64,000 bases of DNA, from assembly GCF_003838195.1 (NCBI RefSeq), contig NZ_RCBY01000012.1, positions 1 to 64,000 of the forward strand. The letters are read 5' to 3'. Positions 1 to 64,000 of the stretch are shown one piece after another. The notes under the pieces were generated by a model, which was given only the letters and a program-made list of their open reading frames with translations, was not told the DNA's origin and searched no databases. Both the position numbers and the translations under genes were made by a program. The DNA comes from Okeania hirsuta (lineage in GTDB: Bacteria; Cyanobacteriota; Cyanobacteriia; Cyanobacteriales; Microcoleaceae). How positions within the stretch are numbered: position 1 is the first letter of the stretch; each line of letters starts with the position of its first letter.

Positions 1-59
1 CGTCGAACATGTAAGCCCCGCATGTAGGCAGATTCTCCACATATATGCATCCCTCGGTA

Positions 60-188
60 CTACGTACTTCTATCGATAAAATCTCTTGGTTGTGCAAGGC
101 TGTATTTGCCGCCATACATGAACACTGGTAGCAAACAGATGCTTCCTATAACTATTTTGAGTGAATTCTTGATGCTTTTGCTAAACAT
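60..188 (-). pseudogene. Start of a secreted-protein gene, interrupted
   Basis: On the minus strand an ATG at 188 is preceded, about 11 bases upstream, by AGGAG. The 42 codons read like a Sec signal peptide: a basic start (MFSKSIKNSLK), a hydrophobic core (IVIGSICLLPVF) and a possible cleavage site after KYSLAQ. The frame then meets a TAG at 60-62 and stays open to the window edge. I do not recognise the protein. It may be a short secreted peptide or, more likely, the 5' end of a larger gene with a nonsense mutation that runs off the window. Confidence 0.3.
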
Positions 189-403
189 GACTCACTTTCT
201 CCTGTCGTTGCAATGATTGAATTGTATCTGCTAGCCTGTGCTGCTAGAGCATCAGACCACATATATCCTTGCATTAGTAGGTTAAGTATTTTTCCAGTCA
301 CAATATCAATATATATATACAAAATCTCATCTTTTGTCAAGCTCTATGGAAATTTTTGTAGCGACTTTATTATAAAATTGCCACAAAAATGTATTTATTC
401 ATC

Positions 404-499
404 AGGACTTACGCAAATGTACTATCTATAGAGTTAAAAAACTATTTCGCAATTTTTTTAACTCTATATCTCTATATGTAGAGTCTCTGCGTAAGTCCT
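404..499. mobile_element. Hairpin MITE-like element with AGGACTTACGCA ends
   Basis: The stretch begins AGGACTTACGCA and ends with its inverse TGCGTAAGTCCT. An inner pair, GAGTTAAAAA and TTTTTAACTC, would extend the fold. It has no coding capacity, so it is best read as a small non-autonomous element or a folded repeat. Partial matches to the end (GGACTTAC, GGATTTACGCAG) occur near 4863 and 62389. The remaining bases up to uvrB (500-704) show no gene. Confidence 0.5.
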
Positions 500-704
500 A
501 TTCAGACAAAAAATAGTGGAAAATTTCTCCCACGCCCAAAGTGCATAATTATCAAAAACATATCCCTGTAAACTACCCTCCCCATACTCTACTTTTTCAG
601 CTACAATTTAGGACTTTATTGTAGGAGTTTGGAGGCCAAACTCCAGCAAAAACTGGGACTTATAAATCGAACCCTCACAGTTTTTTTGATTAAAATTATT
701 TATT

Positions 705-2711
705 ATGATTATGGAAAAATTTCATTTACAAGCTCCCTTTAAACCTACTGGTGACCAACCTGGAGCGATCGCTCAATTAACTGTTAATATTCAAGCTGGA
801 CATAAATTTCAAACATTACTAGGAGCTACAGGTACTGGTAAAACTTTTTCCATAGCTTCTGTCATAGAAAAAGCAGGCAGACCGACATTAGTTTTAGCTC
901 ATAATAAAACTTTAGCTGCTCAATTATGTAATGAGTTAAGGGATTTTTTCCCTGATAATTCTGTGGAGTATTTTGTTAGTTATTACGATTATTATCAACC
1001 GGAAGCTTATATTCCAGTGACGGATACATATATAGAAAAAACTGCTTCGATTAATGATGAAATTGATATGTTGCGTCACTCAGCAACTCGGTCACTTTTT
1101 GAACGCCGAGATGTAATTGTTGTGGCTTCTATTAGTTGTATTTATGGTTTAGGAATGCCTGCTGAATATTTAAAAGCTGCGATTAAGTTACAAGTGGGAG
1201 AAGAAATTAATCAACGACAAATTTTAAGAGATTTAGCGACAGTTCAATATACTAGAAATGATTTAGATTTAGGTCGAGGAAAATTTAGAGTTAAGGGCGA
1301 TGTTTTGGAAATCGGACCTGCTTATGAGGATAGAATTATTCGGGTAGAATTTTTTGGGGATGAAATAGATGCGATTCGTTATATTGACCCTGTAACTGGA
1401 AATATTCTCCAAAGTTTAGAGTCTTTAAATGTATATCCAGCGCGTCACTTTGTTACTCCTGAAGAAAGATTAGAAGCAGCTTGTGATGATATTGAAGCAG
1501 AATTAGAAGAGCAATTAGAGGAATTAGAAAAAGCAGGAAAATTGTTAGAAGCTCAACGTTTGGAACAACGTTGTAGATATGATATAGAAATGTTGCGAGA
1601 GGTGGGATATTGTAATGGAGTAGAAAATTATTCTCGGCATTTAGCAGGTAGAAAAGCAGGGGAACCACCAGAATGTTTGATTGATTATTTTCCGAAAGAT
1701 TGGTTATTAATTATTGATGAATCCCATGTGACTGTTCCGCAAATTCGAGGAATGTATAATGGTGACCAAGCTAGGAAAAGGGTTTTAATTGAGCATGGAT
1801 TTCGTTTGCCTAGTGCAGCAGATAATCGACCTTTGAAGTCTGAGGAATTTTGGCAAAAGGTTAATCAATGTATTTTGGTTTCTGCTACTCCTGGAGATTG
1901 GGAAATAGAAAAATCTGAGGATAGAATTGTTGAGCAAATTATTCGTCCGACTGGTGTGGTTGACCCGGAAATTTTTCTGCGTCCGACTGAGGGTCAGGTT
2001 GACGATTTATTAGGGGAAATTAGGGAAAGGGTTAAGTTGGAGGAGAGGGTTTTAATTACTACTTTAACTAAGCGGATGGCTGAAGATTTGACTGAATATT
2101 TGCAGGAGCAAAATGTGAAGGTTCGTTATTTGCATTCGGAGATTAATTCTATTCAGAGAATTGAGATTTTGCAGGGGTTGAGAGAGGGAGAGTTTGATGT
2201 GTTAATTGGGGTGAATTTATTACGGGAAGGTTTGGATTTACCGGAGGTTTCTTTAGTGGCTATTTTAGATGCGGATAAGGAGGGATTTTTACGAGCGGAA
2301 CGTTCTTTAATTCAGACTATTGGTAGAGCAGCACGTCATGTCCGGGGTCAGGCTATTTTATATGCTGATAATTTGACAGATAGTATGATTAAAGCGATAG
2401 ATGAAACGGAGAGAAGGCGAGGAATTCAGTTGGCATATAATAGGATGAATAATATTACACCGAAGCCTATTGTAAAAAAACAAAGTAATGCAATTTTGGC
2501 GTTTTTGGATGTGTCACGCCGTTTAAATTCTCAACAGTTAGAAGAGGTGTATGAACAGGTGGATGAGTTATCTTTAGAGGAGCTACCAGAGTGGATTAAA
2601 AAGTTAGAAACTCAGATGAAAGAAGCAGCGAAAAAATTGGAATTTGAAGAGGCGGCTAAATTACGCGATCGGATTAAGCATTTGCGGGATAAATTAGTGG
2701 GTAATTCTTGA
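705..2711 (+). CDS. uvrB: Excinuclease ABC subunit UvrB
   Basis: UvrB is the damage-verifying helicase-like subunit of nucleotide excision repair; it receives DNA from UvrA and recruits UvrC. The 668-residue product has the normal family length. Visible are Walker A GATGTGKT (residues 40-47), the damage-probing beta-hairpin region around [12 protein letters not shown] (about 93-104), the DESH helicase motif near 340, the C-terminal helicase motifs ([20 protein letters not shown]) and a C-terminal UVR domain with [12 protein letters not shown] that contacts UvrC. Two ATGs are possible (705 and 711). It stands alone; no other excision gene is adjacent. Confidence 0.97.
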
Positions 2712-2764
2712 AAATTATTAAAAAAGGAAGAAGGAAGAAGTAGTTGTCCAGTAGGGTGTGTTAG

Positions 2765-2789
2765 CGTTTGCGCAGCATTCCGCAGGAAA
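2765..2789 (+). repeat. 25-bp palindromic repeat (CGTTTGCGCAGCATTCC type)
   Basis: A copy of a short dispersed repeat that recurs, in either orientation, near 16130, 21605, 21640, 45232, 59321 and 60833, with diverged forms near 30307, 37740 and 38390. Its core pairs TTTCCTACGGAATGC-like and GCATTCCG halves. Here it provides the TTG start of the next small ORF. Confidence 0.6.
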
Positions 2790-3052
2790 GGGTAACGCAC
2801 CATTTTTTAGGGAAGCATAACTCACCCACAGATTGCTTGGTAATCAATATAGATAGTGGTGCGTTACGGCCAGTTAAAAGTTTATTACCCAAACAAAGCA
2901 TTGTAAATATCACGAATATTAATCTGGAACAGGATAAAATTGTCTTTCAATTCAATCTCACAATTCTCACATCAGAAGTTCCTGAATTATCGCTACAAGA
3001 TTTGCAGGTTGATGAACATCTGGATGAAAATAAAAATAATCATAATAATTAA
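2768..3052 (+). CDS. Hypothetical protein, 94 aa
   Basis: Not recognised. The reading frame starts with TTG inside a dispersed 25-bp repeat, so the first 10-15 residues are probably repeat-derived and the real start may be lost. The middle alternates hydrophobic residues (SIVNITNINLEQDKIVFQF), suggesting beta strands, and the end is acidic and Asn-rich. It may be the tail of a decayed gene. Confidence 0.3.
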   Translation: MRSIPQERVTHHFLGKHNSPTDCLVINIDSGALRPVKSLLPKQSIVNITNINLEQDKIVFQFNLTILTSEVPELSLQDLQVDEHLDENKNNHNN

Positions 3053-3141
3053 ATTGTTTTTTGATGCTAAACAGGAGGTTATTTGTCAATAAGTATCATA
3101 TTGTTGTATACCCATAAACTATAAGGGTTCAAATTCTTCAT

Positions 3142-3290
3142 TTATAAGCAAAATTCAATAGCTTCTTGAATGCTTTATATTAATTAACCATAACTTTTAA
3201 ATTGTGTAGACATCCTTTTAAAACGGGAACCGATGCAACTAAATAACCATCTACATCTTTTTCGAGAATTACATTAAAATATTTTCTCAT
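3142..3290 (-). pseudogene. HicB-like antitoxin relic
   Basis: Reading the minus strand from an ATG at 3290 gives MRKYFNVILEKDVDGYLVAS, then VPVLKGC, a close match to the start of HicB antitoxins of type II toxin-antitoxin systems. The normal GC(H/F)TQG continuation is replaced by LHNLKVMVN and a stop at 3180. In another frame just downstream the typical HicB helix reads IQEAIEFCL before a second stop. The gene has therefore lost sequence and frame. No HicA toxin is visible beside it. Confidence 0.55.
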
Positions 3291-3352
3291 TTGTTATTTT
3301 TCCTTGTTCAATTTTATAGTTTATCTTCTTCAATTAATAAATAATATATAAT

Positions 3353-3666
3353 TAGGGTTTGCTGAAAAAGTTTTATAGGTGAGGGTAGGAGACAGGAGAC
3401 AACCCACCCCCAACCCCTCCCAGGAGGGGAAGACAGGAGACAGGAGACAACCCACCCCTCGCCCCTCCCCCTCCCAGGAGGGGAGACATGGGAATGAGCG
3501 AGGAGGTAGGAGTAAGAATTGTAAGAATGATTTTTCTGCCCAACTATGAGCCTAAAATACGCTCCTTTTTGAGGGTTTTAGACGTGATACCAGGCACTGC
3601 AATTCGACCTCAAAAAAGCTAAAACCTTTATCTGTAAATACTTTTAGATTTAATCAGCAAGCTCTA
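3353..3666 (+). mobile_element. MITE copy A (GGGCTTGCTGA family)
   Basis: Ends are TAGGGTTTGCTGA and TCAGCAAGCTCTA. Near the right end it carries CTTTTAGATTTAATCAGCAA, shared with copies B (50106) and C (60273). The interior holds a TAGGAGACAGGAG tandem tract and a long imperfect hairpin. Flanks read TAATTA and TAATCA, close to a 6-bp target duplication. No transposase inside. Confidence 0.75.
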
Positions 3667-3742
3667 ATCAGTTTGAATAGTCGTCATTGCGACCATAGAA
3701 AGCAATCTCCCTACACCTCTGAGATTGCTTCCTTCTTAATAA

Positions 3743-4759
3743 CTAAACACAACCAGAAATTGCATCTAATAAGGCTTGAGTTTTTTCACTCACTTGATAA
3801 TAATTTGTTGTAGAATTAGTAACACCATTGAACACCACATCAGCAAAATTTTCAACCATTTTCACCTGAGAACTTTGCTCACTTTTTACCTCAATAAATT
3901 TGACATCCCCACGGGTATCCATACCATTTTTGAGATAAAAACCCGCCTTAAGATGAGGATTTTTAAAGGCAAAACTATTCACCCAATCTAACACAAAGTC
4001 ATCTAGGGTAATAATGCCTTTTGTACCAATTAAAGCCAAATCCATCGTTACCGCACCTGAAGTATATCCTGCATCCCAAGTCGAGGTACTGTCATCATCA
4101 AAAGCGAGCATACCACAAACACGAACAATCCCTCTAGTTTCGGTGTCTCGTTTAACTTTGACTGAAATTTGGCTCAAATTAATGTTAGGAGCTAAAAATT
4201 CAACTGTTGCCCGCATATTATACCAACCTAAGTCCCCTAAAGCTCCTTTTGGTTCCAATTCGGGATTGAAACGAATATTACTGCGATCGCTAAGGGGAAA
4301 ATAGAAGGCACTTCGCATCGCTTGCACCTGACCAATGGTTTCCTCCATAGTTTGCTTAATAGCTGCAGTCCTGGGATGATGGACAAAATGGGTTGCATCC
4401 ATAAACAAGACTTGATTTTCTCTACAGGCTACGGTAATCTTTTGCAAAGACTCTAAGGTCGCAAAGGGTTTATCCACTAAAACGTGCTTTTTCTGTTGCG
4501 CAGCTACCACAGCAATTTCTTCTTTTAAGGCAGTAGGAGTCGCAATATAAATTGCATCCACTCCAGACCAAGCGATTAAATCTTGCCAACTGTCAAACCC
4601 TTTAACATCTCCGAATTGCTGGCCAAACTCCTGTGCCCGCGAGATGCAACGACTAGCCACTCCGACTAAAGCACAATTTTTGGCATCGACTAATCCTTGG
4701 GCAATCACCCTGGCAATAAATCCCGTTCCCACAATACCAAATCGTAATGTATCTCTCAT
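3743..4759 (-). CDS. Gfo/Idh/MocA family oxidoreductase
   Basis: A 338-residue NAD(P)-dependent oxidoreductase. The N-terminus has the Rossmann motif in FGIVGTGFIARVIAQ (GxGxxA), followed by IYIATPTALK and the HVLVDKPFA segment with the family EKP-type lysine. The C-terminal part is the alpha/beta substrate-binding domain (EPKGALGDLGWYNM). Substrates in this family are sugars, inositols or biliverdin-like compounds and cannot be inferred here. It stands alone between repeats. Confidence 0.9.
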   Translation of the reverse strand: MRDTLRFGIVGTGFIARVIAQGLVDAKNCALVGVASRCISRAQEFGQQFGDVKGFDSWQDLIAWSGVDAIYIATPTALKEEIAVVAAQQKKHVLVDKPFATLESLQKITVACRENQVLFMDATHFVHHPRTAAIKQTMEETIGQVQAMRSAFYFPLSDRSNIRFNPELEPKGALGDLGWYNMRATVEFLAPNINLSQISVKVKRDTETRGIVRVCGMLAFDDDSTSTWDAGYTSGAVTMDLALIGTKGIITLDDFVLDWVNSFAFKNPHLKAGFYLKNGMDTRGDVKFIEVKSEQSSQVKMVENFADVVFNGVTNSTTNYYQVSEKTQALLDAISGCV

Positions 4760-5457
4760 GCAACAGTCTCCTTAGTTAGATGCTGAATTCAGCCACATTT
4801 AATGTAACTTGGGCAATATTGATAAAGTTATACCAATCTGATAAATTTTTACTACAAATAGTTAGCGGGACTTACACAAAACAGCAGCCTAAAATAGGCT
4901 AGAAGATAGACAGAAAGAGGCTTTTACGTCAAAAAGTATAATTCCTTTATTACCGAATAATTAAGGTTTAGCGAAATCTTCTCTAAAACCTTTAAAGATG
5001 ACAACGTAATTTGTGATATGCTTTCAGGGGGATGTGACTTCAGTAATTTTATCGATCAATGTGTAAAGTTCATTTCAATAGAAACTTCAGAACAATTTAT
5101 TGAATGTTCTTACAAGAAAGAACGCAACATTAGATATCTCCAAAATAGAAAATAAGGTAAAATTATCAAAATCATTTATGTATGCGATCGCCAAAATGAA
5201 TCCAACTTGAGAATAGACTTATAATCATCTACTCATAAACAACAAGAATTATTGGTATTACTACAGCCTTTTTTGTTCCTAAATTCTGATATCCCCTAGC
5301 AAAACTTCTCTGCTCCATCTATTTTAGATTTATAAATCCGATATTCGCCTTTTCCTAAAAATTAAAATGTTTGTTTGATGAGTTATTCTAAATTCAGAAA
5401 ACAAATTACTGTGATGTGCTTGAATAGAGTAGCAGTTAAATTCAGGAATCAACATAC
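4760..5457. other. Gap: repeat fragments, no clear gene
   Basis: About 700 bases. It holds a copy of a dispersed motif reading TACCGAATAATTAAGGTTTA near 4950, also seen near 27650, 30190, 37650, 43615 and 51365. A short plus-strand frame at about 5018-5155 (MLSGGCDFSNFIDQ...) ends in a stop and matches nothing I recognise. The last 250 bases lead into the Trypco1-FGE gene. Confidence 0.4.
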
Positions 5458-6573
5458 ATGGCCACCAGACTAATTAAACTGGAAGATGGGATTTTGGTTG
5501 AAGCTGAAGTTCCAGATAATGAAGCAAAGCCGATTTCTACTAATGTTGTTAAAGATGTTAAATCTAGTTTTGCACAAGTTAAACCTATATTAGTTAGTAT
5601 TAGTCGTCCTATTGCTGAAGCTTGGCAAGAAATTAATAAAGAGATGGAAATTGAACAAGCTGAAGTGGAAGTAGGTTTTAATTTCGAGGGGGAAGGTAAT
5701 CTTTATATTACTAAAGGAAAACCAGATGCAAATTTAAAGGTGAAGTTAGTGTTGAAACCAATTGCACCAAAACCATTTGATGTAATAACGGTAAATAGCA
5801 AAGGTGAAGAAATTAATCGTAGTTCCCATGAAGCAGTATTTTTTACTGAAGATTTGGGTAAAGGTGTAACTTTAGAAATGGTTTCTATTCCTGGCGGTAG
5901 TTTTGTTATGGGTTCGGCAGAAAATGAAGTAGAAACAGATAGTCCTGAAACTCCCCAACATGAAGTTACTATCCAACCTTTTTATATTAGTAAATATCCT
6001 ATTACTCAAGACCAATATCAAGCCATTATGGGTGAAAACCCCTCTCACTTTAAAGGAGGAAAGCGCCCAGTCGAAACTGTAACATGGCACAACGCTACAA
6101 AATTTTGTCAAAAGTTATCAAAAAAAATTGGGAAAACCTACAAACTACCCAGTGAGAGTCAGTGGGAATATGCTTGTCGCGCTGGTACAACCACACCCTT
6201 TTATTTTGGGGAAACTATAACGACCGATTTAGTTAACTATAATGGTAACTATACTTATGGCGATGCCCCTAAAGGTGAATATCGAGGGGAGACAACTGAT
6301 GTGGGAACTTTTCCTCCTAATGCTTTTGGTTTATATGATATGCACGGGAATGTGTGGGAATGGTGTCAGGATATTAGACACGATAATTATGAAGGTGCCC
6401 CTAATGATGGTAGTGCTTGGGAAACTGGAGGAGATAGTAAGATACGAGTACTGCGTGGTGGGTATTGGGAAGATGAACCTGGGAATTGTCGGAGTGCCTT
6501 CCGTCTCTGGGGGGATGCCGACTTCTGCAACAATAACAGAGGTTTCCGTGTGGTTTATTTGCCTGGTGTATAG
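5458..6573 (+). CDS. Trypco1 domain + formylglycine-generating-enzyme-like (SUMF1) protein
   Basis: 371 residues in two parts. Residues 1-105 resemble the trypsin-co-occurring domain 1 (CU044_2847 type): an initial LEDGILVEAEV strand pair, a helix with PIAEAWQEINK, then EQAEVEVGFNFEGEGNLYI and a final KVKLVLKPI strand. Residues about 137-369 form an FGE-sulfatase/SUMF1 fold: MVSIPGGSFVMGS, WYISKYPITQ-like segment (FYISKYPITQ), LPSESQWEYACRAGT, GLYDMHGNVWEWCQD, VLRGGYWEDEPGNCRSAFR and NRGFRVVY. These FGE-like domains often occur in signalling or conflict proteins rather than sulfatase maturation. It is followed by a VMAP-like remnant and a MoxR-like ATPase, the setting of vWA-MoxR-VMAP conflict systems. 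The frame is intact. Confidence 0.85.
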   Translation: MATRLIKLEDGILVEAEVPDNEAKPISTNVVKDVKSSFAQVKPILVSISRPIAEAWQEINKEMEIEQAEVEVGFNFEGEGNLYITKGKPDANLKVKLVLKPIAPKPFDVITVNSKGEEINRSSHEAVFFTEDLGKGVTLEMVSIPGGSFVMGSAENEVETDSPETPQHEVTIQPFYISKYPITQDQYQAIMGENPSHFKGGKRPVETVTWHNATKFCQKLSKKIGKTYKLPSESQWEYACRAGTTTPFYFGETITTDLVNYNGNYTYGDAPKGEYRGETTDVGTFPPNAFGLYDMHGNVWEWCQDIRHDNYEGAPNDGSAWETGGDSKIRVLRGGYWEDEPGNCRSAFRLWGDADFCNNNRGFRVVYLPGV

Positions 6574-6596
6574 TTTCTTAGTTTCGGAGTCTAAGA

Positions 6597-6919
6597 TTTT
6601 TTCCTTCTTAGGATTGAAAGTTACTCGCGCTCATCCTCAATCTATCAGGAAAGATTTGTTTAGAGCAATTTTGTCAGCTACAACCCCTGTTGTTATTTGG
6701 ACAAGAACTGATATTGAGCGTCGGGAAAAAGTAAATTTGATTGATGAGATATTAACTTTTTAACCATTGTGTTATTTATGTGAATCAATTAGACAAATTC
6801 GAGAAAAAGCTGATGCTCAAACCGAGGAGCATTTAGGTTTTCATTTAGCTATTCTTTGGGAAAATCCCTATCGTTTAACTCCTGATATAATGGTTGAATT
6901 AATTACACCTGGGCAATAA
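6597..6919 (+). pseudogene. C-terminal remnant of a vWA-MoxR-associated protein (VMAP)
   Basis: Two frames joined by one frameshift near 6765 give a continuous protein end: LGLKVTRAHPQSIRKDLFRA, TTPVVIWTRTD, then ESIRQIREKADAQ, LGFHLAILWENPYRLTP and a stop at 6919. The order of a 'xPVVIWxR' strand, an R-rich helix and the closing LLWDdPYRLPP-like motif is that of the VMAP C-terminal domain. The N-terminal effector part is missing; its place is taken by the Trypco1-FGE gene. Family assignment rests on motif memory, not a search. Confidence 0.6.
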
Positions 6920-7033
6920 AACAGTTATCATTTGAGGAGTCAGGAGGACCGAGTCAGGAGGGAAGAAAGAAGCAAGAAGAAAGAAGAAGAGGAGGAAAAG
7001 GAGAAAGTTTTTTTGATCACGCTCTTATCCGGG

Positions 7034-7170
7034 GTGCATCTCATAGCAAGCAAAAATACTTTTTTCCTATATATTCCCTATTCCCTATTCCCTGTTACCT
7101 GTTGCCTTTCGGAGCTATTGCCTAAGAGCGATAAATTTTTGGCTTTATTCTTGCATTGAGATGCACCCCT
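7034..7170. mobile_element. GTGCATCTCA-ended element, copy 1
   Basis: Starts GGGGTGCATCTCA and ends TGAGATGCACCCC. The inside includes CAAAAATACTTTTTTC, a tandem TTCCCTATTCCC tract and TTTTTGGCTTTATTC. The same layout occurs at 16886-17016. No coding capacity. Confidence 0.6.
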
Positions 7171-7257
7171 TATCCGGACATGATATTACTGGAAATTTTC
7201 CCGAGGTAACAACAAAGCAGATGCAGTTATTATAGTTCGGGTTTTCTCTAGAAAATT

Positions 7258-7367
7258 GGGCGTTGCTGAAATGTAATGGTAAGTAGCTGAAGGTAAAATT
7301 GAAAAACTTATGTTTTGCGTTAATACTTAATCTATCTAAAAATCATTACCACTCAGCAACGCCGAAA
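7258..7367. mobile_element. GGCGTTGCTGA-ended hairpin element
   Basis: Left end GGCGTTGCTGA followed by TAATGGTAA; right end TTACC followed by TCAGCAACGCC. The inverted ends are about 20 bases apart from one interruption. No coding capacity; a small MITE. Confidence 0.55.
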
Positions 7368-7401
7368 ATTGAATCTTAATTATGGCCGAAAAAAATCTAT
7401 A

Positions 7402-7538
7402 ATATCAAATCCGTTTAATTGGACATAAAAAAAATCTTCAATCGTCATAACTACGCTCATCTTTGTGATTTTCTCTCCTCCTGACTCCTGACTCCTCCTT
7501 ACTTAACGAATCTATAACTGTTTAACCGGATTTGATAT
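7402..7538. mobile_element. MITE with ATATCAAATCCG ends
   Basis: Begins ATATCAAATCCGTTTAA and ends TTAACCGGATTTGATAT. The ends match those of the IS630-like element at 8665-10093, which could mobilise it in trans. The inside holds a TCCTGACTCCTGACTCC tract. Confidence 0.65.
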
Positions 7539-7609
7539 AAATACCACCTAACACCTAACACCTAACACCTTTGAATAAATTTATTGAAAAAAAACCAGAG
7601 ACAAAAAAT

Positions 7610-8371
7610 ATGAATGACTGGAAAATATTTAAAGGTAATAGCAAACCCCATGATGAAATTAATCGTCTTCCCGAACCTCCAAATTGGCGTAAATTTATGG
7701 GTGCTGATAATCAGATAATTCAAGAAATTGAACAACGCTGGCAAAATTTTTTAGATGAGAAAGGTGAAGGAACAGAAGATTGGGAAAGAGGCAAAAGTTT
7801 CCGGATTCATTCTGACAGTGACAATGACAGAAATAGTGTGATTAATATGGTTAATGCCGCTCTATATTTAAGACGACCTTTGTTAGTAAAAGGCAAACCC
7901 GGAACAGGAAAAACTTCTTTAGCTTATGCGGTAGCTTATGAATTAAAATTAGGGCCAGTTTTACCTTGGTATATTACTGCTCGCTCAACTTTAAAAGATG
8001 GATTATATGATTATGACGCGATCGCTCGTCTTCAGGATGTACAAATGGGCGACGAAAGTAAGGATATTGGTCGTTATATTAAACTTGGCGCTCTGGGTAC
8101 AGCTTTACTCCCTTTTCCCAGACCTCGCGTTTTATTAATTGATGAGATAGATAAGAGCGATATTAATTTACCCAATGATTTACTCAATTTGTTTGAGGAG
8201 GGGAGGTTTGAAATTCCAGAATTAGCTCGTCTTTCTAAAGAAGTTTCCCAGGTAGAGGTTCGCACTTATGATGGGATGGATGTGCCGATAAAAGATAGAA
8301 AGGTGCGCTGTCAGAATTTTCCGTTAATTATTCTCACTAATAATGGCCCTACTACAAACAAAAAACCCTAA
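7610..8371 (+). pseudogene. MoxR-like AAA+ ATPase, C-terminally truncated
   Basis: I chose the ATG at 7610 ([17 protein letters not shown]), since family members start with this W..F.G...PHD segment; an upstream TTG at 7571 is in frame. Walker A is GKPGTGKTS and Walker B is [12 protein letters not shown]. The sensor-1 strand ends LIILTNNG, after which the frame runs into a repeat (PTTNKKP) and stops, so the arginine finger and lid domain are lost. MoxR ATPases of this type work with vWA and VMAP partners in conflict systems. No vWA gene follows; repeats and an IS element do. Confidence 0.75.
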
Positions 8372-8640
8372 CGTTATAGTTATTGAATTGATGTTTTATT
8401 CATCTGTTGTACAAGAGTTTTGAGATGGAGTGAGAAGAGCGATCGCCTCCTTCTAGGAATAGACAAATCAAAAAACCCCAACGTTATAGTTATTTGATTA
8501 TCGAGTGACAAGAGCGATCGCCTCCTTCCAGGAATAGACAAATCAAAAAACCCTAACGTTATAGTTATGTGATTGATGTTTTATTCATCTATTGTACAAG
8601 AGTTCTGAGATTGATTGAGAAAGTCGAAACAGCTTAACCC
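8358..8640 (+). repeat. Three-copy direct repeat at the MoxR breakpoint
   Basis: A motif AAAAAACCC(T/C)AACGTTATAGTTAT occurs at about 8360, 8470 and 8543. Copies are linked by shared CGATCGCCTCCTTC.AGGAATAGACAAATC segments, and two share TTGATGTTTTATTCATCT plus TTGTACAAGAGTT. The MoxR reading frame ends exactly at the first copy. Confidence 0.7.
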
Positions 8641-8744
8641 AATTATGGGTGTTATTTTAGCGTAATATCAAATCCGGTAGCATCGGTATAAAAAAATTAA
8701 ACCTGATAAATTAAGGGATGAATAGTAAGAGTTGGGCGATCGCC

Positions 8745-10066
8745 ATGCCGAGATTGTTAAAGCTAGAACCACACAAAAGTATCGAAGAGTTGGAAAAACT
8801 CTACCGACAAACTCAAGACCCAATAGAACGAACTAGATGGCAAATCCTCTGGTTGATAGCTAAAGGCCACAAAGTAGAAGAAGTGGCTGAGGTTACTGGA
8901 TATCGGCGTGGTTCAATTTACAGAATTGTAGGGCGCTATAACCGATTAGGTATTGATGGATTAAAAGATCGTCGCCATCAACATCAGGGGCCGGAGACCT
9001 TACTCTCAGAAATAGACCAAGCTCTTGTAGTGCTTGCCATAGGAAAGCTTGGTCTATTTCTGAGAGTAAGGTCTCCGGCCCCTGATGTTGATGGCGACGA
9101 TCTTTTAATCCATCAATATCAGGGGCCGGAGACCTTACTCTCAGAAATAGACCAAGCTTTCCTATGGCAAGCACTACAAGAGCCACCGGTAGATGGAGGT
9201 TTATCATTTTCTTTGTGGGTTTAATACCCCACCGTCAACGGTCGTGTTCACGCATTACTTGGGGGGAGCGAATCCCCATGTAATTTTCCTCCTGTCTCCA
9301 GTATAGCTGTCTCCTGTCTCCTTCTTCAAGGAATGGACCCAAAGTAGCTCAGTGGATGAGCGAGCATCTGGAACGTCCTATTCATCCTCAAAGAGGGTGG
9401 GAATATCTACGTAGCTTTGAAATGCGTTTAAAAGTACCACGTCCAGCACATGACAAAGGGGAGATCACAGAGCAAGAACAGTGGAAAAAAAAACTCAACC
9501 AGAAAGTCCAAGAAGTAGGGCAAAAACACCCAGAGGCCACAGTTGAAGTCTGGGCAATGGATGAACATCGCTTAGGGTTAAAACCTATATGTAGAAGAGT
9601 CTGGGCTCAGTTGGGTAGTCATGCGATCGCCAATGTTAACTGGAAATACCAATGGCTATGGTTATACGGCTTTGTGAATCCAAATAATGGTGAAACTTAC
9701 TACTGGATTTTACCAAAAGTTAATGTAGAGCTTTTTAACCGAGTTTTAGAAGACTTTGCACGAGAATTTCAGTTAGGAGAAGACAAACACATTATCTTAA
9801 CCATTGACAGAGCTGGATGGCATACAAGTTCTGAGTTAAAGATTCCTTTGGGCTTGCACTTAGAGTATTTACCACCCTACTCGCCTGAATTACAACCAGC
9901 AGAAAGGTTATGGCCTCTAATTAATGAACCGATCGCAAATCGTTCATTTACCAGCCTCGAAGAGTTAGAAGAAATTCTGTTTGAGCGTTGTCAAGTTCTT
10001 TTAACACAGCAATTTGCAATCAAGGCTATAACCCAGTACCATTGGTGGCCGAAAATTCAGGTTTAA
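8745..10066 (+). pseudogene. IS630 family transposase, broken
   Basis: The N-terminal part (from the ATG at 8745, MPRLLKLEPHKSIEELEKLY) is a helix-turn-helix DNA-binding domain with VEEVAEVTGYRRGSIYRIV. The C-terminal part (about 9340-10066) is the DDE domain: VWAMDEHRLGL, ILTIDRAGWH, and LPPYSPELQPAERLW carry the D, D and E. Between them an inverted copy of the coding sequence (9024-9118) and a foreign insert (about 9202-9335) destroy the frame. The expected VDGGL...GPKVAQWM junction is split by the insert. Confidence 0.85.
8951..9181. repeat. Inverted duplication within the transposase gene
   Basis: 8951-9023 is followed by an exact reverse-complement copy of the sequence plus 20 further bases (9024-9118), then by a direct copy again (9119-9181). 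The three pieces can be explained by a double template switch. They form a 70-bp near-perfect quasi-palindrome with a short loop. Confidence 0.85.
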
Positions 10067-10262
10067 TTACTCCGATGCTACCGGATTTGATATAATACCT
10101 TGTTAATATTTATAGACAAATGGATGAAATAGTTATCTTTTTTAAGTACAATTTTATAAAATTTACACCAAAAGCCTGAGAGGAGCAAGAAATACAGCGA
10201 TTCATAACTCTGGCGAGCGAGTCTTCGTCTTCTTTCTCCTCTGTTTCCTTTCCTTATTTTCT

Positions 10263-11114
10263 CTAAGAAATAATTTGATTTTTCAACCACTCATACCAAT
10301 CATTTAAACCTTCCCCACTTGTGGCAGAAACCTGGAAAATCTTAATATTAGGATTTACCTGTTTTGCATATTCAATACAACGATTAACGTCAAATTGTAC
10401 ATAAGGTAATAAATCAATTTTCGTCAAAATCATTACCTGACTTTCTCGAAACATATAGGGATATTTAATCGGTTTATCTTCTCCTTCGGTAACTGATAGA
10501 ATTGCTACCTTACAATTTTCTCCTAAATCAAATAGAGCAGGGCAAACTAAATTCCCCACATTTTCAATCATCAAAATTGAATCTAAAGGAGGGTTTAATT
10601 CTGTATAACCTTTTTCTACCATTGCCGCTTCCAAGTGACAGCCTTTACCAGTATTAATTTGCACTACTTTACAACCAGTTTGGCGAATTTTTTCTGCATC
10701 ATTAATAGTTTCTTGGTCTCCTTCTATAACACTAAAAGTCAATTCAGATTTTAAATCATTAATAGTTCGAGTTAATAAAGTTGTTTTGCCAGAACCAGGA
10801 GAACTAACTAAATTTAAAGCCAGAATATTTCGACCTTTAAACCAGCCTCGGTTTTGGGCAGCTATCAGGTCATTTTTCTGTAAAATTTTCTGTTCTAAAC
10901 TAATAGTAGTTTGGTGCATTTTAGCATGAACTTCTGCCGTTTCCTTATGATTATGTTCAGGAGTATAATTATCAGAATGAGTATGAGTAATAATAGTTCC
11001 ATCTGGGAGAGTATGAGTATGGGAATGATGCTTATCTACTGTCATTTTTTCTCCTGTTTGAGAATTAGTAATAGTAATTTCATTATTACCGGAACAACCA
11101 CAAGTTACACACAT
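10263..11114 (-). CDS. hypB: Hydrogenase nickel incorporation GTPase HypB
   Basis: HypB delivers nickel to [NiFe]-hydrogenase together with HypA, powered by GTP. The 283-residue product starts MCVTCGCSG, a Cys motif that can bind metal, followed by a His-rich stretch (about 29-63; HHSHTHTL, THTHSDNYTPEHNH) typical of nickel-storing HypB forms. The GTPase core shows Walker A SSPGSGKTTL, VIEGDQETINDAE, GKGCHLE, IENVGNLVCPALFDLGE and the G4 motif TKIDLL. A GGAGA ribosome site precedes the ATG. It is the most downstream gene of the hyp group; hypA lies upstream beyond an Rpn-type fragment. Confidence 0.96.
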   Translation of the reverse strand: MCVTCGCSGNNEITITNSQTGEKMTVDKHHSHTHTLPDGTIITHTHSDNYTPEHNHKETAEVHAKMHQTTISLEQKILQKNDLIAAQNRGWFKGRNILALNLVSSPGSGKTTLLTRTINDLKSELTFSVIEGDQETINDAEKIRQTGCKVVQINTGKGCHLEAAMVEKGYTELNPPLDSILMIENVGNLVCPALFDLGENCKVAILSVTEGEDKPIKYPYMFRESQVMILTKIDLLPYVQFDVNRCIEYAKQVNPNIKIFQVSATSGEGLNDWYEWLKNQIIS

Positions 11115-11526
11115 AATTTTTCTTTCTCCATTTCTTTGATTTTTTGTTTTTGAGATTTGATTATAAGTAGGTCATTTCAGTTATCAGTTATCAGTTATCA
11201 GTACCTCCGACTTAACTCGGAGGCTTGAAATACTGAGTTATACCAAATCCGGGTTAAAAAAAAGGTGTATATATATAGTTAACACCTTTTATTCTATGCG
11301 GATTTGATATTAAACATTTTTTTCATCCTCTTAAAAGGGGAGGCTTTAGACCTCATTTTTTGGTAAGTGGGAAAATTTACAAGTACGTCATTGCGACTGT
11401 AACGAAGTGGAAGGTTTGCGGAGCATTCCGGAACGGATAGCAATCTCAAGGGTTGAGACTGCACCAACATTTGGTTATATAGTGAAGTTTATTCGCGTCT
11501 ACCTACTTAATTAAATTAAAAAAAAA
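11115..11526. other. Repeat-rich gap between hypB and the Rpn fragment
   Basis: From the left: an AGTTATC heptamer tandem (11178-11202), a short hairpin element (11240-11310), a dispersed CTTTAGACC(T)CATTTTTTGGTAA motif near 11345, and a diverged TTTGCGGAGCATTCCGG repeat near 11415. No gene. Confidence 0.6.
11240..11310. mobile_element. Minimal hairpin MITE with ATACCAAATCCG ends
   Basis: Only 71 bases: left end ATACCAAATCCG, right end CGGATTTGATAT, and an inner stem AAGGTGT ... ACACCTT. The ends resemble those of the IS at 8665-10093. Confidence 0.55.
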
Positions 11527-11946
11527 TTAATCTCTGTTTTCGGTCAATTTTGCTAATCTTTGAACTTCCTCTAAAGGCAAATCTAAATATTCAGCAATAG
11601 TCTCTAAAGTTAAACCTAAACGAATCATATTAGATACAGATTTTAAGTTAGCTTCTACTTCACCTTCATCTTTACCTTCAGCAAAAGCCTCTTGATAAAC
11701 TTTAGTTTTTTTCAATTCACTTAAACCTAACATTGCTTCAATCTCCTTTCTGGTTTTTTGGGGTAATTTATAAACAATAATTGTTTGAATTAGATTAATT
11801 AAATCTTCTTGAATCTTTGGCTCAATAATTTCCTCTTGAGCTTGAGAAATTAAAGATTTAGCCAAATTAATCGCTTGAGTTTCTGGCTTAATTACCACCA
11901 GTTTAACAACTCCAACCCCTAATGAACCACTTACAGTTTCTTCCAA
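11527..11946 (-). pseudogene. C-terminal half of an Rpn/DUF2887-type nuclease protein
   Basis: The 139-residue frame matches the end of the cyanobacterial Rpn family (PD-(D/E)XK nuclease/putative transposase): IQTIIVYKLPQKTRKEIEAM, LKKTKVYQEAFAEGKDEGE and a closing helix pair (LTLETIAEYLDLPLEEVQRL). The N-terminal nuclease domain is absent; the sequence upstream of 11946 runs straight into the hypA 3' region, so the gene is a truncated relic. It separates hypA from hypB. Confidence 0.7.
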
Positions 11947-11996
11947 TTCGTTTAAATAAAGTAGTTAATTTGAGATTTGCCTCAAATCTTTTAATA

Positions 11997-12341
11997 TTAC
12001 ACACATAATTCTTCTACTTCCATTTCCTTAATTTTAAGTTCTTGACCTTGAATAATATCTATTTCCATACTGTTACAAACATGACAAACACCGAATGGTT
12101 GCTCTAGAGGAATTTCTGCTCCACATTGACGACATTTTCCTAAACCGGGAATTTTAATAATCTCTAATTTTGCCCCTTCTAACACTGTACCTTTACTACA
12201 AACGTCAAAACAAAATTCAATAGCATCAGGCATAATAGCAGAAAGTTCACCTATTTCTAAAGTGACTCGTTTAACAGTTTTTTCCTTAGCATTTTCGGCA
12301 ACTATGGCAACAATATTTTGAGTGATTCCTAATTCGTGCAT
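11997..12341 (-). CDS. hypA: Hydrogenase nickel chaperone HypA
   Basis: 114 residues, the normal length. The start MHELGIT provides the His-2/Glu-3 nickel site. A structural zinc site is formed by CRQC and CHVC (about residues 74-93). HypA hands nickel to the hydrogenase large subunit with HypB, whose gene lies downstream on the same strand. Confidence 0.95.
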   Translation of the reverse strand: MHELGITQNIVAIVAENAKEKTVKRVTLEIGELSAIMPDAIEFCFDVCSKGTVLEGAKLEIIKIPGLGKCRQCGAEIPLEQPFGVCHVCNSMEIDIIQGQELKIKEMEVEELCV

Positions 12342-12519
12342 ATTTAAAGTAACTTTCCAGTTTTTCAGATAATTCTTAAGCTAAAAGTTAGAAAATAGGG
12401 AGAGAATTTTGAGGCTCAAAAATTCAGTTTGAGACTATTTATATTGACTGATAAAAAAAACTATTTTCTCTCTCCTAAAAAAATGTCAGTAGTAGGCGAT
12501 CGCCCACCACATTTTTTAA

Positions 12520-13379
12520 TTACAAAATTTCATCAGGGTTAATACCTCTTTCCCTGAGAATTTCTGCTAGTCGGTCAGCACGTTGTTTCTCCTGTTCGGC
12601 ACGTTGTTTCTCCTGTTCGGCACGTTGTTTCTCCTGTTCGGCACGTTGTTTTTCCTGTTCAGCTCGTTGCTTTTCTTGTTCAGCACGTTGTTTTTCCTGT
12701 TCAGCTCGTTGTTTTTCCTGTTCAGCTCGTTCATCTCCAGTTAACAAAATATTCGCCGAATCATCACACCAGCGTAACCAATCATATTCTTTTCCTTCAA
12801 AAATACCATGCCAAATTGTTAAACCCAATCCCACTTGAGACAAATAGAAATTTCCTAGCTCTATATAACTATTACCTCGTAATTCATAGACTCGTAAAAT
12901 CCTTTATCCAAGTTGTTTTAGTGGGTCAAAAAGACATAATAACCAACCGCAGCAAAAGCATAATCTTGTAATTTACTATCCAACTCATTACCGATTTTAT
13001 TAGAGACAATTTCGATAGCTATTTCTGGAGGTTTGCCAAAAGAAAATACAAAATAAGAACGATTCTGTTTTTGACTCCAATCTTCCGGTACTTTGACTCG
13101 TAAACTAAGGAGAATGTCTGGTACAAGCGGTGGTATTTTATTGCCGTAAAAAAGCCCGACATTGGCAGTTGCTAAAAATGGTAAGTCTGTTTGGAAAGAA
13201 CTATATAAAGTAGTAGTTAATAGTCGTTGTTGTTTCTCAGTAATTAAATTATCCACAGGAGTATCATCCTCAGTAATAACATCACTAATATCTGGTTCTA
13301 CAAATTCAAAATCTTCTGGTTGCTTTTTGAAACTTTTGGGGGCTGATTCAATGTTTGTTTGTGTTGGTAATATAGACAT
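12520..13379 (-). pseudogene. Uma2 family (DUF820) endonuclease-like protein, frameshifted
   Basis: The N-terminal 150 residues show the Uma2 core: FLATANVGLFY, PPLVPDILLSLRV and PPEIAIEIVSNK with the PD-(D/E)XK acidic residues, then YAFAAVGYYVF. A frameshift and an in-frame TAA (12904-12906) follow, after which the other frame continues LRVYELRGNSYIELGNFYLS and LTIWHGIFEGKEYDWLRWCD. The tail is a charged coiled coil made of seven KQRAEQE heptads encoded by a 21-bp tandem repeat, ending LAEILRERGINPDEI. Uma2 proteins are very common in cyanobacteria; function not established. Confidence 0.8.
12568..12735. repeat. 21-bp tandem repeat coding for heptads
   Basis: About eight copies of a 21-bp unit (CGTTGTTTCTCCTGTTCGGC and close variants) in the Uma2 gene. 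Three units are identical and the others carry third-base changes, showing recent expansion at one end. Confidence 0.85.
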
Positions 13380-13513
13380 AATTTTTTTCCTTTATTAATT
13401 AGGGAATAGGGAACAGGGAACAGGGAACAAGGAACAGGGCATAGGAAATATAAGAATAGTCCTATAAGTGTACCTCACTATCCTCAAAAGTGCTGTAAAT
13501 CAATTATTAATTA

Positions 13514-13801
13514 TTAATTGTTGAAAGACTGCCACAAAGCATCAACTTCATCTGGTGCATAAATATCCTCACTTGTTAATTCCACAAAATCTTGTAAACG
13601 ACGATTTAAAAAAGTTTTAGCAACTTTAACAATTTCTGCCTCTGGATAATTAGAATGAACCCAAATATTAACTTCAAAGGAATTTATTCCATCTGAGTTT
13701 AGCAAGAATTTGACCAGATGATACTTATCAGAAAACCCTGGACGTTCTTGATACTTATTAAGTTCGATAATTTCAATTTTAGCATCAAAAAAAATTGTCA
13801 T
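13514..13801 (-). CDS. Hypothetical protein, 95 aa
   Basis: Not recognised. It begins MTIFFDAKIEIIELNKYQER and alternates strands and helices (NSFEVNIWVHSNYPEAEIV, VAKTFLNRRLQDFVEL), ending VDALWQSFNN. It looks like a small soluble alpha/beta protein. The ATG follows a run of A residues with no clear ribosome site. It sits between the Uma2 relic and hypE. Confidence 0.5.
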   Translation of the reverse strand: MTIFFDAKIEIIELNKYQERPGFSDKYHLVKFLLNSDGINSFEVNIWVHSNYPEAEIVKVAKTFLNRRLQDFVELTSEDIYAPDEVDALWQSFNN

Positions 13802-13845
13802 GTTTTTTAAATATTCAGATTTTAAACTTCAAAAATTGATATTAA

Positions 13846-13865
13846 TATCATGTCCGGTTGAATAC
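13846..13865 (+). repeat. Solo end of the ATATCATGTCCGG element family
   Basis: ATATCATGTCCGGTTGAATA matches the left end of the MITEs at 27122, 28735 and 37864, but no partner end is found within 300 bases. Confidence 0.5.
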
Positions 13866-13930
13866 TTATACTTTGGAGTCAGGAAGGCAGAAGGAAGGCA
13901 CTTATGCAGAAGGAAAAGAAAGGTTTAAAA

Positions 13931-14233
13931 GGAAAAGATTTTTTGAGCGACCCTCAAAGTTTTGAGCTTATAAAATCTGACTTTTAACTTCTATAAGTGG
14001 GAGGGTTTGGAGACCAAACCCCTACAAAATTTCCATCATCCGTACATCCGTGCCCAAATCCTTGTCTTGCTCATCGATGAAAAAATCCTTGGGAAAAGAT
14101 TTTTTGAGCGACTCTCAAAGTTTTTAGTCTATAAAATCTGACTTTTAACTTTTATAAGTAGGAGGGTTTGGAGACATTACCCCTACAAAATTTCGATCAT
14201 CCCTACATCCGTGAAAAAATCCTTGTCTTGCTC
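13931..14233. repeat. Tandem duplication of about 160 bp after hypE
   Basis: Unit 1 (13931-14091) and unit 2 (14092-14233) both begin GGAAAAGATTTTTTGAGCGA and contain GGAGGGTTTGGAGAC, CCCCTACAAAATTTC, CATCCGT and AATCCTTGTCTTGCTC. The second ends four bases before the hypE stop codon. No gene. Confidence 0.8.
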
Positions 14234-14237
14234 CTTC

Positions 14238-15344
14238 TTAACAAATTCTCGGCAGTTGGTCTCCCACCAACATATCCACAATACGCTCGGTTCCAAAGGT
14301 GGTTTGCAACAACAAAATTCCCGGAGGAGAAACAATAACTTCCCCAACAATAGCAGCATCAATACCTGTAGGATGAGATTTCATTGCTGCCAAAACAGTT
14401 TCCGCTTTTTCTCCTGGCACCACCGTCACTAACTTACCTTCATTGGCAAAATATAAAGGGTCGAGACCGAGAATTTCACAGACTCCCTGCACCTCTTCCC
14501 GCACTGGTAGGGAAGATTCAAAAAGTCGTATCCCTACTTCTGAACTCATGGCAAATTCATTTAATACTGTTGCTACACCACCACGGGTAGCATCTCGCAT
14601 TGCCCTAACTTCCGGACAAACATCGAGAATAGTATCGACCAAACCATTCAAAGGTTGAGTATCGCTTTTGACTTCTGTTGCCAGAGCTAAGTCTCCACGA
14701 GCGATCGTAATAGCTGCTCCATGGTCTCCAAGATAACCATTCACAATAACGGCATCCCCTGGTTGGAGATTTTGGGCAGAAATAGAAACACCAGAACGAA
14801 TTACACCTACCCCCGCAGTATTGATAAATAATTTATCCGCAGCACCTCGGTGAACAACTTTTGTGTCTCCAGTGACAATTTTCACCCCGGCGACATCTGC
14901 TGCAACTTTCATACTTTTTGCTATTTCGCGCAGGGAGTCAACGGGAAAACCTTCCTCAATAATCATTCCGCAGGAGAGATATAAAGGTTTTGCTCCACTC
15001 ATCGCTAGATCGTTAACAGTACCGTTGACTGCAAGTTCGCCAATATTGCCTCCAGGAAAAAATATGGGGTCAACTACATAGGAGTCGGTGGTAAAAGCAA
15101 GTCTGTCTCCTTGAGCAGTAAAAGTTGCCAGGTCAAATGTTGCTTGGTCTTCTAGTTGAGATAGGGTGGCGTTGTCAAAGTTGCCGACAAAAATATCTTC
15201 TATAAGGTCGCGCATTGCTTTACCACCGCTACCGTGAGCGAGAGTAATGTTGGTGTCGCGCACTTTTGTCGGACGACGTCGCGCTTGTTCGATTTTTTTA
15301 AATAAAGAATGTTGAGTAGGTTCGTTGGAAGTAGAGTTTGTCAT
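14238..15344 (-). CDS. hypE: Hydrogenase expression/formation protein HypE
   Basis: HypE takes a carbamoyl group from HypF on its C-terminal cysteine and dehydrates it to thiocyanate, the source of the iron cyanide ligands. The 368-residue product shows the AIR-synthase-like ATP fold: TLAHGSGGKAMRDLIED, FTTDSYVVDPIFFPGGNIG, VNGTVNDLAMSGAKP, GDTKVV, DATRGGVATVLNEFA, FANEGKLV. It ends in the diagnostic PRIC with the carrier cysteine as the last residue, so the gene is intact although a mobile repeat begins immediately after the stop. Confidence 0.97.
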   Translation of the reverse strand: MTNSTSNEPTQHSLFKKIEQARRRPTKVRDTNITLAHGSGGKAMRDLIEDIFVGNFDNATLSQLEDQATFDLATFTAQGDRLAFTTDSYVVDPIFFPGGNIGELAVNGTVNDLAMSGAKPLYLSCGMIIEEGFPVDSLREIAKSMKVAADVAGVKIVTGDTKVVHRGAADKLFINTAGVGVIRSGVSISAQNLQPGDAVIVNGYLGDHGAAITIARGDLALATEVKSDTQPLNGLVDTILDVCPEVRAMRDATRGGVATVLNEFAMSSEVGIRLFESSLPVREEVQGVCEILGLDPLYFANEGKLVTVVPGEKAETVLAAMKSHPTGIDAAIVGEVIVSPPGILLLQTTFGTERIVDMLVGDQLPRIC

Positions 15345-15627
15345 ATTAAATATTAATTTTATTAAGATTGCTGATTTTTAAATTCAATCGTATATTTATA
15401 ATAGTATTTTTTTCAAATTTTCAATTAGAAGACTCTAGTTGATTTGTCATAGACTAATGTTAAATTAGATTTGACAAGAAAGAAACATAAATATTATTCT
15501 GTCATATTTTTTCAAGTAGCCTTAATCAAAGATTTTATCTGTAGATTGAGCTTTACTAACTTTTTCTCAATCTAAATTACGAATCATCCGTGCATCCGTT
15601 TCCAAATCCTTGTCGTGCTTTCCTTCT

Positions 15628-16092
15628 TCAATGAATTTCCAGACGACATAATCTCACCTTTTCTATTATCTTTGCTCCCATTTTTTCATAGAAGTTAATG
15701 CCTTGAGAGTTATTAATATTTACAGTCCAATCAACTCTACCGCAACCTGTTTCTTCAGCTATTTGATACAGACGAGTCATTAAAGCTTTACCAATTTTTT
15801 GACCTCGGTATTCTGCTTTTAAATACAAATCATCTAGCCAAATTCCAGGTTTAGCTAAAAATGTAGAATAAATTCGATGATAACTAGCGAAACCTACAGC
15901 TTTACCCCCTACTTCTGCTAATAAAATAGAAGTAAGGGGAGTTGTGCCGAATAAATCGTTATTTAGTTTTTCAGTTGTTGCTTTAAGAGATTCGGGGCAA
16001 CCATCAAATTCTGCTTTTAGATACAGCAATTCCATAATTATTTTTATGTCACTGGGAACTGCTTCTCTGATTACTATTTCTTGATTCAGCAT
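15628..16092 (-). CDS. GNAT family N-acetyltransferase
   Basis: 154 residues. The GNAT fold is visible as IREAVPSDIKIIMELLYLKA (strand 1/helix 1), SILLAEVGGKAVGFASYH, IWLDDLYLKAEYRG and the acetyl-CoA pyrophosphate loop RGQKIGKALM, then VDWTVNINNSQGINFYEKMG. The amine substrate cannot be predicted. The coding sequence ends LEIH, followed right after the stop by the dispersed ACAAGGATTTGG...ACGGATG repeat. It lies within the hyp group but probably has no role in it. Confidence 0.88.
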   Translation of the reverse strand: MLNQEIVIREAVPSDIKIIMELLYLKAEFDGCPESLKATTEKLNNDLFGTTPLTSILLAEVGGKAVGFASYHRIYSTFLAKPGIWLDDLYLKAEYRGQKIGKALMTRLYQIAEETGCGRVDWTVNINNSQGINFYEKMGAKIIEKVRLCRLEIH

Positions 16093-16124
16093 AATTTTTA
16101 GACGGTAATTTGAAAAGAATTAAT

Positions 16125-16359
16125 GTAAGCATTTCCTGTGGAATGCTGCGCAAACAGCTATTAGCTTTCAGCTAGCCTCCTCCGGAGGAACTGCGTTAAC
16201 AGCAACAAGACTTTCTCCTTAAGGACATTGTTTAAATTAAAATAGACTTTAAGGTCAAGGAAGCCTACTTTTATAGTAAGATAATTAATAAAGCTTTGAT
16301 AGTAAACTAAAAGCAATAGCTGATAGCTGATAGCTGATAGCTGACGGCTGAATGCTTAC
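16125..16359. mobile_element. GTAAGCATT-ended repeat element, copy 1
   Basis: Begins GTAAGCATTTCC and ends GCTGAATGCTTAC. Contains the 25-bp palindromic repeat at its left side, a CTCCTCCGGAGGA palindrome, and a GCTGATAGCTGATAGCTGATAG tandem at its right side. Related elements lie at 21597-21971 and 43439-43830. Confidence 0.55.
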
Positions 16360-16409
16360 GAATTAATTGCTTACTTTTTCAAATTAACCGTCAACTTTTT
16401 ACAGGCAAG

Positions 16410-16634
16410 TTAATTATTTTTTTCTACTTTTTCTGCATGACGACCGGGATGTTTATCAATATGAAGTTGACCGCCAACTGCCCAATTTTCTCGACTAAAC
16501 TCGTCGATATGAACTGTTACCCATTCTGGTTTTGTTCCTAAAGTAGAAACAACAGTATCAGTGACAGCTTTTGCTAGTTTGCGTTTTAATTCAACGGAAT
16601 GACCGTCAGCAATTTGAATTGTTATAAATGGCAT
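16410..16634 (-). CDS. 4-oxalocrotonate tautomerase family protein
   Basis: 74 residues starting MPFITIQIADG; after removal of Met the N-terminal proline is the catalytic base of this family. The rest (LKRKLAKAVTDTVVSTLG, EWVTVHIDEFSRENWAVGG) fits the beta-alpha-beta fold. The substrate is unknown. Lies within the hyp group. Confidence 0.88.
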   Translation of the reverse strand: MPFITIQIADGHSVELKRKLAKAVTDTVVSTLGTKPEWVTVHIDEFSRENWAVGGQLHIDKHPGRHAEKVEKNN

Positions 16635-16885
16635 AATTTTTTCCTTCTATTTTACTAAACTAATATATATAGAATTATGGGATCTATTAGGCATCTCTAG
16701 AAAAGAGGGAGTAGGCAGTAGGGAGTAGGCAGTAGGGGGAAATAATTGATAATTTCTGTGTGATAATTGATTTGATTTTTTATGATCACCAGATGTCTAT
16801 TTATGTACTTCAATATAAAGAGATGGGAAGATGGTGAATATGGGAACAAATTTACACCTTTTTCCCCTATTCTATATTACTTTTG

Positions 16886-17016
16886 TGCATCTCATATTTG
16901 CAAAAATACTTTTTTCTTATCTATTCCCTATTCCCTATTCCCTATTCCCTGTTGCCTGTTGCCTGTTGCCTAAAAGTGATAATTTTTTGGCTTTATTCAA
17001 AATTGAGATGCACCCT
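16886..17016. mobile_element. GTGCATCTCA-ended element, copy 2
   Basis: Begins GTGCATCTCATATTTGC and ends TTGAGATGCACCC. Inside are CAAAAATACTTTTTTC, TTCCCTATTCCC tandems, GTTGCCTGTTGCC tandems and TTTTTTGGCTTTATTC, as in the copy at 7034-7170. Upstream (16690-16740) is a GGGAGTAGGCAGTA tandem. No gene in 16635-17025. Confidence 0.65.
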
Positions 17017-17025
17017 TACTTTTCC

Positions 17026-18198
17026 TTATTTCATATTCAAACTAAATACCTTATCTTCTTCCTTCTTCCTTCTTCCCTCTTCCTTCTTAAACAACCTTCC
17101 ATATTTATAATAGGCAGCACAAGCACCTTCTGAGGAAACCATACAAGTGCCAATAGGATTTTCTGGAGTACAAGCAGTACCAAATACTTTACATTGCCAA
17201 GGTTTCAAAACACCTTTGAGAATTTCCCCACATTGGCAAGCTTTAGCATCAGCAACTTTTTTGTTAGGCACACAAAATTTAATTTCGGCATCAAAACAGC
17301 CATAAGCATCAGTAATTTTTAACCCAGACTCAGGAATGTCTCCTAAACCACGCCACTCAAACTTATCCCGCACTTCAAATACTTTGCCCATTGCTTCCAG
17401 TGCGACCTTATTACCTCCTTCTTTAACCACGCGACTATATTGGTTTTCTACCTCACAACGACCTTCCAGCATTTGTTGCAGCAACATCCAAATAGATTGC
17501 AAAATATCCAGAGGTTCAAATCCTGATACTACCAAAGGTTTCTGATATTTTTCGGAAATCACCCGGTAGGGTTCAGTACCAATAACCATACTCACATGAC
17601 CAGGTCCAACAAAACCTTGTAATTCCAAATCTGGGTTACTCAGTAATGCTTCTAGAGCAGGTACAACCAAAACATGGTTGCTGAAAATACTAAAGTTTTC
17701 AATACCTTCCGTTTCTGCTTGCAAAATAGTTAAAGCTGCACTGGGAGCAGTAGTTTCAAAACCTAAACCAAAGAAAATTATCTCTTTTTCTGGGTTTTCC
17801 TTTGCTATCTTCAAACTATCCAGGGGCGAATAAACCATCCGAATATCTGCACCTTGAGCTTTTGCCTGCAACAAACTTTTTTGAGAACCCGGCACCCGCA
17901 TCGCATCGCCGAAAGTTGTAAAAATAACGTTGGGTTTTTCCGCCAGAGCGATCGCGTCATCTAATCTACCTCTTGGCATCACGCAAACTGGACATCCAGG
18001 GCCATGTATTAGTTCGACATTATTAGGTAAAACTTCCTCAATGCCATATTTGAAAATAGAGTGAGTGTGACCACCACAAACTTCCATGATTTTGAGTGGG
18101 CGATCGCTATTGTATCCTAATTTTTTGCTGAGTTCATCAATTTCTTTAACTAAACCTTGCACTTTGTGGGGGTCGCGAAATTCTTTAACGTATTTCAT
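17026..18198 (-). CDS. hypD: Hydrogenase formation protein HypD
   Basis: HypD is the [4Fe-4S] scaffold that, with HypC, builds the Fe(CN)2CO unit. I place the start at 18198 (MKYVKEFRDPHK), preceded by AGGAGAAAATAT; 26 upstream codons are open but unlike the family. Motifs: IMEVCGGHTHSIFKYG, LIHGPGCPVCVMPRG, VIFTTFGDAMRVPGS, GLGFETTAPS and the C-terminal cysteine-rich part (ADAKACQCGEILKG, KVFGTACTPENPIGTCMVSS). The last residues after YKYGRLF are a charged KEEGRRKKEED tail encoded by a GAAGAAGGAAG repeat, not part of the family. Confidence 0.96.
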   Translation of the reverse strand: MKYVKEFRDPHKVQGLVKEIDELSKKLGYNSDRPLKIMEVCGGHTHSIFKYGIEEVLPNNVELIHGPGCPVCVMPRGRLDDAIALAEKPNVIFTTFGDAMRVPGSQKSLLQAKAQGADIRMVYSPLDSLKIAKENPEKEIIFFGLGFETTAPSAALTILQAETEGIENFSIFSNHVLVVPALEALLSNPDLELQGFVGPGHVSMVIGTEPYRVISEKYQKPLVVSGFEPLDILQSIWMLLQQMLEGRCEVENQYSRVVKEGGNKVALEAMGKVFEVRDKFEWRGLGDIPESGLKITDAYGCFDAEIKFCVPNKKVADAKACQCGEILKGVLKPWQCKVFGTACTPENPIGTCMVSSEGACAAYYKYGRLFKKEEGRRKKEEDKVFSLNMK

Positions 18199-18657
18199 AT
18201 ATTTTCTCCTAATATAAATAAATAAAATTGAAATCTCGTATAAAACACCGTAGGTTGGGTTAAGCGGTAGCGCCACCCAACAAATATCTATAGCAGTGAA
18301 CAGCGAAAAGTCGTAAAAGTAGATTTTTAGGGAACAGGGAATGGGAAATACCGAAGTAATAAAATTGTCACATCTGATTCCTGATTGCTATATATACATA
18401 TAGATAATGGGGTTGCACATTATGGAATGATATCGCCAAAAATTAGTTTAGACTTTGACTCAAAAAACCATTAATTAATCATTCTAGGAATTATCAAATC
18501 CAAAATCATTTTCATCAAAAACCTAAAATAATTCGTCACTGTGCAACTCCTAAATAATAGATATCCTGCTTCTTTCTGCTTCAACCCAACCTAATAATAA
18601 ATAATAAATATATAGACCAAATATGTTGGGTTTCGCGGACTCAACCCAACCTACGTT
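18199..18657. other. Gap between hypD and hypC, no gene
   Basis: About 460 bases. Near-identical phrases GTAGGTTGGGTTAAGC (18250) and CAACCCAACCTACGTT (18644) at the two edges are inverse copies; TTGGGTTTCGCGGACTCAACCCAACC is a local hairpin. No coding signal. Confidence 0.5.
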
Positions 18658-18906
18658 TTAATTCATTACCGCAGCAACTTCCTGCAATAATTTCAAAGTT
18701 TCTACTGCCTCTTCTTCATCCAAACGGTTCATGGCAAAACCAACATGAACTAACACCCAGTCACCAACACAAGACTCAACCGGATGTTCTTCATCAACTA
18801 TGCAGGCAATATTCACCTCTCGTTTCACCCCACTAATATTAACTGTTGCCAATTTATTGACAATATCCGTTATTTCAATAATTTGACCAGGAATTCCTAA
18901 ACACAT
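18658..18906 (-). CDS. hypC: Hydrogenase maturation chaperone HypC
   Basis: HypC carries the Fe(CN)2CO unit with HypD to the hydrogenase large subunit. The start at 18906 gives MCLGIPGQIIEI, with the essential Cys-2; six codons upstream are open but would bury this cysteine. 82 residues with the OB-like fold (NISGVKREVNIACI, VGDWVLVHVGFAMNRLDEEEA). Upstream of hypD on the same strand. Confidence 0.95.
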   Translation of the reverse strand: MCLGIPGQIIEITDIVNKLATVNISGVKREVNIACIVDEEHPVESCVGDWVLVHVGFAMNRLDEEEAVETLKLLQEVAAVMN

Positions 18907-19062
18907 TTTTCTTAAATTAATCAACGTTTAATTAAAATCAAAACAAATTTTTTTATCCATTTTTGAGTTGCTAGAGAGTGCATAAATATAGTGTAGGTAA
19001 TATTTTAATTTTACCTCCCTACTCCCCTACTCCCCTGCTCCCCTACTCCCTACTCCCTGCCA

Positions 19063-19163
19063 CAGCAATAACAACTTGACCCAGAGATAAACCACCATCA
19101 TTAGGTGGAACTTGACTGTGAGTCAACACTTCCAACCCCATTTTAATTAGACGATCGCTCACT
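19063..19163 (-). repeat. Duplicated hypF 3' fragment
   Basis: About 100 bases nearly identical to 19228-19330 inside hypF (CAGCAATAACAACTTGACCC, AGAGATAAACC.CCATCATTA, ACACTTCCAA.CCCATTTTAA). It preserves codons for LTHSQVPPNDGGLSLGQVVI. It is separated from the living copy by the ATCCGTGGCAAAATCCTTGT repeat. Confidence 0.85.
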
Positions 19164-19176
19164 AATCAAAATTTTT

Positions 19177-21567
19177 TCAAATCCGCGCATCCGTGGCAAA
19201 ATCCTTGTCTTGCACTCCCATTCTAGCCGCAGCAATAACAACTTGACCCAGAGATAAACCGCCATCATTAGGTGGAACCTGACTATGAGTCAACACTTCC
19301 AAGCCCATTTTAATTAGATGATCGCTCACTCCAGAAAGCAACAACTTATTTTGAAATACCCCACCGCTCAAAGCCACTTGATTAAACTCACAACTCTGAT
19401 GTAACTCAGCCACCATCTCAGAAATAGCGATCGCTAATCCTTGATGAAACCTCGCTGCCATCAGAGCCGGAGAAGCACTTTGTTTTATGTCTATCAGTAA
19501 GGATTGCCACATTGGCTGTGGCACCAGATAAGTAAGAGGGAATTTACTATCTTTCTCTAACTTGAGCATATTAAATTGATAACCTTCTATTTCTTTAGCA
19601 TCATTTAATAAATACTCTGTTGCTAAAGCTTCTAAATCTATCGCTGCTTGGCCTTCATAACTACAAAATTCTCGACAAATACCAATCGCAGCAGCCACAG
19701 CATCAAATAACCGCCCGCAAGAAGAAGCTAGGGGAGAATTAATCCCTTTTTCCATCATTTGATTTAAGGTGGCCAGAGGTTTTGTTTGGAAAAAATTAAA
19801 TAATTCTAAATCTTCGTAATCCTTAAGAAAATCTAAACCAAAAGCAGTTACTAAATGAGCATAAGTATTGCGCCAAGGTTGATAAATAGCTTTTTCTCCT
19901 CCAATCATTGCCACAGGTTTAAAAGTTCCTAAACCTTCAAACCCGCGATAATCTGCCAATAAAAATTCTCCGCCCCAAATACTTCCATCCTCTCCATAAC
20001 CCAACCCATCCAAAGCAATTCCTAAAACTGGTTTACAATCAATATCTAAACCATTTTCTGCCATACAAGCTGCGATATGACTATGATGATGCTGCACTTC
20101 AATCAATTTTAAATCATTACCTACAGCCAAATCTTTTCCCAGTTTTGTTGATAAATATTCCGGGTGTTTATCCACAACAATTGTATTCGGTTCAGCCTCC
20201 AATAAACCCAAAAAAAGATTTAAAGTTTTTTCATAAGCTGTAGCAGCCAAATTATTTTCCAAATCCCCAATATGTTGAGACAAAATAGCTTGCCCATCAC
20301 GCAACAAACAAAAGGTATTTTTCAATTCACTCCCCATAGCCAAAATCGGAGAAATATTTGCAAATCCTGGGGGTAAATTAATCGGTGCTGGTGCATAACC
20401 ACGGGCACGACGAAGAACTTGAGGAACTTCCTTAATAACTCGCACTACAGAATCATCAACCCGATTAAAAATAGGGCGATTATGTATTAAAAAATAATCA
20501 GCAATTTCTGATAGTTTTTCCCGCATTTCTTCATTATCAATACACTGAGGTTCGTCAGAAAAATTGCCACTTGTTAATACTATGGGAACATTTAAACGAC
20601 GCAACGCTAAATGATGCAGTGGCGTATACGGAAGCATAAAACCTAGAGTATTTTGTCCTGGTGCAACACTAGGTGCTAACTGTTGTACAATAGTTTTCTG
20701 CAACAACACAATAGGAGCAGCAACACTTTCCAATAATTTCTGTTCCGCATCAGTAATATGACAATATTCAGAAATTACCTCTATATCCCGCGCCATCAAA
20801 GCCAGAGGTTTATCCGGACGGCGTTTGCGATGACGTAACTTTTGCACCGCCTCCTCATTAGTGGCATCGCAAGCAAGATGAAAACCGCCTAACCCTTTAA
20901 TAGCAACTATCATTCCTCGTTGGATGAGAGTACAGACCGCATCCACATCATCCAACATTGAAAACATATCAGCAGTTACAGGTTTACCATCCGCTCTTTC
21001 TAACCAAGCTTTCGGTCCGCAAACATGACAAGCGGTAGGTTGAGCGTGGAAGCGACGGTTAAGTGGTTCGGAATAGTTTTCCTGACATTCCGGGCAAAGG
21101 TGAAAATTTGCCATAGTAGTATTTTTGCGGTCGTAAGGTAATTTTTTGATAATACTCAGACGAGGTCCGCAGTGGGTACAGTTAGTGAATGGGTAGCGAT
21201 ACCAGCGACTCATGGGGTCGAATATTTCGCTTTTGCACATGGAGCAGGTGGCAGCATCGGGAGCTATTTGGGTACGAACTGTATTAGTGGTGCTGGGGGC
21301 AATGATAAAATCCGCGAAATTTTGGTTAGGTAGTTGGTGTCTAGTGATAGTTTCGATGTTTGCCAGGAGAGGGCGTTCAGAATGTATTTTTTTGATAAAT
21401 TCGTCAATGGTTGAGCGATCGCCTACAACTTTGATTAATACACCTTGTCCATCATTACTAACTTCACCGCGCAACCCCAATGTTTTAGCAATGCGGTAGA
21501 CAGTAGGGCGAAAACCGACACCTTGCACGGTGCCATAAACTCGAATTTCTTCTGTTATTTCAGACAT
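19177..21567 (-). CDS. hypF: Carbamoyltransferase HypF
   Basis: HypF activates carbamoyl phosphate with ATP and passes the carbamoyl group to HypE. The 796-residue product has, in order, an acylphosphatase domain (VQGVGFRPTVYRIA; residues about 8-95), two zinc fingers (CSMC, CTHC, CPEC, CHVC; about 110-185), a YrdC domain (VAIKGLGGFHLACDA, KRRPDKPLALMARD, LTSGNFSDEPQCID) and a Kae1-like domain (VQHHHSHIAACMAENGL, ALDGLGYGEDGSIWGGEFL, ALSGGVFQN). The normal end PPNDGGLSLGQVVIAAA is followed by a short foreign tail (GVQDKDFATDARI) encoded by a dispersed repeat. Upstream of hypC. Confidence 0.96.
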   Translation of the reverse strand: MSEITEEIRVYGTVQGVGFRPTVYRIAKTLGLRGEVSNDGQGVLIKVVGDRSTIDEFIKKIHSERPLLANIETITRHQLPNQNFADFIIAPSTTNTVRTQIAPDAATCSMCKSEIFDPMSRWYRYPFTNCTHCGPRLSIIKKLPYDRKNTTMANFHLCPECQENYSEPLNRRFHAQPTACHVCGPKAWLERADGKPVTADMFSMLDDVDAVCTLIQRGMIVAIKGLGGFHLACDATNEEAVQKLRHRKRRPDKPLALMARDIEVISEYCHITDAEQKLLESVAAPIVLLQKTIVQQLAPSVAPGQNTLGFMLPYTPLHHLALRRLNVPIVLTSGNFSDEPQCIDNEEMREKLSEIADYFLIHNRPIFNRVDDSVVRVIKEVPQVLRRARGYAPAPINLPPGFANISPILAMGSELKNTFCLLRDGQAILSQHIGDLENNLAATAYEKTLNLFLGLLEAEPNTIVVDKHPEYLSTKLGKDLAVGNDLKLIEVQHHHSHIAACMAENGLDIDCKPVLGIALDGLGYGEDGSIWGGEFLLADYRGFEGLGTFKPVAMIGGEKAIYQPWRNTYAHLVTAFGLDFLKDYEDLELFNFFQTKPLATLNQMMEKGINSPLASSCGRLFDAVAAAIGICREFCSYEGQAAIDLEALATEYLLNDAKEIEGYQFNMLKLEKDSKFPLTYLVPQPMWQSLLIDIKQSASPALMAARFHQGLAIAISEMVAELHQSCEFNQVALSGGVFQNKLLLSGVSDHLIKMGLEVLTHSQVPPNDGGLSLGQVVIAAARMGVQDKDFATDARI

Positions 21568-21596
21568 TATGGATAATAATTATGATAATTTTTAAT

Positions 21597-21971
21597 GTAA
21601 GCATTTCCTACGGAATGCTGCGCAAACAGCCGTCAGCGATCAGCACTTCCCTGCGGGATGCTACGCAAACAGCTATTGCTTTTATTTTTAGATAAAAGCT
21701 TTAATAATTGAGTCAAAATTTATACTTAATTTATACTTACTACAAAAATTGGCTTTAAAGTCTATATTCATTTACAGCAGTTTTGGAGTTGATGAGGTAC
21801 AAAATTTTAGGACTTTAGGGAGTAGGAACCCACCCCTAACCCCTCCCAGGAGGGGAATTTGGGAGTAGGGAAAAAAAAGATTAATTTTCAAACTGTACCT
21901 CACTATCCTAAAAAGTGCTGTAAACCTTATCATGAGAGCTGACAGCTGACAGCTAATTGCTGAATGCTTAT
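21597..21971. mobile_element. GTAAGCATT-ended repeat element, copy 2
   Basis: Begins GTAAGCATTTCC and ends GCTGAATGCTTA. Contains two copies of the 25-bp palindromic repeat near its left end (21605 and 21640), a CCCACCCCTAACCCCTCCC tract near 21830 and AGCTGACAGCTGACAGCTA near 21940. No gene in 21568-22012. Confidence 0.5.
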
Positions 21972-22012
21972 AATAACTGATAAAGTTTGTATGGTGTGAT
22001 GAAGTCTAGAAA

Positions 22013-23342
22013 ATGATAATATTATTGTCAAGCATCAATCAGATATTCAACAGATTTTTCCAGCGTTGGAAATTTCATTTCTATGCAATTTTACCCCATC
22101 CCACTGAAGCTAAAATTTTGATGCTATCCGATGATGAAAATACTTGGTTTTTACCCAATATTTGTATAAATGAAGATATACACCCTAGTGATTTTGCAAC
22201 TATTCAAAAAGTAATTGAAAAAGAACTTGGAATTTCGGCAAACATTTTATATTACGCTCATAATTATGACGATAAATCTAAATGTGAAATTCACACAATA
22301 TATGTACTGGAACATAATTATTTGAAAAAAGAGCTTATAGAAAAATTCAAAGATGCTTCTTGGGTTGACCTTGAAACTTTGAAAAATATATCTCTAAAAT
22401 TACCAGAACATAAATCAGTTATCCAAGAATATTTAACAGAAATTGAAAGTAGTGAAGTTCTAGAACTACGTCCACCTTGGGCTAGAAAAGGTTGGTTATA
22501 CTCTGCCCAAAAATGGATTGAGGAGCAATTATTAGAATTAAATTATCAACAACTTTATTCCGTATAATTTATCAAAAGTTGGGGTATATCTTATGTATTG
22601 CGGGTTAATACCACAGCCGGAAATATTTATTTCAAGCAAGCTTCTACACTACCTCTTTTTTGTAACGAACCATTAGTCACAACAGAATTAGAAAATTTAT
22701 TTCCCCAACATATTCCTACTGTCCTTAATATAAATTCTGAGCGTCACTGGATGTTATTAGCTGATTTTGGGGAACCTATTGGTCGAAATTCATCCATCAA
22801 ACTACAAAAAGACATTTACCGTTTACTCGCTCAAATACAAATCAAATCAATTCAGCATATTGATAATTTATTGAATATCGGATGTTTAGACCGACGTTTG
22901 GAAAAATTATCAACTAAAATAGATGTTTTATTTAACGATAAAAATGTTCTATCTCAATTAAAATAAACGTAAGGATTCAGAAACTACAAACACTTGCTCC
23001 ACATCTGAAAAAATTATGTTCTCAACTGGCAGAATATAAAATACCCCCAACATTAGTTTATGAAGACTTGCATTTAGGAAATGTTGCTTTGCATAACAAT
23101 AAATATCTCATTTTTGATTGGACGGATAGCTGTATTTCTCATCCTTTATTTGATATGTTCCCATTGTTTTTTCCCCAGAAGAAAAAACCTTTTTTATCAT
23201 CCTTAAGCAGTTTGCGAGATGAATACTTAAGCCAATGGGAAATTTATGAATCAAAGCCACATTTACTAGAAGCTTGGAAATTAGCCAAACCCTTATGTGC
23301 TTTACATCATGCAGTTACATATCAGCATATTACTGCCTGTTA
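22013..23342 (+). pseudogene. Nudix-like + aminoglycoside-phosphotransferase-like protein, broken
   Basis: The first 184 codons read like a Nudix-fold domain without a clear Nudix box (FYAILPHPTEAKILMLSDDE, TIQKVIEKELGI, EIHTIYVLEHN). An in-frame TAA at 22565-22567 interrupts; the same frame goes on SWGISYVLRVNTTAGNIYFK, the phosphotransferase N-lobe, then HWMLLADFGEPIGR. A frameshift near 22960 follows, after which VYEDLHLGNVALHNNKYLIF and DWTDSCISHPLFDM give the APH catalytic (H/E-D-L-H..N) and metal-binding D motifs. Substrate unknown. The end overlaps the possible start of the next gene. Confidence 0.75.
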
Positions 23343-26300
23343 GAGGATGTAGAAAAATTAGAAGATTTGGAAGATTTAGGTTTAGAAAAGTTAAAGGAGT
23401 TAGAAAAGTTAGAACACCCAGAACAGTTAAAACAGTTATTAGCAGCGATCGCTAAAGAAAAGGAAATTAATAATCCAGCTACAGCAGAATCATGGGGAGA
23501 AAAGCGGATATTATCGGCTAAGTTTATTGAGTTGTTATGTACGGATGTGGAAGCTTTTAAATATTTTACTAATCATGGTTTAAAGGTTTGTGGAGCTAAG
23601 ATTTCGGGGGAGTTAAATCTTGAGTTTGTTAAGTTTGAAAGTTTATTGTATTTCACAGAATGTGTTTTTACAGAAAAAATTATTCTGAAGGGAGCAAAGG
23701 TAGAAGAAGTCAAGTTTGATGGTAGTCATGTTGTTGGAATTGATGCTGAGTTGATTGAAGTTAGGGGCAATTTATATCTGCACAATGACTTTCAGAGTAA
23801 GGGTGAGGTAAATCTATCTGGAGCTACTATTGGTGGTCAAGTTGATTGTATTAAAAGTCATTTTTCTAATCCAGAAGAAGATGCACTCATTGCTGAAAAA
23901 ATGGAAGTCAAAAGTTCTGTCTTTCTCAGAGAAGGTTTCAAAGCTGAGGGTAGAGTCAGTCTATCTGGAGCTACTATTGGTTTACTCGACTGTAGTGATG
24001 GTCATTTCTCTAATCCAGAAGGAGATGCACTCTTTACTCAGGGTATAGAAGTCAAAGATTCTGTCTTTCTCAGAGAAGGTTTTGAAGCTGAGGGTAGAGT
24101 CATTCTATCTGGAGCTACTATTGGTTTACTCGACTGTAGTGATGGTCATTTCTCTAATCCAGAAGGAGATGCACTCTTGGCTGAAAGTATAGAAGTTAAA
24201 ACTGATGTCTTTCTGAGAGAAAGTTTCAAAGCTGAGGGTAGAGTCAGTCTATCTGAAGCTACTATTGGTGGTCAACTCGACTGTAGTGATGGTCATTTCT
24301 CTAATCCAGGAAAAGATGCGCTCAATATTCAGAATATAGAAGTCAAAGGTTCTGTCTTTCTTGGTAATGATTTCAAGGCTGAGGGTAGAGTCATTCTATT
24401 AGAAGCTAATATTGGTGGTCAACTCAACTGTAGTGATGGTCATTTCTCTAATCCAGGAAAAGATGCAGTTATTGCTGAAAGTATAGAAGTCAAAGCTTCT
24501 GTCTTTCTGAGCAATTGTTTTAAGGCTGAGGGTCTAGTCAATCTATCTGGAGCTATTATTGGTGATAAACTCGTTTGTATTATGGGTCATTTCTCTAATC
24601 CAAAAGGATATGCGCTCTTTGCTGAGAATATAGAAGTCAAAGGTTCTGTCTTTCTAAGAGAAAGTTTCAAGGCAGAGGGTCTAGTCAATCTATCTGGAGC
24701 TACTATTGGCGGTCAACTCTCTTGTAATGGAGGTCATTTCTCTAATCAACAAGGATATGCGCTCGTGGCTCAGAATATAGAAGTCAAATCTAATGTCTTT
24801 CTGAGTGATGATTTCAAAGCTGAGGGTAGTGTAAATCTATTTGGAGCTACTATTGGTGGTCAACTATATTGCAGTCAAGGTCATTTTTCTAATAAAGAAG
24901 AAACTGCCCTCAATGCTGAGAGTATAGAAGTCAAAGCTTCTGTCTTTCTGAGCAATTGTTTTAAGGCTGAGGGTCTAGTCAATCTATCTGGAGCTATTAT
25001 TGGTGATAAACTCGTTTGTATTATGGGTCATTTCTCTAATCCAAAAGGATATGCGCTCTTTGCTGAGAATATAGAAGTCAAAGGTTCTGTCTTTCTAAGA
25101 GAAAGTTTCAAGGCAGAGGGTCTAGTCAATCTATCTGGAGCTACTATTGGCGGTCAACTCTCTTGTAATGGAGGTCATTTCTCTAATCAACAAGGATATG
25201 CGCTCGTGGCTCAGAATATAGAAGTTAAATCTAATGTCTTTCTGAGTGATGATTTCAAAGCTGAGGGAGAAGTCATTCTATCTGGAGCTATTATTGGTGG
25301 TGTACTCTCTTGTATTAAAGGTCATTTCTCTAATAAAGAAGGATATGCGCTCAATGCTCAAAATATAGAAGTCAAAGGTTCTGTCTTTCTGAGAGAAAGT
25401 TTCAAGGCAGAGGGTAGGGTAAGTCTATCTGGAGCTACTATTGGTGGTGAACTAGATTGTCGTCAAGGTCATTTCTCTAATAAAGGAAAATATGCACTTA
25501 TTGCCAATAATATAGAAGTCAAAGAATCTGTTTTTCTAAGTAATGATTTCAAGGCTGAGGGAGAAGTCAGCCTATCTGGAGCTAATATTGGCGGCAAACT
25601 CTTTTGTCGCAAAGGTCATTTCTCTAATCCAGAAAAATACGCGCTCGATGCTCAGAATATAGAAGTTAAAACTAACATCAGTCTAACCAATGGCTTCAAA
25701 GCTGAAGGCAAAGTAGATTTAACAGCAGCAAATATTAAAGGAAATCTTGACTGCACTCAAGGCAACTTTTCCAACGAAAAAGGAAATGTTTTATCTGCCG
25801 AAGGAATCAATGTTGACGGAGATATTTTATTAGATAAAGGAACTTTTGAAGGGAACATTTATTTAGTTAGTGCCAGAGTAGACGACACATTAAGTATGGT
25901 AAAAATTAAACAAGAAAAAGTAACTTTCCCCCTATATTTACGCCTCCTATATCCTTTCATTAAAAATATAAAAAACAATCCAATTGCATCACTACTTCAA
26001 AAAGAAAATCAAAGAATAGAAACTCACTACATGAAAATCGACCTACAATTTGCCAGAATAGGTCGCCTCCGAGACGACGAAGAAAGCTGGCCTCAAAAAA
26101 ACAATATAAACCTTGATGGTTTCATATATCAGAAACTTGGAACAGACGATAATATAAAAGTTCTAAAAGATGCCAAAACCCGCCTCAAATGGCTGAGACT
26201 TCAACCAGAATTTTTTCCTCAAACTTATGAACAATTAGCCGAAGTATTAAAAAAAGAAGGCGATCCAGATGCCGCGACAGAAATATTAATTCATAAAGAA

Positions 26301-26789
26301 AGAGACATTCGACCAAAACTCAACAGATTAAGTAAATTTTGGAATTACTTTCTAGATATCACAATTGCATACGGCTATAAACCTACAAAAGCCTTAGTTT
26401 GGAGTTCTATTTTTATATCCATTGGGTGGACTTCATTTGCTTTAGGTCATTACAATTGTTCCAACTCAATATCAAATAATAAATGCCTATTTTCACCAGC
26501 TTCAGAAATTAGCCCATATACCGAAGAACCTAACAATAAAACCATTGATATAGACTATCCAGAATTTAACTTCTGGTTATATTCATTAGACACATTCATC
26601 CCCATAGTTGACCTACATCAACAAACATATTGGCTGCCAAATTCTCAAAAAGGTAAAGAAATTCCATTAATATTATTCAAAGTAAAAGCAGGTCGCTTAT
26701 TAAGATGGTACCTATGGGTTCACATAATCTTTGGTTGGATATTAACATCCCTCTGGGTAGCAGGTTTCAGTGGTTTAGTTCGTGGGTAG
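23274..26789 (+). CDS. Large repeat protein with C-terminal membrane segments
   Basis: Up to 1171 residues; the start is uncertain because the first in-frame TTG (23274) lies in the preceding pseudogene and a later one (23368) is equally possible. After an acidic helical start (LEDVEKLEDLEDLGLEKLKE) come about 14 units of 49 residues built on FKAEGRVSLSGATIGGQLDC, GHFSNPEGDAL and IEVKGSVFL, suggesting a long beta-helix-like stack. The last 330 residues hold YPFIKNIKN, a helical region (LKWLRLQPEFFPQTYEQLAEVL, KEGDPDAATEILIHKERDIR) and two or three hydrophobic segments (WSSIFISIGWTSFALG, WYLWVHIIFGWILTSLW). Similar proteins exist in cyanobacteria and actinobacteria without known function. Units 6-7 and 9-10 are nearly identical in DNA. 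Confidence 0.85.
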   Translation: MEISQTLMCFTSCSYISAYYCLLEDVEKLEDLEDLGLEKLKELEKLEHPEQLKQLLAAIAKEKEINNPATAESWGEKRILSAKFIELLCTDVEAFKYFTNHGLKVCGAKISGELNLEFVKFESLLYFTECVFTEKIILKGAKVEEVKFDGSHVVGIDAELIEVRGNLYLHNDFQSKGEVNLSGATIGGQVDCIKSHFSNPEEDALIAEKMEVKSSVFLREGFKAEGRVSLSGATIGLLDCSDGHFSNPEGDALFTQGIEVKDSVFLREGFEAEGRVILSGATIGLLDCSDGHFSNPEGDALLAESIEVKTDVFLRESFKAEGRVSLSEATIGGQLDCSDGHFSNPGKDALNIQNIEVKGSVFLGNDFKAEGRVILLEANIGGQLNCSDGHFSNPGKDAVIAESIEVKASVFLSNCFKAEGLVNLSGAIIGDKLVCIMGHFSNPKGYALFAENIEVKGSVFLRESFKAEGLVNLSGATIGGQLSCNGGHFSNQQGYALVAQNIEVKSNVFLSDDFKAEGSVNLFGATIGGQLYCSQGHFSNKEETALNAESIEVKASVFLSNCFKAEGLVNLSGAIIGDKLVCIMGHFSNPKGYALFAENIEVKGSVFLRESFKAEGLVNLSGATIGGQLSCNGGHFSNQQGYALVAQNIEVKSNVFLSDDFKAEGEVILSGAIIGGVLSCIKGHFSNKEGYALNAQNIEVKGSVFLRESFKAEGRVSLSGATIGGELDCRQGHFSNKGKYALIANNIEVKESVFLSNDFKAEGEVSLSGANIGGKLFCRKGHFSNPEKYALDAQNIEVKTNISLTNGFKAEGKVDLTAANIKGNLDCTQGNFSNEKGNVLSAEGINVDGDILLDKGTFEGNIYLVSARVDDTLSMVKIKQEKVTFPLYLRLLYPFIKNIKNNPIASLLQKENQRIETHYMKIDLQFARIGRLRDDEESWPQKNNINLDGFIYQKLGTDDNIKVLKDAKTRLKWLRLQPEFFPQTYEQLAEVLKKEGDPDAATEILIHKERDIRPKLNRLSKFWNYFLDITIAYGYKPTKALVWSSIFISIGWTSFALGHYNCSNSISNNKCLFSPASEISPYTEEPNNKTIDIDYPEFNFWLYSLDTFIPIVDLHQQTYWLPNSQKGKEIPLILFKVKAGRLLRWYLWVHIIFGWILTSLWVAGFSGLVRG
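24480..25260 (+). repeat. Recent 441-bp tandem duplication in the repeat gene
   Basis: Sequence from about 24480 to 24830 recurs at 24921-25270 with almost no changes, an offset of 441 bases, exactly three 147-bp units. Other units differ far more. Confidence 0.85.
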
Positions 26790-26790
26790 G

Positions 26791-26830
26791 TCAGTTATCA
26801 GTTATCAGTTATCAGTTATCAGTTATCAGA
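26791..26830 (+). repeat. AGTTATC heptamer tandem
   Basis: Five to six copies of CAGTTAT directly after the stop codon of the repeat protein; a classic cyanobacterial short tandem repeat. Confidence 0.8.
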
Positions 26831-26888
26831 AATAATATCAGGTTGCACTAATTAACCACAATATAAAAAGACGGTATAGATAATCTAC

Positions 26889-27068
26889 TCATCTTTAGAT
26901 GACTTAAGCTATCAGTCAAGGATTTCAATCCTTGGCTTGGCTTGGCTTGGGGAGGTTGGCTTGAGGAGATTGGCGAGCCATCAGGTATAAAGTTGCGTAG
27001 CTTTGTCATCCACCAATCCGCCAAGAAATAAATTTCTTGGCTCACAGCAGAAGTCATCTTTAGATGAC
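26889..27068. mobile_element. Non-autonomous element bounded by TCATCTTTAGATGA palindromes
   Basis: TCATCTTTAGATGA occurs at 26889 and, extended, at 27053. Between them are further stem-forming pieces (AAGGATTTCAATCCTTGG; CCAAGAAATAAATTTCTTGG) and a GGCTTGGCTTGG tandem. Palindromic ends without inverted repeats recall IS200/IS605-derived elements. No protein is supported. Confidence 0.4.
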
Positions 27069-27121
27069 TAAAGATAGCTGATTTATTATGGCTAATTAAA
27101 ATGAAGGCAGAAGGCAGAAGT

Positions 27122-27255
27122 TATATCATGTCCGGATAATTAGTTATAAAAAAGTTTTTGTTTGTAGTAGGGCTTTAGCCCCAGAAAGATCTATGCTTAG
27201 GGCTAAAGCCCTACTACGAGCTTTAATTATCACTATTCAACCGGACATGATATTA
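27122..27255. mobile_element. MITE with ATATCATGTCCGG ends, copy 1
   Basis: Begins TATATCATGTCCGGATAAT, ends CAACCGGACATGATATTA. It carries a nested strong hairpin, TAGTAGGGCTTTAGCCC and its inverse GGGCTAAAGCCCTACTA. The rest of 26790-27701 shows no gene. Confidence 0.75.
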
Positions 27256-27701
27256 CAGCATATTTTGGGCAAATTGCGATCAAACTATGTTTTGCTGACA
27301 CGATAACTACGTTTAGCTGCGCGATCGCATTCCCACTCACTTTTTCTTATTCTCTTTGTTAAATCATTTTAATAAGCACCTACGCAGAGCGAATTACTTA
27401 CCTCAAAAATACACCAAAACTTCCTTCAAATCAATACTGATGTATTCCTTACATATCAATGCTTTTGATAAATGGCCAAAAAACGCCATTACTTCGTTTT
27501 GCTGTGCTAGCGCACCCTATTTTTCCCCCTAAATAGCTCATTTGAACTTTTTTGGGAAAATTCAGTTTAAATTCCAAATATATTTGAAAAAAAATATAAG
27601 CTTAACTAATATTAACTTTTTTGTCCCACTGTTGGACATAAATTGTCCATTCTTTATCGAATAATTAAGGTAAAATTCCTCTCCTTGAAAATAAGAAGTA
27701 A

Positions 27702-28541
27702 TTATTCATTATTAATTGTTGAACCCCTACTACCTAAAGTTTGAACCACAATTAAATCCATATACCACCGAATTATTGGTGCCAATAAACTATGAAGTTT
27801 ATCCAGCAAAGTCATTTCCAAACCAGGAGCGATCGCGAAAGTTTTCTTCTTCATTCCCCGCACAATTTCAACAGCCATATCTTCAGCACTCCAGACTCCA
27901 GAAGTTGCAGTAATACGTTTAGTTTCCAAAGGCTTAGTTTTATTCTCTACCTCCAACTGTGGTGTATCTGTATCTGGCGGATAAACTACAGAAACAGAAA
28001 TTCCAGACAATTTCAACTCTCCACGCAGAGACTCTGCCAAACCTCTAATGGCAAATTTACTGGGGCAATAAGGAGTATAACCATAAATTCCAATCAAACC
28101 AGCACCAGAAGAAATCATCACAATATGCCCTTTTTTTTCTTGTTCCATCATTGGTATAACTGCCCGCACGCAATAGAGGGAACCAAAATAATTAATTGCC
28201 ATAGTCTGTTCAAAAATTTCTATTGGCAACTCTCGAAAATAACCAGGGTGAGAAATACCAGCAGCAGTAATCAACAAATCTGGCGTACCTATTTCTTTGA
28301 CTGCTTGATGTATAGCAGTTTCTGTTGCTTCCCGGTGCGCAACATCTGTGGAGATAGTAATAATTTTTTGTTCTGGGTTAACAATAGTAGCAGTTATTTC
28401 CGCTCTTGCTGCCTCCAGTTTTTTCGGGTTACGAGCAATAATTGATATATTGCTTCCTTCTGTAGCAAGTAGTTTAGCTATTTCTTTACCTATACCACTA
28501 GAACCACCCGTGATAATTGCGTGTTGCCACATAATTTTCAA
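27702..28541 (-). CDS. SDR family oxidoreductase, 3-ketodihydrosphingosine reductase-like
   Basis: 279 residues of a short-chain dehydrogenase. NADP-binding IITGGSSGIGKEIAKL (GxxxGxG), SIIARNPKKLEAA, the catalytic serine in VMISSGAGLIG and YCPSK (YxxxK). The segment VVYPPDTDTPQLEVENKTKP resembles 3-ketodihydrosphingosine reductases (SDR family with DTDTPQL), but substrate assignment is only suggestive. A hydrophobic C-terminal helix (LLAPIIRWYMDLIVVQTL) may attach it to membranes. The last residues (GSTINNE) are encoded by the AATTATTAATTGTT repeat that borders many elements here. Confidence 0.88.
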   Translation of the reverse strand: MKIMWQHAIITGGSSGIGKEIAKLLATEGSNISIIARNPKKLEAARAEITATIVNPEQKIITISTDVAHREATETAIHQAVKEIGTPDLLITAAGISHPGYFRELPIEIFEQTMAINYFGSLYCVRAVIPMMEQEKKGHIVMISSGAGLIGIYGYTPYCPSKFAIRGLAESLRGELKLSGISVSVVYPPDTDTPQLEVENKTKPLETKRITATSGVWSAEDMAVEIVRGMKKKTFAIAPGLEMTLLDKLHSLLAPIIRWYMDLIVVQTLGSRGSTINNE

Positions 28542-28734
28542 GTAAACCTCGATCGAATGGCGTTACTGAATTAGTGTATGATATTAATTTTAATTATTTA
28601 GGAGTCAGGAGTCAGTAGAGGCAAACTGCCGTTTACCCGTACAGGAGTCAGGAGAAAGAAAAGTGCTTTTCCTGAAATTAAGTAAAGACAACATCTAATT
28701 TTGCCATCTTTGAATGACTCTTAATTTACCTAAA

Positions 28735-28878
28735 TTATATCATGTCCGGATAATAACGCGATAGAACTCCGTTCTGCTTACGCGACCAAAAAACTTTCTC
28801 CTTCTTCTTTCTTCCCTCCTGACTCGGTCCTCCTCGGTCGTTATTTATTTTATAACTGTTCAACCGGACATGATATTA
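28735..28878. mobile_element. MITE with ATATCATGTCCGG ends, copy 2
   Basis: Starts TTATATCATGTCCGGATAA, ends TTCAACCGGACATGATATTA. It abuts the IS5 transposase relic, whose minus-strand frame reads into it (ISNIMSG), so it probably inserted in that gene. It carries GAGTCAGGAGGG-type purine tracts like copy 3. Confidence 0.75.
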
Positions 28879-29326
28879 CTGATTTCGTTCCTCAAATCAC
28901 CAATGCCGATAAAATTAAATTTTACCATTCTGGTTTTCCATTCTCCCTCACCATATATTTTAACCCCTGTAGAGTCTACTACCAGGTGAATGGCCTCTGT
29001 TGTTGGCTTCACTGGTATTTCTATGGTCAATTTACTCAAGCGCCGAGACAAAGTGCTATGGTCTGGTACTGGTAAATCTATTTCCATCAAACCAAATATA
29101 GATTCTCACATACCTCTCGGTTTGCCGTCCTGCCAAACTAAACAAAGCTCCCAGGGTAGCCATTAGTTCAATAGCCACATCACTATAGGTGTTGGATGCT
29201 CCCTGACTCCCTGTTTTTTCAAGGTTGAGCCACTGTTCTATCACTTCTTCAGATAGCCAAAATGTTAGACTTCCCCTTTGCTTTAAGGCAGCATTATATT
29301 CTGACCAGTTACTTATCTCTATAGGA
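28879..29326 (-). pseudogene. IS5 family transposase relic
   Basis: Minus-strand pieces read NWSEYNAALKQRGSLTFWLS, EEVIEQWLNLEK, YSDVAIELMATLGALFSLAG, then after a frameshift near 29090 GLMEIDLPVPDHSTLSRRLS and AIHLVVDSTGVKIYGEGEWK. The D in VVDSTG is the first catalytic residue; the remaining DDE region is lost at the MITE junction. Confidence 0.8.
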
Positions 29327-30180
29327 AGACTTGGACTTGGACTTACTCATCTGTACCTAGTTCAGGTTTTTTTACCACTTACTGAATCTTTCTACCGTAA
29401 TTTCTCCCTTTGTGCAACAAAGCCCTTTTGATGTGTTAAATAGAGTAATGGCAACTGCTATAAATATAAAATCAATAGGTGGTGGTGCATTTTCATTGGT
29501 GGTCTATTGTAATTTTTTTGCTCAAGGACAAAAACAGTGGGAGCATCTTGCTCCCTTGCTCGTATCTTTCTCCCATGAAGCGCCGTTGTTCATCCCCATC
29601 TACCATTATGCGCGCAGGACTATAGCGTTTTTAAATGATATGTCAAATAAGAGTTGGTTATTTACTAACAGTAAAAAGTCCGGGAAACCTTCTTACCTGT
29701 TGCCTGTTGCCTAAAAGCTACCAGGTTTTTTACGCAACTCAAATGAAATTACTATATCAATCAATAAATTTGTTCTTTTTGTACTCAATTTGACTAAAAT
29801 TTATATCGATTTGATTAGAATTACTGTAGTCATAGTAAATCTGATGTAAATAATTAACAAACAAATTAAGTGTAATTTTCCAATTAGTAATTTGTTAATT
29901 TAATCCGTCATAGAATAGAACATTTAGAGCGTGACTAAAATTCAATATTTCTTGGTATTCTGACTCTATGAGATTAATTTTTAATCTAGCTGGAATAATT
30001 ATGAGCGTTAATTTTTACTACTTCTCTATTTTGCCTTTAATTAAGGCTTGCCTACTTATATATAGTAGTATTAATATATATTATGTGAAAAATAAATAAG
30101 CATTTTATTTAACCATTTTATCGAACAACAATAGAGTTGTAAAATTCACAAAATAAATCATTTTTCGTAGTCTTGTTCCT
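29327..30180. other. AT-rich gap, no supported gene
   Basis: Contains a 100-codon open frame (29412-29714) that I do not accept as a gene, a GTTGCCTGTTGCCTAAAAG phrase shared with the GTGCATCTCA elements (29697), and very AT-rich sequence up to 30180. Confidence 0.4.
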
Positions 30181-30184
30181 CAAA

Positions 30185-30480
30185 AAAATCTCTTACCGAA
30201 TAATTAAGGTTTAAAGCCTCTCCTTTAAAGAAGAAAAGCGGTCGATCTTCGGAGCTTCCCTAAGGGTGGGATGGCGTTTTGCTCCGCAACATGTAAAGCG
30301 TTAGCGTTTGCGCAGCATGACCATAGGAAAGCTCCTCCTCCGGAGGAAAGAGGCAGTGACTCTATCAAGAGCGGGTCTCCTCGCTGTCCGACCATCGACC
30401 AAGAAAAAAGAAAAAATTTTCACACTCCGCGTCAATCCTCTCCTTGAAAAGAAGAGGTAATTGTTAATTATTAATTATTA
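30185..30480. repeat. Long dispersed repeat (CCGAATAATTAAGG), copy 1
   Basis: Shared with 37640-37860: TTACCGA.(A)AATT.AGGT.TAAAGC.TCTCC, GCTTCCC.(T)AAGGGTGGGATGG, TTAGCGTTTGCGCAGCATGA, CCATAGGAAAGCTCCTC, CGGCTCTGTCAAGAGCGGAT-like hairpin and TCTCCTCGC. It ends in TAATTATTAATTATTAATTG. Folded and non-coding. Confidence 0.7.
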
Positions 30481-30633
30481 ATTATTAATTGTTCCCTATC
30501 CCTATTTCCCAATTTCAAGATGTTTTATGTATGACTAAAATCAGACCTCTATATGCTATATGCCTGAAATATTTATAAATTAATGGTATAAATGTCTAAT
30601 TCAACAAAAATGATTAGTAGGTAAAATTAAAAT

Positions 30634-32157
30634 ATGAAAAGACAAACTTGGCTATATATACTCCTATTTCTATTAATACCAACTGTTGCCTTAGCCCAAG
30701 AACCTGAAACAGGACAGACTTTTATTCAAACCATCGATCGAACCTTTTCAAGTTTCGTAGGTGTAATATTTAGTATTCTTTTCTTTAAAATCGGCGGCTT
30801 TCCCTTCATAGTTTTATGGCTACTTATAGGTGCAATATTTTTCACCATCCGAATGCAATTTATTAATATTCGAGCCTTTAAACACGCTATTGATATCGTC
30901 CGTGGAAAATATGACGACCCCAATGACCAAGGAGAAGTTTCTCACTTTCAAGCTTTAGCAACAGCATTGTCTGGAACAGTAGGATTGGGTAATATCGCAG
31001 GTGTAGCTGTAGCTGTGAGTATCGGTGGCCCTGGTGCAGCATTCTGGATGACAATTGCTGGTTTTTTTGGCATGACCAGTAAATTTGTGGAATGTACTTT
31101 GGCTCAAAAATATCGCATTGTTCAACCAGACGGTACTATCTCTGGTGGCCCAATGCGTTATTTGTCCGCAGGTTTAGCAGAAATGGGACAGAGGACTTTT
31201 GGCCGGGTGTTAGCTGTACTATTCTCTATTTTGTGCATTTCTGCTGCTTTCGGTGGCGCTAATATGTTCCAGGCCAATCAGTCTTACGGTGCAGTTGCTA
31301 ATGTATTGCCAGGTTTGCCTAGTTGGGGTTATGGTTTGGTGCTGGTAGTTTTAGTTGGATTAGTAATTATTGGTGGAATTCAACGCATTGGTATGGTGGC
31401 AGGTACTCTTGTACCTTTGATGTGTTTGCTATATGTTTTGGCTTCCTTATTTATTCTGTTGGTTAATATTACAGAAATTCCTGGGGCGATCGCTACTATT
31501 ATCTCTGGTGCTTTTGTTCCCAAGGCAGTAGAGGGTGGTATTATTGGCGTAATTATTCAAGGTTTTCAGCGTTCCGCTTTTTCTAATGAAGCTGGTGTGG
31601 GTTCGGCAGCGATCGCTCACTCTGCGGCCAAAACTGATGAACCTATTCGTGAGGGTTTAGTAGCACTGTTGGAGCCGTTTATTGATACTATTGTGGTATG
31701 TAATATGACTGCTTTGGTAATTGTGATTACTAAGGTATATATTGCAGATGAGTTTGCTGCTTTGCGCGAAGCTAAGAAAGGTGCAGAGTTAACTTCAGCT
31801 GCTTTTGGTACTGTTTTGGCATGGTTTCCCATTTTATTAGCGATCGCTGTTTTCTGTTTTGCCTTTTCCACGATGATTTCTTGGAGTTACTACGGCGAAC
31901 GTTGTTGGGATTATTTGTCTGGTGGTAGAGGGTTGATTATTTACAAAATCTTGTTTTTGGTTGCTGCTTTTGTTGGTTCGGTATCAAACCCTTCTTCAGT
32001 AATTGATTTTAGTGATGCGACTCTGATTTCGATGGCTTTTCCTAATATCTTGGGAGGCTATTTTTTATCCGCTCAAGTAGCAAAGGATTTACAAAATTAT
32101 ATGGGTCGTCTTAGTCAAGGAGAGATAAGACCTGCTAAGTGGGGAGTAGGAGAGTAG
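30634..32157 (+). CDS. Alanine/glycine:cation symporter (AGCS family)
   Basis: 507 residues with about ten membrane segments and an N-terminal signal-like helix (LYILLFLLIPTVALAQ). Family hallmarks: FQALATALSGTVGLGNIAGV and AVAVSIGGPGAAFWM, GFFGMTSKFVECTLA, GGPMRYL, then FSNEAGVGSAAIAHSAAKTD. Members take up D/L-alanine or glycine with sodium. It stands alone; no glycine riboswitch could be recognised upstream. A GGGGAGTAGGGGAGTA tandem follows the stop (32144-32190). Confidence 0.93.
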   Translation: MKRQTWLYILLFLLIPTVALAQEPETGQTFIQTIDRTFSSFVGVIFSILFFKIGGFPFIVLWLLIGAIFFTIRMQFINIRAFKHAIDIVRGKYDDPNDQGEVSHFQALATALSGTVGLGNIAGVAVAVSIGGPGAAFWMTIAGFFGMTSKFVECTLAQKYRIVQPDGTISGGPMRYLSAGLAEMGQRTFGRVLAVLFSILCISAAFGGANMFQANQSYGAVANVLPGLPSWGYGLVLVVLVGLVIIGGIQRIGMVAGTLVPLMCLLYVLASLFILLVNITEIPGAIATIISGAFVPKAVEGGIIGVIIQGFQRSAFSNEAGVGSAAIAHSAAKTDEPIREGLVALLEPFIDTIVVCNMTALVIVITKVYIADEFAALREAKKGAELTSAAFGTVLAWFPILLAIAVFCFAFSTMISWSYYGERCWDYLSGGRGLIIYKILFLVAAFVGSVSNPSSVIDFSDATLISMAFPNILGGYFLSAQVAKDLQNYMGRLSQGEIRPAKWGVGE

Positions 32158-32333
32158 GGGAGTAAGGGAGTAGGGGAGTAGGGGAGATGGTAATCAAACA
32201 TAGCATTACTATTTAGAAATGGTATAAGTCCAATGCTAATGATGAGTTTTAGACTAGGCAATGTTTTTCCCACTGTTGCCTGTTGCCTGTTCCCTGCTAT
32301 ATAACATTCTTCAGTTTATCCATCATAAATATA

Positions 32334-32762
32334 ATGAATATATTTTCCAAAAATTCCGTACTTGTGCCCATAGATTTTTCCGATGAATCTGTTGAGGCGA
32401 TCGATGTAGCTCTAGAATTTATTCGAGATCCTTCTTATTTATGGATTCTTCATGTATTACCTCGTCTTAATCCTGCTGAACCAGGAGTAAGGTGGCATAC
32501 TGTAGATGACCAGAGTCGCAAACAGCACATCGAAAAGGTATTTCACGAACGGATTCAAGGTGCTAAATATGAAGGTGTTAATTTTCGTGTGGCGATCGGA
32601 ACTCCTAGCTCAGAAATTTTGGACTATGCTCAGGAAAAAAAAGCAGAGTTGATTGTCATTCCCTCCCAAGGAAATAGTGGTCTTGGTCGATTTTTACTAG
32701 GATCGGTTGCTGAACGAATTGTCAGGTATTCTCATTGTCCTGTTTTAGTTCTACGAAATTGA
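32334..32762 (+). CDS. Universal stress protein UspA family
   Basis: 142 residues from the ATG at 32334 (MNIFSKNSVLVPIDFSDES); 17 upstream codons are open but unlike the family. The single Usp domain shows VLVPIDFSDESVEAIDVALE, LWILHVLP, the central VAIGTPSSEILDYAQEKKAE and the ATP-loop G-x2-G-x9-G(S/T) in SQGNSGLGRFLLGSVAERIV, ending HCPVLVLR. So it is an ATP-binding type. Confidence 0.93.
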   Translation: MNIFSKNSVLVPIDFSDESVEAIDVALEFIRDPSYLWILHVLPRLNPAEPGVRWHTVDDQSRKQHIEKVFHERIQGAKYEGVNFRVAIGTPSSEILDYAQEKKAELIVIPSQGNSGLGRFLLGSVAERIVRYSHCPVLVLRN

Positions 32763-33153
32763 TATACTTTCTGGTAGTCAGATAAGGAGATTCTTCTGAA
32801 AGCAGGATTCTTGGTTTGCGCTCCGCAAGGGTACGCCAAGATTTAGTCCACTTATAGCAAGGAATGAGTTAGTTAGGACATAGACTAACAATGAACCTTA
32901 GACAGGGAAATATTTTTCTCACTATTCCTTATTCCCTGCCATAACATAAAATTGGCTGCTTAAGAGCAAGGCTTTAGACTGAATTTTTCGGTAAATTAAA
33001 AACCAGATTTTACCTTCAATGAGAAAAATCTGCTTTCTTTAAATTTTAATTTATTATTTATTAACTTTAATTAAGAGGACTAACCTAAATGATTAGTCAG
33101 GAGATTACAATAATTATATAGAGTTATCTTTATAAAATAGGGGAGTAGGAAAT
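32763..33153. other. Gap with repeat fragments
   Basis: Holds a diverged palindromic repeat (TTTGCGCTCCGCAAGGGTA, 32815), a TTCCTTATTCCCTGCC tract and a diverged piece of the CTTTAGACTGAATTTTTCGG repeat (32970). No gene. Confidence 0.4.
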
Positions 33154-33315
33154 ATGTTAAGAACTCCTACATTTCATGTCAATCAATACCAAACACTATT
33201 CCAACATCTCAAGCAAATTATTCTCTATTGGCTGAAATCTTTTTGGAAATTTAGTCTATTTTATGGTAAATATACTGCCTCTCCACCTTGGCAAAAAACT
33301 ATGAATATTAGCTGA
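33154..33315 (+). CDS. Possible small protein, 53 aa
   Basis: ATG preceded by GGGGAGTAGGAAAT, which could act as a ribosome site. The product (MLRTPTFHVNQYQTLFQHLK, then IILYWLKSFWKFSLFYG) is amphipathic and aromatic-rich, possibly membrane-associated. No family recognised; it may be chance. The rest of 33316-33917 shows only a CAGGAGCAAT ... ATTGCTCCTG hairpin near 33640. Confidence 0.25.
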   Translation: MLRTPTFHVNQYQTLFQHLKQIILYWLKSFWKFSLFYGKYTASPPWQKTMNIS

Positions 33316-33917
33316 TGAAAATTCACTATAGTTTTCAAGGTCAGTTTATTGGCTAGATAGCTAGGTGTTTAGAGCGGTTAAATACCTCGATCACTTTCGA
33401 TTTTTGGAGTAAACATCAACTCTCTCTTCTAGGAGCTTTCTAGGAGGAGGCTTTATACTCAAATTATCAATCAGCCAGATTATCAATAACCTTAATCATT
33501 TTCAGAGCTTTATATTAGGTTCCAAGCTTTCTGTTAAGATTCTATTGGTTAGTATTACAGTTTCTGGGTGAAACAACTAAATACTTTTGATATATGAGAT
33601 TGGGTATTTTAGGGATACTTATATTTAGATGAACAGGAGCAATTGGTTTGGAGTATTGCTCCTGGAATTAACTATTAATCTTGAAATGCTTTGAGGTTAA
33701 AAGCTCTGATGTTTTATTATTTGAGTAACCGTTCTACTAAACTTACCCAAACTTACCCAAAAGCATATGAGCAGCTGTGGAGTTAGCTCCCTGTTTCCAT
33801 GAGAACCACTGACCGCAGTCTGTAACCTTATTCTTTCCATAGACTTAAAATTGGCGATAACTCCACCTACTCATTTTTTACCCTCATCACCATTAGCAAT
33901 GAAGCTAAATTTTATTT

Positions 33918-34409
33918 TTAATAGAAACCTAAAGCTGCTCTAGTGTGACGTCCAACAATTCCATCTGGCCTTAAGCCATGATCGCGTTGGAATGCTTTAA
34001 CTGCATATTTAGTCTTAGGCCCAAAATAGCCAGTTGCACGATGATGATGAAAATAGCCCATCATTCCTAATTGGTGTTGCAACTTGGATACTTGATGTCC
34101 ACGACTACCATGGCTCAAATAATATCCACGATGACGGCGATGTCCCTTATAAGAAGCATGACGATACTTGGGACGATAATAACCTTTGCCATAATGGCGA
34201 GCGTGACCATAACCACTGCAAGGGTTCTTATAGTGACATGCAGCAGCAGAATTAGCAGTCGCGCTAATAGCACCTAGAATAGTAGCAGCTGATAGAAGAC
34301 TCATCATACCTAATGTAGAGAACTTTTTCCAGTTCACTCCTTCAAAGGTAGGCTCAACTATAGAACTTTCTTCGGCAGTAGCTAGATGGGAATATGCTAG
34401 TGTTTCCAT
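33918..34409 (-). CDS. Secreted peptidoglycan-binding domain protein
   Basis: 163 residues. A long N-terminal leader (METLAYSHLATAEESS, then KFSTLGMMSLLSAATILGA, ending TANSAAA) precedes a basic Tyr/His/Gly-rich linker (YGKGYYRPKYRHASYKGHRR) and a C-terminal PG_binding_1 domain: LSHGSRGHQVSKLQHQLGMM, GYFGPKTKYAVKAFQRDHGL, PDGIVGRHTRAAL. It probably binds cell-wall peptidoglycan outside the cytoplasm. The leader is shared with the next minus-strand gene upstream. Confidence 0.85.
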   Translation of the reverse strand: METLAYSHLATAEESSIVEPTFEGVNWKKFSTLGMMSLLSAATILGAISATANSAAACHYKNPCSGYGHARHYGKGYYRPKYRHASYKGHRRHRGYYLSHGSRGHQVSKLQHQLGMMGYFHHHRATGYFGPKTKYAVKAFQRDHGLRPDGIVGRHTRAALGFY

Positions 34410-34553
34410 AACTCCTCTGATGAGTAATGTTTTACAACTTTTTTTTATAAGTGCCTTACCAACTTGCCTTATAGCGTTTTGGGTTTCTTTTGCAGTGCGA
34501 CACTCAAAAAAAGGAAATTTAATTTTGGTAGAGCCTTAATTTAGGCTGTTAAC

Positions 34554-34582
34554 AACCAAGGAAATCTGATGATTTCCCTGGT
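34554..34582 (-). terminator. Hairpin downstream of the Gly/Tyr-rich gene
   Basis: AACCAAGGAAATC and GATTTCCCTGGTT pair with one mismatch around a 3-base loop. No strong T run; possibly a second terminator or a stabilising 3' hairpin. Confidence 0.4.
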
Positions 34583-34643
34583 TGCATTACTAAGCTACCA
34601 TGTTAGGTAGATTATTTATGCAGAATATTCAAAAAAATTTAAA

Positions 34644-34672
34644 AGTCCACAATTTTCAGATAATTGTGGACT
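34644..34672 (-). terminator. Rho-independent terminator of the Gly/Tyr-rich gene
   Basis: AGTCCACAATT and AATTGTGGACT form an 11-bp perfect stem with a 7-base loop; on the minus strand it is followed by TTTTAAATTTTTTT. It lies 18 bases after the stop codon of the gene at 34690-35091. Confidence 0.8.
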
Positions 34673-34689
34673 CTTAGGCGATTAAAAAC

Positions 34690-35091
34690 TTAGTAGCAAT
34701 CACCACCATAGCCACCACCGTAACTACTACCGTAGCCACCATAACCACCATAACGACCATAGCGACCGTAGCCACCATAGCTACCATAGGAACGGCTGTA
34801 GGAACGACTAACAACTTTCTTATAATAATGGCCAGAGCTACGACCATAGCTACCATAACGACCAGAACTACCGTAGGCACCATAGCCACCATAACGACCA
34901 TAGCTACCACCACCGTAATAAGCGGAGGCAGAATCAGCAGTTACATTCATTCCTACAGCTAAAGTAGCAGCAGATAATAAACCCATTGCTCCAACACTAG
35001 ATAGCTTTTTGAAATCTACACAAGCAGTAAACTCTTTGTTAGTAGAGTCTTCTTCGTTGAAAGCTAAATGGGAAAATGCTAATATTTCCAT
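34690..35091 (-). CDS. Secreted Gly/Tyr/Ser-rich protein
   Basis: 133 residues. The leader MEILAFSHLAFNEEDS ... KKLSSVGAMGLLSAATLAVG ... TADSASA is clearly related to that of the peptidoglycan-binding protein at 33918-34409. The mature part is low complexity, made of YGGYG, YGSYG, RYGRYG units with one central basic block (YYKKVVSRSYSRSYG) and a single final CY. It may be a structural surface or sheath protein; function unknown. Codons are repetitive, so the length may vary between strains. Confidence 0.75.
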   Translation of the reverse strand: MEILAFSHLAFNEEDSTNKEFTACVDFKKLSSVGAMGLLSAATLAVGMNVTADSASAYYGGGSYGRYGGYGAYGSSGRYGSYGRSSGHYYKKVVSRSYSRSYGSYGGYGRYGRYGGYGGYGSSYGGGYGGDCY

Positions 35092-35447
35092 GAATTCCTC
35101 TGTTTAGTTAAATTAAATGAAATCCCGCATAACAGTTACATCTTGATAAGCCTCTGAAGCTAGGCCATACATAGGACGTAAGAGTTATTTTTGGGGTTTG
35201 CTAGATACACGAACCTGGGTATGCCAAAACCCTTGCAAGAAGCTTTACGTTGGCATATCTAGAATATCACAAAAAATACATTATTCAAGTCAAATTATCA
35301 AAAAACTTAGCTTGCCTCTACACATAACAGAATAAATGGACTTATATGCTAGACCAAATTTTGCCTCAGACTTGACTTAAAATGGTTCTATCATGACTAA
35401 ACAACTAAAAGCAAGTTTTTTTATAATTAATATAGAAATCTCATATT
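35092..35447. other. Divergent intergenic region
   Basis: About 360 bases between two divergent genes. It should contain both promoters. A distant inverted pair TATGCCAA (35220) and TTGGCATA (35253) flanks CCCTTGCAAGAAGCTTTACG; a possible operator or folded leader, but no known motif. Confidence 0.3.
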
Positions 35448-37199
35448 TTGAAAAACAGTATTAAGTTTGATTTCTTGAAACCTAGATCCAATTATTGGAA
35501 GCTCTTACCCTATATCTATGAACATTGGCCTACCATTGTAAAAGCATTAGCTTGTACATTGGCTTTTACAATTTTCTGGCCGATTTTAGCATGGCTATTG
35601 GGTGAAATGGCAGGTCATATTGGTAGGGGAGATGTAGGGGCGATCGCTCAACTAGCAGGTCTTGCAGCTATTATTTTCCTGATCAAAGGAACTGTACAGT
35701 ATGGTCAAGATACTTTCATGGCAAAAGCTGCTTTTACTATTGCCTTAGACTTGCGGAAAGAAGTTTATTCTCACTTACAAAGACTCAATATTAGTTACTT
35801 TGAAAAATCAAAAACAGGAGACCTTTCTTATCGACTTACAGAGGATATTGACCGTACTGGAGAGGTTGTCAATAAATTTTTTCACCAATTTGTTCCTTGT
35901 ATTTTACAGTTGATAGTTGTGCTGGGTTACATGATTTATCTCAACTGGCAATTAACTGTTGTAACTCTAGTAGTTGCACCGTTAATGGCATTATTAATAG
36001 GTTGGTTCGGAGAATTATTACTTTCTTTTTCCCACCAAAGTCAAAATCGGACTTCTAATTTATCAGCTTTAATAACGGAGGTATTTAATGGTATTAGAAT
36101 AGTACAAGCATTTGCTGCTGAGGAATATCAAATTGCTATATTTTCTGTGGAAGCTGAACAAAATCGACAAGCAAAATATATGGCAGAAAAAGTTAAAGCA
36201 CTCCAGTTTGTAGTAGTGGGTTTTTTAGAAGCAATGAGTGTGGCTTTTTTGTTTTTTTTGGGGGCGTGGCAAATATCTGAAGGAAACTTGTCTGGAGAAG
36301 GTTTTATTAGTTATTTAACAGGTGTGGCTTTGTTAATCGATCCGATTTCTTTAACAACAAGTAATTATAGTGAGTTTAAACAAGGAGAAGCATCTTGTGA
36401 CCGGATTTTTGAACTTTTAAATATTCAACCTCAAGTTACAGAAAAGTTAGATGCTATTGTTCTTCCTCCAGTAGTGGGAAAGGTAGAATATAAAAATGTA
36501 TGTTTTGATTATCAGTCAGAAAAAAAGGTTTTAAAGAATCTAAATTTGTTGGTAAATTCAGGAGAAATAATTGCTTTGGTAGGAGCTTCTGGAGCAGGTA
36601 AAACTACACTGGCAAATTTGTTACCTAGATTTTATGATGTTCAGTCAGGGGAAATATTAATTGATGATATAAATATCAAGGATGTTACTCTTACAAGTCT
36701 GAGAAGACAAATTGGAATTGTACCTCAAGAAGTAATTTTATTTTCAGGAACTATCTCGCAAAATATTGCTTTTGGTCAGCTAAATTATAATATTGATGCA
36801 GTAAAAAAGGCAGCTAAAGTTGCTAATGCTCATCAGTTTATTACTAAGCTTTCAAAAGGTTATCAAACTTGGGTAGGAGAAAGGGGTATTAATTTATCTG
36901 GAGGGCAAAGACAAAGAATAGCGATCGCTCGTGCAATACTAGAAAATCCGAAGATATTAATATTAGATGAAGCGACTTCTTCTCTTGACTCTGAATCTGA
37001 ATTTTTAGTACAAGAAGCGTTAGAAAGATTGATGCAAGGAAGAACGGTATTTATTATTGCTCATAGACTAGCTACTGTACGTCGTGCTAATCGAATTTTA
37101 GTTATGGAAAATGGTGAAATATTAGAATCAGGAACTCACTCAGAATTGTTAGAAAAAGGTATGCTTTATGCTCGTTTTTATCAGCAACAGTTTAGTTAA
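35448..37199 (+). CDS. ABC transporter, fused permease and ATPase (exporter type)
   Basis: 583 residues, a half-transporter of the MsbA/lipid-peptide exporter class. Residues 1-320 hold six membrane helices (ALACTLAFTIFWPILAWLLG, FVPCILQLIVVLGYMIYLNW, VTLVVAPLMALLIGWFGELL). The ATPase has Walker A GASGAGKTTL, Q-loop IGIVPQEVILFSG, signature LSGGQRQRIAIARA, Walker B ILILDEATSSLD and H-loop FIIAHRLATVRRA. The start is a TTG at 35448 without a strong ribosome site. Substrate unknown. Confidence 0.92.
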   Translation: MKNSIKFDFLKPRSNYWKLLPYIYEHWPTIVKALACTLAFTIFWPILAWLLGEMAGHIGRGDVGAIAQLAGLAAIIFLIKGTVQYGQDTFMAKAAFTIALDLRKEVYSHLQRLNISYFEKSKTGDLSYRLTEDIDRTGEVVNKFFHQFVPCILQLIVVLGYMIYLNWQLTVVTLVVAPLMALLIGWFGELLLSFSHQSQNRTSNLSALITEVFNGIRIVQAFAAEEYQIAIFSVEAEQNRQAKYMAEKVKALQFVVVGFLEAMSVAFLFFLGAWQISEGNLSGEGFISYLTGVALLIDPISLTTSNYSEFKQGEASCDRIFELLNIQPQVTEKLDAIVLPPVVGKVEYKNVCFDYQSEKKVLKNLNLLVNSGEIIALVGASGAGKTTLANLLPRFYDVQSGEILIDDINIKDVTLTSLRRQIGIVPQEVILFSGTISQNIAFGQLNYNIDAVKKAAKVANAHQFITKLSKGYQTWVGERGINLSGGQRQRIAIARAILENPKILILDEATSSLDSESEFLVQEALERLMQGRTVFIIAHRLATVRRANRILVMENGEILESGTHSELLEKGMLYARFYQQQFS

Positions 37200-37640
37200 T
37201 ATCTTGTAATTATTTAGTCGTCAGTTAGTCTCCTGAATCGTAACTTTGTTATCAGTCAAAGTACATCTAGAAACCTTAGATATTTTGGTAGTCCTGTAAA
37301 TGTAGCGATCTAGTGCAAAAAGGCAGAAGGCAGGAGGCAGAAGGCAGAAGGGAAGAAAGGTTATTGTACAAGCTTTTGAACCTTTTTTAACTGGTTAGTT
37401 ATTTCCGCCATCCTGCACTAGGGTAGAGGTGGCGAATAGTGAACAGGGAATAGGGAATAGAAAGTACCTAAATTATTCTTTTCAAAAAGATAGTCTTTCC
37501 TTGAATACTTGACTTTTTTGAGGATATTACTATTTATACACCACTACCTATATTCTCAGTAAATGTTTTTTCTTATTCACAAAAAAAGTTGTATATTTGC
37601 TTAAACTTTCCGTTGCCTAACTAACCTAACTCAAACCATT
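37200..37640. other. Gap with tandem purine tracts, no gene
   Basis: Contains a short interrupted inverted phrase (CTAGTGCAAAAAGGCAGAAG at 37311 and CCTGCACTAGGG at 37412), which may be the ends of a small element of about 110 bases around GGCAGAAGGCAGGAGGCAG, and a GAACAGGGAATAGGGAATAG tandem. Confidence 0.4.
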
Positions 37641-37862
37641 TTTTTTTACCGAAAAATTCAGGTATAAAGCTTCTCCATTCATGGAGAAAAAAACGGTCGT
37701 TAGCGCAGCTTCCCGAAGGGTGGGATGGTGTTAGCGTTAGCGTTTGCGCAGCATGACCATAGGAAAGCTCCTCTGTAAGAAGTAGCGGCTCTGTCAAGAG
37801 CGGATCTCCTCGCCATATCCATCAGACCAAGAGAAGAAAAAAAATCCTTTGATCCAATCCTC
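37640..37862. repeat. Long dispersed repeat (CCGAATAATTAAGG), copy 2
   Basis: Matches 30185-30480 in the same order: CCGAAAAATTCAGGTATAAAG, CTTCCCGAAGGGTGGGATGG, TTAGCGTTTGCGCAGCATGA, CCATAGGAAAGCTCCTC, GTCAAGAGCGGATCTCCTCG. It ends at the MITE that starts at 37864. Confidence 0.7.
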
Positions 37863-37863
37863 T

Positions 37864-38054
37864 TATATCATGTCCGGTTGAACAGTTATAAATAAATAAC
37901 GACGGAGGAGTCAGGAGTCAACCCACCCCTAACCCCTCCCAGGAGGGGAAGGACCGAGTCAGGAGGGAAGAAAGAAGAAGGAAGAAGAAGGAAGAAGAAG
38001 AACTTGAGTTGAAGGAGAAAATTTTTTATCACTAATTAGCCGGACATGATATTA
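37864..38054. mobile_element. MITE with ATATCATGTCCGG ends, copy 3
   Basis: Left TTATATCATGTCCGGTTGAA, right AGCCGGACATGATATTA. Interior GAGTCAGGAGTC, CCCACCCCTAACCCCTCCC and AGAAGAAGGAAG tracts. The remainder of the gap to 38674 holds a GATAGCTGATAGCTGATAGC tandem (38432) and no gene. Confidence 0.75.
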
Positions 38055-38674
38055 TTTATAAGAAGAAATAATTCTAAATTCTAAATTATTAATTCTAAAT
38101 TCTTGAACACTTCCATCAGTTTACAGAGAGAATAAAAAGCAAGCATTTTTACAAACAGTTTTGATTGACAAATAAAAACTTTTCCTAACAAAGATTCGCC
38201 TTTCCAAAAATTCTATACTTCAGCAAGGGGATAAAAAAATACTCCCTTATTTTAATAAATGTAAACCAATAAACTTCTTTGGTGGCAGTTTTAATCTACT
38301 TGCGTTAAATTTAGGTTATAGGGTAGGAGTAAGTATTAGGTCGATGCCTTTTACTTTCAAGTTTAAAGTTAAAAAGCGTTTCGATCCGGAATGCTCCGCA
38401 AACAGATACCTAATTGCGTAAATTTTTAGGATGATAGCTGATAGCTGATAGCTAGTTAAAGCTAATAATACTTAATACTTAGCAATATACTAAGTAATCT
38501 GAGTAGATCAATTTATTTTGGGAAAATATACGGGTTTATGCCCTTCAATTAAGAGGGAAAAATTGAGGAAATGGAAAAATCATAATCACTGTATAAAGGG
38601 ATAAAAAATCTGAGGAAGCTCTACCAAAAAATATCAGATTAAAATTAGAAGTATCTCAGAAGGAGAAAACTACT

Positions 38675-39067
38675 ATGATGGAAATTATACCTCTAGCAAA
38701 TCAGAATATCATTGGTCTTAGTATTGATGGCAAAATTGAAATAAGTGACATTGAAAAAATAAAAAATTTAGTGGGGGAAAGATTAAAATCTCAACCTAAA
38801 TTACGAGTTTATGTTGAAGTTAAAAGTTTTCAAGGAATATCTGTGGAAGCTTTATGGGAAGACTTAAAATTTGGTCTAGGACATCTGAAAGATTTTGATA
38901 AAAAAGCAGTTGTATGTGATGCAGCTTGGGTAAATAAATTGACTATTGCTGGTAATAAAATTTTTAGCAATATGACTCATATAGAGGTAAAATGTTTTTC
39001 TTGGTCAGAAAAAGAACAGGGTTTAGAATGGATAATAACTGACACTCCACAGACTAAAGTCGCGTAG
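38675..39067 (+). CDS. SpoIIAA-like (STAS/DUF3478) protein
   Basis: 130 residues. The fold is that of the SpoIIAA-like family: NIIGLSIDGKIEISDIEKIK, LRVYVEVKSFQGISVEALWE, DLKFGLGHLKDFDKKAVVCD, AAWVNKLTIAGNKIFSNMTH, EVKCFSWSEKEQGLEWI. Members are small cytosolic proteins possibly binding lipids; the phosphorylated serine of true SpoIIAA is absent. AGAAGGAG lies 8 bases before the first ATG. A clear terminator follows. Confidence 0.88.
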   Translation: MMEIIPLANQNIIGLSIDGKIEISDIEKIKNLVGERLKSQPKLRVYVEVKSFQGISVEALWEDLKFGLGHLKDFDKKAVVCDAAWVNKLTIAGNKIFSNMTHIEVKCFSWSEKEQGLEWIITDTPQTKVA

Positions 39068-39119
39068 ATTCTTTTTGCTCCGTGACATGAAAAACGTCAA
39101 CGTTGGGAAGCAAAAATTG

Positions 39120-39155
39120 TTAAGACAGGGGATAAATTCACCTGTCTTAATTTTT
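39120..39155 (+). terminator. Rho-independent terminator
   Basis: TTAAGACAGG and CCTGTCTTAA form a perfect 10-bp stem around an 11-base loop, followed by TTTTT. It ends the SpoIIAA-like transcript. Confidence 0.85.
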
Positions 39156-39646
39156 CATCAGTTTACTGAAAAATTATGCCAAATTTATTATGCCAAATTT
39201 TTTCAAAGTTAGGAATAGAGTGATTGTCAAACAAAAAATTAGACTAAAATCTGAGTCAGGTATTTAGTAATTTAAATCCTTCTAGAGAGACAGAATATTA
39301 AGGGTTAAAATTTTCTTTAACTTATAGCGCTTTTCACTTTAATGAAATACATAACTTCTGCTTTTTAATTCCTACCTTCTACCTTTAAGCAAGAGTTTCT
39401 GTGGTCTACCTAAATGAAAACTTCTAGAATTCATAATTCTATTTACTCACAGCTAATATAAAAATTAAGGAAACTCTGATAGAGCGACTATATAATTTTA
39501 ATTAATCTAATTGTAAAAGGACTTAGGCAAAATGAAGATTTTTACACTAGATATTTCTGGGAACTAAGTTTTTGCCTAGTAAATTTGAGCGCTTGAGATT
39601 AATTTTCAGATATTCCTACTAGATATAGTATAATTTTGGTAGCAGT
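39156..39646. other. Gap, no gene
   Basis: About 490 AT-rich bases. The upstream part of the adjacent GTPase relic should lie here but no P-loop (GxxxxGKS/T) can be read in any frame. Confidence 0.4.
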
Positions 39647-39689
39647 TTGGTAACAGTAACAATATCTATTGAAAAACTTTATCAGTGGA

Positions 39690-40498
39690 AAATTATTTTG
39701 GTTGTGAACAAAATGTCGAAAGGGGTGGGAACATATTCTGAACAAAAAGATAACTATAGTCAAAGCCTAAATAAAGCACTTTATCCTCACAATATTAATG
39801 AGTTTCCTGTTTGTTTTATTGATGCTAAAGATTATTGTAAAGGTATTGAAAAAAATAATGAAAATAAGAAAAATAGTAGTTACTTTAATACTTTTTTATA
39901 AGTCGTCAATAATTTTATTTAATGTCGGGGTTCTCTAACTCATTACGATATACCTGTACGGATTACAATTGAATCTTTAAACCAAGCTAAAACTAATTTT
40001 AAGGAACAACAAAATATTATAGAAACTTTAGCTAAAGCTCTAAAAGAAGAATGTAATCGTGCAGAAAAAGAAGTAGAAAAAGAACAAGCAAAACTTGAAA
40101 CAGTCAAAGATAAAATAATTCAAGAGCAGTCTGCAAAAATTATGGAACAAGGTAAAATTTTGCTTGAGGTTTTAACAAATAATCCTAGTTTGTTAGAGTT
40201 CTCAAAAGAACAAAGTAATCTAAAAGTAAGGCAGTATTATGCAGACACTCAGACTAAAATGAAAGATGCTTCTCTTAAATCATTCTCTTCATTAAATGAT
40301 AATCTTAATGAATTGGAAAAGAATCAGTTGTCGCAAGATATTCAAAAATATATACAAGCAAATCAGAATGAAATACCATTGAAATTCAAGTCTATTCTTA
40401 ACGGACTGAAAACTTTTGGTATGATAAAAAATGCTGAAAATTTAGGTTATAAAATCAAAGAATGGACTGCCAATAAAAATACAAATGAATGGCTTTAA
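39690..40498 (+). pseudogene. GTPase-like protein, N-terminally truncated with two in-frame stops
   Basis: One reading frame gives IILVVNKMSKG (a GTPase G4 NKxS-like motif), YPHNINEFPVCFIDAKDYCK (G5 region), SSYFNTFL, then TAA at 39899, VVNNFI, TAA at 39920, and goes on SLTHYDIPVRITIESLNQAK. The rest is a long coiled coil (FKEQQNIIETLAKALKEECN, AEKEVEKEQAKLETVKDKII) and a helical C-terminus. The G1-G3 motifs are absent. It resembles dynamin- or Era-like GTPases of cyanobacteria; clearly inactive here. Confidence 0.6.
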
Positions 40499-40857
40499 TA
40501 CCATTTTTTAGGTCATAAATAATCTTTTTTGTCAAAGGAAAATATCCTGTAAAGTCTTTTTATCTCTCTTACTATTCGTAACATTATTTTTGAAAATTGG
40601 TATTACCTAAACTAATGTTTATCGGTGCTGAAACATTGCTCGGAAGGAGAAACTTTTAAGGGAGTTTAATACCATAAACTCTCTTTTTGAACGTTAGGAG
40701 TTGTAGAAAGTATCAATAACATAAATTTGTTAATATATAAACCATTTCAATAATATCAACGATATAAAATCACAACTTGAAAATAGCTAATCACCTAACA
40801 GTTAGGTAATATAATTTTGATCTTTTGACAAGATTGTAGTTAATAATTAACATAACA
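40499..40857. other. Gap, no gene
   Basis: About 360 AT-rich bases; I see only short inverted pieces and no coding signal. Confidence 0.4.
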
Positions 40858-41766
40858 TCAAGATGTTGCACCAATAGCCCACAATACTAGAGGCAAAGTT
40901 AAAAAAGATAAGAGGGTTGATACTACCACAACCTTAGAAGTTCTTGTCGCATCCCCACCAAATTCATTAACTATTAAAAAAGAAGTTAAGGCACTTGGCA
41001 TCGCACTTTGTAAGACTAATACTTGTAAATCAAGCATTTCTAAATTCAGAATTTTACCAACTAAATAAGCAACAAATGCTCCTCCTAACAAACGGATTAA
41101 ACTAGCACTTAAGTCATAAGTACCTGGTTGAAAACGATTCTTAGATATTTGTATTCCCATCAATAATAAAGCAACTGGAATTGCAGCTTCTCTCAAAAGA
41201 TGTAAACCATCATCAAGTTTTAGAGGTAATTCAATATTAAATGAGTTAAGAATTACACCTAAAATCATTCCCCAAATTATGGGTAATTTAAAAGTAAAAA
41301 TAATACCAGACCGAAACCCTCCCCCTTTGAGGATAGCAGGCATTGTACTCATCACAATTATATTCCATGATATTAAATAAATTACTGCTCTTTCTAACCC
41401 CGCTTCTCCTAATGCAAATAAAGTTACAGGTAACCCCATATTTCCAGAATTAGGTAAAGCTGTAGTCGCCAATAAACTTTTTTGTAGAGACTCCGAAAAA
41501 CCTAATCTTCTTCCTATTCCCCAAGATATTAAACAGAGTAAAAGATAGGTTAATCCAAAGGCTATAAATATTCCTGTTGCTGACTCAATACTAAGAGTAG
41601 TCCGATACATTATATCGGTTAATAATGCCGGAAATAAAACATACAAAGCCAGTTTGGAAAGTGTCGGTTCATCAATGGAAAAATTTTTGCCAAATATAAA
41701 ACCAATTAAAACTATACACCCTACTGGAAAAACAGCAGATACAACCGAAAAGAAAAGCTCAATCAT
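40858..41766 (-). CDS. AEC family (auxin efflux carrier-like) transporter
   Basis: 302 residues with eight to ten hydrophobic helices (FFSVVSAVFPVGCIVLIGFI, LALYVLFPALLTDIMY, IGFGLTYLLL-like and IWGMILGVILNSFNIELPL). The conserved NSGNMGLPV and the later LRLLGGAFVAYLVG/LQSAMPSALTSFLIVNEFGG segments are typical of AEC permeases, which move organic acids such as malate in bacteria. Cargo unknown. The next minus-strand gene upstream is a broken dipeptidase. Confidence 0.9.
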   Translation of the reverse strand: MIELFFSVVSAVFPVGCIVLIGFIFGKNFSIDEPTLSKLALYVLFPALLTDIMYRTTLSIESATGIFIAFGLTYLLLCLISWGIGRRLGFSESLQKSLLATTALPNSGNMGLPVTLFALGEAGLERAVIYLISWNIIVMSTMPAILKGGGFRSGIIFTFKLPIIWGMILGVILNSFNIELPLKLDDGLHLLREAAIPVALLLMGIQISKNRFQPGTYDLSASLIRLLGGAFVAYLVGKILNLEMLDLQVLVLQSAMPSALTSFLIVNEFGGDATRTSKVVVVSTLLSFLTLPLVLWAIGATS

Positions 41767-41801
41767 AGTTGGAAAAATTCTGAGTCAATCATTTTACAAA
41801 G

Positions 41802-43112
41802 TTATTTTCCTGATATTTCTTGGTTCTGAATTTCTCTCGCTACTTTTTGCGCTTCACTAAAAACTCGCATTAAATTTCCACCCCAAATTTTTTGAATATC
41901 CTCTTCAGTATATCCCCGTGCTACTAATTCTTTTGTAATATTTGGCATTTCTGAAACATCATTCATTCCTCTAACTCCACCACCGCCATCTAAATCTGAA
42001 CCAATGCCAACATGATTAATACCCATAACTTTTACCATATAATCTATATGGTCTACTACATCAGTAACAGTGGGTTGATTTTTGGGATATTTATCATTAA
42101 TTAGATCATATTTTTCTCTAAATTTTTCTATTTCTACTTGACTCAGTTTTCCTTGCCAATAAGCAGTTATTTCTTTGGCAATTGTTTTCATTGCTTTTTC
42201 TCTTTCTGCTGTCTGGGGTAGTTTTTTTATATAGGTATCAAAAATACAAACTTGTACAACCCCACCATTCTCTTTAACAGCTTTTAGCATTTCATCACTC
42301 ATATTGCGAGGATGATTTTCTAGTTGTCTAGCACTAGAATGAGATGCGATGACTGGTGCTTTTGTTAACTTAATTACATCCCAAAATGTATCATCATGGA
42401 CGTGATAAATATCGACCATGATACCCAAACTATTCATTTCTTTGACAACTTTTTCTCCCAGGTCACTTAACCCATTCCATTCTTGTTTTTTATCGGTAGA
42501 AGAATCCGCTAGTTCATTGTTTTTGGAATGAGTTATTGTTATATATCTAATACCTTGGTCGTAGAAAAATTTCACATTACTAATATCTTTACCAATTGGA
42601 TAGCCATTTTCAATACCCATAAATATTGCTATTTTCCCCATTTTATCCAGGCGTTCAGCATCCTCTGGATTTAAGGCAATTTCAACTTTATCTGAATTTT
42701 ATTCTGCCATCTTTTTTGTTATTTCAATCATTTTAATGGCTTTTGCTTTTGCCTGTTCATGCCCTTGGCGATCGCGTTCCTTTTGAGGAGTAAATATTGA
42801 CATAAAGACAGCATCTAATCCACCTTCTTGCATCCTAACAATATCCCATTGACCACTTCCTAGTTTTCCTGGTAGATGTCTAATATTAGGTTGAAAATCA
42901 GGATCTAAAAATTGACGATAAGGCCAATCAATATGACTGTCAATTGTTAAAACTTTTTCGTGTATTTCTTCAGGAGTTAATGCTTTTTGTTGCTGCTCTT
43001 GAGTTACTTCAGGAGATGGTGGTAATTTTTTATTCGAGATAGTACATCCATTTACTGTGAAAGAAAGTAAAATTATTGACAATGATAAGACTTGATTTTT
43101 TGATAAATTCAT
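41802..43112 (-). pseudogene. Membrane dipeptidase (peptidase M19) lipoprotein, one in-frame stop
   Basis: A lipoprotein signal (LSIILLSFTVNGC) is followed by LTIDSHIDWPYR (zinc ligands HxD), GLDAVFMSIFTPQ, then TAA at 42699-42701 in the same frame. Directly after it the protein continues NSDKVEIALNPEDAERL, IAIFMGIENGYPIG, YITITHSKNNELADS, PVIASHSSARQLENHPRNMS and HVGIGSDLDGGGGV, all M19 motifs including the active-site Glu (GIENG), His and Asp. Only this single stop breaks a full-length gene of about 437 codons. Confidence 0.88.
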
Positions 43113-43438
43113 CTAGATTACACCTCAAAATTAGTATGACAAAAGGGTGGGATTCAATAATTAATAATTAATAATTACCTCTTCTTTTAAGGAGAGGATT
43201 AACCAAAATTATTTTTTTCTTTTTCCTCCTTAAAAGGAAAGGCTTTAGACCTTATAGAATGGTATGGCAAGACTTTTGAGAATTGATGTCAGGGTGGGAA
43301 GTTAAGAAAATTATCAAAATATTTACTATTTAGAGATAAGTTTGAAAGTATCGATCAACTATTCTGAATCTAACCACTCTATTCTTACACAGGGCTGTTA
43401 ATTATAAATATTCTGTTAATATAGCCATAAGATTTTAG
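43113..43438. other. Gap with dispersed repeat pieces
   Basis: Includes AATTAATAATTAATAATTACC, CTTCTTTTAAGGAGAGGATT and CTTTAGACCTTATAGAATGG, pieces of the repeat family also at 11320, 27650, 30190 and 51420. No gene. Confidence 0.5.
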
Positions 43439-43830
43439 GTAAGCATTCAGCTATTAGCCATCAGCTATGAGCGCTAATACCCTGTGTTTAAGGACGAGGT
43501 TTAGATAAATATAGACTTTGGAGCTGACTTTTGTAACAATATTTTTCGTTTCTCAATTAAATATTGCTTTTATCGCTCACTAAAAGCAATATTTAATTGA
43601 GAAAGAATAAAAAGTTACCGAAATATTGTAGTTTAAAGCCTCCCCTTGATCGGGGATAATAAATAAAAATTTTCCTGTTCGTCAATCCTCTTCTTTTCAA
43701 GGAGAGGTAATTCTAAATTCGCGCATTCTTAATTCTTAATTCTTGAATGCCAAAGTCTCAGGAGCAAATCTGAGAAGTAATTATTTATTACTAATTGCTG
43801 ATAGCTGACTGCTGATAGCTGAATGCTTAC
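43439..43830. mobile_element. GTAAGCATT-ended repeat element, copy 3
   Basis: Begins GTAAGCATTCAGC and ends GCTGAATGCTTAC, a 13-bp perfect inverted repeat. Inside is a strong inverted pair CAATTAAATATTGCTTTTA / TAAAAGCAATATTTAATTG near 43555-43600 and a TTACCGAAATATTG repeat. No gene. Confidence 0.65.
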
Positions 43831-43953
43831 AGTTGAGAGACTTATTTGGAAGACAAAAGGGGAAAGCAAACAACGGAGAAAATTTAATGGTTTATTCCTC
43901 AACTTGAAATTGTTACAGTAGTCGTAACTCCAACAACTCCAAAACAAAAAAAT

Positions 43954-45009
43954 ATGAATTTTGGTCAATGGTTAGGCTTTTTTAGTTTACTTATTTCCTT
44001 ATATATCCTTTGGGAAATTAGACAACTTGTACTATTAGTATTTGCTGCAATAGTTTTAGCAACTGCCTTGAATAGATTAGTACAGAAATTTTATAGATGG
44101 GGAATTAAAAGAAACTTAGCTGTAATTGCTACTTTAAGTTTAGCCACATTAATTATGCTTCTATTTTTGTTGCTAGTTGTACCGCCTTTTATTACCCAGT
44201 TTGAAAAATTAGTTGCCTTGATACCTGATGTATTTACAGAAGTTCGCTCTCAACTTGTACAGTTATATCGACAAAGACCCGATTTATTTCCAGCACCACC
44301 CACTGCTACTGATATGCTAGTACAAACACAAACATTCGGTACTCAGTTATTTAGCAACTTTTTTAAGATTTTTTCTAATACTTTTATAGTATTCTTGCAG
44401 GTACTTTTCGTATTTGTATTAACAATAATGTTTTTAGTTAATACTCAAGCTTATCGAAGAGTAGGATTACTTTTATTTCCTTCTTTTTATCGGCGACGTG
44501 CAGATGAAATTCTATCAAAGTGCGAGGTAGCTTTAGGCAATTGGTTTGGTGGAATAGTAATTAACTCTCTTTTTGTGGCGACCTGCAGTGGTATTGGTTT
44601 ATTAATATTACAAATTGATTTAGTTCTGACTCATGCTTTACTGGCAGGTTTACTCAATTTTATTCCTAATATTGGTCCGACTATGAGTGTAGTTTTTCCC
44701 ATAATGATTGCTCTTTTAGATGCTCCTTGGAAAATAGCTGCGGTAGGAATTTTATATATTATTATTCAGAATCTTGAAAGTTACTGGTTAAGTCCAACTG
44801 TTATGGCAAAACAAGTCTCTCTTTTACCTGCTGTTACTCTAGCATCTCAAATTTTCTTCACTACATTTTTTGGAATTTTAGGTCTAATTTTAGCTTTACC
44901 TTTAACAGTAGTAGCTAAAACTTGGATAGAGGAAACATTATTTAAAGATATTTTAGACCCTTGGCAAAATTCTTTATCCACTGAGACAATTTCCAAAGTT
45001 GAGAATTAA
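43954..45009 (+). CDS. AI-2E family transporter (TqsA/PerM-like)
   Basis: 351 residues with about eight membrane helices. Start MNFGQWLGFFSLLISLYILW; family features are the long central soluble segment (QFEKLVALIPDVFTEVRSQL), the helix LLAGLLNFIPNIGPTMSVVF and VGILYIIIQNLESYWLSPTV, and the final FGILGLILALPLTVVAKTW. Known relatives export small molecules or act as Na+/H+ antiporters; the cargo here is unknown. Confidence 0.9.
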   Translation: MNFGQWLGFFSLLISLYILWEIRQLVLLVFAAIVLATALNRLVQKFYRWGIKRNLAVIATLSLATLIMLLFLLLVVPPFITQFEKLVALIPDVFTEVRSQLVQLYRQRPDLFPAPPTATDMLVQTQTFGTQLFSNFFKIFSNTFIVFLQVLFVFVLTIMFLVNTQAYRRVGLLLFPSFYRRRADEILSKCEVALGNWFGGIVINSLFVATCSGIGLLILQIDLVLTHALLAGLLNFIPNIGPTMSVVFPIMIALLDAPWKIAAVGILYIIIQNLESYWLSPTVMAKQVSLLPAVTLASQIFFTTFFGILGLILALPLTVVAKTWIEETLFKDILDPWQNSLSTETISKVEN

Positions 45010-45231
45010 TATTTTTCTACTACATTTATTGCTCTTAAATAATTCAAGATATTGACTTTTTTAATCTTGCTCATCCTCAGCATTTAGCTATTAGCAGTTA
45101 GCTCTGATATTTTTAATGAATCAAGCAAGCATTCGCTTAAGCTCTACTACATTTTTAACCAGAGAATTGAAGCACAAGAACGACGAGTTTTAGTTGTTCA
45201 CTAAAGGTAATAAAGCTGATAGCTGTTTGCG

Positions 45232-45254
45232 CAGCATTCCGGAGGAAATGCTTA
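45232..45254 (-). repeat. 25-bp palindromic repeat
   Basis: TTTGCGCAGCATTCCGGAGG followed by AAATGCTTAC, next to the stop codon of the small membrane protein gene. TAGCTATTAGCAGTTAGC-type tandems precede it (45085). Confidence 0.6.
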
Positions 45255-45509
45255 CTATTCATCTTCTGGTTTCAGAGATCTTACAGTTTCTTGAATTGAC
45301 CCTATAACAAATCCCATAATTGCACCTATTGTTGCATAAGCACGAGGTGCTTTTGCACTGCTATAACCTTTATCTATTCTTGTAAAATTACAACATTGAT
45401 AACGACTTTTACTCATCTCTGCAGCAGCTAATCCAATTACTGAGCCAATTACAGCCATCATCAAGCCAGAAAATATTACTAGCTTTAAATTAATTGTTTT
45501 TTCTTCCAT
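45255..45509 (-). CDS. Small membrane protein, 84 aa
   Basis: Not assigned to a named family. Two hydrophobic segments (LVIFSGLMMAVIGSVIGLAA and AYATIGAIMGFVIGSI) flank a loop with CC (SRYQCCNFTRIDKGYSSAK); it ends in an acidic KPEDE. Similar small proteins occur in cyanobacteria. The second segment has GxxxG-like spacing, suggesting helix packing. Confidence 0.65.
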   Translation of the reverse strand: MEEKTINLKLVIFSGLMMAVIGSVIGLAAAEMSKSRYQCCNFTRIDKGYSSAKAPRAYATIGAIMGFVIGSIQETVRSLKPEDE

Positions 45510-45624
45510 TACTAACTAACCCCCATAATTGAAATTAAAATAAAATTAATTTGTATATATAATTTTTTTCTAGCATAATTTTGACTATTTTTCAACTATT
45601 AACAGTAAAAAAATTCATAAAAAT

Positions 45625-46239
45625 TCAATTAATTTTACAGGAATTAAGGCGAGCTAAAAAGTATACTGCTAGTTTAGCCCCATAAGGAGAATCCCACCAA
45701 GCAACAGGAAAACAACCTTTAGGTGCTTCTAGACTAAAATTAAGGTTTTCATAAGGTATCCATTTATTGTTTAACTGCAATCCCAGTCGTTCACAAGTCT
45801 TATTCAAAAGTTTCATATCTATATTAGAAATATCATAAGTTCCTCCCATACTTTCATAAATTTTCTTTTGTATACTAAAGCCAAAATGACCTTTACTATA
45901 ATTCGTCCAGAGCTGATCTATTAAATTTATTACGCTACATGGAAATTTGATAACATCATCAGGAGTCAGTTTTTCTTTGTCAGTTTGACCAGATATTTCT
46001 AACATGACTTTTGCAGTTTCTTGGTCTGCTTCTTTCCATTTTCCTGCGGATAGTAAATCTCTCAATTTGCCATAGCGGTAAATATCAGAAATTAACATTA
46101 GTGCTTGGTCTAATTTTTCTTCTAGTCGAGCCACTCTTTCTGATAATTCTAACTCTCTTGAATTTTGTTGTGATGAGAAAGATTCATCAGAGGAAATAGT
46201 AGATTTATTTATCTCTTTATATTCTATTTCGTTAGACAT
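45625..46239 (-). CDS. GUN4 domain protein
   Basis: 204 residues. Residues 30-55 form a coiled coil (LELSERVARLEEKLDQALML), followed by the GUN4 fold: YGKLRDLLSAGKWKEADQET, FPCSVINLIDQLWTNYSKGH, FGFSIQKKIYESMGG, CERLGLQLNNKWIPYENLNF, APKGCFPVAWWDSP. GUN4 domains bind tetrapyrroles; the chlorophyll-pathway GUN4 has a related but different N-terminus, so this may be a regulatory paralogue. GGAGT lies just before the ATG. Confidence 0.88.
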   Translation of the reverse strand: MSNEIEYKEINKSTISSDESFSSQQNSRELELSERVARLEEKLDQALMLISDIYRYGKLRDLLSAGKWKEADQETAKVMLEISGQTDKEKLTPDDVIKFPCSVINLIDQLWTNYSKGHFGFSIQKKIYESMGGTYDISNIDMKLLNKTCERLGLQLNNKWIPYENLNFSLEAPKGCFPVAWWDSPYGAKLAVYFLARLNSCKIN

Positions 46240-46368
46240 AATTACTCCAAAAATTTTGCTCTAAACTATTTTTTTAGTATGTAGTAGTTCCTGGTTAGGG
46301 AAAAGTGGTAATAGTTTCTGACTTTATGATTTACAGTGTTGAGTTTCTGACAAATTCTGTACAGATTT

Positions 46369-47301
46369 TTATAGTTGATTCTGCTCTAGAATTGATTTAC
46401 TAATTACTTCACTAATAACTAGATTACCTTCAGGACTTAAATGAATATGGTCTCGATATAAACTATCTGGTTCTGAGACAGATTTAAAGATAGGTCGTAA
46501 ATCTAGATATAAAATATTCTCTGCCTGAGTAAATTTTTCTAAACGTTTACGAGTTTTAATTTCATAATCACGGGGTCCAGGTTCACCTACTTCCCGTAGT
46601 AAAGGAGTCATTGCTAGAATGAATTTAGCATTGTTTAAATTAGCCAATTCATAAATTTTTTTAATTGCTACTAAATTAAAACCAACCCGGTCGCCTTCTT
46701 CTTTAATTTCAGGAACTTTTGGAGCCTTAAAAAAATAACGATTTATCAATTCTGCAATAGCTGAAGGAGGTTTTTTATCTGGATAATTCCGGTCTACTCC
46801 TACCACTGATGAACTAGGTGCTTTGGCAAATAAATCATCGGTATTAATTAGTAATATTACTATTTGAGAATTAAACAAACCGAACTTTTCTAAATAAGCC
46901 AATTCATTTCTCGGACCCCAAGAATTAGCTGAAGCATTAAGAACTTCAACAATTTTATCTTTACCTAATTTTTCACTTAAAGAATTCTCTATAATTGCGG
47001 AAACTGTGTTATTTTGGTCAGTCCACCAATTACCATTAGCTACAGAATCTCCTACGAGAAATATTCTCAATGTATTATTTTCTTTTGACTCTTCTATTGG
47101 TTTTGACCGCATAGAATACTGATTGATTTTGATGCGATTTCCAAAGCGACTAACATTTTGATTTGGTGTTAAGAGATAACCAATTTGATTATCTGCAATA
47201 TAAGTTAGAGGATTACCAAAACCCACTATAACTCGGAGTCCTATTTCCAAGATCCCCAATAACCCAAGTATAAGTGCTGAAATTATAAGTAGAATTTTCA
47301 C
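46369..47301 (-). CDS. SGNH/GDSL hydrolase family protein
   Basis: 310 residues with an N-terminal membrane anchor (LLIISALILGLLGILEIGLR). The SGNH signature is seen as IFLVGDSVANGNWW (nucleophile serine), ANSWGPRNELAY (Gly/Asn block), VILLINTDDLF and DHIHLSPEGN (catalytic Asp-x-x-His). Acts on the outer side of the membrane; could be an esterase or an O-acyl transfer-related enzyme. Stands alone. Confidence 0.85.
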   Translation of the reverse strand: MKILLIISALILGLLGILEIGLRVIVGFGNPLTYIADNQIGYLLTPNQNVSRFGNRIKINQYSMRSKPIEESKENNTLRIFLVGDSVANGNWWTDQNNTVSAIIENSLSEKLGKDKIVEVLNASANSWGPRNELAYLEKFGLFNSQIVILLINTDDLFAKAPSSSVVGVDRNYPDKKPPSAIAELINRYFFKAPKVPEIKEEGDRVGFNLVAIKKIYELANLNNAKFILAMTPLLREVGEPGPRDYEIKTRKRLEKFTQAENILYLDLRPIFKSVSEPDSLYRDHIHLSPEGNLVISEVISKSILEQNQL

Positions 47302-48463
47302 TAATCTAAATTAAATTAATTAATCAATTTGATTTTCAATGATTTAGTCTGTAGTCTTGAGGCTAATAAATATTTTTTTTAAAGAGCTAATTTATCAAGT
47401 GAGTTTAAACCTATTTCTAGTAAGGTTTGTAGAAAATTATGCCTCCAAAGGCATATTATAGTGCAAAATCCTTACACTGTAAAGCATTTATCATCTTAAT
47501 ATTTACCAGATAAATCAGAGCTGATAAATTACATACATTATTATTTACTAATTATAAATATTTTAACTCAATAAATAATGAATAAAATCAAGTAAAAATT
47601 GCTTAAATTTCTGCTAATAAAATCTCCTATAAGTTCCAAAATCCACAAAAATTACAACTAAAATTAAATTTATTATGGATATAGCAATCACCGAATCAGA
47701 TGTGAGAATTTAGATATTCCTTAAAAGGATACAATATAGCATTTATCTTATTCTTATGTATTCATTTTTTTCTTCTTCTCTGCTCCCATAACCGGTGTTT
47801 CCTGTTCCCTAAAAGTATTCAATATCTCACCACTTAAATCATATTGCTATATCTATCTTTCCCATATTGAATAAATTATAGCTCACAATGCCTCATCAAA
47901 ATAACCCTCAAATCTAAGCATTTAATTTATTAAAACTCTCATAGCTAAATCACAGATTATAGCGGGAGTCATCTTAGCAATTTTTGACTGTTGATAGTAT
48001 TTAATCAGATTTCAAGTATAAACATCATCAATACTAAAAAATCATACATAAAAATCAAATTTTTATGGTACTTATGCAAAAAAACTATATTGCCAGATTA
48101 TTCATAATGTTAACAACTGAAAAATTCGTAAGTTCTCTTTAAGTTAGTAAGTGGACATAAATAAACGCTAAAACAAAGAATCTGAAAATGAAGCGAGAAG
48201 GCACATTTTTATCTTATTTTCACCCTAACCCCCAGCCCCTAAAACCTATCCTCTAAGTTCTGTAAAATTAGCCTACCAAACCACCCTACAAATACTCATA
48301 CATACCTTCCAGAGATACCATTGCAGATAAAGCTTTAAAATGATGATGACCAAAAATTGACAATATAGTAGCAGAGTCTAGATAATAGATATATTCTAGG
48401 CCATAATTTCTCATGTAAATTCTGTTATGTTATTGCCAAATAACCGTGGTTTCAGGTAAACCC
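47302..48463. other. Long AT-rich gap, no gene
   Basis: About 1160 bases. I see short inverted phrases (CCTCCAAAGGCATATTATAG; TATCTTATTC... near 47740) and no open frame with family signal. The last 150 bases precede btpA and should hold its promoter. Confidence 0.4.
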
Positions 48464-49333
48464 GTGGACTTAAAGCAAATATTTAAAACCAGACATCCAA
48501 TCATTGGGGTAGTACATTTACAGCCTCTGCCAACCTCACCCCGTTGGGGAGGCGACCTCCAAGCTATTATTAGTAGAGCAGAAAGAGAAGCCACAGCCCT
48601 TGCATCAGGTGGTGTAGATGGCATTATCGTAGAAAACTTTTTTGATGCTCCTTTTGTCAAAGACCAAGTTGACCCGGCCGTAGTTAGTGCCATGACATTA
48701 TTAGTACAAAAGATTATGAACTTGGTTTCCCTACCAATTGGAATCAACGTTTTGCGTAATGATGGCCAAAGTGCGATGGCGATCGCTTCCTGTGTGCAGG
48801 CCCAATTTATTCGTGTTAATGTCCTAACTGGAGTTATGTCTACGGATCAAGGGTTAATTGAAGGAAAAGCACATCAACTTTTACGCTATCGTCGAGAATT
48901 GGGTAGTGATGTCAAAATCTTTGCAGATGTTCTAGTCAAACACGCCCAACCATTGGGTGAACCCAATTTAACTACAGTTGTCCAAGAAACAATTGAACGT
49001 GGTCTAGCTGATGGAATAATTCTCTCCGGTTGGACTACTGGAAGTCCCCCTACCTTGGAAGATTTAAAATTAGCTAGTGCAGCAGCATCAGATACACCTA
49101 TATTTATCGGCAGTGGCGCTAACTGGAACAATATTTCTACCTTGATGCCAGCTGTAGATGGTGTTATTGTATCTAGCTCGCTGAAGCGACATGGCCAAAT
49201 AGACCAACCGATAGATCCTATTCGCGTGAGTCAGTTTGTGGAAGCTACTCAGCGAAGTTTATCGAATCAGAGACAAGATAATGAAAATTGGCAAAAAGAA
49301 ACTAAAAATTGGCCTTCTCCTCTAAAAAATTAG
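48464..49333 (+). CDS. btpA: Photosystem I biogenesis protein BtpA
   Basis: BtpA is a thylakoid-associated TIM-barrel-like protein needed for stable photosystem I in cyanobacteria. I place the start at the GTG at 48464 (VDLKQIFKTRHPIIGVVHLQ), with AGG 7 bases upstream; a GTG at 48446 is also in frame. Family segments: LPTSPRWGGDLQAIISRAER, GGVDGIIVENFFDAPFVKDQ, PIGINVLRNDG, IRVNVLTGVMSTDQGLIEGK, DGIILSGWTTGSPP and PIFIGSGANWNN. It ends with a charged tail. A HIP1-centred palindrome follows. Confidence 0.93.
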   Translation: MDLKQIFKTRHPIIGVVHLQPLPTSPRWGGDLQAIISRAEREATALASGGVDGIIVENFFDAPFVKDQVDPAVVSAMTLLVQKIMNLVSLPIGINVLRNDGQSAMAIASCVQAQFIRVNVLTGVMSTDQGLIEGKAHQLLRYRRELGSDVKIFADVLVKHAQPLGEPNLTTVVQETIERGLADGIILSGWTTGSPPTLEDLKLASAAASDTPIFIGSGANWNNISTLMPAVDGVIVSSSLKRHGQIDQPIDPIRVSQFVEATQRSLSNQRQDNENWQKETKNWPSPLKN

Positions 49334-49407
49334 GAATCAAAAATATAAATGTAAATTATGGTTCACCGAAACTCTAACCTATGGATTAAAGCAGTGGTCA
49401 AGTGAAG

Positions 49408-49431
49408 TTATGGTGGCGATCGCCACCATAA
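49408..49431. other. 24-bp perfect palindrome centred on HIP1
   Basis: TTATGGTGGCGATCGCCACCATAA, written in two halves TTATGGTGGCGA and TCGCCACCATAA. 75 bases after btpA. It could fold as a 3' hairpin but lacks a T run. Confidence 0.5.
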
Positions 49432-49784
49432 GTGTACTAAAGAGTCTATGACACTATAATTAAATTATCAGTCATCTCTTACAAATTATCAGTTAAAAGT
49501 TAATATTTTTAACTTTGTGCCTTTGTGTGGGTGACAAGAGAAGGAGCGAAAACATTAGCCACATCATATACTTGATGATTTATTAAATATGTACCACAAT
49601 AGTTGGCCTTAATGATCATGATTCAGAAGTCTTAATTAGTCTCTATACTGAAATATTTGGTGTGCTCAACCTATGGAGTTTTTTGACCTATATTTATATT
49701 GATATTTAATGATGATAAAGATTTACCTTTTGCCGTGAATCTAGACACTAATAAAATGTTCCGACTTAATGTAGTTAAGATGTG

Positions 49785-50989
<1,205 letters not shown>

Positions 50990-51492
50990 GAGCTGATTTG
51001 TAAACTTAGCTAAAATCTTTATGTAATCTAACTTTCAGGGATTTCGGCATCTTGGGCTATAACTCCCAAAACCCTTGTCTTCCAAGGAATTCAGCCTCTT
51101 AATATTTACTTGATAAATCAGCTCTAATATTACCTCTTTTTCATTTAAATACTAAATAGCTATCTATAGGGTTAATCTACTATGTTTATTTCTGGTCGTG
51201 ATTAAAACTTTAGGGTTAATTAAGTTTAATAATTCATGTCGTAATTTTTTCAATTTATCTCTAAAACGCATCGATAATATCAGTTAGTCTGAAAACAATA
51301 AATTTAAGAACTAATCGCTGAGGTTAATAAGTATATCAGGCATTTTATCAAAACTAATATTAGTTTACCGAAAAATTAATAATTTCAGCTTTGAAGTCTA
51401 TCCTTTTAAATTTTAAGGAGAAAAGTCATTGATATTTCTTTTTAAGAAGAGATAACTGTTAATTGTTAATTATTAATTGTTGAATGTGAAAA
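50990..51492. other. Gap with dispersed repeat pieces
   Basis: AT-rich; contains GTTTACCGAAAAATTAATAA and TTTAAGAAGAGATAACTGTT fragments of the CCGAATAATTAAGG family and ends in AATTGTTAATTATTAATTGTT. No gene. Confidence 0.4.
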
Positions 51493-51702
51493 CTAAACTC
51501 TAGAAACTTGAAGCAATTGACATACTCCTGATGTTACCCATAGCTCAACTCCTTGGGGATCTTCAATTCGCATTTGGAATCGCTGTTTGTATAGCAGATG
51601 ATCAGCGAACCCTGTGTTTTTATTATAAGCATGATTATCTATCCTATCTACTTCAGTAATGATTTTGCTGTATAATTGTAGGACATTATGTATCACCTTC
51701 AA
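51493..51702 (-). CDS. Hypothetical protein, 69 aa
   Basis: Not recognised. MKVIHNVLQLYSKIITEVDR, then KQRFQMRIEDPQGVELWVTS. The second half looks like a folded fragment, so this may be a small protein or a relic of a larger one. Repeats border its 3' end. Confidence 0.35.
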   Translation of the reverse strand: MKVIHNVLQLYSKIITEVDRIDNHAYNKNTGFADHLLYKQRFQMRIEDPQGVELWVTSGVCQLLQVSRV

Positions 51703-51922
51703 CTTAATAAGAAGCTTAAATTAGATATAAATTCACCTAATTTAAACTTCTTTGATTTCCCAACACCGACACAAGTAGAATAAATACGGTTTTAACCCGT
51801 AGAGTTTCTAATACTTAACTTCAACAATCAATTGGTAATTCCCAAGATTTTATTAAGTACTCAAGTATTAAATAGCAGCATTGAAAATTGACTAATATCT
51901 GAAAGTTTAATTTATGCCAATC

Positions 51923-52351
51923 TTAGTCGTATGAACCAGTATTCAATCTATAGTCACCTTCAATATATACATCAGCAGGTGGAGTCACTGTAAAATTTTC
52001 AAGGTTAGCTTGTAAAAGCTTTTTCTGTCTTTCAGTTAGATCGGGAATTTCTAGTACATCCTCTACTTTTTTGTAAGGAGCATTATCTACTATCTTCGCA
52101 GCTATAGTTGGGAACATTCCCCGGTATTTCCGAAAGCTTCGTAAAGGACTATTGTTAAGATCGAGCTTCTCTCCAATCTCTCCTAATTTTCTGTCTGCCT
52201 TGTTAACTCTTCCAGATTCTACTGCTAGAATTGACGTTGAAGGCCATACAGTTAAACTTAAGTTACCTGCATAAGCTTGATGGTATGGCATTAATCCTAC
52301 ACAACCTAGACATAACCCTAATATTGCTAGCAGTAAGCCTATTTGTTTCAT
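51923..52351 (-). CDS. psbU: Photosystem II extrinsic protein PsbU
   Basis: PsbU is the 12-kDa lumenal subunit that stabilises the oxygen-evolving complex. I use the ATG at 52351 (MKQIGLLLAILGLCLG), with AGGAG 9 bases upstream; an ATG six codons earlier overlaps that ribosome site. A Sec signal peptide ends near AYA. The mature part is a double helix-hairpin-helix: LRSFRKYRGMFPTIAAKIVD, YKKVEDVLEIPDLTERQKKL, ending FTVTPPADVYIEGDYRLNTG. Expressed alone. Confidence 0.93.
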   Translation of the reverse strand: MKQIGLLLAILGLCLGCVGLMPYHQAYAGNLSLTVWPSTSILAVESGRVNKADRKLGEIGEKLDLNNSPLRSFRKYRGMFPTIAAKIVDNAPYKKVEDVLEIPDLTERQKKLLQANLENFTVTPPADVYIEGDYRLNTGSYD

Positions 52352-52369
52352 TATTCTATTTCTCCTCAT

Positions 52370-52873
52370 CTTTATTGATATACACAGTTTTTTAAGTACC
52401 TAACGGTAAAAATTAAACTGTAGAAATTTAAACAGTTTACTTAATTGTTAGTGGGTTAATCAAGTAACGACTGCATGATACAGTTTACTATTCTCCAGAC
52501 TCAGAAAGTCTATGAAAATAATTTTTCTACTTGTCGGTTTCCACTGCTTAAACGTCTCGCAAATTATCTCTTCCTTCCTCTAATCCTATAGAAACTTTGG
52601 GAGATATGTTTTTGTCCAACAAGACAAATTTAGTCATAGACTATTAAGCCATATTCACTATACCTTATCAGGTTCTACAGCTTAAACTAACCTTTTTTTT
52701 GACACTCCCGCCGTTAAATCAAAGATTATAACGGGGTATTCTTGTTTTGCTGACGCAACGCTACGCATTTAATGTCGCGGAGCGAAACACAGATTCTCGG
52801 AGTAGGTAACAAATCAAACAAGTTGAGTGGTACTCCCGCTACTACCATCTCCACAAACTTTCTTGCTCCGTCT
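52370..52873. other. Gap upstream of psbU, with IS605-like debris
   Basis: The part next to psbU should hold its promoter. From 52690 on, GCTGACGCAACGCTACGCAT, GGAGCGAAACACAGATTCTC and CTCCCGC(T)ACTAC resemble the non-coding end of IS200/IS605 elements. No gene. Confidence 0.35.
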
Positions 52874-53068
52874 TTACGCATCAGAAACCGTTGACTCGCA
52901 AGCGGTGCGCTTTTCTTTGACAGTGCGCCCTACAGTTATTAACCCTCTATTTTCAATTACTTTTGCAGCAGCTAAATCACCATTGTTATAGAAGGTTGAG
53001 TGTACCATACAGCTACTTTTGCTTTTTCTCTCAGTTATCTTATCATGCTGTATTGAAGTTAATTCCAA
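52874..53068 (-). pseudogene. TnpB (IS200/IS605 family) C-terminal relic
   Basis: The minus-strand frame contains YNNGDLAAAKVIENRGLITV and GRTVKEKRTACESTVSDA, which resemble the RuvC-III region (D of NNGD for the usual N.D.NAA) and tail of cyanobacterial TnpB/OrfB proteins. Upstream residues (ERKSKSSCMVHSTFY) do not give the zinc-finger region. Only the end of the gene remains. Confidence 0.5.
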
Positions 53069-53355
53069 GCCTTTTGATGTTAACGATCAGCTAATATGTC
53101 CCATCGTCAGAAGTCTCATGGGATATTAAACTATAGCAATGTGCGCTGGCATATTTACAAATCACAGGAGGTGTCCAATAGCTAAAAGTCTTATATTATC
53201 AGCTTTTTATTCCCCCTTCCGGAGCTGTTGCTTTCCGGAGCTGTTGCCTGCGCACAGCGCTATACAAAGTTTTTTCTTGAGTTTATACACTTGGCACATC
53301 TACAATCTAAGCTTTTGCTTGACAGATCGTAACTAAGTAAGTTGGTATAAATAAA

Positions 53356-54499
53356 CCAAACTATGTAAAGATAAGTAAATATGAATAATATATCTATAAT
53401 GAGTGAGGAAATTTACACATGGGGGCTCGTTTAAGGGTATTTCTCACTCCTGAGCAAGACCAAAGTCTGCTGAAGTTGAGAACAGCGGATGTACCACAGA
53501 AAGTCAAAGACCGGGCAGAAGTGATTAGATTAAATGCACATGGGTGGTATGTAGAAAAAATAGCAGCTCATTTTCATTGGGCTAAACAAACAGTCACAGA
53601 GGTTTGACACAAATGGCAAAAATTAGGCGTAAAAGGGCTTTGGGACTCCCAAGGTCGGGGTTGAAAACGGAGGTGGACTGAAGGTGATATGGAATTTTTG
53701 GAACAATGCCTCACCCAGGAGCCACGCACATACAACAGTCATCAGTTAGCAGAGAAATTAGAAAGCGATCGCGCAATTAAATTGAGTCCTGATAGATTAA
53801 GTCGGATACTCAAAAAAAGGGGGTCATTTGGAAGCGGGCCAGAAAAAGTCATAAATACAAACAAGATCCAAGAGTCAAACAAATAAAGCAAGCGGACTTA
53901 GATATGCTGCAATTGGCTGCGGCCACAGGAGAAATAGACCTCAAGTACTTAGACGAGTCTGGGTTTTGTATGTGGAGTGAACCAAGTTATACCTACTACT
54001 TTAAAGGGGAACAAAAACGCCTAGAGCAAACAAAACGTCGTGGTCGTAGACTAAGCATTATTGGCTTTCTTCAACCTTTAATCAGTTTTGTTTACGGTTT
54101 AGTCATAGGGGGTGTTGACCGCAACTCTGACATCAAAATCATGGAACATGAAGCTGAAGAAACTTCAAAAACTGGGCGTATTAGGATAATTATTCAGGAT
54201 AACGGACCAATACATCGATGTCGAGAGGTACAGGAATTATGGTCAAAATGGGAAAGCCTGGGCTTGTATATATTCTTTTTACCTAAGTATTGCTCAGAAA
54301 TAAACCCAATTGAGCTGGAATGGAAGCATCTCAAAAAAGATGAATGATCAGCTCAAATGTTTGATGACGAGTTAGATCTTGCTTATGCAGTAATTGACGG
54401 TATTCAAGCTAGGGCAGAAAAAGAAAAGGGAAACTACAATACAGAACGTTTTAAATTTTACTCAAATCAAACTGCTTAAAATTTCTTTACATACTTTGG
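53356..54499 (+). mobile_element. IS630-like insertion sequence 2
   Basis: Left end CCAAACTATGTAAAGA, right end TCTTTACATACTTTGG, an inverted repeat with one mismatch. The span of 1144 bases encloses one transposase gene with several stops. Confidence 0.7.
53419..54480 (+). pseudogene. IS630 family transposase with in-frame TGA codons and a frameshift
   Basis: HTH part: MGARLRVFLTPEQDQSLLKL, DRAEVIRLNAHGWYVEKIAA, HFHWAKQTVTEV, then TGA (53605) where Trp is expected, a second TGA near 53662 where Arg is expected, and a frameshift in a G run near 53820. DDE part: IDLKYLDESGFCMW, IRIIIQDNGPIHR, SEINPIELEWKHL; TGA at 54345 and a last piece DDELDLAYAVIDGIQ to 54480. Inactive. Confidence 0.85.
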
Positions 54500-54577
54500 T
54501 TTTTTTTTCACCGACTTACTTATACGGATTGAAAAACCATGTAGTTACGATCTGTAAAAAGTTATAGTTGATTTGAT

Positions 54578-55591
54578 CTAAAACAAATTTTGATTTTTTG
54601 CAGAGAACAATTTTTTGCCCAAAAAAGTATTGAGATTATTAAAAGTACCACCATAAGTAATAGTTGAACTATCATAGCCTTTCAGATTTACTTGATACTG
54701 CTTAAATATTTGATGCACATTTTCTAAATCGCAAATATACTGATAAGTACCTTCTCCCAAAGCAATATCCATACCAATTTCTTTAGTAGATGATTCTAGG
54801 CGAAATGCTGCATTTACAGTATCTCCCAAAGCAGTATAATCCGAGCGTTCACTACTACCAGCATTACTCACCATTGCATAACCTGTATTTATTCCTGCTC
54901 CTACTCTTAAAGGAAACGGTAAAGGGTAGATTTTACTTAGTTCTCTTGTTACTTCATATAAATCTTTGAGAGCTTGAAAAATACGAATCATTTCTGCACT
55001 ACTAACTCCCTCAGCTCCATGAAACCAAACTGCCATAATCGCATCACCAATATATTTATCCACCCAACTTCCATTCTTCCTGATAATATCCCCTGCCTGC
55101 CGAAACCAACTACCAATAACTTCAGACAATACTCTCTCGTCCAGTTTTCTAGTCAGTACTGTAAAATCTCGGATATCCATTACCATCACTGATATTAGGC
55201 GACGAACATGCAAGGTAGCTGTAAAATCTTGAGAATCACCATCTATACCCGACTGTTTGTCCATTACTATGTCTGGACAATTAAATTGTAGTTCTGTTTG
55301 ACCAAATACTAAGCGATCAGAATCCTTTAAAATTACAGGAATACTCACACGACGACTATTTACAAAAGAACCATTACGACTGCCTAAGTCAATCAGATAA
55401 AAATCTCCTTTGTCCATCTGTTGTATCATGGCATGGTTGCGGGATATCCATCTATCAGTCAGGACAAAAGTGTTATCTCTACCTCTACCAATAGTCCAAC
55501 AATTATTTCCTACTAGAGGTAGGTAGCGATCGCCTGCTTCGGTACGAAGGATCATATGAGGAGGTTGCAAAGTCACGACAGTGGCACTCAT
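54578..55591 (-). CDS. FHA domain + class III adenylate/guanylate cyclase
   Basis: 337 residues. Residues 20-105 form an FHA phosphothreonine-binding domain (WTIGRGRDNTFVLTDRWISR, NHAMI, LIDLGSRNGSFVNSRRV). Residues 130-305 form the cyclase: VMVMDIRDFTVLTRKL and KYIGDAIMAVWFHG supply the two metal-binding Asp, GAGINTGYAMVSNAGS and SDYTALGDTVNAAFRLES the rest. The Lys in DKYIGD and the polar residue before ALGD favour ATP, so cAMP is the likely product. A soluble enzyme probably recruited to phosphoproteins. The gene next upstream on the strand is the DUF3120 membrane protein. Confidence 0.92.
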   Translation of the reverse strand: MSATVVTLQPPHMILRTEAGDRYLPLVGNNCWTIGRGRDNTFVLTDRWISRNHAMIQQMDKGDFYLIDLGSRNGSFVNSRRVSIPVILKDSDRLVFGQTELQFNCPDIVMDKQSGIDGDSQDFTATLHVRRLISVMVMDIRDFTVLTRKLDERVLSEVIGSWFRQAGDIIRKNGSWVDKYIGDAIMAVWFHGAEGVSSAEMIRIFQALKDLYEVTRELSKIYPLPFPLRVGAGINTGYAMVSNAGSSERSDYTALGDTVNAAFRLESSTKEIGMDIALGEGTYQYICDLENVHQIFKQYQVNLKGYDSSTITYGGTFNNLNTFLGKKLFSAKNQNLF

Positions 55592-55743
55592 GGTAACACA
55601 AGCTCTAAACTTGTGTGAATTCTCTTTTGGTCAGCATTAATATATCACTAATCAACTGATTGTCCCTAAAATAGCATAGGTTTCTAGAGGATTATTACCA
55701 ATTTCTTCTTCTACTGCACCCCCTCTGACTATATTACTTAGTA

Positions 55744-56472
55744 TTAGGCTAAACAAGCAGCTAATAGAAATAGACTGTCCACTAAAATTGTACTTAATAC
55801 TGCTGCTCCAAAGGTCCAAAAGTATAACTTGCTTGATTGCAAAGGTACAAGACCAAAAAGCAATAGAATTCCCACCAAAACAAATATCCAAATTATTCCC
55901 CAGGAAGTACGTACTTGAGTTAAAGCATCTTGGAATACTTCTAAGGCCATATCTGGTTCAACTATCATTAATCGTCGCCAATAAGGAATAAGACCAGTTA
56001 TGTAGAAGTATCCATCTGTAACTGCTGTACCTAGTAGAGAACCAAGGTAAAAACAGTTACCTATCATTTCTCTTTTGTGCGCCAAACACCATAAAGCAAA
56101 AGGTACACATATCGCCTCAACTGGTAAATGGAGGAGTGGTTCCTGTCGTAGCCAACCCCAGTATATTGATCCTGTGAACCAACTCCAAGTAAATCCCAAT
56201 AATAGATCGCCCCATATATGGGTATCTCTATCTTTAAGTAGTTTTAAACTTAGCCATAACCAAAAGCCTGTCATAGCCAAACTTAACCAAGGTAGTTGAC
56301 GTACCATTGGAGCTTGAAAAAAGACTGGCACTGACACTAGAAATATGGCAGTACAAAACACAGCCCATTTTTGGCTGATTCTAATTTTTTCAGCAACGCC
56401 GAAAAATAAATTTGTCCCAAATTTTTCTGGGTAAAGCATTGTGACTTTAGCAAACAAAGTATTATTCAACAA
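55744..56472 (-). CDS. DUF3120 membrane protein
   Basis: 242 residues, about six membrane helices (WAVFCTAIFLVSVPVFFQAP, WLSLAMTGFWLWLSLKLL, LLGFTWSWFTGSIYWGWLR, FYLGSLLGTAVTDGYFYITG, WGIIWIFVLVGILLLFGLV). WGWLRQEPLLHLPVEAICVP and DALTQVRTSWG are typical of the cyanobacterial and plastid-lineage DUF3120 family, whose function is unknown. The ATG at 56472 or the one at 56439 could be the start. Confidence 0.85.
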   Translation of the reverse strand: MLNNTLFAKVTMLYPEKFGTNLFFGVAEKIRISQKWAVFCTAIFLVSVPVFFQAPMVRQLPWLSLAMTGFWLWLSLKLLKDRDTHIWGDLLLGFTWSWFTGSIYWGWLRQEPLLHLPVEAICVPFALWCLAHKREMIGNCFYLGSLLGTAVTDGYFYITGLIPYWRRLMIVEPDMALEVFQDALTQVRTSWGIIWIFVLVGILLLFGLVPLQSSKLYFWTFGAAVLSTILVDSLFLLAACLA

Positions 56473-56711
56473 GATATTTTTAATATTTTTTACTTAAGTT
56501 TATCTAATTTAACATATCACATTTATTATCCCCTCCAGGGGCATCTTTGATAATAACAGGTATTTTATCCCCTCCTAGGGGATTTTTTAGGAAGAGTTAA
56601 TAATAAACAAAAATCCTATGAAATAAAGAGTTTCCACTCCTCAAAACTCAAAAAAGTGGTGATACTTCTGATGCTATAATCGATTAATAGTTCTACTTCA
56701 AACCCTACTTA

Positions 56712-57662
56712 ATGAAATTCTTATTTGCTGTTATTGTCAGCGCCCTAATTTTTATATCTTTAGACGACAAAGTAGGCCAATCATTGCCTTTGGACCCAGT
56801 TTCCACCTCTGAGCAGCTATCACAAATGAATATTTTTCAAGCAGTTATTCTAGGAATGGTGCAAGGATTAACAGAATTTTTACCTATTAGTAGTACGGCT
56901 CACCTCAAGATTGTTCCTGTTGCCCTGGGTTGGGGAGATCCTGGTGTGGCTTTTACCGCTGTGATTCAATTGGGCAGTATTTTTTCAGTTGTTTGGTATT
57001 TTTGGCAGGATTTGACAAAGATCGTGATTGGTGCATATAAATCTATAGTGACATCCGATTACCAGTCTCCAGATTTCCGAATGGCAGTTGGAATAGTACT
57101 GGGAAGCATACCAATAATACTTTTTGGGTTACTAATCAAAATATTTATTCCAGATTTTGATAACTCGGCCTTGCGCAGTACAGTGGCGATCGCTATTGCT
57201 TCAATAGTTATGGCTTTATTATTAGGAATAGCAGAGAAAATTGGCAGTCGAAAACGTAACTTTGAGCAACTAGATATTAAAGATGGCATACTCATGGGAT
57301 TAGCTCAAGCATTGGCATTAGTCCCCGGAGTATCTCGCTCTGGCTCAACTATTACAGGTGGCCTATTTATGGGGTTAGAAAGGGCTACAGCAGCAAAATT
57401 TTCTTTTTTATTGGGTCTTCCAGCGATTACTTTAGCAGGTTTAGTTGAACTTAAGACTCTATTGGATGAGGGTTTTGGAGGTGTGGGTTTAGCACCTACT
57501 ATTGCTGGAATTATATCTGCAATAATTTTTTCTTACGTAGCAATTGCTTGGTTGATTAGATACTTACAAACTAAAGATACATGGATATTTGTTTGGTATA
57601 GATTAGCTTTTGGGGTATTAATTTTAGTGGCGATCGCTGGTGGTGTGATGCAAAATAATTGA
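56712..57662 (+). CDS. uppP: Undecaprenyl-diphosphatase UppP (BacA)
   Basis: 316 residues. UppP dephosphorylates undecaprenyl diphosphate to recycle the lipid carrier for peptidoglycan and other polymers. The two conserved blocks are GMVQGLTEFLPISSTAHLKI and ALALVPGVSRSGSTITGGLF, with the Glu-rich and PGxSRSGxT active-site motifs. About eight membrane helices. The extra N-terminal segment (KFLFAVIVSALIFISLDD) looks like a signal peptide or an added helix, about 30 residues longer than the E. coli protein. Confidence 0.95.
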   Translation: MKFLFAVIVSALIFISLDDKVGQSLPLDPVSTSEQLSQMNIFQAVILGMVQGLTEFLPISSTAHLKIVPVALGWGDPGVAFTAVIQLGSIFSVVWYFWQDLTKIVIGAYKSIVTSDYQSPDFRMAVGIVLGSIPIILFGLLIKIFIPDFDNSALRSTVAIAIASIVMALLLGIAEKIGSRKRNFEQLDIKDGILMGLAQALALVPGVSRSGSTITGGLFMGLERATAAKFSFLLGLPAITLAGLVELKTLLDEGFGGVGLAPTIAGIISAIIFSYVAIAWLIRYLQTKDTWIFVWYRLAFGVLILVAIAGGVMQNN

Positions 57663-57729
57663 ATAAATTTAAGTTGGGATTATTTTGACTTTTGTTGAAG
57701 TTTTAATCAGTCAAAACTCTAAAAATTGA

Positions 57730-57756
57730 ACCCATCCAAGAATTCCTTAGATGGGT
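57730..57756. terminator. Bidirectional hairpin between uppP and apcD
   Basis: ACCCATCCAAG and CTTAGATGGGT pair around GAATTC with one mismatch, flanked by T-rich sequence on the minus side (TCAATTTTTAG) and A-rich sequence on the other. The genes converge here, so it may serve both. Confidence 0.6.
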
Positions 57757-57782
57757 AGTCATGCTACAAAAAACAAAAAAAC

Positions 57783-58268
57783 TTAGGACATAGCCTGAAT
57801 GATATAGTCAAAGTAAGGAGCAGCTTCCTGAACATCTTCATCATCAAGTAAAGCAAGAGAAGCTTCCTTCAAACAACGGATTGACTCTACCATTCCAGGA
57901 ACTGGTACACCCAATGAGTTGTACATTTCCCGAACACCAATCAAACCAATACTTTCAATTGGATCTTTATCACCAGCTAGTACCCCATAAGTAATCAAAC
58001 GCAAGTACCAACCATAATCCCGGAGGCACAAAGCACGTTCCCGTTGACCAAAAGCATTACCACCAGGGGCAATAAAATCTGGACGCCTGCGCCACAACTC
58101 TTGACTAGCTTTGTCTACAATTCTTTTCTCATTTTCAGAAAGCACGCTAGCAATACGCACGCGCTGCTCGCCTGTTTTTAAAAAAGTATTTATGGCTTGA
58201 AGTTCCCCACTACTGGGATAACGTAATTCATCGTCTGCTTTGAGAATAACTTGGCTAACTACACTCAT
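57783..58268 (-). CDS. apcD: Allophycocyanin alpha-B subunit ApcD
   Basis: ApcD is a terminal energy emitter in the phycobilisome core and passes energy mainly toward photosystem I. Start at 58268 gives [20 protein letters not shown], 161 residues, the usual length. The phycocyanobilin-binding cysteine is in [40 protein letters not shown] and [10 protein letters not shown] complete the globin-like phycobiliprotein fold. SVVSQVIL and the YIIQAMS end separate ApcD from ApcA. Monocistronic, as usual. Confidence 0.93.
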
Positions 58269-58379
58269 AATTATCAAAAAATTTCAGAATTATATTTCAT
58301 TTTAGCTATTTACGACCTTTCTCAGTCATCAAATTTGAGGGATTTAATTTGAGAGATTTATTGGTATTGTTGAATAGCG

Positions 58380-58520
58380 GATATTAATTAGGAGTCAGTC
58401 CTCAGGAGTCAGGAGTCAGTCCTCAGGAGTCAGGAGTCGGGAATTCGGAGTCAGGAAGCAGGTAGCAGGAACTCAGGAATTCGGAGTCAGGAATTAACAA
58501 AGGTAGAAAAGAATTTTTAT
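58380..58520. repeat. CAGGAGT tandem tract
   Basis: Repeated GGAGTCAGGAGTCAG.CCTCA and GAATTCGGAGTCAGGAA units. This AGGAGTC family also fills the interior of several MITEs. Confidence 0.7.
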
Positions 58521-58563
58521 TACCTTTAATTTAATGGCTAAGAGCTGATTTATAAAGTAAATC

Positions 58564-58745
58564 TTAGCTAGCTAGTCGCCTAACCATAAGGTGAATTAAA
58601 GAGCCATAAATCATGGCTTCACTTACATCTGAATACACCTCATAATATGAGCTTAAACGTTGAAATCTATTCAAGCAACCAAAAGTGCGTTCAACAATCC
58701 ATCTCTTAGGTAGTCGCTCAAAAGCATGGGAAGTTCTTTTGATCT
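58564..58745 (-). pseudogene. IS5 family transposase C-terminal relic
   Basis: The minus strand reads HAFERLPKRWIVERTFGCLN, RFQRLSSYYEVYSDVSEAMI and LIHLMVRRLAS, the end of an IS5 transposase with the catalytic E (VERTFG). Only about 60 codons remain. Confidence 0.75.
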
Positions 58746-58862
58746 AAATGTTGGCAGAAGACCCGCGCTCTCCTTGTCGGGAGCGTCGTATGGGAATGCC
58801 AATCAATGTTGTGGTTTCACACACAATATGTTAAAGCATAAAAAGTTTTTAGTAAGTTGTAG

Positions 58863-59512
58863 ATGGTTGAAAAAGCGTACAAATTTAGGTTTTACCCAAC
58901 TCCAGAACAGGAAAATCTGTTGCGGAGAACTTTGGGCTGTGTACGATTAATCTACAACGCAGAAATAAAATCAGGCCAGTCTGGTGACTACTGGGACGAT
59001 AACTTAGCAGCTATTACTGAAAAGCGCAACCTTCAGATGCGTGATCATGTGAACAAAGCAGCTAGATTTGTGATCAACTGGTGCATTGAGCATCAAATAG
59101 GTACAGTAGTTTTTGGGTGGAATCAACGCCAAAAAGATAGTATTAACATTGGCAAAAAAATAACCAACAGTTTGTTCAAATACCTACAGCCAAGTTAAAA
59201 ACCAAGATAGCTGAATTATCTGAGCAGTATGGGATTAAGTTTGTTGAGACTGAGGATAGTTACACGAGTAAGGCTAGTTTTAGTATCGGATGATTTTCTG
59301 CCGACATTTGGTGCGAAACCCGTTTGCGTAACATTCCGTAGGAAAAGGTGGGAGCCATCAGGAAAGCTTGTTAATTGTGGCTTGTATCGTTCTGCAAAAG
59401 GTCAAGTTATTAATGCTGACTGTAATGGTGCAGCCAGTATTATCAAAAAAGTAGCAACACAGCTAAGTCATATCATGTCCGGTAGCATCGGTATTAGAGT
59501 TGTCGCTAAATA
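58863..59512 (+). pseudogene. TnpB (IS200/IS605 family), deleted and interrupted
   Basis: Starts MVEKAYKFRFYPTPEQENLL and RTLGCVRLIYNAE like TnpB, then jumps by deletion to NLQMRDHVNKAARFVINWCI, GTVVFGWNQRQKDSINIGKK. In shifted frames KTKIAELSEQYGIKFVETED and SYTSKASF (RuvC-II Glu) follow, then the 25-bp palindromic repeat (59321-59345) lies where the zinc finger should be, and VNCGLYRSAKGQVINADCNG (RuvC-III Asp) ends it. It also joins an ATATCATGTCCGGTAGCATC end at 59469. Inactive. Confidence 0.8.
59321..59345 (+). repeat. 25-bp palindromic repeat inside tnpB
   Basis: CGTTTGCGTAACATTCCGTA then GGAAA, inserted in the TnpB zinc-finger region. Matches the copy inside the IS5 transposase at 60833-60857 in 24 of 25 positions. 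Confidence 0.8.
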
Positions 59513-59704
59513 AAGGAAAAAAATCACTCTAACCTAGACAGAGCAATAATTCCCAGCATTTTTACCATCCAATAGCTACAATCCTTACAGAACAAGGTTT
59601 TTGGGATTTTTTTTTAAGTTATAAAGCGACAAGTCTATTGATAAGTGCGATGAAGAAAAGAAAACAGTTATGCAGAAAACCGACTATCTTGGTAGACCTA
59701 TTAG

Positions 59705-60235
59705 TTGGCAAAATTTAGACTTTTCAAAAGCTACTTTAATCGACTCAATGTGGAGACAGAGTTAAAACCATGGAAGACAGTAACTGACAATAAAATAATA
59801 CCACCAACCAATCTTCCAGAACCTGTCAGATCTTTTATGGCATCTCATTTCAACAGGAGCTTAAGTTATTTCACCATTCAAAAAGTTAACCATGGAGATC
59901 AAGATAATTCTACGGCTATATCAATTAAATTTAAGCCTGGAGAGTATGATGATACGACACAAGAAGGGTTAACGAAAATTGCTGACAAGTTAGGTGATGC
60001 ATTCAAAGTTCAAGATCCCAATAGTGACATTCAAGCGAGTATTTCTGAAGCCGTAACTAAGATCAAGAAGGAGTTACCTCAGAAGTCTGCATCTATTAAG
60101 AATGATTTGATAAAACTACGGCGACCACCACAAGTTAGCTATGCTGACCTTATTGCAGCTCGGAAAACTCCGTCTAGGTACATTACAGGAAGAACTCCCT
60201 CTCAGCTAGGAAGAAGACCTACCTCAAGACGATAA
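59705..60235 (+). CDS. Hypothetical protein, 176 aa
   Basis: Not recognised. The start is unsure: the frame opens with TTG at 59705, but an ATG at 59670 in another frame encodes MQKTDYLGRPISWQNLDFSK, which looks like a gene start and would need one frameshift near 59755. The body (PEPVRSFMASHFNRSLSYFT, AISIKFKPGEYDDTTQEGLT, DIQASISEAVTKIKKELPQK) is soluble and helical and the C-terminus is basic (GRTPSQLGRRPTSRR). MITE copy C begins 34 bases after its stop. Confidence 0.45.
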   Translation: MAKFRLFKSYFNRLNVETELKPWKTVTDNKIIPPTNLPEPVRSFMASHFNRSLSYFTIQKVNHGDQDNSTAISIKFKPGEYDDTTQEGLTKIADKLGDAFKVQDPNSDIQASISEAVTKIKKELPQKSASIKNDLIKLRRPPQVSYADLIAARKTPSRYITGRTPSQLGRRPTSRR

Positions 60236-60272
60236 TCACACAATTAACGTGGCTATGAAATTTAAGCCTAAG

Positions 60273-60486
60273 TAGGGCTTGCTGAAAAAGTCGCCCTGAT
60301 GAGGGTAGGAGTCTCCTCCTCAGGAGTAGGTAGTCGGAAGAATTGTCTGTTGATTTTTCCGCCTCTGTCAGCTCATGCAAGTGAGAATTTTGAGCTAAAC
60401 CCTCCTTTTAGCTTGCACTTTTTTTACCCCAAAAAGGCACTTTGGCTTTATCTATAAATGCTTTTAGACTTAATCAGCAAGCCCTA
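60273..60486 (+). mobile_element. MITE copy C (GGGCTTGCTGA family)
   Basis: Ends TAGGGCTTGCTGAAAAAGTC and TTAATCAGCAAGCCCTA. Left flank TAAGTA (60269-60274); the matching right TAAGTA is split by the IS5-like element inserted at its TAA and resumes as GTA at 62371. Confidence 0.85.
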
Positions 60487-60832
60487 AGAGACTGTTTGTA
60501 AAGTTTTGTAAGGGAAAGCGATCGCCATAACGCAAAAGATAAGACAATGATAATTGTCATGATTTTCCCTCCTATGGAAAGAAAAAACTATCAAGCGTGA
60601 CCTAACCAATGAACAGTGGGAAATTTGAAGGCGGCTGATTCCTCCACCCCATTCTGGTGGTAGGTCTGGAAGTGTCGATACAAGAGAAGTTATTAATGGT
60701 ATTTTCTACCTCGTACACAACGGCTGTACATGGGGGGCACTTCCTCATGATTTACCACCTTGGCAAACCGTAGCTACCTATTTTTATCGTTGGCAACGCA
60801 GTGGAGTATGGAAAGAAATCAATGATATGTTA

Positions 60833-60857
60833 CGTTTGCGTAGCATTCCGTAGGAAA
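60833..60857 (+). repeat. 25-bp palindromic repeat inside IS5 transposase
   Basis: CGTTTGCGTAGCATTCCGTA then GGAAA, between the codons for EINDMLR and KVRIKQGR. Its insertion introduces a stop codon (TAG). Confidence 0.85.
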
Positions 60858-61331
60858 GAAAAGTCAGAATCAAACAAGGAAGAACTGAAGAGCCATTTCT
60901 AGGGTATAATTGATTCACAGTCGGTAAAAACGACTGAAAAAGGGGGATTAGAGGTTATGATGCTGGTAAAAAGGTAAAAGGAAGAAAACGACACATATTA
61001 GTAGATACTCAAGGGTTGTTACTGAGTGTAGTTGTACATACTGCAAATATACAGGATAGAGAAGGAGCTAAGTCTGTATTTCTTCAAGCTAAATATGATG
61101 CGCCGAATCTGAAAATTGTTTGGGCAGATCAAGGTTATAGAGGAAAACTAGAGAAATCAGTGGCAATGGTTTGTGGATGGAAATTAGCTATTGTTAACAG
61201 AACTGAAAAAGGGTTTCAAGTGTTGCCCAGACGCTGGGTGGTAGAGAGGACTTTTGCGAGGGCGCGGCCGTAATCGTAGACTTTCTTGCATATTATGAAG
61301 AACATCCTCACAATAGCGAAGCTTTGGTTTA

Positions 61332-62289
61332 TAGCAACAGCCAGGGCGATTAGGACATAAAATAGAGAAAGTATTCTGTCATGCGATCGCTCTTCCTTGC
61401 CTCGACCCTATAGTTACGATTTTAGAAAAAAAGTGATAGAGGCCATTGAACTTGATGGCTGGAAAAAAAGTGATTGAGTCAACTGTTCCGGATTAGCCGG
61501 AACACGATTGACCTGTGGCTGAAACGGAAAGCTGAAACTGGAGACTATCAACCTCGGCCAAACCAACCCCCCGGTAATGACCATCAAATCACCGATTGGC
61601 ACAAATTTCGAGAATTTGTCAAGGTTCATGGTGACAAAACCCAAGGAGAAATGGCCAAATTGTGGGATAGTCCCATCAGTCAACGCACAATCTCAAGAGC
61701 ACTCAAAAAAATTGGCTTCACTCGAAAAAAAAACTTATGGCTACCAAGAAAGGGATCAAAAGGAAAGACAAGAATTCTTGAGCCAATAAACTCAAGCTTT
61801 CCCCTAAATCAATGGTTTATATAGATGAGTCAGGTATGAATAACCAACAGCAGTATGATTATGGATGGAATCAAAAAGGAGAACGATTCTACTCACTTAA
61901 ATCGGGAAAGCGTCAAGAGCGCATCAACATGATTGCTGCTTTGTGCAATGGAAATTTAATGGCACCTTTTACAGTGGATGGTTCGTGTAATCGTATTGTC
62001 TTTGAGATGTGGCTCGAAAATTTTTTGTTACCTACACTTCAACCAGGGCAAGTAGTGATCATGGATAACGCTGCTTTCCACCTTTGTGAAAAGATTCAAC
62101 AACTAATTCAAGGGGCTGGCTGTCAACTGTTGTATTTACCTCCTTATTCACCAGACCTCAATCCCATAGAGAAATGTTGGTCTTGGCTTAAAAGTCGCAT
62201 TCGTCACCAGCTCAAAGGATTTGATTGTTTGCTTTCCGGCGATTGAATCAGTTCTGCAAGCAGTGTCCTAACCGCCTTGGCGGTTGCTA
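61332..62289 (+). mobile_element. Nested IS630-like element
   Basis: Inverted ends TAGCAACAGCCAGGGCGATT (left) and the inverse of TAGCAACCGCCAAGGCGGTT (right). Flanked by TA on each side (61330-61331, 62290-62291). Removing it with one TA rejoins the host IS5 frame as GTT-TAT-ATT-TCC-ATG. Confidence 0.9.
61408..62275 (+). pseudogene. Transposase of the nested IS630-like element
   Basis: PYSYDFRKKVIEAIELDGWK starts the HTH domain, then after a frameshift SQLFRISRNTIDLWLKRKAE and QGEMAKLWDSPISQRTISRA. At a run of nine A residues (61724-61732) the frame moves from TRKKNLW to KTYGYQERDQKERQEFLSQ, possibly a natural slippage site. The DDE part is MVYIDESGMNNQQQYDYGWN, QVVIMDNAAFHLCEKIQQLI, LPPYSPDLNPIEKCWSWLKS, and the end AIESVLQAVS is in another frame. 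Too many indels to be active. Confidence 0.8.
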
Positions 62290-62549
62290 TATATTTCCAT
62301 GATTCGTTTAATGCTAAAACGTTTAGCGATCGCTACTAATACTTCATAATTCTTTACAAACAGCCTCTAAGTAAAATGAGTTCGATCAGGATTTACGCAG
62401 AAACCGGGTTGATCGACAAAATTTCGTATATGACAGCCAATAATTAGGGTGATTAACTGTTGAATGAAAATTGTATAAAGTAGTTGCTATTTGTAGAAAA
62501 GTGTTGTAATATTAAACAGGTAATAACTCTAATGAATTATAGCGGTTAA

Positions 62550-63557
62550 ATGAGACTTGTTGACAGACATATTATTAACCGAACACATCAGTATTGGCGG
62601 GTGTGTGATGAGTTAGCCTTTAAATCAAAAAACTTGTACAACCTGGCTAACTATTATTGTCGTCAGCATTTTTTTAAGTGCGGAAAAAGTCTAGATTTAA
62701 CTAAACTGTACCACGCCACCAAAGATAGCGATGCCTACAGAGCATTACCAACTAAAGTATCAAAACAAATAATAAAATGCTTGGTTGCAACTTGGCGTGG
62801 CTATTTTCAAGCTATAAAAGAATGGTCAAAATATCCACAAAAGTTTCTAGGTAAACCCAAAATACCAAAGTATAAGGACAAAACCAAAGGCCGAAATGTA
62901 GTTATCTACTCAAAAGAGTCTGTATATAAAGCACCACTAAAGGACGGTATTTGTCACTTATCTATGAGTGATATCAAAATACCTGTAGTGGTTGAGTCTG
63001 TAGTTGAAGTGAGGATAGTACCTGCAACTGGCTGCGATGTAATTGAAGTTGTGTATGAAAAAACTGAACAACAACGGATAGAGTCTACATATGTAGCAGG
63101 AATAGATTTAGGGATTGATAGATTAGTTGCTCTAGCTACAAACAAGCCTGGTGTGAAACCTCTGCTTGTTAATGGGAAGCCACTAAAAAGCGTCAATCAG
63201 CTTTACAACAAGCGAAAAGCTAAATATCAAAGTGTTCTCAAGGGCCAGAAAAAAACTAGCCGTAAGATTGAAGCGTTAACCTATCACCGAAATCGTTTTG
63301 TGGAGAATTATCTGCATAACACCAGTAAATTAGTGGTTGAGTATTTAACTACAAATAATATTGGTACTGTAGTCATAGGCAAAAATGATAATTGGAAACA
63401 AGGTGCAAACATCGGCAAAAAAAATAACCAAAATTTTACTCAAATACCACATTTTAAGCTAGTAAAACAGATAACTTATAAGTGTGTGTTAGCAGGAATT
63501 AAAGTGATTGAGACTGAAGAAAGTTACACCAGTAAAACTTCTGCACTTGACCTATAA
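62550..63557 (+). pseudogene. TnpB (IS200/IS605 family RNA-guided nuclease), prematurely stopped
   Basis: 335 codons of a TnpB-type protein: MRLVDRHIINRTHQYWRVCD, KNLYNLANYYCRQHFF, LPTKVSKQIIKCLVATWRGY, VAGIDLGIDRLVALATNKPG (RuvC-I Asp), NNIGTVVIGKNDNWKQGANI, KVIETEESYTSK (RuvC-II Glu). TAA at 63555 follows SALDL; in the same frame the missing part goes on LPCQHELYVGKRVKRGLFRS and ATGKVINADINGSLQ (RuvC-III Asp) to TAA at 63666. So the zinc finger and third catalytic residue are cut off unless the stop is read through. No TnpA gene is near. Confidence 0.85.
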
Positions 63558-63559
63558 TT

Positions 63560-63790
63560 GCCCTGTCAGCATGAATTGTATGTAGGTAAACGAGTCAAAC
63601 GTGGTTTATTCAGGAGTGCAACTGGTAAAGTGATTAATGCTGATATTAATGGTAGTCTTCAAATATAAGATAAGAAATTCCCAGGGGCATCTACTGCCGA
63701 GGGAATAGTGAGCTGTGCCGTACAGCCAGTATTGGTTAATCCAATACCAAGATATTAAGCTGTCACGATTTTCTACAGCTTAGTTCGTAC
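63560..63790 (+). ncRNA. Possible guide RNA / right-end region of the tnpB element
   Basis: In IS200/IS605 elements the guide (omega/re) RNA overlaps the 3' end of tnpB and its right end. This stretch contains the rest of the tnpB frame, GAGGGAATAGTGAGCTGTGC and the pair AAGCTGT...ACAGCTT (63759-63782) suited to a stem. Boundaries are not determined. Confidence 0.3.
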
Positions 63791-63831
63791 GGTTATACAT
63801 GACTCTAAAATTTTGTAGACAAAAGAAATGA

Positions 63832-64000
63832 GTGAATATCAATAATCAAAACCTAGCTAAACTACCTTGTGAACAAGGTCAACTTGTAGAAATAACTATC
63901 ACAGACTTAACAGATAGCGGTGATGGAGTAGGTCGCTATGGTCAAAAAGTCATATTTGTGCCTGATACAGTTCCGGGCGATCGCCTAGTTGCCCGTCTAA
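63832..64000 (+). CDS. RlmD-like 23S rRNA (uracil-5-)-methyltransferase, 5' part
   Basis: Only the first 56 codons are in the window, starting GTG at 63832 (VNINNQNLAKLPCEQGQLVE). The part visible is a TRAM RNA-binding domain: VEITITDLTDSGDGVGRYGQ and VIFVPDTVPGDRLVARL. This is the usual N-terminus of RlmD/RumA uracil-5 methyltransferases, but other TRAM proteins cannot be excluded. AAAAGAAAT precedes the GTG; no strong ribosome site. Confidence 0.75.
   Translation, partial: MNINNQNLAKLPCEQGQLVEITITDLTDSGDGVGRYGQKVIFVPDTVPGDRLVARL

Follow-up and report, generated by a model that had tools for sequence, protein, structure and literature searches.

The nesting of IS elements and MITEs within one another is an ordinary phenomenon. 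Elements of the IS5 family duplicate 3 bp of the form TNA upon insertion, and elements of the IS630 family insert at TA dinucleotides, which are thereby duplicated. Bacterial MITEs are further mobile elements to which the present locus can be compared. IS activity has been covered for cyanobacteria (PMC2246112) and across prokaryotes (PMC9208149), and in the consulted portion of the latter source the word “nested” occurs only in the reference list. The use of nesting to order elements is an established method, as exemplified by TinT (PMC3014933). At the smaller end of the size range, the consulted part of PMC3733652 describes GTAG- and CGTC-tagged REP repeats in cyanobacteria and, for other bacteria, REP insertions inside ORFs. 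A literature search covering titles and the beginnings of abstracts, with partial coverage and hence only as weak evidence, returned no description of the stacked site reported here or of its elements.

Here, we analyze a site at which a MITE, an IS5-type element, a 25-bp interspersed repeat, and an IS630-type element are layered within a window of 64,000 nucleotides, the whole stretch of DNA that was studied. The window belongs to contig C24 of a draft assembly that totals 8.79 Mb over 716 contigs; in the following, G001 denotes a same-genus genome, G055 a genome from another genus, and C- and L-numbers refer to contigs and loci, respectively. The arrangement is best explained by three successive DNA-transposon insertions at one site, with the IS5-type element already carrying the repeat and reading frame damage, a reading to which we assign a probability of about 0.88. 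Overall, the site represents ordinary mobile-element layering. The stack itself probably does nothing, and it would appear to mark a region that tolerates insertions, alongside what is left of an already deleted gene. It provides a clean case of an insertion order that can be read from nested duplications. Nesting-based ordering is common to this analysis and to TinT (PMC3014933), but the single site considered here yields no family-level chronology.

Layers of the stacked site

The features of the site are collected in Table 1. Rfam models at gathering scores gave no match within the window.

Table 1. Features of the stacked site, in window coordinates.
Feature	Position	Strand	Evidence
Left MITE target duplication TAAGTA	60269..60274		sequence; family rule TANNTA
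MITE, 210 bp, ends GGGCTTGCTGAAAAAGTC / GACTTAATCAGCAAGCCC	60275..60484	+	inverted repeat; many end-like sites in genome
TAA, start of the MITE's right duplication and left IS5-type duplication	60485..60487		sequence
IS5-type element, 920 bp without the IS630-type insert, broken transposase	60488..62367	+	paired ends; DDE_Tnp_1; partial copies elsewhere
25-bp interspersed repeat GTTTGCGTAGCATTCCGTAGGAAAG in the IS5 transposase, in-frame stop	60834..60858	+	same place in L108, absent in L109
Left IS630-type TA duplication	61330..61331		sequence; exact empty site in L122/L188
IS630-type element, transposase distributed over several frames	61332..62289	+	arms; HTH_Tnp_IS630 and DDE_3; other stretches C171, C323, C150
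Right IS630-type TA duplication	62290..62291		sequence; empty-site comparison
TAAGTA, right IS5-type duplication (TAA) and remainder of the MITE's right duplication (GTA)	62368..62373		sequence

Like bacterial MITEs, the MITE in the window is short, without a transposase, and non-coding (the longest ORFs overlapping it span 52 and 53 amino acids), has inverted ends (20-nt arms, including two flank bases, that are 90% complementary), and belongs to a family with a 6-bp target duplication and many copies. Its end sequence is present at 117 genomic sites with at most one mismatch, as opposed to none for a reversed control. It differs from these elements in its target, which is TANNTA and mostly TAATTA, and in that no autonomous or full-length partner with the same ends was seen among the loci read. 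An earlier parse of 40 copies, in which L055 contributed two overlapping readings, one copy came from G001, and the window copy was among the six misses, found an exact duplication in 34 (6 bp in 32 and 7 bp in two). In a later parse of 47 copies with full flanks, drawn from all genomes sampled up to that point, 35 carried identical 6-bp sequences left and right, always conforming to TANNTA (22 TAATTA, five TATTTA, four TAAGTA, two TACTTA, and one each of TACATA and TAAATA); the 12 misses include both 7-bp cases and the split window copy, and several of the others are one base off. When left and right flanks of the 47 copies were paired at random, a mean of 13.7 and a maximum of 21 matches were reached in 1000 trials. 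As these shuffled pairings remain below the 35 matches observed, the flank identity exceeds mere target preference, strong as this preference is.

The IS5-type element is delimited by paired inverted ends (60488-60503 and 62352-62367) with 20-nt arms that, flank included, are 90% complementary. Its likeness to the IS5 family further comprises a DDE_Tnp_1 match (PF01609, E 6.7e-09) on an 85-amino-acid piece of the transposase (61016-61270) and the 3-bp duplication TAA/TAA, and of the 12 transposase matches listed out of 913 plasmid records, 11 are to proteins that bear the annotation IS5 family transposase. In contrast to the family at large, the copy in the window is dead: its frame contains several breaks and a stop and is broken up by the short repeat and the IS630-type element; it may still be moved in trans by a relative. 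TAA was found on both sides of all six distinct paired elements (L028, L075, L108, L115, L126, and L151), a set that includes short derivatives sharing these ends as well as L108, whose scaffold spans Ns. Among 11 unpaired IS5-like ends outside the window (at most two mismatches), TNA adjoins seven and is absent at four (L071, L124, L129, and L146). Partial copies that are 94-98% alike occur in G055 and G001; within the genome under study, the left IS5 part is without a copy above 82%, and 81 bases of the right part are copied at 94%.

The innermost element matches the IS630 family (IS630/Tc1-type) by its transposase, with hits to HTH_Tnp_IS630 (PF01710, E 4.5e-06) and DDE_3 (PF13358, E 6.5e-43), by insertion at a TA that is duplicated, and by its 28-nt arms (61330-61357 and 62264-62291), which are 89% complementary with the TA included on each side. 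It departs from the family in a reading frame that is broken at about three points. Further stretches of the element in this genome are located on C171 (528/528 bases identical), C323 (99.8% over 490 bases), and C150 (100/100), each with one junction that adjoins TA and with flanks that differ from those in the window. Since the element is repeated, two of the three other stretches end at contig ends, and C323 is partial, as it has no left half and its right half follows 292 other bases, an assembly error inside the IS630-type element is possible. As a side observation, the frame breaks are also present in the C171 stretch (L104 9400-9927), which is identical to the window element over 528 bp. 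Defective copies of IS630 may therefore also have been amplified, provided that the assembly did not place the same reads twice.

The 25-bp repeat and shared damage in the IS5-type lineage

The 25-bp repeat, for which the original prediction gave no coordinates, was taken to be 60834-60858, as no other high-copy short repeat was found within the IS5 portion. The 13-mer at its core is present in 51 genomic copies (25 forward and 26 reverse), compared to zero occurrences of a reversed control, and related matches are present in many of the family's genomes. Size (20-40 bp) and dispersal of REP-like repeats, as given in the consulted part of PMC3733652, also fit this 25-mer. Unlike the GTAG-/CGTC-tagged REPs covered there, however, it has been assigned to none of these groups, and its palindromic character is not clear: for the 25-mer 60835-60859, at least equal fold stability was reached by 376 of 1000 mononucleotide shuffles, which does not sustain its initial description as a palindrome.

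The repeat interrupts the IS5 transposase, which thereby has 21 bases more than L109 (78% alike) and a stop in frame. The 12 matches to plasmid IS5-type transposases listed out of 913 records, all without the repeat, fall short of the query by 8 or 9 codons (ten with 216 bases for all 80 query residues, one with 210 for 79, and one with 201 for 75). As the query carried seven X in place of six codons in the window, the true length difference is one less. In L108 of G055, a genome of another genus, the repeat, which differs by one substitution, occupies the same codon position, in a 504-base piece that is itself continuous but has single Ns before both ends, so that the TAA pair of this copy is linked by the scaffold only; L132 has a variant of the repeat at the same place. 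Because L108 has the repeat at this codon and G055 is without the stack at the window's site, the repeat most likely arrived within the IS5-type element, having entered the IS5 lineage before the insertion here, and was not, as the original prediction had it, inserted later at this locus. The G055 copies L108 and L121 contain a second, different 25-base insertion that is missing in the window; short repeats therefore entered the IS5 lineage more than once.

Reading frame damage is shared in a similar way. Two frame-shifting changes near the IS5 3' end (around GCGAGGGYGCGGCCG and TTTCTTGCATATT) are common to the window, L108, L121, and L122, and both are absent in six other aligned rows that extend over the two positions (L006, L109, L112, L123, L124, and L134). 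L110, which is 89% alike, has the first change and ends before the second, and L132, consisting of the 5' part only and misaligned by the program, was left out of this count. Some further changes in the IS5-type element are confined to the window copy. Another frame change, at GAAAAAGGGGGATTAG, was considered as copy-specific damage and rejected, as L109, a 78% relative, has an equivalent change in the alignment; it may reflect programmed frameshifting.

The IS5 copy was probably already defective when it reached this site. Because copies at different places carry the same damage, we infer that it was moved in trans by another transposase. Chances are about even that this dead IS5 lineage, together with its repeat and shared breaks, keeps spreading between cyanobacterial genera as a passenger of an active relative, and that the broken IS630-type element does likewise within the genome. 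To judge from the shared damage, a defective full-size IS copy may reach several sites and species, which bears on the counting of “active” IS elements.

Order of insertion and alternative readings

In the sequence of events that we favor, a non-autonomous MITE entered TAAGTA and duplicated it. A transposase-defective IS5-type element, probably already equipped with the repeat and frame breaks, was then moved, presumably in trans, into the TAA of the right TAAGTA, and an IS630-type element finally entered a TA inside the dead IS5 transposase. The first two steps are shown by the duplications and the third by the TA pair and the empty sites in other IS5 copies, while the arrival of repeat and damage with the IS5-type element is suggested by the copies in other genomes. 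The insertions themselves follow the original prediction, which had called a MITE with a TAAGTA duplication, an IS5-like element in the right TAAGTA with TAA duplicated, and an IS630-like element with 28-bp ends and a TA duplication in the IS5 transposase; they agree with the TANNTA rule in 35 of 47 MITE copies, with TAA/TAA at six of six paired IS5-type ends, and with the arms and empty sites of the IS630-type element, respectively. The MITE is older than the IS5-type element at this site because the latter took its TAA from the MITE's right TAAGTA and left GTA beyond, an agreement that, by reasoning, would arise by chance in about 1 in 64 cases.

Restoration of the IS5 frame upon removal of the IS630-type element, also foreseen, was reproduced by rejoining the two sides with a single TA, which yields the frame EALVYISMIRLMLKRLA. 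The corresponding empty TA site, which had been proposed as a check, exists in an IS5 fragment of the same-genus genome G001, where 40/40 letters of the empty-site 40-mer match (L122/L188, one place). Lower matches were obtained for L108 in G055 (38/40), L121 (37), L109 (35), and L123 (34), giving four distinct IS5-type places at which the site is empty within five mismatches and a fifth with six.

Several other readings were weighed against this order. Nesting dates the IS630-type element against the IS5 lineage and not strictly against the arrival of the IS5-type element here, and nesting alone cannot separate a later insertion from a composite arrival, in which the IS630-type element was already inside the IS5-type element at landing; the latter was, moreover, probably a passenger anyway. 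We regard a composite as unlikely, as a family search, in which few candidates were scored per genome, showed no second IS5 copy with IS630 inside, the three other IS630 places have other flanks, and the site is empty at the places listed above. Entry of the IS630-type element after the arrival of the IS5-type element is the more likely order. That the 25-bp repeat entered only after the IS5-type element had landed here seems distinctly improbable. Such a late entry would be in keeping with a repeat that interrupts the transposase and is dispersed in the genome, the repeat piece in L108 is tied to the ends only through Ns, and the other copies could in principle derive from the one in the window, in which case the repeat would postdate arrival. 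The same-codon repeat in another genus, its variant in L132, and the further frame breaks common to other copies nevertheless contradict a late entry unless the G055 copies derive from the window copy.

We give very little weight to the possibility that the IS5-type element came first and the MITE later inserted beside it, with TAAGTA matching by chance. TA-rich targets are favored by both families, and TAATTA-like targets so much so that chance pairing of MITE flanks is common (13.7 of 47 on average), but the right flank of the MITE reads TAAGAG and is no 6-bp duplication, and the missing GTA is situated exactly past the IS5-type element. An assembly artefact that joined repeat copies is scarcely credible either: although the draft consists of 716 contigs and two other IS630 stretches stop at contig ends, it is at odds with the duplications on both sides, with the reading frame restored on joining, and with the letter-perfect empty site of G001.

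This order is valid for the events at the site and not for the families. The relative time order for four element families that had been proposed from the nesting does not follow from a single site, and the nesting is reversed at L110 in G001: a 750-bp MITE-ended element (1445-2194) flanked by TAGCTA duplications contains an IS5-type fragment of 210 bp, which carries the first of the two shared frame-shifting changes. Given this reverse nesting, the families were active in overlapping periods and are unordered by one site. The locus also illustrates a limit of nesting, as the content of a mobile element may have travelled with the element.

Flanks and neighboring DNA

An empty TAAGTA was sought with a joined-flank query (136 nt) in 61 family genomes including the genome under study, where the left 50 nt matched this genome only and none of the 60 others at E <= 0.001; the right part of the query is repetitive in its own right and lies near a TnpB element. 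No genome with the same site but fewer layers was found among the family genomes searched. The upstream gene piece was recovered from three of the other 60 genomes as well as from a single named record, that of Okeania sp. SIO2F4 (97% over 151 residues and 98% over 452 bp), which points to a cyanobacterial host. Unrelated DNA lies behind the matched part of this gene in G055 and SIO2F4, and G055 is for this reason without the stack at the window's site. The sole syntenic locus seen, on C272 of G001 (L010), is bordered by the gene and by a TnpB gene, with intergenic DNA that does not align and that contains none of the three insertions present in the window.

At L010, an independent 410-bp MITE of the same family (1997-2406) with TAATTA duplications is located right at the end of the orthologous gene; the same intergenic stretch has been hit by MITEs in two species. 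The upstream gene itself is represented in the window by a 176-amino-acid ORF (59705-60235), the end of a longer gene that forms an open frame of 819 amino acids in G055, and about 1.07 kb of the G055 frame is missing. Its identity amounts to only 77% with a same-genus genome as opposed to 98% with SIO2F4, which hints at horizontal exchange of this gene. To the left of the MITE, 26 of 30 bases (60245-60274) are alike to a stretch inside the neighboring gene of G001 and look as if they were a piece of a second gene copy. Two further repeats were noticed close to the stack. A second MITE-like repeat of about 147 bp (59493-59639; ends TAGAGTTGTCGCT / AGCGACAAGTCTA), apparently beside TA, sits at the tail of an apparent TnpB remnant; the matches listed for it number in the dozens, come from this genome and from four of the same genus, and in many cases exceed 85%. 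On the other side, the TnpB gene at 62550-63557 is preceded by a stretch (62388-62457) that recurs widely across the genomes of the family.
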